A stretch of 37,805 nt of DNA from assembly GCA_020853235.1 (NCBI GenBank), contig JADYZG010000001.1, positions 1-37,805 on the forward strand, in the 5' to 3' direction. The notes beneath the pieces were generated by a model. That model was not told the origin of the DNA and did not search any database. It worked only from the letters and a program-made list of their open reading frames with translations. The translations under genes and the position numbers were made by a program. Below, piece by piece: positions 1-37,805 of this stretch (positions are counted from its first letter, which is position 1; every line of letters starts with the position of its first letter). The stretch comes from a bacterium. Its GTDB lineage: Bacteria > Patescibacteriota > Dojkabacteria > GCA-002793355.

Positions 1-425
1 AAAATGATAACTATTTGTTAGGCTTTGATTCTGTCGACAAGATGAGACTTTTTCTTACTATGTTAGATGTCTCTGGTGTTGGGCCACGCACGGCAATGCA
101 AATTGTAGACACTATTGGTGTTGAAAGTATCGGCAAAGCGTTAGTTTCTAATGATGTAAAAGTCTTTTCTAAAGTACCTGGTGTTGGTCAGAAGACTGCT
201 GCAAAAATCATTTTAGAGTTGGCTGGTAAAAACCTTGATATTACTGCAGTTTTGAAACCACAGTCACTTGATGTATCTGAACATGCAGACGTTATAGCAA
301 CGCTACAGAAGCTCGGATATTCTGTTTCTGATGCCCGTCAGGCTGTTACAAAAGCGTCTACCGATTTGATATTACAGCAAAATCTCTCGACTGCAGAGAA
401 AGTAAAATTAGTTCTTTCTAAGTAG
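1..425 (+). CDS. ruvA: Holliday junction branch migration protein RuvA (5' partial)
   Basis: RuvA is the DNA-binding subunit of the RuvAB branch-migration complex, which holds the four-way junction while RuvB hexamers pump DNA. The reading frame is open from base 3, so the gene begins before the window and the N-terminal OB-fold is missing. What remains has the two helix-hairpin-helix motifs (VSGVGPRTA and VPGVGQKTA) followed by ILELAGK, then a linker and the C-terminal three-helix domain that contacts RuvB (LQKLGYSVSDARQAV). About 141 codons are present, against roughly 190-200 in full RuvA. It ends 2 nt before ruvB, so the two are almost certainly co-transcribed. No ruvC is visible; it may lie upstream. 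Confidence 0.95.
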   Translation, partial: NDNYLLGFDSVDKMRLFLTMLDVSGVGPRTAMQIVDTIGVESIGKALVSNDVKVFSKVPGVGQKTAAKIILELAGKNLDITAVLKPQSLDVSEHADVIATLQKLGYSVSDARQAVTKASTDLILQQNLSTAEKVKLVLSK

Positions 426-427
426 TC

Positions 428-1474
428 ATGATTGTTACAAATACTGAAGATAAGGGAAAAATACTCATAAAAAAACTTGCAAGAGCTGAACAATTAGGTA
501 ATCAGCAAGTGCCTACTGATTTTTCACTCCGACCAAAACTACTCAAAGATTTGATTGGAAGAGAGAAAGAAAAGCACATACTTTCTTTGCTCATAGCGGC
601 AACGAAGAAAAGGTGGGAAAAAGGGGATAAAGCAGCAGCCGATCATGTGTTGGTATACGGCCCGCCTGGATTGGGGAAGACAACAATTGCACACATCCTC
701 TCGAATGAGCTTGGCGTTACGGTTAAAGTTACTTCTGGGCCAGCAATCGAGCGACAGGCAGATTTAATTGCAATATTGACGAATTTATCTGCAGGTGACG
801 TTCTATTTATTGACGAAATTCATCGACTCCGTAAGCCAATCGAAGAGCTTTTGTACCCATCTATGGAAGATTTTCAAGTTGATATCATGGTTGGACAGGG
901 AACTGCGTCACAGTCAGTGCGATTTACCTTACCACCATTTACTTTGATAGGCGCAACGACCAGGATTGGATTACTCTCATCGCCTCTGCGGGATAGATTC
1001 GGTGTGTTGTTGCATCTTGACTTTTACAGCACTGAAGAGCTAGTGCTCATGTTACAACGACTTGCGAAATTGGAGAGCACAGAGATTTCAGATGATGCGT
1101 TTATTGAGATTGCAAAACGATCTCGTGGGACTGCCCGTATCGCTGTAAGATTATTTAAACGAGTGAAAGAGTATCTTGCAGTTCACGGCGAGGGTAAACT
1201 GACGAGAGAGATTGCGTCTGAAGCACTGGACCTATTAGGTATTGATTCGTTGGGACTTGATAAGCTTGATCAGATAATTTTACGAGCAATGATTGAAAAG
1301 TATGGAGGTGGGCCAATCGGGTTAAAAACACTTGCGGCCGCAGTTGCTGAAGACGAGGAGACCTTAGAAGTCGTTTACGAACCTTTTTTACTGAGAATGG
1401 GGTTAATTAAGCGCACTCCGCGTGGTCGAGTTGTTACGCAACTTGCATACAATCATCTTGGACAAACACAATAA
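428..1474 (+). CDS. ruvB: Holliday junction ATP-dependent DNA helicase RuvB
   Basis: RuvB is the AAA+ motor of Holliday junction branch migration, acting with RuvA. The 348-residue length is normal. Walker A is GPPGLGKT (about 78-85), Walker B is LFIDEIHR (126-133, D129/E130), sensor I is in IGATTR (about 174-179), and the arginine finger is in SPLRDRFG (about R188). A winged-helix C-terminal domain follows (IEKYGGGPIGLKTLA, then TPRGRV). The residues before the conserved 'F.LRP.LL.DLIG' start include about 30 extra positions that are Lys-rich and variable. The ATG lies 2 nt after the ruvA stop, with no Shine-Dalgarno, which fits translational coupling. Confidence 0.97.
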   Translation: MIVTNTEDKGKILIKKLARAEQLGNQQVPTDFSLRPKLLKDLIGREKEKHILSLLIAATKKRWEKGDKAAADHVLVYGPPGLGKTTIAHILSNELGVTVKVTSGPAIERQADLIAILTNLSAGDVLFIDEIHRLRKPIEELLYPSMEDFQVDIMVGQGTASQSVRFTLPPFTLIGATTRIGLLSSPLRDRFGVLLHLDFYSTEELVLMLQRLAKLESTEISDDAFIEIAKRSRGTARIAVRLFKRVKEYLAVHGEGKLTREIASEALDLLGIDSLGLDKLDQIILRAMIEKYGGGPIGLKTLAAAVAEDEETLEVVYEPFLLRMGLIKRTPRGRVVTQLAYNHLGQTQ

Positions 1475-1482
1475 AATCTTGT

Positions 1483-1488
1483 TATAGT
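1483..1488 (+). promoter_or_regulatory. -10 box for membrane protein gene at 1495
   Basis: TATAGT, then a 6-nt spacer, then ATG. Transcription would start at or next to the A of the start codon, giving a leaderless mRNA. No clear -35 element is visible. Confidence 0.6.
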
Positions 1489-1494
1489 GAAACT

Positions 1495-2478
1495 ATGGAA
1501 TTATCACAGCAAAAAAGACGAAGAGATGCCGTTTCGGTCGTGACTAATACTTCTAATTTATTATTGAGCAGTGATTCCCCGTGGGCAAAAGTTTTAAAAC
1601 AAGTGGAACAGGTACGCTCCAATTTCCAAGTTTTACTGGCACCAGGTGAAAAGCAGTTTAAGGATTTACCAAAGCGTGTGCGTTTGATGGTGGTTTCTTT
1701 CGGAACTCCCTTGATTTTCTCGATCCTTAAGTTATATGTATTCCCAACATCTCATTCGATTTCACTATGGAGTATACTGGCATTTGGACTTGGCCTACTT
1801 ACTTACTGGGGGACATATTGGGGTCTTAAGGGGCAGGTGCGTCGTGAATCGTATGTGTCGGTTCTCTTGCTGCCATCACTCTTTGTTATAGTGAACACAT
1901 TATTCCTGAGTACAGTCTTTGTTGGCGAAATTAACAGGCTCTATCTTTGGGGTCTTTTTGGCCTTTCGCTAATTGTATATATGATTTTTCTTTATACTCT
2001 GTCACTAGCAGTTAATATATTGAATGTGTCGTTGTTTTATACAATTCCTTTGAGTAGGTTAGGGGAGACAGTTGCTTATATTGCCGGTGTCATTGTACTA
2101 TTCCTTCTCTCGTACACGATTTTTCAGAGAACACTTCCCTACGTCGTTGCAATGGATACAACGGCATTAGCGTTACTTTTTGGTGGAGCATTCATCATCA
2201 CGACAGCTTTAGTCACCGCTTTATGGAATTATTTTGTTCCTTCGTCACGCGGTTTCTGGTTGTTTGTAACACTATCATCGGTGTTTCTAACAATTTCTTT
2301 GTCTGTTGCATCGTTGTTTTTGCCTTCTGCGTGGGTTGCGGGAATTGCTCACGGAATGGTCAGTTATGTTTTCGTAGGATACGTTATACATAAAGAACAA
2401 AATACATTAAATAACACGGTATATTGGGAACTTTTTGCGATTTCTGTGCTATCATTTTTGTTAGTAATTCTGGTGTAG
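1495..2478 (+). CDS. Polytopic membrane protein of unknown function
   Basis: I do not recognise this family. The 327-residue protein has a soluble N-terminus of about 65 residues (basic, MELSQQKRRRDAV) followed by eight or nine hydrophobic segments from about residue 66 to the C-terminus. The last hydrophobic segment runs to the stop codon. No catalytic motif is obvious. It lies 20 nt after ruvB, but a -10-like TATAGT sits 6 nt before its ATG, so it probably has its own leaderless transcript. Nothing in the sequence ties it to recombination, and adjacency to ruvAB may be incidental. Confidence 0.85.
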   Translation: MELSQQKRRRDAVSVVTNTSNLLLSSDSPWAKVLKQVEQVRSNFQVLLAPGEKQFKDLPKRVRLMVVSFGTPLIFSILKLYVFPTSHSISLWSILAFGLGLLTYWGTYWGLKGQVRRESYVSVLLLPSLFVIVNTLFLSTVFVGEINRLYLWGLFGLSLIVYMIFLYTLSLAVNILNVSLFYTIPLSRLGETVAYIAGVIVLFLLSYTIFQRTLPYVVAMDTTALALLFGGAFIITTALVTALWNYFVPSSRGFWLFVTLSSVFLTISLSVASLFLPSAWVAGIAHGMVSYVFVGYVIHKEQNTLNNTVYWELFAISVLSFLLVILV

Positions 2479-2488
2479 AGTAGAGGGT

Positions 2489-2497
2489 TGTGGATAA
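2489..2497 (-). other. Solitary DnaA-box match
   Basis: The minus strand reads TTATCCACA, the strict bacterial DnaA-box consensus. Only one copy is seen and no dnaA, dnaN or AT-rich 13-mer array accompanies it, so it is not evidence of an origin. By chance such a 9-mer would occur about 0.3 times in a window this size. Confidence 0.25.
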
Positions 2498-2501
2498 CTG
2501 G

Positions 2502-2527
2502 GTCCTATAGTACGTGTGTCCTATAGT
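2502..2527. repeat. Tandem direct repeat GTCCTATAGT x2, 16-bp period
   Basis: GTCCTATAGT occurs at 2502-2511 and 2518-2527, separated by 6 nt. Each copy contains TATAGT, a plausible -10 hexamer of the kind used elsewhere in the window, and the self-complementary CTATAG. It could be a duplicated promoter or operator half-site. Confidence 0.4.
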
Positions 2528-2538
2528 TTTTACTAAAA

Positions 2539-2655
2539 ATGCCTGGAGTAGTCTCTTTTTGGATAGTGATAATGGACGTAAGTATTGTATTAGCTAAAAT
2601 TATTAGAAAATTTGATTTTCATTTTAGAAAAGTAGTGCATTTCTACTCTCAATAA
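2539..2655 (+). CDS. Possible 38-residue small membrane protein
   Basis: This short open frame starts at ATG 2539 and ends at TAA 2655. It encodes a hydrophobic N-terminal half (about residues 4-22, VVSFWIVIMDVSIVLAKII) followed by a basic, aromatic tail. A TATAGT hexamer lies 11 nt upstream, the same spacing seen at the secreted-protein gene at 22290. There is no homology or codon evidence, and the ORF could be chance in an AT-rich region. Confidence 0.2.
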   Translation: MPGVVSFWIVIMDVSIVLAKIIRKFDFHFRKVVHFYSQ

Positions 2656-2724
2656 TAGTTACCTGGTAAATTTGGTGTAATCGGCCGTTTTGGGTTGTCA
2701 AGTCCCAATATTGTAAACGTTTAG

Positions 2725-2756
2725 AGACTGAGTATAATCTCCCTTATACTCAGTCT
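2725..2756. other. dif: Candidate dif site (Xer recombination site)
   Basis: Two perfect 13-bp inverted arms (AGACTGAGTATAA at 2725-2737 and TTATACTCAGTCT at 2744-2756) flank a 6-bp centre TCTCCC. Known dif sites have 11-bp recombinase-binding arms around a 6-bp (less often 5-8) central region, with inner arm ends close to ATAA...TTAT; this site has exactly that. It lies 240 bp upstream of a Xer-type recombinase gene, as sites do in single-recombinase systems such as XerS/dif-SL. No T-run follows on either strand, and the nearest upstream gene ends 246 bp away, so a terminator is unlikely. An operator remains possible. Confidence 0.6.
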
Positions 2757-2985
2757 AAATCTGTCAACGCGAGAGGAGTGCCCTATTTGTGTGACTAGAA
2801 CATGTTTTGGATTAAAGTTTTATTTTTCTTTTAATTCCCTATTTATTCTGTAATAAAAACGAATTAATTCCGAATTTCCGTTGAACTTCACATTTTTACC
2901 TCTTAACCCTCTTGGCCTATACCACTCGAAATCTGGAATTTTGGTCTGTAACTCCCCTTTCTTCCCATTTCTGGGGAATTTGCGC

Positions 2986-2991
2986 TATACT
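2986..2991 (+). promoter_or_regulatory. -10 box for xer recombinase
   Basis: TATACT with a 5-nt spacer (gtgct) directly before ATG 2997, predicting a leaderless transcript. A short inverted pair TTCCC/GGGAA (about 2962-2978) lies just upstream, around the -35 position. Confidence 0.65.
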
Positions 2992-2996
2992 GTGCT

Positions 2997-4103
2997 ATGA
3001 GAAGAATCTCAATTCAGCAACTTATTGATGATAAAAAGCACGTTAAACTGGAGCGTCAGAATGAATTTTTGTTACATCTCTACAGTAATAATTACAGTGA
3101 CGAAACAATTTATAACTATAACCGTGATCTGACATTCTTTGCTGAGTACCTAGTTGAGTCAAAAACTGAGTTTGGAAAAGTAAACAAGCGCACAGTTACT
3201 TTTTTTAAGGGTTGGCTTAAGGAAAGAAAGCATATTTTATCAAAAGAAGATAAAGAAGGTGCAGAAACCGTCGGTAATGCGGCGGTTAAAGGCAAAAATG
3301 CCTCAAAATCGAACGACAGTAAGAAAAAGGTATCAGAACCCCCAAAGAAAATACCAAAAGCTAGCTTTGCCAAGAACAACAACCCTGAAGTCTTGGATGC
3401 GCTTTCGGTAAACAGGATTTTAGTCTCACTCAGAAACTATCTAAGGTTTTTGGTTGAATACGATTACGAATCGCCTTTGGCACCAGATGCAGTCAAGCTT
3501 GTTCGTATTGCAAAAAAGAAACCTCAGGTAAATACACTCGAAGAAATTATTGCCCTAGTTGAAGCACCAACGACATATGAATCAATAGAGATAGTCGGCT
3601 TGAGGAATCGTGCAGCACTAGAGCTTTTGCTTGCAACAGGCATGCGTATATCAGAAGTAGTGAGTATTAATCGTGATCAGGTAAATTCAGATGGTAAGCT
3701 CTTTATAACTGGGAAAGGGAAGAAACAGCGGTTCGTGTACCTAACTCCCCGTGCGGTGGGGCATATCCAGAATTACCTGGCAAAGAGGGTAGACGCCTAC
3801 CCTGCCCTGTTTTTGCCCACAAGTGGGAGCAGATTGAAAGGTTCGGATCCTCGAATTTCGACGAATTATTTACAAATGAAAATCGCTTTTTATCGCCGAA
3901 TGCTTGAAATTGTCGTTCCGATGAGCGCACATTCAATTCGACATGCCTATGCAACGTATCTTGCTGAAAATGGTGCTAATCCCGCTGCTATTCAGGTACT
4001 TTTAGGTCACGAAAGCCTGCAGACTACAACAAGGTACGTCCATACTAGCGACAAATTCGCCGAAGACACGCATAAGGAGTTCCATCCTGCTAGTGACTTG
4101 TAA
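2997..4103 (+). CDS. xer: Xer-family tyrosine recombinase (XerC/D-like)
   Basis: This is a site-specific recombinase that would resolve chromosome dimers at dif. It has an N-terminal SAM-like core-binding domain (about 15-80 plus 132-160) and a C-terminal catalytic domain (about 178-365). The full catalytic set is visible: R217 in ATGMRISE, K240 in TGKGKKQR, H312 and R315 in SAHSIRHAYATY, H338 in LLGHES, and the nucleophile Y347 in TTTRYVHT. At 368 residues it is longer than the usual ~300 because of a Lys/Ser-rich, low-complexity insert at about 82-131 within the core-binding domain. Only one Xer gene is seen, and a dif-like site lies 240 bp upstream. It is less likely an integrase, since there is no mobile-element context. 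Confidence 0.93.
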   Translation: MRRISIQQLIDDKKHVKLERQNEFLLHLYSNNYSDETIYNYNRDLTFFAEYLVESKTEFGKVNKRTVTFFKGWLKERKHILSKEDKEGAETVGNAAVKGKNASKSNDSKKKVSEPPKKIPKASFAKNNNPEVLDALSVNRILVSLRNYLRFLVEYDYESPLAPDAVKLVRIAKKKPQVNTLEEIIALVEAPTTYESIEIVGLRNRAALELLLATGMRISEVVSINRDQVNSDGKLFITGKGKKQRFVYLTPRAVGHIQNYLAKRVDAYPALFLPTSGSRLKGSDPRISTNYLQMKIAFYRRMLEIVVPMSAHSIRHAYATYLAENGANPAAIQVLLGHESLQTTTRYVHTSDKFAEDTHKEFHPASDL

Positions 4104-4126
4104 AATCGAGTTAAGATTTTGTTTTT
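4102..4126 (+). terminator. Weak AT-rich terminator-like hairpin after xer
   Basis: AAAATC-gagttaa-GATTTT forms a 6-bp stem with a 7-nt loop followed by GTTTTT. It overlaps the stop codons of both convergent genes (xer ends 4103, gyrA ends 4125). The stem is AT-only except for one G-C pair, so strength is doubtful. Confidence 0.35.
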
Positions 4127-7046
4127 AACTTGCTAATCCCGTTACCTCGTCGCCTTCTGCAACTCGGAATACTTTGACTCCGTATGTTTGGCGGTTTGCA
4201 AGTACTGGGACACTTGGGAAGCTAGTCTTAATAACCTGCCCTTGTTTCGAAATCAAGATAATCTCTTTTTCGTCTGTTCTTTCTGCTTCTGGGAAAATTC
4301 TTGCAACTCGTAAGTCACCGGTTTTTCCACCAATTTTTGCTGCGAAGATACCAGATCCGCCTCGGTGTTGTTGTTTAAATTCTGCCAGCGCGGTGCATTT
4401 ACCGAATCCTTTTGCTGAAACGGTAAGGAGTAAGTCAGTATTATTTTTAACGATATCAAATGAGATGATTTCGTCATCCTTCTTCATGGCGATACCTTTA
4501 ACACCCATGGTGTTTCGACCACTCTCCTTAACTTCTTTTTCTGCGAATCTGATTGATTTTCCTTTTTGTGTAACCAAAATGAATTCGTCGTCACCTGTTG
4601 TTAATTGCGCTTGTACTAATCTATCTCCATCTTTTAAGACAATTGAGACAAGTCCGTTTTTGCGGATATTATCGAAGTCTGTTAGTTCCGTTTTTTTGAC
4701 GATACCTTTTTCTGTTGCCATAGCAATGTATTTGCCGCCTTCTCTGCTTTGTAGTGACAGTAACGAGCTAACAACGGTATTTGGCGTAATTTGTAGTAAG
4801 TTTACGATTGGGAGCCCTTTTGCCACTTTCTTTGATTCTGGAATTTCGTAACCACGGAGTTTGAATACTTTTCCATCAGACATAAAAACTAACAACCAGT
4901 CGTGTGTGTTACATAAAAGGACGTGATTGACATAGTCGTTTTCTTTCAATTTTGCGCCGATACTTCCTTTTCCACCTCGGTGTTGTAAACGATATTCTTC
5001 TGGTGAAATTCTTTTGATGTAGCCTGTTTTACTGATAGTCACGAACGTTTGTTCATTTGGTACTAAATCTTCTTCTTGTGGTTCGTCAACATCACCTTTG
5101 TAAACTTTGGTTCGTCGCTTATCTGCGTATTTCTCTTTGACCTCTACCAAGTCATTTTTTACGAGTTCAAGAATCTTGCTTTCTTCTGCGAGATATTCCT
5201 CGTGGTGTTTAATGGTTTCGAGAAGTCCGTTATATTCATCTTCAATCTTTTGTCGTTCAAGAGCTGCCAACTTTCGGAGCTGCATATCAAGAATCGCTTG
5301 CGCCTGGACATCGGTGAGATCGAATCTTTCCATTAACTTAACCTTGGCTTCTTCTGAGTTCTTTGCTGCTCGGATAAGTTTAATAACTTCTTCAATAAAG
5401 TCTAATGCTTTCAATAAACCTTCCAAAATGTGTGCATCGTACTTGTTTTTTGCAAGTTCGAATTCAAGTTTGCGAATAATAACGGTCATTCGGTGTTCGA
5501 GATACAACTCGAGCATTCGCTTAAGGTTGAGTGTTCGTGGTTCGTCATCGACAAGTGCGATCATGTTTGCACTGAAGTTCATCTGCAATGGTGTGTACTT
5601 GAACAACCTCTGCATAATAATTTGTGGTGAGAATCCTGATTTCACTTCAATGTATATTCGAATTTCATTTTTTGCTGATTCGTCACGGAGATCTTTAACC
5701 CCTTCGATTTTTCCGTCGTGAATAAGTTGTGCAATTTGCTCCATAAGGACTGCTTTGTTTACTTGGAATGGAAGTTCACTGACTATGATTGCTTGTTTTC
5801 CTGCGTTTGTTTCTTCAACGGTCATAACGCCACGCATTCGAACTCGACCGTTGCCTGTTTCGTAGAAATTAAGGATTTCTTTTGCATTATAGATTTGTCC
5901 ACCTGTTGGGAAATCTGGACCTTTAATGTGCTGTAGCAGGTCTTGTGTCGTTACTTGAGAAACAAATCGTGGGTACAACGAGAGGCCTGATGTATTTAAG
6001 AATCCTTCTGCAAATTTCTCAAGTATTTTTGCGTTTAATCCAATTTCCTCAATATTATCAACAACTCGGCCTTCTTTGATGTAGATTTGTAAGGCTGCAA
6101 CTTTTTCTTTGTATAACGGGTCATTTTGCGAGATGTAATTCTCCCAATATTCAAATGGTTGGTTGCTGAGTACTTGTGGTACCCGTGTGTTCTGTTCTCG
6201 CAAACCACGAAGCATGTTGTATGCTGATTTTCCTTCCCACGTGTTGCCCTGCTCGATCATTGCAATGAGCGCATCAATTAGTTCTCCAAGATTATGTGGA
6301 GGAATCTTTGTAGCCATACCTACTGCAATACCGCTGGTTCCGTTTGCTAAAAGATTTGGAAATGCTGCAGGCAACGTAATTGGTTCGTTTGCGGTACCAT
6401 CGTAGTTTGGTCGGAAAAGTACTGTTCCTTTATCGATATCTTTAATAAGTTCTACGGCAATTTTTGAGAATTTTGCTTCTGTATACCTCATGCTTGCTGC
6501 CACATCACCGTCAATAGAACCGAAGTTTCCTTGTCCTTGGACCAGTGGATATCGCATACCAAATGGCTGCACCATATTGACGAGTGTTTGATATACTGCC
6601 TGATCGCCGTGTGGATGGTAATCGCCTATTGCCTGACCGACGATTTTTGCAGATTTTCTTGTTGCGCTGGTTGGCCAAAGAGTTAAGTCGCGCATAGTAA
6701 CTAGAACACGTCGTTGTGATGGCTTAAGGCCATCTTTAACATCTGGGATGGCACGATCGACAATAACGCTCATGGCATAGTCGATGAAATCTTTCTTGAG
6801 TTCATCGGTGATCGAAATCGAAACAGTTTCACCTGCTTTAAATCCGGTACCTGTCGTTAACATGTCGCTGATGCCTTCGTTTGTGTTTTCGCCAATTTCA
6901 AGGTCACCAGTGGCTGTTTTATAGTCCTCTGATTCTACGCCGTCTTCGATAGATACTTTGGTAGATTCTTCTAGAGTTCCCTCTGCGATTTGTTCGTCAA
7001 TTAACTTTTTAACGTCTTCTGGAATTGGAGTTTTATCTTGTGCCAT
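4125..7046 (-). CDS. gyrA: DNA gyrase subunit A
   Basis: This is the type IIA topoisomerase breakage-reunion subunit. The 973 residues include an acidic N-terminal extension (1-75) before the canonical start (ITDELKKDFIDYAMSVIVDRA). The winged-helix region and catalytic Y188 (AASMRYTE) follow. There is an unusual ~100-residue insertion at about 268-368, just before LLQHIKGPDFPTGG. A tower and coiled coil and the C-terminal beta-pinwheel complete the protein, with a GyrA-box-like QHRGGKG (688-694) and a second QHRGG motif near the end, favouring gyrase over topo IV. In the quinolone region the motif reads HPHGDQAVYQ, so the positions equivalent to E. coli S83 and D87 are both Gln (Q149, Q153). 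I chose ATG 7046 because TAGAAT lies 10 nt upstream; the longer frame to 7085 contains that promoter. Confidence 0.95.
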   Translation of the reverse strand: MAQDKTPIPEDVKKLIDEQIAEGTLEESTKVSIEDGVESEDYKTATGDLEIGENTNEGISDMLTTGTGFKAGETVSISITDELKKDFIDYAMSVIVDRAIPDVKDGLKPSQRRVLVTMRDLTLWPTSATRKSAKIVGQAIGDYHPHGDQAVYQTLVNMVQPFGMRYPLVQGQGNFGSIDGDVAASMRYTEAKFSKIAVELIKDIDKGTVLFRPNYDGTANEPITLPAAFPNLLANGTSGIAVGMATKIPPHNLGELIDALIAMIEQGNTWEGKSAYNMLRGLREQNTRVPQVLSNQPFEYWENYISQNDPLYKEKVAALQIYIKEGRVVDNIEEIGLNAKILEKFAEGFLNTSGLSLYPRFVSQVTTQDLLQHIKGPDFPTGGQIYNAKEILNFYETGNGRVRMRGVMTVEETNAGKQAIIVSELPFQVNKAVLMEQIAQLIHDGKIEGVKDLRDESAKNEIRIYIEVKSGFSPQIIMQRLFKYTPLQMNFSANMIALVDDEPRTLNLKRMLELYLEHRMTVIIRKLEFELAKNKYDAHILEGLLKALDFIEEVIKLIRAAKNSEEAKVKLMERFDLTDVQAQAILDMQLRKLAALERQKIEDEYNGLLETIKHHEEYLAEESKILELVKNDLVEVKEKYADKRRTKVYKGDVDEPQEEDLVPNEQTFVTISKTGYIKRISPEEYRLQHRGGKGSIGAKLKENDYVNHVLLCNTHDWLLVFMSDGKVFKLRGYEIPESKKVAKGLPIVNLLQITPNTVVSSLLSLQSREGGKYIAMATEKGIVKKTELTDFDNIRKNGLVSIVLKDGDRLVQAQLTTGDDEFILVTQKGKSIRFAEKEVKESGRNTMGVKGIAMKKDDEIISFDIVKNNTDLLLTVSAKGFGKCTALAEFKQQHRGGSGIFAAKIGGKTGDLRVARIFPEAERTDEKEIILISKQGQVIKTSFPSVPVLANRQTYGVKVFRVAEGDEVTGLAS

Positions 7047-7056
7047 ATGTGTGGCT

Positions 7057-7062
7057 ATTCTA
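7057..7062 (-). promoter_or_regulatory. -10 box for gyrA
   Basis: TAGAAT on the minus strand, 10 nt before ATG 7046, giving a leader of only about 4 nt. It lies inside the longest open frame, arguing against the upstream start at 7085. Confidence 0.5.
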
Positions 7063-7186
7063 GTCGAAAAAGTGGGCTGAGTCAATCAATTAACCTGCCC
7101 CGTAACCACAATGAGCTAGAAATATTAAATCTTAATTTCTTAATTGATGGTGACCGTAGGTTCGTGTCATAAAAATATCCAGCGTA

Positions 7187-7669
7187 TTACTTAAACGAGA
7201 TCAATTCTACTTCAAAAATAAGGGTCGCGTTTGGAGGAATAACGCCGCCTGCACCTGTAGAGCCATATCCTAGCGATGCGGGAATGATAAGTTTTCTCTT
7301 CTCTCCTACTTTCATACCAAGTACACCAAGATCCCATCCTTTAATAACTTCACCTGCACCGAGGGTGAAGGTAAATGGAGTTCCGCGATCAACTGAACTG
7401 TCAAATTTTTTACCATTCTCTAGTGTTCCGGTGTAGTGAACTGTAACTTGTTGTCCGTTCTTTGCGCCTTCTCCTGTACCTTCTTTTGTGGTCGTAGTAG
7501 AAAATGAAGTCGCTCCAAGTGTCGCCTGGTTAGGAGATGTAGTTGAATTATTTGTATCTGTTGGATTAGACATAATTGAATAAACTAAAATTAATGAACT
7601 AAAAATTGCAAAAAAAACAATCGTTGGGACGATATATTCTCTCATTTTTGTTGTAATATTATTTACCAT
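7187..7669 (-). CDS. Membrane-anchored FKBP-type peptidyl-prolyl isomerase
   Basis: This protein would catalyse cis-trans isomerisation of proline peptide bonds outside the membrane, helping fold exported proteins. There is a short cytoplasmic N-terminus, one transmembrane helix (about 12-33), a Ser/Thr/Asn-rich linker (about 35-58), and a single FKBP domain (about 60-160). The FKBP signatures are VTVHYTGTLENGKKFDSS, GEVIKGWDLGVLGMKVGEKR and IPASLGYG, with a C-terminal IPPNATLIFEVELI. A GTG at 7672 precedes the ATG at 7669 and either could be used. The gap to the upstream DUF368 gene is only about 9 nt, so the two form an operon. Gene name not assigned because FKBP paralogues are numerous. 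Confidence 0.93.
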   Translation of the reverse strand: MVNNITTKMREYIVPTIVFFAIFSSLILVYSIMSNPTDTNNSTTSPNQATLGATSFSTTTTKEGTGEGAKNGQQVTVHYTGTLENGKKFDSSVDRGTPFTFTLGAGEVIKGWDLGVLGMKVGEKRKLIIPASLGYGSTGAGGVIPPNATLIFEVELISFK

Positions 7670-7678
7670 CACTTTAGA

Positions 7679-8635
7679 CTAAATGCTAATTTTTTCTTTG
7701 AATCCAAAACTTGAAGTCACCGAACCTTTGCGTTCAGCAAGACTTCTTGCGAGATAAACTATGATAAATGCACCAATGACGTATGATGCCTGTTGTGTAA
7801 ATACTGGTAGAGTTACTTGCCAGGGGAAAACTTCTTCGCCATGAGCTGTAAATGGCCAGATTGCACGAAGTGATCCGAGTATTAGGCCAATAATAAACGC
7901 AAGGAAAAGTGTTTTGTATCTTCTCATTAAAAATGCGAGTAATCGGACACAAATGAGTAGCCCACTTCCAAGTCCTGCGAGAAAAAGAAATAGAGCTAGA
8001 AAGGAATGGAGATCAGCGCCCCTTGAGGTCATGTTGCCAATTGTCGTAAGTAGTGGTTGATACAATCCCATAAGAAGGAGTGCAAAAGAAATACTGATAC
8101 CAGGGAAGAACCCTGCAATCGAGGCAAGTAACCCACCTCCAAAGAATGTCCAGAGTGTTGGTTCCGCTGTTACGTGTTCAGTTATCCGAATAGTAAATAA
8201 TCCATAAAATATAACAAATGAGATAACGAATATCAGTAATTCTCTCCAAGTTTTCTTAGAAATTTCTTTGTAAGGAATCAAGACACTGGCAAGCACAATT
8301 CCAAAAGCAATTGCGCTAATTTGGTCAGGATATGTTTCAAAAAGTGAGCTAACTGTGTGAGAAACTATAAGGATAGTTATGACAAGTCCAGTTCCAAGTG
8401 GAATCCCAAACGACCAGGATATAGCTTTGAATGAGGTAATGATTTCTTCTTTTTTTGCTTTCCCAAAGATGAATATTCCGAGTGTTTTGAGAAATTCTGT
8501 CCCCTCATAGAGAAACGAAATCATATCATCGTAGATACCAATAATAATTGCGACGGTTTGCATACCAACTCCAGGGAATACTTCACCAATGGCCATAAAA
8601 ATTCCCCAGAAAAGGTTTTTCAACAAAGTCATCAT
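7679..8635 (-). CDS. DUF368 family membrane protein (PopT-like polyprenyl-phosphate transporter)
   Basis: DUF368 proteins, together with DedA-family proteins, have been reported as undecaprenyl-phosphate translocases that recycle the lipid carrier for cell-wall and surface-glycan synthesis. This polytopic protein shows the two family signatures: an N-terminal AIGEVFPGVGMQTVAIIIGIY (quoted as AIGEVFPGVG and then AIIIGIY) and an internal repeat FFPGISISFALLLMGLY. Roughly eight to ten hydrophobic segments are present over 318 residues. I place the start at ATG 8635 because TACAAT ends 5 nt upstream; the frame open to 8650 would include that promoter. The role fits the surface-glycan genes nearby, but transport of undecaprenyl phosphate is inferred from the family. 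Confidence 0.85.
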   Translation of the reverse strand: MMTLLKNLFWGIFMAIGEVFPGVGMQTVAIIIGIYDDMISFLYEGTEFLKTLGIFIFGKAKKEEIITSFKAISWSFGIPLGTGLVITILIVSHTVSSLFETYPDQISAIAFGIVLASVLIPYKEISKKTWRELLIFVISFVIFYGLFTIRITEHVTAEPTLWTFFGGGLLASIAGFFPGISISFALLLMGLYQPLLTTIGNMTSRGADLHSFLALFLFLAGLGSGLLICVRLLAFLMRRYKTLFLAFIIGLILGSLRAIWPFTAHGEEVFPWQVTLPVFTQQASYVIGAFIIVYLARSLAERKGSVTSSFGFKEKISI

Positions 8636-8640
8636 CAAGA

Positions 8641-8646
8641 ATTGTA
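8641..8646 (-). promoter_or_regulatory. -10 box for DUF368-FKBP operon
   Basis: TACAAT with a 5-nt spacer before ATG 8635 (minus strand). Predicts a leaderless mRNA and fixes the start inside a longer open frame. Confidence 0.65.
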
Positions 8647-8660
8647 TCACTACAAACTTA

Positions 8661-9731
8661 CTAGTTATTAATTGTTTTTAGATAGTGCGCAGCTTCTTTT
8701 CTCTTTTCCTCACAACGATTAACCCATGCTTGTTCTCCTCTTCCAGCGTCAAACTGTTCTTGGAACCACTTTTTTCTCCGTAAAATTTCTTCATAACCTG
8801 CTCTGGCAACAACAGTGTTATCTGAAATTGCGAATCCAGCTTTGTTCATGCCCATATCAGTTGGAGAATGGTAATTGTGCATAAAGTTACTCTGTGGAAT
8901 CATTTTTTTTAGTAAGCCTGTGATAATTGGGAATGCTTCTACATCACGATTGTAGTTTACGGCATCCAATCCGTATGCATTTTTATGGTGATAATCGTAG
9001 AGATTATAATCACCGATATCTGCCGTAGCTGCTTCGTAGGCACGGTTAACAGGATGATTTAGTTCCAAGTTCCAAATTGGAAAAAGCTCGTACTTTGCAT
9101 AGCCAGAATCCTTTCCTCTTTTCTGGTCGTGGTAAATCTGTCCCAAACATGTTGACATTTTTCCGCTATTCGAAGCTGGCCCGGTGACAAGAATTAACTT
9201 TGTGTTGGTTGAAATATAGTCGTCTTTTCCATACCCCATTTCTGAAACAACTTTTTCTGGATTTGGATAACCTCCAATGACGTATCGTAAATAAGTTTTG
9301 TATCCCTTTTGTTCTAGATCTTGTCGATAATTTGTGAGCTCTTTTGTTGGTTGTGCAACCATATTTATCGCAATGGAAACTGAGACATTAAATGTTTCCT
9401 TATATTCCTCGATTATTTTGATGGTTGACTCAATGTATGAAACATTTTCGTTTGTAAGCATTCGGTTACTTGCAATATCTTTTGCATTTACGCAGAAGAT
9501 GATTTCGAAAGGGACATTGAGAGATTTAATAATTTTCGGTTTGATATACGGATCGAACCCTGGAAGGACTCGTTCTCCATGTGGGTCGTAGAGAAACTTG
9601 CCGCCAATTTCCAGGTATAGTTTACCGCTAAAACGAGACATTCTCTCGGAAATTGCCTCTTTTTGAAGAGTTAAGTATTTCTTGTTATCAAAACCAATTT
9701 GCTCATGAGTTACTAAATCAGTTGTGTTCAT
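8661..9731 (-). CDS. DUF1846 family protein, short form
   Basis: This is clearly a DUF1846 member: the opening IGFDNKKYLTLQ, GKLYLEIGGK, the RVLPGFDP motif, FCVNAKDIASNR, and then the highly conserved core VTGPASNSGKMSTCLGQIYH (182-201), AKYELFPIWNLELNHPVNRA, TADIGDYN, AVNYNRDVEAFPI, and YHSPTDMG. Biochemical function is not established. The GPASNSGKMSTC segment resembles a nucleotide-binding loop, and the family has been treated as possibly ATP-binding; that is inference. Members I know of in Firmicutes are about 500 residues. This one stops at 356, soon after the SPTDMG motif, so the C-terminal domain is absent. It has its own promoter, 19 nt downstream of the epmA stop. Confidence 0.88.
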   Translation of the reverse strand: MNTTDLVTHEQIGFDNKKYLTLQKEAISERMSRFSGKLYLEIGGKFLYDPHGERVLPGFDPYIKPKIIKSLNVPFEIIFCVNAKDIASNRMLTNENVSYIESTIKIIEEYKETFNVSVSIAINMVAQPTKELTNYRQDLEQKGYKTYLRYVIGGYPNPEKVVSEMGYGKDDYISTNTKLILVTGPASNSGKMSTCLGQIYHDQKRGKDSGYAKYELFPIWNLELNHPVNRAYEAATADIGDYNLYDYHHKNAYGLDAVNYNRDVEAFPIITGLLKKMIPQSNFMHNYHSPTDMGMNKAGFAISDNTVVARAGYEEILRRKKWFQEQFDAGRGEQAWVNRCEEKRKEAAHYLKTINN

Positions 9732-9737
9732 GAACTG

Positions 9738-9743
9738 ATTATA
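9738..9743 (-). promoter_or_regulatory. -10 box for DUF1846 gene
   Basis: TATAAT with a 6-nt spacer (cagttc) before ATG 9731 on the minus strand; a leaderless transcript is expected. Confidence 0.7.
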
Positions 9744-9750
9744 GCGGAGG

Positions 9751-10803
9751 TTATGCGCGTTGAATATCGAGGTAGTTTCCGAATACCATGACTACTCTAT
9801 CGATGCCCATTGCATTGCCACTACATGCAGGCAATCCATGCTCTAGTGCTTCTACAAATTCCCAGTCATAAGGGTATTTTGTTTTACTGCTACCCTGCTC
9901 TATCTTTTGAATTTCTCGGCTGAAGGATTCTTTCTGTAGGTTCGGATTGGTGTTTTCTGTGTATGTGTCACATATTTCTAGTCCAGCCACCATAATCTCA
10001 AATCGTTCTGCCCAAACATTTCCTTTTGCTACTACCCCACTCTTTGGTTTTGCTAATGGTGATAACTCGTGTGGATAGTCGTACAAAACAACTGGTTTAT
10101 CGAGTGGTAGGTTAGGTTCCACGTATGTTAGCAACAACTGATTAAAGAGTTCTTCCCACGTCGTTTTCTCCTCTATATGAATGTTAAGTTCTGGCCGTTT
10201 CTTCAATATTTCTGTAAATTGTTTCACGGAAAAACCATTATTCTCTTGGTCCCAAGTTTCTTCCAAATCTATCGAGATAAACTGCACAAACGCCTCATTG
10301 ATGCTCAGGCGAAGCCAGGGTGTTGATAAGTTTACTTTGGTCCCATTGTAAGTCACTTCCGTGTCTAATTTTTCTGCAATAAACGCAAAGAGCTGTTCTG
10401 TTGTCTGCATAACATTCTTGTAATTACTACCCACTTCGTACCACTCAAGCATTGAAAATTCACTGAGGTGTTTTCCCGATAGTGGCTCACCGTTTCGGAA
10501 GCTTCTGGTGATGGCAAAATTGCTTCCAAAACCAGTTGAAATAAGTTTCTTCTGAAATGATTCTGGTGACGTCATCAAATATTGTTTTCGAGCGATTTTA
10601 CCTTTTAACCCTGCCCTACGCTCTTCTGTTTCAAAAACATCGAGGTATGATTCTGGGATTAAAGAGTCGTTTAAGAGTGGTGGTTCAATTTCGAGTAACC
10701 CTCTCTTTGTGAAAAACTCACGGATTAAAGAGATAATTTTGAGTTTCAATAAGTACTGCTCTTTTGCAGAGGGATTCTCGAGTAATTGTTTAAAGAATGA
10801 CAT
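9751..10803 (-). CDS. epmA: EF-P lysine ligase EpmA (GenX/PoxA), LysRS-like
   Basis: EpmA is a truncated class II lysyl-tRNA synthetase paralogue that attaches (R)-beta-lysine to a conserved lysine of elongation factor P. The 350-residue protein has only the catalytic core and no anticodon-binding OB-fold. Motif 1 is in FFTKRGLLEIEPPLL, motif 2 in SFRNGEPLSGKHLSEFSMLEWYE, and motif 3 in CSGNAMGIDRVVMVFG. The Ala in GNAMG matches the alanine that distinguishes EpmA from LysRS (Gly). A complete LysRS lies elsewhere in the window (20560-22074) and the neighbour is efp, 52 nt upstream on the same strand, which strongly supports the EpmA assignment. No EpmB (lysine 2,3-aminomutase) or EpmC is present here. 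I see no convincing promoter of its own. Confidence 0.88.
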   Translation of the reverse strand: MSFFKQLLENPSAKEQYLLKLKIISLIREFFTKRGLLEIEPPLLNDSLIPESYLDVFETEERRAGLKGKIARKQYLMTSPESFQKKLISTGFGSNFAITRSFRNGEPLSGKHLSEFSMLEWYEVGSNYKNVMQTTEQLFAFIAEKLDTEVTYNGTKVNLSTPWLRLSINEAFVQFISIDLEETWDQENNGFSVKQFTEILKKRPELNIHIEEKTTWEELFNQLLLTYVEPNLPLDKPVVLYDYPHELSPLAKPKSGVVAKGNVWAERFEIMVAGLEICDTYTENTNPNLQKESFSREIQKIEQGSSKTKYPYDWEFVEALEHGLPACSGNAMGIDRVVMVFGNYLDIQRA

Positions 10804-10855
10804 TATAGGTAAGTAGCTACTTAGTTAAATAGGTAGTCAATTAACAATTAATTCT

Positions 10856-11419
10856 TTACTCTGTTGCTTTACCTTGGTATGTTCCGTATTCTGGATCAAC
10901 TTTGACTCGTGCGCCAATATCAATGAATAAGGGAACCTGGATTGTTGCACCTGTTTCGAGTACTGCTTCTTTTGTCGCACTGTTTGAGGTGTTGCCACGA
11001 ACTGCTTGTGAAGTTTCGGTTACTTCTAATGTGACCTGTGGAGGGAACTTGATTGAAATTGGTTGTTCGTTGTACACAATGAGAATATAGTCGCTTCCGG
11101 CTTTCATAAATTTCAAGTAGGTGTCGATAAGAGTATTAGAAAGTGAGAATTGTTCGTATGTATTTGGATCCATGAAGGTCGAGTTGTTTTCGTCACTGTA
11201 CAGATACTGCATAGTTCGGAAGTTAACGTCGAGTTCTTCTACTCGTTCGCCTGACTTAAATGTGAATGGAATAACACGATTAGTGTTCAAGTTTTTCATT
11301 TTGACACGAGTGAACGCCGAGCCTTTTCCTGGCGAGTAAAACTCTGCGTCTGTGATGAAATATGGTTCGTTGTTGAACATGATGAACATGTTTTTCTTGA
11401 TATTGTCAGTTTGTGCCAT
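10856..11419 (-). CDS. efp: Translation elongation factor P
   Basis: EF-P binds ribosomes stalled at polyproline and promotes peptide-bond formation. The 187 residues give the usual three domains: the N-terminal KOW-like domain (1-65), the OB domain II (about 66-127), and the OB domain III (about 130-187). The tip loop reads SPGKGSAF with Lys32, the residue that EpmA modifies in E. coli (K34); this is the lysine rather than the arginine (rhamnosylated) type. Domain III carries the family signature region KEAVLETGATIQVPLFIDIG. It is co-oriented with epmA. Several window proteins are Pro-rich (for example 17663-18691), so demand for EF-P is plausible. Confidence 0.97.
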   Translation of the reverse strand: MAQTDNIKKNMFIMFNNEPYFITDAEFYSPGKGSAFTRVKMKNLNTNRVIPFTFKSGERVEELDVNFRTMQYLYSDENNSTFMDPNTYEQFSLSNTLIDTYLKFMKAGSDYILIVYNEQPISIKFPPQVTLEVTETSQAVRGNTSNSATKEAVLETGATIQVPLFIDIGARVKVDPEYGTYQGKATE

Positions 11420-11451
11420 TTATTGTTGTATTAATTTGGTTTTCTCTGCGA

Positions 11452-11457
11452 ATTATA
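11452..11457 (-). promoter_or_regulatory. -10 box for efp-epmA
   Basis: A consensus TATAAT lies 32 nt before ATG 11419, leaving an AU-rich leader of about 26 nt with no Shine-Dalgarno. A weaker TACAAC lies 5 nt before the ATG and could give a leaderless message instead. Confidence 0.5.
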
Positions 11458-11555
11458 GCACGATAATGGCTGTTGTGCTTGTTTCTTATTCTTGAGCACA
11501 GCAGTTTTTAAATACCAGAAGTGAGAGTTTATTTTCTACCTTGGTCACTCTTAAG

Positions 11556-12125
11556 CTAGGTCTTACCACTGTGGGTTCCAACTAATTTTTTCTTAATCGC
11601 GCTAAATTCGTTTTGTGTAATGACGCTTTCGTTGAGTAAAGACTCATATTTCTTTAGTTTTTCGATAATTACCTCCTCGCGATCAGAGTCTTTTTCCACT
11701 TCTGCAGCTTCTTCCGATTCATCCATTTTTGATAAACTGCTAACCCCAAGTATCTCCTTAATCTTGTTTACTACTTTCGTTGGGTTGCTGTTCGACTTCA
11801 CCATATACTCTGTCGCTCCGAGCGACTTTGCCACCCGAATGTTTTCGTATTGTCCCAAATTTGAAAGGACAATGATTTTTGTCTCAATTTTGGGGTTATT
11901 TTTGAGCGCCTTGAGAACTTCAAACCCGTTCATATTTGGCATCAGAAGGTCGATGAGTATAATTGCTGGTTTTACTTCTACAGCTCTAAGAAGTCCTTGC
12001 TCGCCGTCGTTGGCTATCTCCACGTGAAAACCTTCAATCGAAAGTTTTAATTGATACATTTCTGCAAGATCTTGATTGTCATCAATAATCAAGACTGTTA
12101 TGCCGGGGTTCTTGGCTGTAAGCAT
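11556..12125 (-). CDS. Response regulator receiver protein with SHOCT-like C-terminus
   Basis: The N-terminal receiver domain (about 8-128) has the acidic pair D15/D16, phospho-acceptor D59 (LIDLLMPN), S88 (VLSNLG) and K110 (YMVKS), so it should be phosphorylated normally. After an acidic, low-complexity linker (about 130-155) comes a short helical module, KLKKYESLLNESVITQNEF followed by SAIKKKL, which looks like a SHOCT domain (an oligomerisation or protein-interaction module). There is no DNA-binding domain. No histidine kinase is in the window. The start is ATG 12125, 5 nt after CATAAT. This may be a single-domain signalling output acting through protein contacts. Confidence 0.88.
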   Translation of the reverse strand: MLTAKNPGITVLIIDDNQDLAEMYQLKLSIEGFHVEIANDGEQGLLRAVEVKPAIILIDLLMPNMNGFEVLKALKNNPKIETKIIVLSNLGQYENIRVAKSLGATEYMVKSNSNPTKVVNKIKEILGVSSLSKMDESEEAAEVEKDSDREEVIIEKLKKYESLLNESVITQNEFSAIKKKLVGTHSGKT

Positions 12126-12130
12126 GACTA

Positions 12131-12136
12131 ATTATG
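12131..12136 (-). promoter_or_regulatory. -10-like box for response regulator
   Basis: CATAAT with a 5-nt spacer (tagtc) before ATG 12125, minus strand; same architecture as the other leaderless genes. Confidence 0.5.
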
Positions 12137-12176
12137 AATCAATTTTTCTAATAAGTAAAGAATGGAATTAGGGGAA

Positions 12177-13325
12177 TTATCGTGTTGCAAGCGTTATAAA
12201 GACACTCGCTGCTTGTTCTATACTCCACAATGCTGCAATTTTGTGGGTTCGAGCCCTTATCATAGTCATCTTCTCCCGATTCCTCCAAAGTATTTCGGCA
12301 TCAACAAAGGCTTTTGCGATGGAAATCGATTCGTTACTTTGTAAAACTAAAGATTTATCGATAAGAGTAATTAACTCTTTTGCGCCTACAGCAGGTGAAA
12401 CAATTGAAGGAACACCTCTACTTGCTGCTTCATTAACAACAAGGCACCAAGGATCTCTTTCTGATGCGACCACATGAAAATCAAGTTCATTGAAGAATTC
12501 TGTCTTGTCTTTTTCGGTGACAATATATGATTTGAGTCGAATCCTCGAATCTTTTAGTGCAGCCTTCTTTATCTCGTTTTTAAGGGGACCATCGCCAGCA
12601 AACAGAAAGTGTGCCTGTGGGTTTTTATAATAATTAATGGCTGTGAGTAACTGTTTGATGCCTTTTCTTTTTGAGAAATATCCTAGGTAACCAAAGGTCA
12701 GAGACGTTAGGTTTGTATGGTTGCTCCCTTTTGCGTACTCAATAATCTCACTTTCGGTATATGTTGCCTGAATAGTACGGATAATTTTTTGTCCAGAAAA
12801 TGGAAGGTTTAACGATTTTAGATACTCGGAATTCATTTGGGAAAAAGAAATTATTGTATTAACCTGTTTTGCGAAATAAAAAGTAAAGAATTTCTTGTAT
12901 AAAATTTTTAACCAGTTATCGGTGCCTTTTGGTAGAATGTGTTCATTCCATAATAGTCGATTCTTTCTTGAGATTCTTGCTAGTAAGAAAAATAGGCGAA
13001 ACGTTGTAAAGTTTGTTGGCAAGTTATCTAAAAAAATTATCTTTGCATGGTTCGGTATTTTTGTCGTAAGTTCTTTTAACCCTAGCACCCAGATAACGTA
13101 ACTAAGTGGTGGAATTTTCGAAATATGCTTATTACGCAACTGGATTGTTTCATAATTTTTTTCTTCGGTCACCTTGTTTTCTGCCCATTTACGTCCTTCC
13201 TCGTGGGGTTTTTGCATGTAGACAACAGTCAGAGCAACTCGCTTTCCAATCTCGTTGAAAAGTTTATGACGATACGGACTAAAGTAGTTTTGGAAGATGA
13301 ATAATGGAGTACTCTCTTGTTTCAT
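12177..13325 (-). CDS. Glycosyltransferase, GT4-like (GT-B fold)
   Basis: This is a predicted retaining glycosyltransferase that transfers a sugar from a nucleotide donor. The 382 residues show a GT-B pattern: an N-terminal acceptor domain (FIFQNYFSPYRHKLFNEI) and a C-terminal donor domain with FGYLGYFSKRKGIKQLL, FLFAGDGPL and DPWCLVVNEAASRGVPSIVS. The last is the E-x7-E region with Asp in the first position. There is no signal peptide or membrane helix. Its ATG overlaps the stop of the upstream GT4 gene (ATGA), so they are translationally coupled. It is the last gene of the four-gene glycan operon 16816-12177. The sugar and acceptor cannot be read from sequence. Confidence 0.87.
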   Translation of the reverse strand: MKQESTPLFIFQNYFSPYRHKLFNEIGKRVALTVVYMQKPHEEGRKWAENKVTEEKNYETIQLRNKHISKIPPLSYVIWVLGLKELTTKIPNHAKIIFLDNLPTNFTTFRLFFLLARISRKNRLLWNEHILPKGTDNWLKILYKKFFTFYFAKQVNTIISFSQMNSEYLKSLNLPFSGQKIIRTIQATYTESEIIEYAKGSNHTNLTSLTFGYLGYFSKRKGIKQLLTAINYYKNPQAHFLFAGDGPLKNEIKKAALKDSRIRLKSYIVTEKDKTEFFNELDFHVVASERDPWCLVVNEAASRGVPSIVSPAVGAKELITLIDKSLVLQSNESISIAKAFVDAEILWRNREKMTMIRARTHKIAALWSIEQAASVFITLATR

Positions 13326-14551
13326 TCACGATTTTGCTTTGGTTTAGTGCTTTGCGCGTACTCGATGATGGCGTTAATTGTTTCAGTTGCCGTTTTAGAC
13401 CAGGTAAAGGATTGTCCGTGTACTCTACCTTGCTTTAATTGTTCAGAAGGGACTCGTTTACGAGCCATCTGATATAAGTACGGTTCGGCAAGCTCTGGTT
13501 TATACGGGTCGATAAGGAACGCATATGGGCTGACCATTTCTCGGACTGCTCCGATATCGGCGCTTAACACGGGAACTCCAAGAGAGAGTACTTCAATTTC
13601 TGGTAGTCCACATCCCTCGACAAATGATAGCCTAAACAATCCTAGTGAATGCACGATATATCGGGCTAATTCCTCATCACTCACATGGTCAATTAAGACG
13701 ATGTTCTCGAGTATACCTTCATGCTTTGCTAAGTCAATAAGGTGATTTTTACTTTTCGTACCGCCAGAAAAAACTAGTTTCGTGTGATTTGTGTCTTCAT
13801 GTTTTCGTATAAATGATGCGAAAGCCTTGATGATTCCTCCAATATTCTTATTGTAGTCATACCCACCGTAATAAAAGAAATAGGGTTCTCTATAAGGAGG
13901 AAGTTGCTGTAATGCTTCTTTGGGGTCGATATCTTCGAATATATTACCAAGTAGAATAGTTTGTATGTTCTCTTTCCGTTTTAATTCCCAGCTCACGGCA
14001 GTTGATGTATCTGTTGAGTTGGTAATAATTAAGCCTGCTTTTTTTAACTCAGTAATATACCAAAAATATTCGATACTAAGGAGCGGATCTGTTATTGCAT
14101 ACTTTCCCCATCGTTTTGTTCTTAAGGGGGCAAAATCGTGAACCATTGTAACAGTATAATCTGCCTTTGCTGAGGTTAATATCTGGTGCCGAGGTAAAAA
14201 ATAAATGGTTGGATTTTGACTTGCTGTCAAAAAATCATTAAGTTTTGGTCCGAATTGCCACTTGTAGAAAAGATACTTGAGTAAATTTCGTTTCTCAACA
14301 TGTGCGGTGAGTGCAACAAAATTTACTTTCTGATAGTGTCCATCAAAAACTTCTCGTAGTGAGGGATTCGCTGCACCAACAACCGTAATGTCAGAGAATG
14401 CTTTTGTTAATTGCTTGTCGTCTTGTTCCCAACGGTCGAGAATTTGGCTATAAAGGCGGTACGTGTACCTCCCTATTCCGCGTCCACGATGAGAATCTTG
14501 TAGTGGAAACGCGTTAAGAACAAGATGTTTTTTGGCACGCAAATCGATCAT
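13322..14551 (-). CDS. Glycosyltransferase family 4 (mannosyltransferase-like)
   Basis: This GT-B enzyme has 409 residues. The N-terminal part has RGIGRYTYRLYSQIL, typical of GT4 enzymes that elongate O-antigen-like chains. The middle has TMVHDFAPLRTKRWGKY and ITNSTDTS. The C-terminal donor domain has FFYYGGYDYNKNIGGIIKAF and VEGCGLPEIEVLSLGVPVL, with the E-x7-E pair. Many relatives are annotated as mannosyl- or rhamnosyltransferases, but specificity is unknown. TACAAT ends 5 nt before the ATG and overlaps the upstream stop codon, so it may have an internal leaderless promoter as well as read-through from upstream. Confidence 0.9.
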   Translation of the reverse strand: MIDLRAKKHLVLNAFPLQDSHRGRGIGRYTYRLYSQILDRWEQDDKQLTKAFSDITVVGAANPSLREVFDGHYQKVNFVALTAHVEKRNLLKYLFYKWQFGPKLNDFLTASQNPTIYFLPRHQILTSAKADYTVTMVHDFAPLRTKRWGKYAITDPLLSIEYFWYITELKKAGLIITNSTDTSTAVSWELKRKENIQTILLGNIFEDIDPKEALQQLPPYREPYFFYYGGYDYNKNIGGIIKAFASFIRKHEDTNHTKLVFSGGTKSKNHLIDLAKHEGILENIVLIDHVSDEELARYIVHSLGLFRLSFVEGCGLPEIEVLSLGVPVLSADIGAVREMVSPYAFLIDPYKPELAEPYLYQMARKRVPSEQLKQGRVHGQSFTWSKTATETINAIIEYAQSTKPKQNRE

Positions 14552-14554
14552 GAT

Positions 14555-15901
14555 TTATTGTAGCAGGTGATCAGAAAGTAGTGAGGCAATCTTTCGACCT
14601 TCTCTAACTGCGTAATTAGTTCCACGATCTTCGGGGAAGATTTGTGCGAAGTTAGAAATATAGGTGTTTGGATAAATAGATCTGTATGCAGGGATCTTTT
14701 CAGGATAAGTGACGTCAACAACGTGTTGTGCGTAGGGGAATTTAAAGAGGTTTAGGTTGGAAACCTGTGTTTCGTCGAATTCAGTAAAGACAGTCTTTAG
14801 ATATGCGAACCATTCCTCTTGGATGCCATTTTTTTGATATTTCTCATCTGAAAAGTATTTGTGATTCATGGGGACATAAACACCAATGTAGTAAACGTTT
14901 TGTTCGTTGTATAAAGATTTTGGAACAAGATTTGTGTGTTGTAAGAAAACCAGGAATGGTGAATGTTCATCGATAATATTATGCCAATAGTATCGAGAGA
15001 GGGACTGGTTTGAGGTAAATACCAGCAGGACTGCTCCGAGATAATCTATGGTTGTTGTTTCGCTTGTGTCGTTAATCTTTGAAGTTTCAGAGATAAGTGA
15101 AACAAACGCTTTTTGTGGAATGGTTGAGAGTAACGCATCAAACACTTCGGTATTTCCGTCGTAGCTAACGACAGGCTTTTCATTCTCATATGAAACTTTT
15201 TCAATAACGACATTGAGTTTGATCACTTTGTCTCGTGATTGATTTTGAAGTTGAGCGATTTTCTCCCCAAGTCTCTCGGCTATGGAATGGAATCCTTTCG
15301 TTGGGTATGCAAGTAATTCTCTCTCGAAAATACTTTTTCTGGAATTTGCTCTAATATGGATTCTTGCCCATAGCCAAGCCATCGATACATTTGCTAAAAA
15401 TTCGGAAAACTTTCCGCGAAGTAGTGGTCCCCAAATTTTATCCATAACTTTCTGTCCTGACCATTTTGTCATCCAGTCTTGTGCAGTATACTTTACTAAA
15501 TTTTTCCAGTTTGTATATTTTTGCAAGAAAAAAAGAACTGCTCCTGCGCGGATACGATCAAAAAACGGTAACGGCTTGTAGGAGAGTAGGTCTAATACAC
15601 CGTTGAAAGGATATATTTGGAATGTTCCTTTTTCTTTTACAACCATACCGATTTTACTCTCGAACCATCCCAGTTCGTGTTGTAACCCAAGTTCCTCAAT
15701 CAATGAAAGTATATCTGTATCGGTTCTGAACAAGTGATGGTATGCCTTTTCGAGCGAAGCACCTTCGATAGTAAATCCTCCTGCGAGTCCTCCAATATCT
15801 GAGCCTTTTTCGAACACTGTTACAGAAATTCCTTGTTTGGCAAGTTCATGGGCAGCGGTTAACCCAGTGAACCCTGCTCCAATAATTGCGACTTTTTTCA
15901 T
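14555..15901 (-). CDS. FAD-dependent amine-oxidase-like oxidoreductase
   Basis: The N-terminus carries the dinucleotide-binding motif IIGAGFTGLTAAHELAKQG (G8-x-G-x-x-G13), then the acidic VFEKGSDIGGLAGGF that contacts the FAD ribose and pyrophosphate. The C-terminus has NYAVREGRKIASLL, the usual closing FAD contact. Length is 448. The family includes protoporphyrinogen oxidase, phytoene desaturase-like and UDP-galactopyranose mutase-like enzymes. Its position between a GT2 gene (3 nt upstream) and two GT4 genes (3 nt downstream) points to modification of a surface sugar or lipid carrier rather than haem synthesis. That is inference; the substrate is unknown. Confidence 0.87.
   Translation of the reverse strand: MKKVAIIGAGFTGLTAAHELAKQGISVTVFEKGSDIGGLAGGFTIEGASLEKAYHHLFRTDTDILSLIEELGLQHELGWFESKIGMVVKEKGTFQIYPFNGVLDLLSYKPLPFFDRIRAGAVLFFLQKYTNWKNLVKYTAQDWMTKWSGQKVMDKIWGPLLRGKFSEFLANVSMAWLWARIHIRANSRKSIFERELLAYPTKGFHSIAERLGEKIAQLQNQSRDKVIKLNVVIEKVSYENEKPVVSYDGNTEVFDALLSTIPQKAFVSLISETSKINDTSETTTIDYLGAVLLVFTSNQSLSRYYWHNIIDEHSPFLVFLQHTNLVPKSLYNEQNVYYIGVYVPMNHKYFSDEKYQKNGIQEEWFAYLKTVFTEFDETQVSNLNLFKFPYAQHVVDVTYPEKIPAYRSIYPNTYISNFAQIFPEDRGTNYAVREGRKIASLLSDHLLQ
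14557..14562 (-). promoter_or_regulatory. Internal -10 box within glycan operon
   Basis: TACAAT with a 5-nt spacer (aaatc) before ATG 14551, embedded in the last codons of the upstream FAD-enzyme gene. It suggests an additional transcription start inside the operon. Confidence 0.45.
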
Positions 15902-15904
15902 GCT

Positions 15905-16816
15905 CTAATGTTCTAATTTCTTCTTCAGAATGTAAAGTGGTCGACCTTGTACTTGTTGATATGTTCTCCCGATGTATTGTCCAATTGCGGCTAATGCGAG
16001 TAATACAATACTGGTAAGTAACGTTCCGTACCCCAGCAATACAATAATAGAGTTTGCAAGAAGTAATCCGATAATCGTTCCCATAAAGCCACCAGCAGCA
16101 AGTAAAGTTCCAGAATATCCGACAAGAGCGATTGGTGCTAACGAGAAGCCTGTGAATGCATCTTCTGCTAAACGCATCATCTTCTTGAGTGAATATCCAG
16201 ATTCTCCAGCTGATCGACCTTTTCTATCAAATAACACGGGTGTTTGCTTGAAGCCAATATAACTGACTAAGCCTCGTAGAAATCGATGTTTTTCTGGAAA
16301 CGTTTTGAGTGTCTCTGCAACTTGCCGAGAAATAAGTCTGAAGTCACCTGTATCGGCAGGAATTTCGATATCAGAGAATCTTCGTAGAATTCGGTAAAAC
16401 CAATACGCAGTAAATTTCTTAAGGATACCATCCATTCTTTTGCGTCTTTTTGCGTATGCAACATCACTACCCTGCTCCCAGGCAGCGATCAATTCAAGAC
16501 AAACCTCTGGTGGGTCCTGAAGATCGGCATCCATAAAGATGATTGCGTCACCTGTTGCTGCATCGAGTCCAGCTGTTATAGCCATTTGGTGTCCAAAATT
16601 TCGTGAAAAGAAAAGTACTTTAACTGCATTATCTTTTTTATACAATTCTTCTAGGATTTCTGGTGACGAATCTTTGCTTCCATCATCAACAAAAATAAAT
16701 TCGGTATCGTAGTTAGGTAATTGTTTCTGGAGTTTCTTTAGTGCGTCGTACAGTTTAGGCAGATTTTCTGCTTCGTTAAAAATTGGGAGAATCCATGAAA
16801 CTTTCTGTGATGCCAT
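15905..16816 (-). CDS. Membrane-bound family 2 glycosyltransferase (DPM1/GtrB-like)
   Basis: This enzyme would load a sugar onto polyprenyl phosphate at the inner membrane face. The GT-A domain (1-~215) has ILPIFNEAENLP, FVDDGSKDSS, the metal-binding MDADLQDPP (D96/D98) and TGDFRLISRQV. Two transmembrane helices follow (about 230-285), with a basic tail, as in GtrB/ArnC-type enzymes. The open frame runs back to 16915, but I place the start at ATG 16816, because it begins the family's conserved N-terminus and TACAAT ends 6 nt upstream. It heads the glycan operon and diverges from the gene at 16872. Confidence 0.93.
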   Translation of the reverse strand: MASQKVSWILPIFNEAENLPKLYDALKKLQKQLPNYDTEFIFVDDGSKDSSPEILEELYKKDNAVKVLFFSRNFGHQMAITAGLDAATGDAIIFMDADLQDPPEVCLELIAAWEQGSDVAYAKRRKRMDGILKKFTAYWFYRILRRFSDIEIPADTGDFRLISRQVAETLKTFPEKHRFLRGLVSYIGFKQTPVLFDRKGRSAGESGYSLKKMMRLAEDAFTGFSLAPIALVGYSGTLLAAGGFMGTIIGLLLANSIIVLLGYGTLLTSIVLLALAAIGQYIGRTYQQVQGRPLYILKKKLEH

Positions 16817-16822
16817 ATCTGA

Positions 16823-16828
16823 ATTGTA
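16823..16828 (-). promoter_or_regulatory. -10 box for glycan operon
   Basis: TACAAT on the minus strand, 6-nt spacer, ATG 16816. It faces away from the promoter at 16861-16866. The two expected -35 regions overlap around 16838-16851. Confidence 0.65.
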
Positions 16829-16860
16829 AACTTTTTTATCGATATTCGCAACGGAAGTGT

Positions 16861-16866
16861 TACAAT
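16861..16866 (+). promoter_or_regulatory. -10 box for gene at 16872
   Basis: TACAAT with a 5-nt spacer (tctcg) before ATG 16872. The open frame extends 15 nt upstream to a GTG at 16857 that lies before and through this box, so ATG 16872 is preferred. Confidence 0.65.
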
Positions 16867-16871
16867 TCTCG

Positions 16872-17666
16872 ATGATCAAAAAATCTTCCTTGCAAGCTCG
16901 ATTAAAGAAATTCATTAAATTTCCTCAAGATGCAGTTATTGGTAAAAATATTGAGTTAGTATACAAAGTCGTTTGTTCTATCGATGATATCTGTAATGCA
17001 AAAAAAGGTGGTCGAGTGAAACGGCATAATCTTCTTGCTCTCTTTGTCGCGGGTCAGTTTACCCAGGAAGCAGGTGATCTTTTACAAAAAATAATACGAG
17101 ACGAACAAAAACTTCCAAAACTAGAAAGAACTTTTCCTGATCTTCTCGGTGACATAGCAACATTTCGGAATAAAGAAACTACTACCCTTCCGGGGCTTTT
17201 CACAACAACACTGTTGTTCAGTAATTGGAGTACAAAAAGTGATCTAAAACAAGATCTGAAAGATTTAGGAAATTTATTAGTGAAAGCAACGGTACTGGTT
17301 CCTGCAATGAAGTTAGTGAAAGAATCGTCTTATAAAAAAACTCAAGTTGATACTGATCGAATAGGTTTTATCTACTTACGGGAATTAGCAAATACCCTTC
17401 ATATTGCAGCAACTACGACACCCTTACCTGAGGTAGAAATGAGCAAAAATATTGGTAACAACGAACGTCAAAAGATTGTTGAGAGTGTTAGACGATTTTC
17501 TGTAGACAAGCAAGTTCACCAACAGTATACACAAATTAAAGAACAACTGACTTTACTATTAGAAGACATAAAAGATTTCCTTGTAGATTACCCGAAAAGT
17601 GAAATACGTCTCAAAGGTTTCAAACAGCTGTCATTCAGTTGCCGGAAGTATTTATCGATTCTTTAA
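16872..17666 (+). CDS. Uncharacterised soluble helical protein
   Basis: I do not recognise this 264-residue protein. It is basic, largely helical by composition, and lacks a signal peptide or a clear membrane segment. It opens IKKSSLQARLKKFIKFPQD and contains no obvious nucleotide-binding, metal-binding or catalytic motif. The only two cysteines are near residues 35 and 41, plus one near the C-terminus (SFSCRKY). It diverges from the glycan operon and converges on the Pro-rich membrane protein gene, with the two stop codons sharing one TTAA (17663-17666). A role tied to surface glycans is possible from position alone. Confidence 0.75.
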   Translation: MIKKSSLQARLKKFIKFPQDAVIGKNIELVYKVVCSIDDICNAKKGGRVKRHNLLALFVAGQFTQEAGDLLQKIIRDEQKLPKLERTFPDLLGDIATFRNKETTTLPGLFTTTLLFSNWSTKSDLKQDLKDLGNLLVKATVLVPAMKLVKESSYKKTQVDTDRIGFIYLRELANTLHIAATTTPLPEVEMSKNIGNNERQKIVESVRRFSVDKQVHQQYTQIKEQLTLLLEDIKDFLVDYPKSEIRLKGFKQLSFSCRKYLSIL

Positions 17667-18691
17667 GGAATTACCGGGTCAGTTGGGTTATATTGTTTTG
17701 CTGTAACTGCTTCTGCTGCAGGTGCGTCTGCTACGCCTACAACCATTGTTGCTCTTGGTTCAGATTGAGGTAAAGGAGGCAGTCCGACAGGAGTTTTTGT
17801 TTCTGGGGTTGGTGGTACAACTGGTGCCGGAACTGGAGGTGCTGTCTCAACTGCAGGAGTAGCGGCTGGCGGGGTTGTTACTACAGGTTCAGGAATGGTA
17901 GATTCTACTGGAGTTGTTGGTTTTACTTCGGGAGTAACCGCAGGTACTACTGAGGGTGCGTCTCGTTGTGCTGCAGGTTTCGGCTCAACAGCGCTTGGTA
18001 ACGGAGGAAGTACCACTTCGGCGACAGGTTTTACCTCGGCAGGTGCCGGTTGAGTAATTGGCGTAACTGTTGGTTTAGCTACTGGTTTTACGATTGGAGT
18101 ATCGCCAATTGGAGGTAATGTCGTTGTTGCTGGAGTACCGAAAGTCGTAGTTGAGGCTGGTGGAGCTACGGTACTTGTTGTTGCTGGTGCTGCTCCAACT
18201 TTTGTAGGCGCTGGTTTCATTGTCTGGTAAGGAAAATCATTGTTAAGTGTTTGTTTCAGTACTTCAGAGTGGATTGCATCTGGAGTTACAAAGTCATTTA
18301 GACTACGTTTTCTGTTAGAGTGATCTGCTAACAGTTCTTGAGGTGATTGTGATATTTCATCATTCTTTTTTGGAGGTTCATTGGATGCAGTTACCTGTGA
18401 AACGGTAGCAGGTGTTGGTGAAGGGGCGGTTACGTTTGTTGTGGTTGGATTTGTAGTAGGAGTAGTTTTAGTTGCAATACTACTCTGCTGTGTGATTGAT
18501 CTGACGGCAAGGTCGGATCCAAGTACCCACATAATAACTCCACGGACGATGAGTACAAGGATAATGAGCAAGACTATCCCGATAATCCAAAGAAAGTGCT
18601 TTTCTGAAAGTTCGATTCCTCCGATTGAAAATAGCGGAGCGCCGCTTTTTGTCATATCTACTAATTTGTACCAAAAATCTGTCGTGTTCAT
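17663..18691 (-). CDS. Single-pass membrane protein with long Pro/Thr/Ala-rich tail
   Basis: This 342-residue protein has a short N-terminal segment (about 1-32), one strongly hydrophobic helix (about 33-57), and then some 275 residues of low complexity rich in Pro, Thr, Ala and Val, with recurring LPPLP / LPPIG motifs. A less biased island lies in the tail at about 125-180 (ELLADHSNRKRSLNDFVTP and following). No folded domain is visible. I chose ATG 18691, since the frame open to 18946 runs through the divergent sigma gene and promoters. The tail may span the cell envelope or be glycosylated. Membrane orientation is ambiguous. Polyproline stretches make it a likely EF-P client. Confidence 0.75.
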   Translation of the reverse strand: MNTTDFWYKLVDMTKSGAPLFSIGGIELSEKHFLWIIGIVLLIILVLIVRGVIMWVLGSDLAVRSITQQSSIATKTTPTTNPTTTNVTAPSPTPATVSQVTASNEPPKKNDEISQSPQELLADHSNRKRSLNDFVTPDAIHSEVLKQTLNNDFPYQTMKPAPTKVGAAPATTSTVAPPASTTTFGTPATTTLPPIGDTPIVKPVAKPTVTPITQPAPAEVKPVAEVVLPPLPSAVEPKPAAQRDAPSVVPAVTPEVKPTTPVESTIPEPVVTTPPAATPAVETAPPVPAPVVPPTPETKTPVGLPPLPQSEPRATMVVGVADAPAAEAVTAKQYNPTDPVIP

Positions 18692-18724
18692 GATGTGAAA
18701 TTGATAGGCAATTTTAGTAATTTC

Positions 18725-18730
18725 AGTATA
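18725..18730 (-). promoter_or_regulatory. -10 box upstream of Pro/Thr-rich membrane protein
   Basis: TATACT on the minus strand, 33 nt before ATG 18691, giving a leader of roughly 27 nt without a Shine-Dalgarno. One of the few genes here with a real leader. Confidence 0.4.
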
Positions 18731-18783
18731 GCAAATATTAGACGATTGCAATAGTACGTCACATTTTAATGAGTAGTTCGTTG

Positions 18784-18789
18784 TATAAT
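18784..18789 (+). promoter_or_regulatory. -10 box for ECF sigma operon
   Basis: TATAAT with a 6-nt spacer before ATG 18796. This is a housekeeping-type box. I see no GGAAC-type ECF -35 element, so autoregulation by the encoded sigma is not evident. Confidence 0.6.
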
Positions 18790-18795
18790 TAAGCG

Positions 18796-19335
18796 ATGAA
18801 TAGTAGTGATCTGGTACTCCTTTGCCAGAAGATGCAACAAGGAGACCAAAAAGCTTTTTCATCTCTCTATGAATGTTGTTATGCGCCTCTCTACAGATAT
18901 ATTTTTGGCATGACTTTCTCTCGGGATGATGCTGAAGATATAACACAGGAAACTTTTCTTAAAGTGGCACGAGCAATTCGTTCTTTTAAAACTGGCAGTG
19001 TTATGGCATGGATGTACACGATTGCCCGAAATATTTTGTTCGACCGGTTAAGAAAAAGTAAATACACTACCCCACTTCGAGAAGACCATGAAAACAGTTT
19101 TAGTTACGAGGAGTATTTTGATGAAGAACTTTTAAAAAATAATTCACTACTTGAATTGAGAGAACATCTTCAGCATCTCACACTCCATGAACGAGAAATG
19201 ATCTTTTTGAAATATTGGAACGATATGGATATGAAACAAATTGCAGAATTGGTGGGTAAAAGCCACGAAGCGACTAGAAAGGAAATAAGTAGGATAATGA
19301 GTAAATTAAGAACTATGTGGGAAAATAAAGAATAG
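18796..19335 (+). CDS. ECF-type RNA polymerase sigma factor
   Basis: This is an alternative sigma factor that would redirect RNA polymerase to a stress or surface regulon. Region 2 (about 10-80) reads GDQKAFSSLYECCYAPLYRY, then DDAEDITQETFLKVARAI and the -10-contacting AWMYTIARNILFDRLRKSK. After an acidic linker, region 4 (about 118-175) has LTLHEREMIFLKYWNDMDM followed by the helix-turn-helix KQIAELVGKSHEATRKEISR. There is no region 1 or 3, as expected for ECF factors, and 179 residues is typical. The next gene starts 2 nt later and encodes a single-pass membrane protein, the classic layout of sigma and anti-sigma. Confidence 0.93.
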   Translation: MNSSDLVLLCQKMQQGDQKAFSSLYECCYAPLYRYIFGMTFSRDDAEDITQETFLKVARAIRSFKTGSVMAWMYTIARNILFDRLRKSKYTTPLREDHENSFSYEEYFDEELLKNNSLLELREHLQHLTLHEREMIFLKYWNDMDMKQIAELVGKSHEATRKEISRIMSKLRTMWENKE

Positions 19336-19337
19336 CT

Positions 19338-19802
19338 ATGGAAAAAGATATTAAACAAATTGGAAAGAATGTTAAGATTGATAAGGTACGTGCGATTGAC
19401 ACATTAGAATTATTCTCACGGGAACTTGTCACACATAATAAGAAGAATCGTTTTATAGATAACATTATATTATTTATCATGGAAGGAAATGGTATGGGAT
19501 TAGCAATTAAGACATTGTTTATAATCATGGCAATCGGTGTGTTGGTCGTAGCTGGGAATGCTTTAGGGGTGTATAACCCCACGAATGAGCAACTTGCTCA
19601 AGTAACTCCTCCTCCGACTCAGTCACCGGTTCCTACAGTATCTGTTATTACTAGTTCTACAGATGTTGATGCTGTTTTACAAGAGGTTGACAGCATGATT
19701 GTTGAAATTGATTCTCTCCAAGATGAAATTTCTTCGCTAGATAACTCTTTTGAGACTGCTGAGATAGAAGTACTTGGTACTGAATTAGATAATATTAACT
19801 AA
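19338..19802 (+). CDS. Single-pass membrane protein, candidate anti-sigma factor
   Basis: This 154-residue protein has a charged cytoplasmic N-terminus (about 1-54), one transmembrane helix (about 55-76), a Pro/Thr linker (VTPPPTQSPVPT, about 89-100), and an acidic helical, coiled-coil-like C-terminus (about 108-154). I see no known anti-sigma domain signature (for example no zinc-binding HxxxCxxC). Assignment rests on topology and on its start 2 nt after the sigma stop. The extracytoplasmic acidic coiled coil could bind the secreted, basic helical protein encoded 13 nt downstream. Moderate certainty that it is a real gene; low-to-moderate that it is an anti-sigma factor. Confidence 0.75.
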   Translation: MEKDIKQIGKNVKIDKVRAIDTLELFSRELVTHNKKNRFIDNIILFIMEGNGMGLAIKTLFIIMAIGVLVVAGNALGVYNPTNEQLAQVTPPPTQSPVPTVSVITSSTDVDAVLQEVDSMIVEIDSLQDEISSLDNSFETAEIEVLGTELDNIN

Positions 19803-19815
19803 ATAAACAAAGAAC

Positions 19816-20529
19816 ATGAAAAAAATTTTTATCACAATTCTTTTGACAATGACACTTTCTATGGGAACTGCTTTTGCACAGACGACAGTGACCCCGACTC
19901 CGACACCTACGAGGATTAGAACTGAGGTCGTTGGCGATAAAATTAAACAAGCCGCACTTCGTTCATCGAAGGCGATCGCATCAAGGATATTTCAAGATCA
20001 TTTTTTGAAGAAACTTAATGCACTGAGAATTAGAGTTGCAAACAATCCTAAACTTGGCGAGGACGCAAAAAAGGTGCTTCTTGGTAAAATTGATGGAGAG
20101 TTGTTGTGGTTTACAGAACAGAAAGAAAAAGTTGAAGCAGCGACTACTGTTGCGCAAGTGAGAGAATATACAAAAGTAGCGAGATTGAGATTTTTAGAGG
20201 TAGGTAAAGATGTGCGTAAACTTTATTTTACACATTGGTTTGTCGTTTCACTTGAGAGAGTCGTTAAAAGAATTGAGGAGTCAATTTTACCAAAAATTGA
20301 AACGAAACTTAATGAATTAGCAAATAAAGGAATTGATGTAACGGCTGAAAGAGTACTGTTTGATAAAGCAAAGCTGGAAGTTTCTGCTGCGAAACAAGAA
20401 ATCAATGAAATTCGTAATAGTACGACCTACGATATGGCTAGAAAGAATTATAATGAAGCTCGACTACATATTAAAGCAATGCGAGAAACACTTAAGGAAC
20501 TCCTCACGGGCTTGAAGGATAAAGTCTAG
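19816..20529 (+). CDS. Secreted helical protein of the sigma operon
   Basis: The 237-residue product begins with a clear signal peptide (1-21, KKIFITILLTMTLSMGTAFA with cleavage near AFA-Q). A short Pro/Thr segment (TTVTPTPTPTR) comes next, and then an almost entirely alpha-helical, Lys/Glu/Arg-rich body with long amphipathic helices (about 45-237). There are no cysteines. It resembles periplasmic helical sensors or chaperones in overall design only; I find no specific family signature. It completes a sigma / membrane protein / exported protein operon and may be the ligand-sensing component or a regulated envelope protein. Confidence 0.8.
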   Translation: MKKIFITILLTMTLSMGTAFAQTTVTPTPTPTRIRTEVVGDKIKQAALRSSKAIASRIFQDHFLKKLNALRIRVANNPKLGEDAKKVLLGKIDGELLWFTEQKEKVEAATTVAQVREYTKVARLRFLEVGKDVRKLYFTHWFVVSLERVVKRIEESILPKIETKLNELANKGIDVTAERVLFDKAKLEVSAAKQEINEIRNSTTYDMARKNYNEARLHIKAMRETLKELLTGLKDKV

Positions 20530-20559
20530 AAGAAATTGAATATAGTGGGAGGTAACCTG

Positions 20560-22074
20560 TTATTTCTTCCTTCCCATTTGGGGAAAGAAAACAGTCTGTC
20601 GCATTGGTTTATCGACCATAAATGAGAATAGACGTTCACCCATGCCGAATCCTGTTGTTGGTGGCATTCCATATTCGAGCATTTCGACGAAATCGTAGTC
20701 AATCATTTGTGCTTCAGAATCTCCTGCATCGCGCATTGCTTGTTGCTTTTGGAATCTTGCCAATTGATCTGGTGCATCAATAAGCTCAGTATATCCATTC
20801 CCGATTTCACTACCAGCGATAATAATATGGAAACGTTCTGTCACTGTTGGGTTAACGTCACTAACTCGTGCGAGTGGTGAAGTGATTGTTGGCTCGTTAA
20901 TCAAGAATATGGGTCCTGCAATATTGACTCGGATTTGTTTCCAGAGGAGATCTGCAAGGCGTTCCCTATTCGCGTCTTCTTCAAATTTTGCCTGTCTCTC
21001 GCGTAGGCAATTTTTCAATTCCTCTTCTGTTGCTGTGAGTACATTCACACCGAGTTTTTTTTGAATGGTTTCGACATAATCGATATATTCCCATTCCTTA
21101 TCAAAATCAACTTCGTGACCGCGCATGGTGAATTTTGATCGATTGAATACAGATTTTGCAATATAACGATAAAGACTTTTTGCGAGTTCCATATTGTCCC
21201 AGAAGTTCGCGTATGCCCAGTAGAACTCCATGTTCCAGAACTCTTGCAAGTGTTCATCATCGATACCTTCGTTACGGAAGTTTGGACCAATTTCAAATAC
21301 TTTTTCGTATCCTCCACCGATAAGTCTTTTGAGATGGAGTTCTGGGGAAATCCTTAGATAATAATCTTCATCGAGTGCGTTATGGTGTGTTGTGAATGGA
21401 GTTGCATCGGCCCCACCCGTTGTTTCTTCCATGATTGGTGTGATAACCTCTGTAAAACCCTCACCAATTAAAAAGTCTCTAATTGATTTCCAAAACATTG
21501 ATTTTTTGACAAACATCTCTCTAAGTTCGGCATCGCCGATTAAGTCGAGATATCGTTTTCGGAGTCTTGTCTCGGTATCTTGAAGTCCATGGAATTTCTC
21601 TGGCATTGGACGAACTGATTTTGAAAGAATAGTATACGAGGTAACCATAACCGAAACCTCTCCTGTTTTGGTTTTGCCAATTGTCCCAATCGCTTGAACG
21701 TAGTCACCTATATCGAGTAAATTCATTTGTTCGTATGTTAAGGACTTGTTTGATAACTTCGAACCATCTGCTGTCGCTTCGTCGTTGCTCTTGAAATAGT
21801 CTGATTCTTTGACGTCTTCATCTTTAAAGAAAAGTTGGATTCGCTCTGATTCATCTTGGATGGTCGCAAATGCAATTTTTCCGATATTCCGGAGTAACAT
21901 GATTTTTCCGACAACGGTTACTCGTTTCCCCTCATAATGTTGATATTCGGACTTAATCTTCTTAGCGGTATCGGTGCGGAATGTGCCTGCTCTAGCAGAA
22001 ACGAATGGGCTAACACCAAGATCTCTGAGCGTTTGAATCTTTTGCAGCCTTGTTTGCCTAATATCGTCTAACAT
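20560..22074 (-). CDS. lysS: Lysyl-tRNA synthetase, class II
   Basis: LysRS charges tRNA-Lys. The 504 residues comprise an N-terminal OB-fold anticodon-binding domain (about 45-150, KRVTVVGKIMLLRNIGKIAF) and the class II core. The core has the LysRS signature RLRKRYLDLIGD, then GGADATPFTTHHNALDEDYY and LRISPELHLKRLIGGGYEKV, motif 2 in FRNEGIDDEHLQEFWNMEFY, and motif 3 in TTGFGMGERLFSFM. Two deviations from textbook LysRS appear: HLQEFWNME replaces HNPEFT, and motif 3 is one residue shorter with Glu-Arg in place of Asp-Arg. Start ATG 22074 follows TATAAT by 5 nt. Confidence 0.94.
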   Translation of the reverse strand: MLDDIRQTRLQKIQTLRDLGVSPFVSARAGTFRTDTAKKIKSEYQHYEGKRVTVVGKIMLLRNIGKIAFATIQDESERIQLFFKDEDVKESDYFKSNDEATADGSKLSNKSLTYEQMNLLDIGDYVQAIGTIGKTKTGEVSVMVTSYTILSKSVRPMPEKFHGLQDTETRLRKRYLDLIGDAELREMFVKKSMFWKSIRDFLIGEGFTEVITPIMEETTGGADATPFTTHHNALDEDYYLRISPELHLKRLIGGGYEKVFEIGPNFRNEGIDDEHLQEFWNMEFYWAYANFWDNMELAKSLYRYIAKSVFNRSKFTMRGHEVDFDKEWEYIDYVETIQKKLGVNVLTATEEELKNCLRERQAKFEEDANRERLADLLWKQIRVNIAGPIFLINEPTITSPLARVSDVNPTVTERFHIIIAGSEIGNGYTELIDAPDQLARFQKQQAMRDAGDSEAQMIDYDFVEMLEYGMPPTTGFGMGERLFSFMVDKPMRQTVFFPQMGRKK

Positions 22075-22079
22075 AGAAG

Positions 22080-22085
22080 ATTATA
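22080..22085 (-). promoter_or_regulatory. -10 box for lysS
   Basis: TATAAT with a 5-nt spacer (cttct) before ATG 22074 on the minus strand; leaderless architecture. Confidence 0.7.
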
Positions 22086-22272
22086 ACAGCCTTGCCGATA
22101 CCGTACAACAAATTACGTGGGTATTTAACGATGTGAAGAAGCCAGCTCTCATAGCTCATCGCTTTCAAGTGTAAAATTAGTCTTCTTTTTTAACCTTTTA
22201 AAATGGACGTACTATAGGCTCTTTTTTGTGTCGTATTTGGTTTGCGAAAACTACTTGCACTCCCCTGATTTG

Positions 22273-22278
22273 TATAAT
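22273..22278 (+). promoter_or_regulatory. -10 box for surface protein gene
   Basis: TATAAT, 11 nt before ATG 22290, predicting a leader of about 4-5 nt. The remaining part of the 215-bp gap between lysS and this gene shows T-rich runs but no structure I can assign. Confidence 0.6.
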
Positions 22279-22289
22279 AAACTGTTCAT

Positions 22290-23189
22290 ATGAATGCTAA
22301 ACTTTTTTCCTATTCACTTATTGCTATCTTGCTGGGGATTGTACTAACTTTACTTTCACCAGTTTCGGCACAGTCAAATGTCAGTTGTAACAATGCAAAC
22401 TACAAGACTCAGCCCTTTATTGATGTTAAAGCAAAGGCGAACGAGACGGTTAAGTTTTATTTTGATGGACAAGGTTATACAAAAATCGTTATCAAAGAGG
22501 GGAACACGATACTGACAACGATTAAAAAGATGTCAGATGGCTCGAATAACGTCTGGGATACACGACCAGCTGCAACATCTGCAAAGACCTATCGATACGA
22601 GTTTTACTTCTGTACCTCTGCAACATATTCGTCCTGTACTCCATGGCCACGGTGGATGCCAAGTAATGTTGCACCGTATGAACACACTTGTGGAACTGGA
22701 TGTAGTAATGGGGAACGAATTTACGCTCTCGCCGATAAAGAAGCACTTTATGCAGCAGCAACTGCAGACGGATCTACACCGTATAACTTGAAAGATAGTG
22801 GGTATGCCCTCTTTAGAGATTCAGAGAGGACAGTTGGTCGAGACACCTCACTTACCTGTTGGGCAGACACTCCGGGAAATGATGGAACTGATAATGATTT
22901 TAACGATGCTGCAGCGATGTGGACAGTTAAGGTAACATCTACTCCACCTGCGACTCCGACTGCTACTACAACCGTAACACCTACTACTCCAACTGTAACC
23001 CTTACTGCTACCCCAACCACACCACCTACAAGAACGCCAACACGAACACCTTCTATCACTCATTCTCCAAGCGAAACAGGTTTCGCAGATGATATCCTCT
23101 TGTACATTGGGGGTGTGCTCTATGTCGTTGGTGTTATCGCATTTATGGGGGCACGAATTGTTATGAGTGCAAAGAAACCTCGCCCGTAG
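22290..23189 (+). CDS. Secreted surface protein with sortase-type C-terminal anchor
   Basis: The 299 residues run as follows: a signal peptide (1-27, cleavage near VSA-Q); an extracellular domain with six cysteines (33, 108, 116, 134, 138, 190) and an Asp/Asn-rich GNDGTDNDFND (196-206) that resembles the calcium-type motif of DUF4114-like domains; a Thr/Pro linker (about 215-258); SPSETG (259-264); a hydrophobic helix (about 267-288); and a basic tail ending KKPRP. The last three elements have the layout of a cell-wall sorting signal, with SPSETG in place of LPxTG. A sortase gene starts 25 nt downstream, making the two a likely substrate-enzyme pair. Confidence 0.85.
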   Translation: MNAKLFSYSLIAILLGIVLTLLSPVSAQSNVSCNNANYKTQPFIDVKAKANETVKFYFDGQGYTKIVIKEGNTILTTIKKMSDGSNNVWDTRPAATSAKTYRYEFYFCTSATYSSCTPWPRWMPSNVAPYEHTCGTGCSNGERIYALADKEALYAAATADGSTPYNLKDSGYALFRDSERTVGRDTSLTCWADTPGNDGTDNDFNDAAAMWTVKVTSTPPATPTATTTVTPTTPTVTLTATPTTPPTRTPTRTPSITHSPSETGFADDILLYIGGVLYVVGVIAFMGARIVMSAKKPRP

Positions 23190-23202
23190 CCTTCTTACTT
23201 GC

Positions 23203-23208
23203 TATAAT
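23203..23208 (+). promoter_or_regulatory. -10 box for sortase
   Basis: TATAAT with a 5-nt spacer (agtct) before ATG 23214. The sortase thus has its own leaderless promoter although it follows the surface protein closely. Confidence 0.7.
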
Positions 23209-23213
23209 AGTCT

Positions 23214-23915
23214 ATGGCATTCGAAATAGCCCATAAACAGCGTGGTTTAAAAGATATTTCTTTTGTATTGTCGTACCTTGGTTTTCTTCTCATTACTGCA
23301 GGTACCATTTTACTTCTTATTCCAGCACTACCGTGGGTTTATTACAGAATTAACGTAGAAGCTACTTCTGATGAGGTAGAAACTTTGACTGGATTTATCG
23401 GGATAGGCGCTGTTGTTGGTCCTACTCCAACGATAACTGGTGGCTTAAATCCTACCCCAACAGTTACTAAAACCCCAAAACCATCGTTAAAGTTGCCTGA
23501 ATTCGACGCATCACTTCCCAGGCAAAATACACTTAAAATTCCTCGTATCGGTGTAAATACCGTGATACAAGAAGGAACTGATTCGAAGAAAGCACTCTAT
23601 CATGGAGTTTGGAGAGTCCCTGAATTCGGAACTCCATTGCGAAACGAAGATCCAATTATCCTTGCAGCCCATCGATACGGCTATATTGAATGGTCTCCAG
23701 CATTTCGCAAAACAAGTTCCTTCGCTAACTTACCAAATTTGAAGAATGGAGATACTTTTCAAATGATCTGGGAACAACGATCTTTTGTGTATAAGGTATA
23801 TCACGTTGAAGAAAATACAGTTCTGACAGACTATTCTGCAGATATTATTTTGTACACCTGTAAGTACTTGAAGTCTCCTGTACGTATTGTCGTTTATGCA
23901 AAACGAATTAGTTAA
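23214..23915 (+). CDS. Sortase (cysteine transpeptidase)
   Basis: This enzyme would cleave sorting signals of exported proteins and attach them to the envelope. A membrane helix (about 19-43) anchors it. A Pro/Thr/Gly linker follows (about 68-90), then the beta-barrel catalytic domain (about 104-233). The triad is visible: H153 in LAAHRYGY, C216 in ILYTCKYL, and R224 in SPVRIVVYAKR. The 233-residue length is normal. The His motif LAAHR and absence of long class-specific insertions are closest to class D/E-type sortases, but I cannot assign the class. The likely substrate lies immediately upstream. Confidence 0.92.
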   Translation: MAFEIAHKQRGLKDISFVLSYLGFLLITAGTILLLIPALPWVYYRINVEATSDEVETLTGFIGIGAVVGPTPTITGGLNPTPTVTKTPKPSLKLPEFDASLPRQNTLKIPRIGVNTVIQEGTDSKKALYHGVWRVPEFGTPLRNEDPIILAAHRYGYIEWSPAFRKTSSFANLPNLKNGDTFQMIWEQRSFVYKVYHVEENTVLTDYSADIILYTCKYLKSPVRIVVYAKRIS

Positions 23916-23944
23916 TTCTATTAGTAATCCCTGCGTGATGGTTG

Positions 23945-23950
23945 TACAAT
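23945..23950 (+). promoter_or_regulatory. -10 box for helicase-nuclease
   Basis: TACAAT, 6-nt spacer, ATG 23957. An in-frame ATG at 23951 abuts the box directly and an upstream TTG at 23942 precedes it, so 23957 is the better start. Confidence 0.6.
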
Positions 23951-23956
23951 ATGGTT

Positions 23957-26900
23957 ATGGTTGATATTTCCTTATTGAATAAATCACAGAGAGAAGCAGT
24001 GGAGGCACTGGATGGTCCTCTCTTGATAGTTGCTGGCCCAGGAACTGGAAAAACTACTGTTTTAACATACCGTATCGCTCATATACTTTCTGCAACTGAT
24101 ACAAAACCAAACGCAATTCTTGCGATGACCTTTACCGAAGCTGGAGTTTTTGCCATGCGTCGAAAATTATATGACCTTATTGGCTCAACTGCGTATAACG
24201 TTGAAATTACGACAATCCACGGGTTTTGCAACATGGTTATTCAGGAGTTTAGTGAATATTTTACAGATATTCAGGGTTTCACTGCGTTAAATGACATCGA
24301 AAGGATCAAGTTTACTCAGCAAATATTAGAGAAAACAGAATACCTTCACTTGGCACCAGTAAATGCGAAAGACTTATACATTCCTGATCTCCTTTCTGTA
24401 ATTTCAACAATGAAACGAGAATATATTTCACCGAAGAAGTTAGAAACAGCTATTGAAATAGAAAATGAAATGCTTAATGGTATGGAAAAATACATCACTC
24501 GTGGCCCAGACAAGGGGAAAAGAGTCCGTACAGAATATTCAGATTATGAAAAGCGAATTGCAAAATACAAAGAAGTGTTAGTTTTCTACGATCATTACCA
24601 GGCATTACTCAAAGAAAAGAAACGATATGATTATGAAGATATGATTCTCGTGGTTTTGGAAGCGTTGCAAAAAAATGCAGAATTGCGAGCAACACTACAA
24701 GAAAAATATCAATACCTGATGATTGATGAATACCAAGATACTAACGATGCGCAAAACACACTACTCTTCTCTCTCGCTGAATATTGGGGAGAAGAAGCGA
24801 ATGTTTTTGCTGTCGGTGATGATGATCAGGCAATTTACAGATTCCAAGGTGCATCAGTAAAAAATATTGTCGATTATTTGGGACGTTATCCAAACGCGAA
24901 AGTTATTACACTTACAGATAATTATCGTTCGCAGCAAAAGGTACTTGATGTTTCGAGAGAGTTTATTCGAAATAACTCGCAATCTTTAGAAAAGACACTC
25001 GGGACTATTGATAAAACATTAAAATCATTCGCTTCTCATAAGCAAAAAAGGATACGTTTAGCGCATTTTCATAGAGGTGAAGCAGAAAACCTTTTTATTG
25101 CAGATAAGATTAAGCAGCTGGTTCGAGGCAAGAAAGAAAAGAAGTATGAGAACATAGCAATTCTTGTTAGAAACAATGCGGATATGGATTCAATCGTAGA
25201 TATGTTGCAGAGGAAAAAGATTCCCTATGTAAGAAAAGCAGGTGACAATGCATTGGAAGATACATACGTTAAACAACTGCTCGATATAGTTCGTTTAGTT
25301 ACACTTATTGGAACAAAAGAATTTAATGATCTATTGCTCGTCAAAATACTCCATTTTCAATACCTGAACATTCCCAAGCTGGATTTACTGAAGGTTGGTC
25401 GCGCTTACCCTGAAAATCGAGTTAAGACATTCTGGGAATATATTGCTGGAAATACAAAAGGGGTCGATTTAAGTACACTTGGCGTTTCTCAAGAAGGCAA
25501 AGACAAGTTGTTAGAGTTTTTTGACCATATTGTTGTGTGGTATTCCCAATCTTTCCAAGAGCCTTTGGTAAAAATGCTTGAAATTTTAATGCATGAAACG
25601 GGGATGCTTGATTTTGTGCTCGAAGAAAAAAACAAGATAAAACACTTAAATGCGTTAAACTCGTTCTTTGCAGAGGTTAAAGCACTAAATGTTAGCGAAC
25701 CTGATATGACATTGACAGAATTTTTAGTATCAGTTGACTTGATGAACCAATTCAAATTGCCTATCAAAGAAAAGGATCTTGGTGTGCAAGAAAAAGGTGT
25801 CCAAATAATGACTGCACACGCATCGAAAGGTCTAGAATTTGATACTGTTTTTATTCCACAGTTGTATAGCACAAAATGGGATCATCGTAGAGTTAGATCC
25901 AATTTAACACTTCCAGCTTCTTTGACTTCTTCAACGGGTGAATTAGATACACTCGAAGAGGATCGCCGACTCCTCTATGTGGCATTAACCCGGGCCAGAA
26001 AGAAAGTGTACTTAAGTTATTCTGATATTTATTCTTCAAGTTTCGGAAAAGATAAAGAAGTTCACCGTTCTCAGTTTATTGATGAGCTACCAAAAAAGGA
26101 TATTTTTACACTCAAGGTTACGAAGTATACAAAACTGGTCCAAGATCATGTTGCAGATTTGCTCGCTGCTCGGCCTTTCAACACGGTCTATATCAATTCT
26201 ATTGATGAGAGAGATGTTATTAGAAGTATTGTTTCAAGATTCGATTTACACCCAACAGGGTTAAACAACTACCTCGAATGTCCAATGCGTTTTTTGATGA
26301 CCAACTTATTGCGGATTCCATCTGCAATTTCACCTGCACTTGTATATGGAAACGCGTACCATGCTGCATTAGAAGAGCTGTACAAGTCGGTAAAAGTCGA
26401 TTTAGTCAAACTCTCTGAATCTGAATTTGTAAATGTATTCGCAAATAAACTGCAGGGATATCCTCTACGTACGTCGCAGAAAGAGAAATTGCTCGAAAAA
26501 GGAAAAAAGAATTTATCGTATTTTTACCAAACATATGCTGCATCACTTGTTGTGCCGTTAAAGACAGAACATCGACTGCGAGGAGTTATTTCTGGCGTAA
26601 GAATTAAGGGTACAGTTGACCGTATAGACTATATTGATATCTCAAAGAAATTCTTGAAAGTTATTGATTACAAAACAGGGAAATCGATTTCTGCCTCAGC
26701 ATTCGAGGGACTTCATCCTTCTGCAACATTTGATAAATATAACTTTGAAAAAGCGAAAGCACAGCGTTACTACAATCAATTACTTTTTTATAAAGTAGTT
26801 TCTGATTTGGACTGGTGGATTACGAGTAATAATGCTGAGGTTGTTGAAAGTTCACTCTTTTTTGTAGACCCAGAACGAGAACAATTTGCAGAAAGATCCG

Positions 26901-27037
26901 TGACATACGATAGTTCAGATATAGAAGATATGAAAGAGCTGATTATTACGACGTGGCAAAAAATTCAAAATTTGGAGTTTCCAAGAATTCACCGACCAGA
27001 AGATTCCTGTGAGTATTGCAGGATTGGAGATAACTAG
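23957..27037 (+). CDS. UvrD/PcrA-like helicase fused to RecB-family nuclease
   Basis: This is a superfamily 1 DNA helicase with a C-terminal PD-(D/E)XK nuclease, 1026 residues. Helicase motifs: Q-motif LNKSQREAV, Walker A AGPGTGKT (26-33), Ia TFTEAG, II MIDEYQDTN, III VGDDDQAIYRFQGA, IV TLTDNYRSQ, V MTAHASKGLEFD, VI EEDRRLLYVALTRARKK. The nuclease domain (about 765-1026) begins LNNYLECPMRF and has catalytic D888 (GTVDRID), D904 and K906 (VIDYKTGK). Cysteines C775, C1018 and C1021 match three of the four Fe-S ligands of AddB/RecB-type nucleases. The stop codon stands exactly where the fourth would be. A role in DNA break processing or repair is likely. Confidence 0.93.
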   Translation: MVDISLLNKSQREAVEALDGPLLIVAGPGTGKTTVLTYRIAHILSATDTKPNAILAMTFTEAGVFAMRRKLYDLIGSTAYNVEITTIHGFCNMVIQEFSEYFTDIQGFTALNDIERIKFTQQILEKTEYLHLAPVNAKDLYIPDLLSVISTMKREYISPKKLETAIEIENEMLNGMEKYITRGPDKGKRVRTEYSDYEKRIAKYKEVLVFYDHYQALLKEKKRYDYEDMILVVLEALQKNAELRATLQEKYQYLMIDEYQDTNDAQNTLLFSLAEYWGEEANVFAVGDDDQAIYRFQGASVKNIVDYLGRYPNAKVITLTDNYRSQQKVLDVSREFIRNNSQSLEKTLGTIDKTLKSFASHKQKRIRLAHFHRGEAENLFIADKIKQLVRGKKEKKYENIAILVRNNADMDSIVDMLQRKKIPYVRKAGDNALEDTYVKQLLDIVRLVTLIGTKEFNDLLLVKILHFQYLNIPKLDLLKVGRAYPENRVKTFWEYIAGNTKGVDLSTLGVSQEGKDKLLEFFDHIVVWYSQSFQEPLVKMLEILMHETGMLDFVLEEKNKIKHLNALNSFFAEVKALNVSEPDMTLTEFLVSVDLMNQFKLPIKEKDLGVQEKGVQIMTAHASKGLEFDTVFIPQLYSTKWDHRRVRSNLTLPASLTSSTGELDTLEEDRRLLYVALTRARKKVYLSYSDIYSSSFGKDKEVHRSQFIDELPKKDIFTLKVTKYTKLVQDHVADLLAARPFNTVYINSIDERDVIRSIVSRFDLHPTGLNNYLECPMRFLMTNLLRIPSAISPALVYGNAYHAALEELYKSVKVDLVKLSESEFVNVFANKLQGYPLRTSQKEKLLEKGKKNLSYFYQTYAASLVVPLKTEHRLRGVISGVRIKGTVDRIDYIDISKKFLKVIDYKTGKSISASAFEGLHPSATFDKYNFEKAKAQRYYNQLLFYKVVSDLDWWITSNNAEVVESSLFFVDPEREQFAERSVTYDSSDIEDMKELIITTWQKIQNLEFPRIHRPEDSCEYCRIGDN

Positions 27038-27113
27038 CTTGGTGAAGATAAAAAACGTAATTGTTAAATGGTAAATGAGAAAATATAACCTTTAATCTTT
27101 CACTGTTAAGCTT

Positions 27114-27119
27114 TATAAT
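27114..27119 (+). promoter_or_regulatory. -10 box for sppA-udg
   Basis: TATAAT with a 5-nt spacer (cacct) before ATG 27125; leaderless architecture. Confidence 0.7.
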
Positions 27120-27124
27120 CACCT

Positions 27125-28219
27125 ATGGAAGAAACAACACAACCCCAAGTAGTTCATATTGTTCATAAAAGTTCAGTTTGGCGAAAATTCTGGATTATTC
27201 TTGCTGTACTGACCTTGCTTTGTAGTCTTTGTAGTGTTTTACCAATGGCATTGTTATTATTGATTGATTCATCTGAAGCCTCTAAAAACGCAAACTCAGA
27301 CGAACTCACTTACACCTTTGTTGGTGGAAAAAAATCGAGTGATAATAAACTCCTTGCAATTTATATCGATCAGCCAATTCTTACCGCCTCTCAAGATTAC
27401 AGCGATAATCTCTTTTCGACTCTTTTTAGTGATCAATATATCTATGGATACCATATAAAAGATGAATTAATGAAAGCTACGGAAGATGAAAAAATTAAAG
27501 GTGTTCTATTGATTATAAATTCTCCTGGTGGAACTGTCGTTGGTGCTCGAGCGATTTCGGATGGTGTCGATTACTTTTCTAAACAAACCGGAAAGCCTGT
27601 GTATGCGTATGTCCAGGACTTGGCAGCTTCAGGGTCCTATTGGGCAGCAGCAGCAGCAGATAAAATCTATGCGGAGCAAGGAAGTTTAATTGGTAGTATT
27701 GGGGTAATTATGGGGCCATTCGAATACTACGACAAATTAGTTACACTTGATGGAGTTGGCGCAGCAAATGGAATTACAATTACCTACATTACAGGTGGAA
27801 AGTACAAAGATTTAGGTAATCCAACTAGGAAAATTTCTGATGAAGAGATGAAAGTACTTCAAGAGGGTATTGACAGCGAGTATACTGTTTTTGTTGATCA
27901 TGTAAGCGAAAAACGTAACATCCCAACGCCTGTGATTCGAGAAAACATTAAGGCATTAGTATATGGTGCCCAAAAAGCTAAATCTTTTGGATTGATTGAT
28001 GAAATCGGGACTCGAGAAATAGTTCTTGAGGCACTGTCTGATAAAGCTGGAATTGGTGATGATTACCAACTAGTTAAATTTGGTACGAATACTACACTGT
28101 TTGGCTCTATATTTGCTTCATTGAAGCATGGTACAACACAAAAAACTGAAGCTCCGGCTAGAGTTTGCAAACTCTGTGGAAAATCACTTTACTTCTATGG
28201 TAATCCGCTAGACTACTAA
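27125..28219 (+). CDS. sppA: Signal peptide peptidase SppA, 36K-type
   Basis: SppA is a membrane-anchored Ser/Lys protease that degrades cleaved signal peptides. The 364 residues have one N-terminal transmembrane helix (about 22-47) and a peptidase S49 domain (about 75-310). The core motifs are GVLLIINSPGGTVVGA, then DLAASGSYWAAAAADKIYA with nucleophile Ser169, and ITGGKYKDLGNP with general base Lys228. It is the short, single-domain form that works as an oligomer. The C-terminus ends with an unusual CKLCGKSLYFYG (C348, C351), a lone CxxC knuckle after a linker. The uracil-DNA glycosylase gene starts 1 nt after its stop. Confidence 0.95.
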   Translation: MEETTQPQVVHIVHKSSVWRKFWIILAVLTLLCSLCSVLPMALLLLIDSSEASKNANSDELTYTFVGGKKSSDNKLLAIYIDQPILTASQDYSDNLFSTLFSDQYIYGYHIKDELMKATEDEKIKGVLLIINSPGGTVVGARAISDGVDYFSKQTGKPVYAYVQDLAASGSYWAAAAADKIYAEQGSLIGSIGVIMGPFEYYDKLVTLDGVGAANGITITYITGGKYKDLGNPTRKISDEEMKVLQEGIDSEYTVFVDHVSEKRNIPTPVIRENIKALVYGAQKAKSFGLIDEIGTREIVLEALSDKAGIGDDYQLVKFGTNTTLFGSIFASLKHGTTQKTEAPARVCKLCGKSLYFYGNPLDY

Positions 28220-28220
28220 G

Positions 28221-28856
28221 ATGAGTCACATTCTGCAGGATATCACTAAGGAAGAATATCAGAAACGATACGACAGGCTAAAAACAATTCAGGACAAGCT
28301 TTTTTCGAATGCTACTGCTCCACTTTACAATTACCGTAAAGAGAACGGTTTCTACCCAGTTATGGGCGAAGGAAATATCTCTGCGAAAATCATGTTTGTT
28401 GGCGAAGCACCAGGCCTTAATGAGGCAAAAAAAGGTCGTCCCTTTTGTGGTGCTGCAGGTAAATTTCTTGACGTACTTCTTGCACATCTGGAACTCGCGC
28501 GTAAAGACGTGTATATTACAAATATTGTTAAGGATAGGCCTCCAGAGAATCGGGATCCTCTACCAAAAGAAATCGAGTTCTACGCAAAATTACTCGACAA
28601 ACAAATAGAAATTATCAAGCCTCTGTGTATTGTTACCTTGGGAAGATATTCAATGGGATATCTATTACCAAAATTCAATTTATCTCATGAGCTGAAGCCG
28701 ATTAGTCAAATACATGGGAAAAAATTTACAAGTGAGCAATTTGGGAAAACTCTAGAAATAGTTACCTTATATCATCCAGCATTCGCGCTTTACAACGGTG
28801 GCATGCGTGAGACATTATTGAAAGATTCCGAAGCGCTACTTCAATTCTTGGCATAA
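28221..28856 (+). CDS. Uracil-DNA glycosylase, family 4-like, lacking Fe-S cysteines
   Basis: This protein would remove uracil from DNA in base-excision repair. Family 4/5 motifs are intact: GEAPGLNEAKKGRPFCGAAG (61-80), NIVKDRPPENRDP (101-113), VTLGRYS, and TLYHPAFAL with H185. The 211 residues are a normal length. All four cluster-binding Cys positions are replaced: the N-terminal CxxCPL motif is N30-ATA33-PL, the KCRPP cysteine is D105, and the cysteine before the Lerqi-type helix is Y121. The usual RG of the DNA-intercalating region reads IHG (H165). The start ATG lies 1 nt after sppA with a weak TAGACT 6 nt upstream, so it is probably co-transcribed. Confidence 0.9.
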   Translation: MSHILQDITKEEYQKRYDRLKTIQDKLFSNATAPLYNYRKENGFYPVMGEGNISAKIMFVGEAPGLNEAKKGRPFCGAAGKFLDVLLAHLELARKDVYITNIVKDRPPENRDPLPKEIEFYAKLLDKQIEIIKPLCIVTLGRYSMGYLLPKFNLSHELKPISQIHGKKFTSEQFGKTLEIVTLYHPAFALYNGGMRETLLKDSEALLQFLA

Positions 28857-28877
28857 CGTTAATTCGTTAATCTGTGT

Positions 28878-28883
28878 TACCAT
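28878..28883 (+). promoter_or_regulatory. -10-like box for rmuC
   Basis: TACCAT with a 5-nt spacer (acagt) before ATG 28889. A GTG at 28874 opens the same frame upstream of the box and is therefore unlikely to be the start. Confidence 0.45.
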
Positions 28884-28888
28884 ACAGT

Positions 28889-29953
28889 ATGACTGTTGCT
28901 TTAATAATCATAATTGTTTTACTCGTTGGAGTAATTGTTTTTCTTGCAACAAAAGTAAATTCTTTATCTTCAGCAGGAACTGAAACGCAAAAATCCTTAG
29001 AAGAAACTTTGCGTTCACTAGATGATCACCTCGAAAGGCGCTTAAATGATGTAAAGGAGCATGTAACAACTCGAGTTAGCGAGAACATGAGATTTAGTCA
29101 GAACTCTACTAAAGAAGTAAATGACCGTTTAACAACTGCGAGTAAAGTTATTGGTGATTTACGCGAAAGGATTACGGCCTTCGAAGAAGGTTCAAAAAAG
29201 ATTACAGACCTCGGAAAAAGTATTGGTGACTTAACTAATGTATTTAAAGCACAAAAAATGCGTGGAGGTTGGGGCGAAGAGTCGTTGGAATCTCTTCTTC
29301 TTGAATTTATGCCGCGAGACGTTCTCGAATTTCAATATAAGTATCGATCAGGAGATGTTATTGTAGATGCAATTGTCAAGTTCAACGACTCTTTTTTGCC
29401 TATCGATTCAAAGTTCCCTCTAGAAAACTTTATACGTTTGAACGAGGCGACCACTGATGAGGAGAAAACGACAATTAAAAAAGCTCTCAAGAAAGACATT
29501 AGCAAGCATGTTGATGATATTGCTCGAAAGTACATTTCTAAAGAAGACAAATCATTGGATGTTGCGTTCATGTACATACCTGCTGAAAATATTTATTACG
29601 AAACTGTTATTCGAGATGATGAAGACTTAAATATAAAGCGTTATTGTTTCGATAAGCATGTAGTTCCAGTTTCTCCAAGTACACTCTATGCGTATATACA
29701 GATTGTTTTACTTGGTATGAAAGGCATGCAAGTAAGCAAGAAGGCAAGAGAGATTTTGGATTCAATTAAAACAATGGAATCAGAGTTTGGACGTGTTTTG
29801 GATTCTTATTCAGTTATTGGGAACCATTTGACTCACGCCCAGCAGAAGTATGCTGAAACAGATAAATACCTTTCAAAATTTGGAACAAAATTACAAGGGA
29901 CACTCGCGATTACAGACATTGACCAAGAGCAAGGAATGTTACCCGAGAAGTAG
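28889..29953 (+). CDS. rmuC: DNA recombination protein RmuC
   Basis: RmuC limits inversions between short inverted repeats and is thought to be a nuclease of the PD-(D/E)XK superfamily. The 354-residue protein begins with a membrane helix (about 2-21), continues with a coiled coil (about 25-110), and then carries the RmuC domain: KMRGGWGEESLESLLLEFMP, FQYKYRSGDVIVDAIVKF, LPIDSKFPLENF, DVAFMYIPAENIYYE, and VVPVSPSTLYAYIQIV. The order and motifs match the family. The stop lies 13 nt from the stop of the convergent gene. Confidence 0.94.
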   Translation: MTVALIIIIVLLVGVIVFLATKVNSLSSAGTETQKSLEETLRSLDDHLERRLNDVKEHVTTRVSENMRFSQNSTKEVNDRLTTASKVIGDLRERITAFEEGSKKITDLGKSIGDLTNVFKAQKMRGGWGEESLESLLLEFMPRDVLEFQYKYRSGDVIVDAIVKFNDSFLPIDSKFPLENFIRLNEATTDEEKTTIKKALKKDISKHVDDIARKYISKEDKSLDVAFMYIPAENIYYETVIRDDEDLNIKRYCFDKHVVPVSPSTLYAYIQIVLLGMKGMQVSKKAREILDSIKTMESEFGRVLDSYSVIGNHLTHAQQKYAETDKYLSKFGTKLQGTLAITDIDQEQGMLPEK

Positions 29954-29966
29954 GGTTAGACAATAT

Positions 29967-30392
29967 TTATGTAAGAACAGAATCAACAGTGTTCAAGTTT
30001 TGAACGAAGAAGGTAAGAGTTTTCTTGATAGTATTTTTATCAAAAGAAGTTTTGATACCGTTAATCTGTCCGAGTAGGATGTAAACACCATTTCCTTCGG
30101 CTGAGATAACAGTTCCGACTCGTTGCTCCGCTTGGGTGAACTTTTGTTGTACTGTTTCGTCCAGGTGTATTCTTGTACATTGTTTATATAGTGCGCTCAG
30201 TTCGGCTAAAGAACTGATTGGCATAAACCCTATTATTATCATATTTTCGTTTCTCAAATTTGGCAGTTGTCCTATAAATGCATCCCCAGTCGCCTTATCT
30301 TGGTATCTTTTTACTTTCGCAGCGCGTAAAAGTCTTTCTTCTGGCCCAGTTATCACGTAACCTTTATGTTTGTATTTTTCCGCGCTAATCAT
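29967..30392 (-). CDS. Small conserved-looking protein downstream of glyQS
   Basis: I do not recognise this 141-residue protein. It is soluble, slightly basic, without signal peptide, and shows mixed alpha/beta composition. A stretch RVGTVISAEGNGVYILLGQI (about 92-111) looks like a small beta-barrel-type turn region, but that is only an impression. It starts 5 nt after the glyQS stop, on the same strand, which supports a real gene in an operon with glycyl-tRNA synthetase. The antisense frames over it are shorter and lack context. Confidence 0.6.
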   Translation of the reverse strand: MISAEKYKHKGYVITGPEERLLRAAKVKRYQDKATGDAFIGQLPNLRNENMIIIGFMPISSLAELSALYKQCTRIHLDETVQQKFTQAEQRVGTVISAEGNGVYILLGQINGIKTSFDKNTIKKTLTFFVQNLNTVDSVLT

Positions 30393-30397
30393 TTTTG

Positions 30398-33313
30398 TTA
30401 AGAAAATGAAATAGCAAAGTATTCTTGAATTTTAGACCTAACTGCTGCGAGTAAATCGAATCTGCGTTGTCTGATTTTTGCATCTTCCGTAAGAATAGTA
30501 ACGGTGTCAAAAAAATTGTGAAGTATTTCAGAAAGCTCAGGTATTTGTTCTGGCAAGATTTGACTTTCGTGAGTCGTTAGGTAAGTCAGGAGTTTTTTTT
30601 CTGCACCTTCTATGTTTGTATCTTTAGTATATTCGGTAACTTCTCTGTTTTGCTTCTCAATTTTATTCTTTGCGAGGATGTTGTTAACTCTTTTAAAAGT
30701 ATCTGTAATTTCATTTTTTCTAGCGTCATCGGTGTTTAAATTCGAAAGTTTTCCTGCATATTCGCACTTCTTTGCGTAATTACTACTCGTCCCAAGTGCG
30801 ACGTTATGGGCAATCCACTGTGGAATACCTTCATCAATAAGCTGGAGCTCAAAACGAACGGCGATGTATTTGAGAAGCGCATTATTTTCGACAAAGTCAG
30901 CGAGATCAATTTCTGGCATCGTTCGTAACAACGTGACTAATCTGTATACTGTCTTTCGAATTTCAAATGGATCATGGTTTCCTTCTGGAAGTTTTTCAAC
31001 TTCGGTAAGGGTAATAAGAGAATCAAGCTTATCTGCAAGGCTTATAATTTTTCCTTCATGAGTTGTAGGAATTTTCCCATTTGGTTCAGTCGGCAAGTAA
31101 TGTTCTGTCAAGAGCAAGGAAACCTTCGTATTTAAACCTTCTCTTTCTGCATAGGCTTTGCCGATAATACCTTCGAGTGAAGGGAACTCTTTACCTAGAG
31201 AAGTTGCCTTATCGTTCTTGAGTAATTCAAGCGCTTGAAAAACCTGTGCGGGAACAGCTCCCCCAAGTTTTGAGTAGATTTCTTTAACGAGTTGTTGAAT
31301 TCTCATTTTTTTATCGAAATACGAGCCAGCCTTAGGATGAAATCCAATATTTTTTAATCCGTCTCCGAAGTCACGAAGTTTCTTTTTACCGTCTTGTTGA
31401 AAGTAAAATAGACCGTCGTCCAACCTCGCTTTCGCAACTTTTTGGTTACCGTGTTCAATTCTCTTGTGGACTCGTTTGTGGTTTGCAACGACGTGATACC
31501 AAAGTGTTCCGTTTTTCTCTTCGGTCAGTGGGTACATTTGGTTTTTTTCAAGAATTAGTGTGATTAACTCTTTTGGCAGTTCTGAGTATTTTTTTTCTAA
31601 CTTGATTGCCAACGCATGTGGGTTTTCTGTAAGGAATGAGTTTTTGATAACCATATCTTCAAATTTGCCAATTTTCTCTCCTGGATGACGACTTTCTTTC
31701 GCAATACGACGCATTCGTTTTTTCTGACTTAAGATGATTCCGCTGGCTCGAATAAATCGCAAGTATTGTTGAGCTGAAGAGATTTTTTCTTCGGCAGGAG
31801 TTTCGTACCGTGGGACTGGTGATGTTTTTCCAGTGGTGATATGCATTAATGAAAGGAGTAGTCTTTTGTCATTATGGAAAGCCAGTATCCAGCGAAGTGG
31901 GCGGATAAATGCTGGTAATCCTGTTTCCCATACCATCCATTTCGTTTTTGGTGCAGTTGAAAGAATATTTTCAGAGATAGTTTGGAAAACTTCTGTAAGT
32001 GTTTTCGTAATAATTTTTTCGGCGGTTACTATATTCTTGCCATTCTGATCCTGTTTAATAACAATCTGATTCTTGGTTAGTTCGTTTTTCTTCATGAATC
32101 CTTCGAGAACTTGTGTCGGTTTACCAGAATCGTCATAGGCGATATGTGCTGCAGGTCCTTTGATAAGCTGTACTACTCTACCCGTTTTACTCGGCTGGAC
32201 TACCTTCAATACAAGACGTCGGGGCGTAACGTATAGATAGGCTTTGCGATAAGTAACACCATATTCTTTTAATTTCTTCTTAAACCACGTGTGTGTTAGT
32301 ATTTCGGTCCAATCGACTAAATATGATGCAGGAAGCTCTTCAAATCCGAGTTCAACAATTGCAATGTTTTTTTGGTATTTATTCTGACCAATTTTTACAT
32401 GAGAAATTACTTCATTAACTTTGGGTCTATATGTAATTGGCATCATTCGGTTTTTAAGTGGATAGCCGAGTGCTTTCCGTTCTTCTAGATACTGTGTGCT
32501 GATTGCCTTGGTAGCTTTTCCCATCATACCGAATTTCGCGACACGGTCTGAAACACTAATCATCCCTCGGGCATCCAATAAGTTGAATATATGAGAAACT
32601 TTTAATAGATAATCGTACGCACTCCAAAAATTTTTGTGGTCCAGTTGTGTTTGAACTTCTCTTTCGTAGGTTGAATAAAGAGTTCGTAGAGTTTCTGGTG
32701 TGGATGTTTTGAAATTGTGTATTGCTTGCCAGTACTCGTGGCGTTCAAAAATGTCGGCATAGGTCGTTGTGTCATTCCACTTGAGGTCATGGTAATCATC
32801 TACGTCCTGAATATACATTGCAAGGCGCTCAAGCCCATAGGTAATTTCTAATGTTGGGACTTCAAGTGGTGTGCCTGCCATTTGTTGAAAGTATGTGTAT
32901 TGTGCGATCTCCATGCCATCACACCAAATTTCCCATCCAAGCCCCCAAGCTCCGAGCGGTGTTGACTCCCAGTTATCTTCAACAAAACGGATATCATGTT
33001 TTTTCGGATCTAATCCTAACACAATCAAACTTTCAATAAAGAGTTCTTGGTTGAATTTTGGAGCGGGTTTAAGGATAACTTGGTATTGGAAGTAATGCTG
33101 GAACCTATTGGGACTTTGTCCGTATCTACCATCGGTTGGTCGTCGGCTTGGTTCGACATATGCGACATTAAATGGTTCTGGCCCTAAAACTCTAAAAAAT
33201 GTGTGCGGGTTCCCAGTACCAGCGCCAAGCTCAACACCATATGGTTGACCTAGTAAACATCCTTGCTTTGCCCAAAATGAATCTAGGGACTTAATGAGTT
33301 CTTGAAATGACAT
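30398..33313 (-). CDS. glyQS: Glycyl-tRNA synthetase, fused alpha-beta chain
   Basis: This 971-residue single chain joins the two subunits of bacterial heterotetrameric GlyRS. The alpha part (1-~290) has FWAKQGCLLGQPYGVELGAG, RPTDGRYGQSPNR, WEIWCDGMEIAQYTYFQQ and ITYGLERLAMYIQ. The beta part begins near residue 318 with IAIVELGFEELPASYL and includes TPRRLVL, the HD-type region LADKLDSLITL, and the C-terminal anticodon-binding IRQRRFDLLAAVRSKIQEYF. Fused alpha-beta chains are known in a minority of bacteria (for example Chlamydia). The start ATG 33313 follows TATACT by 5 nt. It is the longest gene in its operon with the 141-residue protein. Confidence 0.96.
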   Translation of the reverse strand: MSFQELIKSLDSFWAKQGCLLGQPYGVELGAGTGNPHTFFRVLGPEPFNVAYVEPSRRPTDGRYGQSPNRFQHYFQYQVILKPAPKFNQELFIESLIVLGLDPKKHDIRFVEDNWESTPLGAWGLGWEIWCDGMEIAQYTYFQQMAGTPLEVPTLEITYGLERLAMYIQDVDDYHDLKWNDTTTYADIFERHEYWQAIHNFKTSTPETLRTLYSTYEREVQTQLDHKNFWSAYDYLLKVSHIFNLLDARGMISVSDRVAKFGMMGKATKAISTQYLEERKALGYPLKNRMMPITYRPKVNEVISHVKIGQNKYQKNIAIVELGFEELPASYLVDWTEILTHTWFKKKLKEYGVTYRKAYLYVTPRRLVLKVVQPSKTGRVVQLIKGPAAHIAYDDSGKPTQVLEGFMKKNELTKNQIVIKQDQNGKNIVTAEKIITKTLTEVFQTISENILSTAPKTKWMVWETGLPAFIRPLRWILAFHNDKRLLLSLMHITTGKTSPVPRYETPAEEKISSAQQYLRFIRASGIILSQKKRMRRIAKESRHPGEKIGKFEDMVIKNSFLTENPHALAIKLEKKYSELPKELITLILEKNQMYPLTEEKNGTLWYHVVANHKRVHKRIEHGNQKVAKARLDDGLFYFQQDGKKKLRDFGDGLKNIGFHPKAGSYFDKKMRIQQLVKEIYSKLGGAVPAQVFQALELLKNDKATSLGKEFPSLEGIIGKAYAEREGLNTKVSLLLTEHYLPTEPNGKIPTTHEGKIISLADKLDSLITLTEVEKLPEGNHDPFEIRKTVYRLVTLLRTMPEIDLADFVENNALLKYIAVRFELQLIDEGIPQWIAHNVALGTSSNYAKKCEYAGKLSNLNTDDARKNEITDTFKRVNNILAKNKIEKQNREVTEYTKDTNIEGAEKKLLTYLTTHESQILPEQIPELSEILHNFFDTVTILTEDAKIRQRRFDLLAAVRSKIQEYFAISFS

Positions 33314-33318
33314 GACGG

Positions 33319-33324
33319 AGTATA
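33319..33324 (-). promoter_or_regulatory. -10 box for glyQS
   Basis: TATACT with a 5-nt spacer (ccgtc) before ATG 33313, minus strand; leaderless architecture. Confidence 0.7.
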
Positions 33325-33375
33325 GCAGAAATTTGAAGTTTTGTGTTTAGATACATTGAAAAACTGAGTTAAGTG

Positions 33376-34920
33376 TTAGGAACTTTTAATCTTTAGTAAT
33401 TCCCCATTTCCCCACCACCATACCATTGGCAAGAAGAATCCGTAATACGAGACTGTCGCAATGGAAAAATATGGGACTCCAAGTCCGAGTAACGTGAGAA
33501 ATAGTTTTGCACCGTATGTATAGAAAAAGTCTTTTGAAGTTTTCTTTTCGTTTGTTTTCGTAAATCGGATTTCACCAAGTAGTTTACGTAAGGTTTTGAA
33601 GCTTGTGAACCAAAGATACATAATTATGCCAAGATAAATAATAACCCCAATCCAGCCCTGCTCTGCATATAACATTCCATATGTTGAATGGGGGTTTGCG
33701 TTTGTTCCACCACCTGGTTTAATGATTTTTTCATAGTGAATGCCAAATGTGCCCATTCCCATACCAAATAAAGGATTCTGATTCCCGATTTTTACTGCGC
33801 TTGCAAAGAGTTCCGCATGGCCTTTTGCTGAGTCCTCTTCTGGCTTAAACATATCTCTAACGTATAAGATAATTTCTCGTGAAAGGGTCGTTTTTCGCTG
33901 GTTATATTGCAAGGGTACTAAGTATCCCAGCATAAAAAGAACTACGAACATGATAGTGGTAACGAGACTAAATTTTCCGACTCTTGTTGCTAATTTTTTA
34001 CTCACCCCGACAGTTTTAAGAAGCGGAATTACGAAGACGAGTAAGACAAACAACCCTGTAACTCCTGCTCCAAGCATTGCACTACGAGACAGTGTCAATA
34101 TGAATGAAATAATGCTTGCGGTCAGCGGTACTAATAACCAACGCTGCTCTTTATTTGGGAGATAGCCTTTTGTTGTTTTTGTCAGTTCTAGGAAAGCAAT
34201 CAAGGTTCCGCTAATTAAGGTAATAAATAAAGAGAACATCCCATTAAAATTCACATCACCAAAAAAACCTGGCGCACGAATAACATTCGGTTTATACGAA
34301 AATTTCTGATGACCAACAAGGAGAAGTTTGTTTGGAAAGGCTTCATCGACCTTACTCCAAACTTTACAACCTGAAGAAAGTGAACAATCGAAAAATTGTG
34401 TCGCAGAAACGATACTGTTTATTACGGTAAAGGCGATTAATGCTATAGCAAAAGTCTTTAGCAATTTGGTCCCTATTCTTCTTAAGTTCTCTTTGTCGAT
34501 CATGTCACTAACTAAGCGTAACCAAATAGTTGCTGTTATGAAGATTGCCCAGTTCATTCCATGGGTAATGAATATTCCAATCGAAGATCCTTTTACAGTC
34601 GAAGTCGCCAGCGAAATAAGGTCTGTACCGACAAGGATGAAGATAATCAGTGATAACTTACTTAGAATCAATTTCCTGAGGCTATATTTTTTGCTGAATT
34701 CCCAAATTCCTTTACACAATAATATGGGTATAACAAACACAATTGGCTGTAATGTTTTTGTATTGGATCCTATGTTTAGTGTAATGCTAAACCTGTGAAC
34801 AAATGCAATCGCTGGAGTTAGTGCAAATGCCTCGAGGAAAGGTAGGTAAATTCCGACTGCAGCAAGTACACCAAATATTCCAAGAAGTATTTTTGATCCA
34901 AGTGCTGTGTATCGAAGCAT
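33376..34920 (-). CDS. O-antigen ligase / Wzy-like polymerase family membrane protein
   Basis: This 514-residue polytopic protein has about 11-12 membrane segments and a large extracytoplasmic loop (about 330-400) containing GMGMGTFGIHYEK and NPHSTYGMLYAEQGWIG, the Wzy_C signature. Proteins of this family polymerise or ligate glycans from polyprenyl diphosphate onto lipid, protein or wall acceptors outside the cell. The acceptor here is unknown; in a cell with Ser/Thr-rich surface proteins, a protein oligosaccharyltransferase role is conceivable. I place the start at ATG 34920 because TAAAAT ends 5 nt upstream; the frame to 34926 would start inside that box. It diverges from miaA. Confidence 0.88.
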   Translation of the reverse strand: MLRYTALGSKILLGIFGVLAAVGIYLPFLEAFALTPAIAFVHRFSITLNIGSNTKTLQPIVFVIPILLCKGIWEFSKKYSLRKLILSKLSLIIFILVGTDLISLATSTVKGSSIGIFITHGMNWAIFITATIWLRLVSDMIDKENLRRIGTKLLKTFAIALIAFTVINSIVSATQFFDCSLSSGCKVWSKVDEAFPNKLLLVGHQKFSYKPNVIRAPGFFGDVNFNGMFSLFITLISGTLIAFLELTKTTKGYLPNKEQRWLLVPLTASIISFILTLSRSAMLGAGVTGLFVLLVFVIPLLKTVGVSKKLATRVGKFSLVTTIMFVVLFMLGYLVPLQYNQRKTTLSREIILYVRDMFKPEEDSAKGHAELFASAVKIGNQNPLFGMGMGTFGIHYEKIIKPGGGTNANPHSTYGMLYAEQGWIGVIIYLGIIMYLWFTSFKTLRKLLGEIRFTKTNEKKTSKDFFYTYGAKLFLTLLGLGVPYFSIATVSYYGFFLPMVWWWGNGELLKIKSS

Positions 34921-34925
34921 AACCA

Positions 34926-34931
34926 ATTTTA
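34926..34931 (-). promoter_or_regulatory. -10 box for Wzy-like gene
   Basis: TAAAAT with a 5-nt spacer (tggtt) before ATG 34920, minus strand. It lies where the -35 of the divergent miaA promoter should be. Confidence 0.55.
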
Positions 34932-34950
34932 CCTGAAAACTCTGATTTGT

Positions 34951-34956
34951 TACAAT
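34951..34956 (+). promoter_or_regulatory. -10 box for miaA
   Basis: TACAAT, 10 nt before ATG 34967, leaving a leader of about 4 nt. It lies over the expected -35 position of the divergent gene, so the two promoters interlock. Confidence 0.5.
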
Positions 34957-34966
34957 ACATGGATAT

Positions 34967-35854
34967 ATGGAACTTCATATACTTTTTGGCCCAACTGCGA
35001 CTAGTAAAACAAAGATGGCTCAGACTCTTTGGGAAAAATATCGCTACCCTATTCTTTCCGTCGACTCACGAAAGGTTTACAAAGGTGCCGATATTGGCAC
35101 AAACAAACTTGAGATTTTAGCATTCCAAAGGAGCCATCCAGAAGTTTTATTTGGCGGTGTTGATTTTCTTGAACCGAATCAAGAAGTTTCAGTTTATATT
35201 TATCAGCAATATGTTTATAACTGGGTTGCACAAAATTGCGAAGAAATCAAAAATGCCGGAGGATTAATTTTGCATGGCGGTACAGGGCTTTACCTCGACG
35301 CTATTTTAGAAGGTAGATCACTGTTGAGTAAAAGAAACGATACGTTGCGCAACGCGTTGTTAGGATTATCGATAGAAAATTTGCAAAAAAAAGCAAAAAA
35401 AATAAATCCTGTTGGATTTGAGAGACTTAATAACAGTGATGCAAAGAACCCACGACGTTTGATTCGAGTTATTGAGAATGAAAAAAACGAAAACATTGGC
35501 ATTAATACCGTGGAATCTAACTTATTCAAAAATGCTACTAAAATTTGGCATGATTCTCGTCCAGGTCGTAAGGCATTGTATGAGAAAATTAACGAGCGAG
35601 TCCACCGATATTTTTCGGAAGGATGGTTCAAGGAAGTCTTATGGTTACTCGGGACGTATGGCAAAGATACTCCTGCTCTCAAAATGATGGGGTATAAACA
35701 AATCGTAAATTTCATGATGGAAAATGCTACGTGGGAACAGCTGATTGCTGATGATATGCCCCAATATGAGACACTTATTGCGACAATTCAGCGAGAACAT
35801 CGACGTTATGCAAAACGACAAGAGACTTGGGGAAGGAAATATTTTGGTGCTTGA
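34967..35854 (+). CDS. miaA: tRNA dimethylallyltransferase MiaA
   Basis: MiaA transfers a dimethylallyl group to A37 of tRNAs that read UNN codons. The 295 residues show the family motifs: P-loop GPTATSKT (8-15), LSVDSRKVYKGADIGTNK, the LHGGTGLYLDAIL motif, NPRRLIRVIE, MMGYKQIV, and the terminal RYAKRQETW. The P-loop is unusual: the near-invariant Gly before the Lys is Ser13 (GPTATSKT instead of GPTAxGKT). Otherwise the protein looks intact. It ends in TGA, showing that TGA is a stop in this genome. MiaB, which would add the methylthio group, is not in the window. Confidence 0.94.
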   Translation: MELHILFGPTATSKTKMAQTLWEKYRYPILSVDSRKVYKGADIGTNKLEILAFQRSHPEVLFGGVDFLEPNQEVSVYIYQQYVYNWVAQNCEEIKNAGGLILHGGTGLYLDAILEGRSLLSKRNDTLRNALLGLSIENLQKKAKKINPVGFERLNNSDAKNPRRLIRVIENEKNENIGINTVESNLFKNATKIWHDSRPGRKALYEKINERVHRYFSEGWFKEVLWLLGTYGKDTPALKMMGYKQIVNFMMENATWEQLIADDMPQYETLIATIQREHRRYAKRQETWGRKYFGA

Positions 35855-35879
35855 GTATGTTGTCTATATAAATTTAAGA

Positions 35880-35885
35880 TACAAT
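35880..35885 (+). promoter_or_regulatory. -10 box for PMT-like gene
   Basis: TACAAT with a 5-nt spacer (taact) before ATG 35891; leaderless architecture. Confidence 0.65.
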
Positions 35886-35890
35886 TAACT

Positions 35891-37375
35891 ATGAAAAAAA
35901 ATACAAATGGCTACTTCGTGGCACTGTTTTTAGTGGTTTTGGTAGTGGGATTTTTGCTTAGATTCGCTCAACTTTCTACTAGTGATTTTTGGTACGACGA
36001 AGCTTTTACTGCGATAGTTATTCGCGCGCCTTGGAAAGATATGTGGGCATACTTGGTCGCTGATAAAGTTCATCCACCACTCTACTATTTACTGCTCAGA
36101 AACTGGGTTGGTATATTTGGGACGACACTTACTGCGATTCGAAGCTATTCATTATTGTTTGGTATGGCAATTTTACCAATGGCCTACTTGATTATTCAAC
36201 AGCTTTCTCTCGAGCGTAAGGAAAAACAACAATTTGGGCTAGTCATGATGACTGTTTTCGCTGTTTCTCCATTTTTCGTAACATATTCTGTTGAAGCTCG
36301 ATCATATTCATTTTTAGCATTTTTGATTTTAACAGCGGTCTTCCTTTTCTTGAGAATGACTAAACAACTTTACAAGATCACGTGGACAACACTTGCATTC
36401 GTGGTGACAGTAGCCGCTATTGCGTTTACGCATTATATTAGTATTTTGGTCGTTCTTGGATTTGCAGTAACCTATGCATTGCTTGTTATGGTTGATAAAA
36501 AATGGTTTACAAATGGAGCGATTTGGGGAAATATTGGCAAGCTGCTGCTTGTTGGATGGGTTGGATTTACTCTTGTCTGGCATCATTTTAATCTTGAGCG
36601 GTTGGTAGAGAAACAAAACCTTGGGTGGATACCGCAGTCCGATCTTTCGACATTAATTCGTGTTGTGTACGTCTTTCTTTTTGGTGTCGATAGACAATCC
36701 TTGGGCTTGCCTGTGGTTAATCAATTCAGTTTTCCACTTTTGCCCAATAGCGTTGGAATTGTCATCTTGTGTGCATCACTTGTCGCTATAATCTTTGCAA
36801 TTAAAAAGTTGTCGAATAAAGAAGATCAAGTGAAAGATCTACTGGTCTTGCTTTCAATTGGATTGGTTCCACTTGTTTCTGTGCTTCTTGCGTCATCTTT
36901 GGGGCTTAATATATATGTTGACCGGTACGTTATCGGTTACGGAACAATGCTTCTCCTTGCATTCGGTTACGCCTGGTGGGTAACCATTGGGAAATCGTTT
37001 GTCATTGTTTTGGTCGGGTACTTTGTACTACTTTCATGTCTCATATTACCTCAAGCAAGTACGAAATATTCAGATACATACAACACACTCTTGGCGTACG
37101 GACATATAGTACCAATTGTTGAAAATCCATTAGATTTTGTGGTATTTAAGTCATACTTTGGCGAAGGTAACGTCAAAGTATTGCAGCGTTCAAACGGAAG
37201 TTACTATGATTGGGCACTTATCTCGCATACAGACGAAGTCAATATAAATACTGTGCCTGCAGGCACACTTGTTGTTTGGAGCCAATATTCGGACAAAATG
37301 GGTGTAGATAATAATCCGAAGTTTGAGAAGTTCCAGGAAACCTCAGATTTTGTTATTTACCAGGTACTTAATTAA
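35891..37375 (+). CDS. GT39/ArnT-like membrane glycosyltransferase (PMT_2 type)
   Basis: This is an integral membrane (GT-C fold) glycosyltransferase using a polyprenyl-phosphate sugar. The 494 residues have about 11-12 membrane helices. The first extracytoplasmic loop has the signature SDFWYDEAFTA (about 30-40), whose Asp-Glu is the catalytic region in PMT/ArnT enzymes. HPPLYYLLLRNW and SVEARSYSFLAFL follow. The sugar donor would be made by DPM1/GtrB-like GT2 enzymes such as 15905-16816 or the partial gene at 37372. Possible acceptors include the Thr/Pro-rich linkers of exported proteins or a surface glycan; sequence does not decide. Confidence 0.88.
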   Translation: MKKNTNGYFVALFLVVLVVGFLLRFAQLSTSDFWYDEAFTAIVIRAPWKDMWAYLVADKVHPPLYYLLLRNWVGIFGTTLTAIRSYSLLFGMAILPMAYLIIQQLSLERKEKQQFGLVMMTVFAVSPFFVTYSVEARSYSFLAFLILTAVFLFLRMTKQLYKITWTTLAFVVTVAAIAFTHYISILVVLGFAVTYALLVMVDKKWFTNGAIWGNIGKLLLVGWVGFTLVWHHFNLERLVEKQNLGWIPQSDLSTLIRVVYVFLFGVDRQSLGLPVVNQFSFPLLPNSVGIVILCASLVAIIFAIKKLSNKEDQVKDLLVLLSIGLVPLVSVLLASSLGLNIYVDRYVIGYGTMLLLAFGYAWWVTIGKSFVIVLVGYFVLLSCLILPQASTKYSDTYNTLLAYGHIVPIVENPLDFVVFKSYFGEGNVKVLQRSNGSYYDWALISHTDEVNINTVPAGTLVVWSQYSDKMGVDNNPKFEKFQETSDFVIYQVLN

Positions 37376-37805
37376 ACCTTTGGAACTGGGGTGAGTTTGT
37401 ATTTCCACCAAATTGAGATAAGGTCCTTGAATGTTTTAAAATAATCGAGACTTGTAACTCGACTGTCGTCGGTGTTTACCCAGATTACTGGCAATTCCTT
37501 GATCATTAGTTTGTTTTTTGCAATAAAGTACAGGAGTTCAAAATCGAATCCCCAACGATCTATTGTAGTTTGCAGGAACAACTGTTTTGATTTCTTAGTG
37601 AGAAGTTTAAATCCACATTGCGTATCTTTGATGGTAAGTCCGAGAAAAAGGCTAATCATGAAATTCCCAATTCTTCCAAGTAGTTTTTTCATAAACCATG
37701 TTTTTACCTCAGATTCATTCAGGGCACGTGATCCAATAACGATGTCGTACTCACTCGTGTAAGTAATAAAATGAAGGAGTTCCTCTATAGGTGAAGAAAG
37801 GTCGG
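37372..37805 (-). CDS. Family 2 glycosyltransferase, ALG5/DPM1-like (N-terminus missing)
   Basis: The frame stays open from the last bases of the window, so the gene continues beyond it. The visible ~144 residues begin at DLSSPIEELLHF, the segment after the DxD metal motif in polyprenyl-phosphate glucosyl/mannosyltransferases. YDIVIGSRAL, GRIGNFMISLFLGLTIKD, TQCGFKLL, RWGFDFELLYFIAKN and IKELPVIWVN follow, all in family order. An internal ATG at 37692 is not the start. It would make polyprenyl-phosphate sugar for the convergent PMT-like enzyme. The two stop codons share one TTAA (37372-37375). Confidence 0.9.
   Translation of the reverse strand, partial: DLSSPIEELLHFITYTSEYDIVIGSRALNESEVKTWFMKKLLGRIGNFMISLFLGLTIKDTQCGFKLLTKKSKQLFLQTTIDRWGFDFELLYFIAKNKLMIKELPVIWVNTDDSRVTSLDYFKTFKDLISIWWKYKLTPVPKV

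Follow-up and report, generated by a model that had tools for sequence, protein, structure and literature searches.

A highly probable dif site beside the gene for a catalytically complete Xer recombinase in Candidatus Dojkabacteria, with KOPS-like words converging on it and a GC skew that switches elsewhere

The XerCD/dif arrangement combines a dif site with FtsK and a polar guide word, KOPS (GGGNAGGG) in Escherichia coli or SRS (GAGAAGGG) in Bacillus subtilis. The locus described here shares with these systems the 11-6-11 layout, inner ends of the TAA/TTA type, one site per chromosome, an FtsK with a gamma domain, polar GRGNAG-type words directed toward the site and a XerD-like recombinase core and tail. 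It differs from them in having one complete Xer encoded beside the site, a degenerate second Xer-like protein and a GC skew that switches elsewhere. XerS/difSL of streptococci and XerH/difH of Helicobacter and Campylobacter use a single recombinase of about 360 aa that is encoded next to the site, as is the case here (PMC5357621). However, in difSL the centre measures 11 bp and one arm is unequal (PMC5357621), whereas the present site has a 6-bp centre and equal arms. Archaeal XerA/dif, as described for Pyrococcus abyssi, also resembles our locus in pairing one recombinase with a near-symmetric 11-6-11 site (PMC2958812), and the P. abyssi dif oligonucleotide ATTGGATATAATCGGCCTTATATCTAAA shares 18 of 28 positions with the present site, TATAATC..CCTTATA among them. 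The P. abyssi site has conserved flanks, like the one here, and is situated 120-142 degrees from the origin at the summit of the polar-word curve rather than at the antipode (PMC2958812); the site in our genomes is likewise off the antipode. In contrast, archaea do not have FtsK, which is present here, and Thermococcales dif is found away from xerA (PMC2958812), whereas here the site is mostly beside xer. In the literature that we searched, neither dif nor FtsK-guiding words had been described for Patescibacteria.

The window analysed here is a stretch of 37,805 bp that constitutes the entire contig C1 of a 33-contig, 840-kb assembly (own genome, G000); its features are listed in the table. 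Thirteen-bp arms that are complementary at 13 of 13 positions flank a 6-bp centre in a 518-bp intergenic gap, and this is the only inverted repeat of at least 12 bp in the gap. By simple arithmetic, the chance expectation of a perfect 13-6-13 repeat in the window is about 37,805 x 4^-13, or 0.0006. The xer start codon follows 240 bp after the right arm, and there is no T-run at the repeat. The layout is that of dif: two inverted arms of about 11 bp, a centre of about 6 bp and inner ends of the TAA/TTA type. Upstream on the plus strand are ORFs of putative ruvA, ruvB and membrane-protein type, as named from sequence, followed by xer and then by a minus-strand block. An earlier note on this DNA had pointed out the perfect arms and 6-bp centre, the missing T-run, the intact Xer gene 240 bp downstream and the change in gene orientation around the site, all of which we recovered. 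With up to 3 mismatches allowed, the 22-bp core occurred once in the 840-kb genome, while the reversed control gave no match.

Table. Features of the window and of other contigs and genomes discussed in the text (window positions unless a contig or genome is named)
Feature	Position	Strand	Sequence, basis or remark
GAGCAG, left of the site	1566-1571	+	KOPS-like word, toward the site
Intergenic gap	2479-2996		518 bp
DnaA-box-like sequence	2489-2497	-	TTATCCACA, perfect
Direct repeat	2499-2527		TGGGTCCTATAGT / TGTGTCCTATAGT
Palindrome	2714-2723		TAAACGTTTA
Candidate dif, whole repeat	2725-2756	+	AGACTGAGTATAA-TCTCCC-TTATACTCAGTCT; repeat, conservation, copy number
Candidate dif, left arm	2725-2737	+	AGACTGAGTATAA
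Candidate dif, centre	2738-2743	+	TCTCCC
Candidate dif, right arm	2744-2756	+	TTATACTCAGTCT
One-sided conserved 3' flank	2757-2790	+	AAATCTGTCAAnGCGnGAGnAGTGCCCTATTTG in genus; alignment of three genus members
xer, 368-aa tyrosine recombinase	2997-4103 (ATG at 2997)	+	R-K-H-R-H-Y complete; XerD-like C-terminal tail (HKEFHPA / HQQHHPR)
GAGCAG, sole word directed away from the site	3827	+	
Minus-strand gene block	from 4125	-	
20 GAGCAG words (CTGCTC on +), right of the site	5366-36097	-	toward the site
Their starts, 1-10	5366, 6249, 8798, 9895, 10756, 13546, 15031, 15538, 15874, 16472	-	
Their starts, 11-20	18190, 21987, 25277, 26166, 28315, 33658, 34065, 34144, 35673, 36092	-	
Second Xer-type protein, 310 aa	G000:C8:50167-51096 (L220)		
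FtsK motor (PF01580)	G000:C8:82603-83157		match in two pieces
Site 0.2-0.7 kb upstream of xer, examples	G017, G018, G024, G026, G027, G038, G039, G042, G045, G052, G054-G057	same as xer	model matches
Site-xer distance, same contig, first exceptions	G014 3.2 kb, G003 4.9 kb, G048 6 kb, G006 14 kb, G009 42 kb		
Site-xer distance, G033	22 kb	opposite to xer	
Site-xer distance, family f10	G019 (C1) about 184-185 kb, G032 (C1) about 205 kb		best model match

The catalytic hexad was found at the XerD positions in the window Xer and in all 44 orthologs. Of the solved sequences, E. coli XerD and a XerD-FtsK-gamma fusion were the closest; XerH was a weak PDB match (5e-8). The window Xer scored below the NCBIfam equivalog cut-offs of XerC (168.5 versus 335 bits), XerD (167.9 versus 329.6 bits), XerA (144 versus 220 bits) and XerS (82 versus 267 bits), setting it apart from the archaeal and streptococcal enzymes as well. 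Because every equivalog cut-off was missed, we place this protein outside the named Xer subfamilies. The earlier note had spoken of a single Xer, which is correct to the extent that one Xer is catalytically complete; however, a second Xer-type protein is present in 72 of 83 genomes of the class. In all 31 aligned copies of this protein the catalytic Lys is missing and Asn replaces the first His; it is a conserved and, judged by its sequence, probably cleavage-deficient paralog. The FtsK motor was identified in 28 of 29 relatives, the own genome among them, and the FtsK gamma domain (PF09397) was found in the one ortholog scanned, from G012. The motor match was split in the own genome, as in families f1 and f8, such that profile positions 138-167 (about 30) were skipped with only about 10-20 bp between the pieces; this may be a clade-specific deletion or strong divergence.

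The closest named relatives are Candidatus Dojkabacteria, namely G002 (CP129470.1) and G003 (CP129477.1), which are both closed, and G001 (BOKM01000001.1). A search with the strict core GTATAANNNNCCTTATAC identified 30 of 86 class genomes with one copy each, and the reversed control gave none. One of these matches, that of G055 (L062, with a CTGTCC centre), is probably due to chance, since a covariance model places a different site beside xer in that genome. This model was trained on 37 sites and found the site in 69 of 83 Dojkabacteria class genomes, leaving about 14 with no match. In families outside the training set (f9 and f11) and in most of f5, the best match shared its strand with xer and was 0.2-0.7 kb upstream of the gene. 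Of the 41 genomes with both on one contig, 33 had the site less than 2 kb upstream of xer, in the orientation of the gene. Going by the best model match, linkage between xer and the site is broken in family f10. Outside the class, eight more genomes, scattered over other Patescibacteria, matched at E<=0.001, seven of them with a xer homologue within 1.5 kb. The same site was also present about 100 bp upstream of xer in Kerfeldbacteria and Sungiibacteriota loci, with a slightly altered right arm (TTACAC), and a Nomurabacteria locus carried a related site in the opposite orientation.

The centre of the site, TCTCCC in the window and TCACCC/TATCCC as the consensus in relatives, is asymmetric and sets a direction, which agrees with the strand of xer in nearly all relatives. 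In addition, the arms covary: we counted 25 double changes compared with 10.0 in shuffles, and none of 500 shuffles gave as high a value. Conservation of an asymmetric centre between covarying arms is what a directional recombination site should show. Thus the earlier proposals that the site would be single-copy and conserved next to xer in relatives hold well, with one core copy in the own genome, one site per genome in relatives and a position that is mostly just upstream of xer.

We also examined oriented words in 20-kb stretches that covered G002 and G003 for the most part, half of G014 and about a third of G001, with some N stretches, using a circular change-point search that was not given the position of the site. 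The convergence point of GAGCAG was at 255.7-255.9 kb in G002 (site at 256.8 kb), at 757.4-761.9 kb in G003 (site at 761.7 kb, inside this interval; xer at 766.6 kb) and at 771.5 kb in G001 (site at 770.5 kb), which corresponds to a distance of about 0.2-4 kb across the three genomes. Among 3,722 oriented 6-mers, GAGCAG ranked first in closeness to the site in each of these genomes, and in each its signal was stronger than in 300 strand-label permutations. In G014 (family f8) as a whole, GAGCAG polarity was not significant against 300 such permutations. Purine-rich words such as GAAGAG and AGAAGT likewise turn near the site, which partly follows the gene strand. In the case of GAGCAG, coding-strand preference falls sharply in genes directed away from the site, and intergenic copies point toward rather than away from it by 80 to 32. 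Gene strand alone does not account for GAGCAG polarity. In regions where the GC-skew terminus and the site disagree, AGAGNAG pointed toward the site 263 times and away 75 times, first of its class. The counts of AGAGCAGG toward and away from the site were 5 and 0 in the own genome, 13 and 5 in G001, 26 and 3 in G002, and 42 and 2 in G003. Within the window, 21 of 22 GAGCAG words are directed at the site, a polarity that is based mainly on the right side as the contig reaches only 2.7 kb to the left.

Because its form, G-A-G-N-A-G-G, resembles KOPS and SRS, the GAGCAG-type word is the obvious candidate for an FtsK guide, and we infer from its distribution that this KOPS/SRS-like word, best in the form AGAGCAGG, would serve that function. 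The unchanged E. coli and B. subtilis words were rejected as guides since they had too few sites and weak polarity, AGAGNAG(G) being stronger.

Next to the site, GC skew behaved differently from what the earlier note had predicted. It had expected the skew to switch there, and in none of the four relatives sampled did this occur. The positive arc ended at 23 kb in G002, 994 kb in G003, 69 kb in G001 and 162 kb in G014, whereas the site is at 257, 762, 770 and 259 kb, respectively, an offset of roughly 100-350 kb in genomes of 0.7-1.1 Mb. A rough gene-strand correction moved the end of the skew to 938 kb in G001 and to 90 kb in G014, with G002 and G003 unchanged. The distance from the skew origin to the site is about 20-30% of the chromosome, with the GC terminus roughly opposite that origin. 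Gene orientation turned at the site in two genomes, at 254 kb in G002 and at 771 kb in G001; in G003 its convergence, at 840 kb, was less exact, while in G014 it ended at 162 kb. In published surveys the GC switch and dif coincide, even in asymmetric chromosomes (PMC6199493; PMC3025954), and the switch averages 13 kb from dif over 2,027 chromosomes (PMC6199493). The off-centre dif of Pseudomonas aeruginosa PAO1 resembles the Dojkabacteria case in its unequal chromosome arms and in polar words that converge on dif rather than opposite the origin; however, GC skew also turns at dif in PAO1 (PMC6199493), whereas in Dojkabacteria it turns roughly opposite the origin. As polar words turn at the site and displaced dif sites are known (PMC6199493, PMC2958812), the skew offset does not refute a dif assignment. 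We read these data, obtained from sampled stretches of four genomes that include N stretches, as indicating two termini: one of segregation at dif, marked by the KOPS-like words and by gene direction in two or three genomes, and one of GC skew, probably of replication, elsewhere.

In an alignment of the genus, the candidate dif was the best-conserved block within an otherwise drifting intergenic region. The palindrome TAAACGTTTA, which had been suggested as an accessory site, has a related sequence, TAAGCGCTT, in G001 and no counterpart in G002; as it is not conserved throughout the genus, we dropped this suggestion. The conserved flank 3' of the site is a better candidate for an accessory site and possibly an accessory or regulatory sequence; its one-sidedness recalls the 13-bp flank on one side of Sulfolobales dif (PMC2958812). 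Further upstream, the core GTGGATAA of the DnaA-box-like sequence is kept in G001 and G002, and CCTATAGT-type repeats, like those of the direct repeat, are conserved across the genus.

Several other explanations of the repeat were considered. Its position upstream of xer in most genomes, together with covarying arms that the binding site of a dimeric protein would likewise give, could mean that it is a palindromic operator that places the xer promoter under the control of Xer or another regulator. This is very improbable, given that the asymmetric centre is conserved, that xer and the site are separated in some genomes by 4.9 kb (G003), 14 kb (G006), 42 kb (G009) or about 185-205 kb (f10) and in G033 by 22 kb, there on opposite strands, and that the polar-word switch of G003 contains the site and not xer. 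Nor would an operator explain word polarity along the whole chromosome, although the site may double as dif and as a xer operator. We regard it as scarcely credible that the repeat serves the upstream operon as an intrinsic transcription terminator or as an RNA hairpin of another kind: despite a perfect 13-bp stem downstream of a plus-strand operon, the T-run is missing, the inner stem is AT-rich, the centre sequence is conserved, and there is exactly one such site per genome, on which polar words converge. Integrated elements that borrow Xer, such as an IMEX, plasmid or phage, carry dif-like sites of their own (PMC5357621), and the repeat could be the attachment or resolution site of one. However, it is single-copy and vertically conserved in most of the class, its neighbours are housekeeping-type ORFs, and two exact-pattern scans of viral contigs gave no match, making this origin most improbable.

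The main rival concerns how the site works rather than its identity. Assuming that the repeat is dif, one of its arms might be used by the second Xer-like protein, in a pair like XerC and XerD. This protein is present in 72 of 83 genomes, and in G001 and G002 its gene is no more than about 25 kb away from the skew origin, in line with the finding that xerD is usually near the origin and xerC usually near dif (PMC3025954). The missing Lys and the replacement of the first His by Asn in 31 of 31 aligned copies argue against it, as do arms that are near-identical and, in the window, perfectly so; we consider such a pair unlikely. From the sequences, one active Xer is likely to act on both arms.

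We conclude that the repeat is very probably dif, the chromosome-dimer-resolution site of Candidatus Dojkabacteria, and assign this reading a probability of roughly 0.94. The evidence is its single copy, its retention next to xer, the convergence of KOPS-like words on it and, in two of the three close relatives, the orientation of genes, all of which bear out the proposal of the earlier note. Binding and cleavage by Xer and resolution of dimers in the cell are what we infer from these features. In the proposed mechanism, the single complete Xer, encoded 240 bp downstream, would probably bind both near-identical arms as a dimer. Two dif copies in direct orientation on a dimeric chromosome would then synapse, and Xer would cut where the arms meet the asymmetric 6-bp centre, with strand exchange through a Holliday junction yielding two monomers. 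FtsK would probably trigger the reaction at the septum, its gamma domain reading the AGAGCAGG-like word directed at dif from both sides.

The dif/Xer/FtsK system itself is already known. As far as the literature that we searched shows, what is new is the site of this clade, its KOPS-like word and the separation of dif from the GC-skew terminus. We put forward only tentatively, as possible but on balance doubtful, the more general idea that Dojkabacteria have a segregation terminus, made up of dif, KOPS-like words and, in at least two genomes, gene orientation, that is stably offset from the GC-skew replication terminus by roughly a quarter of the chromosome, together with one active Xer and a conserved cleavage-deficient paralog replacing XerD. 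The offset between dif and skew bears on the question of a common cause for GC skew, gene orientation and segregation signals, and the 32-bp site provides a defined substrate for an uncultured clade as well as an anchor for orienting its genomes.
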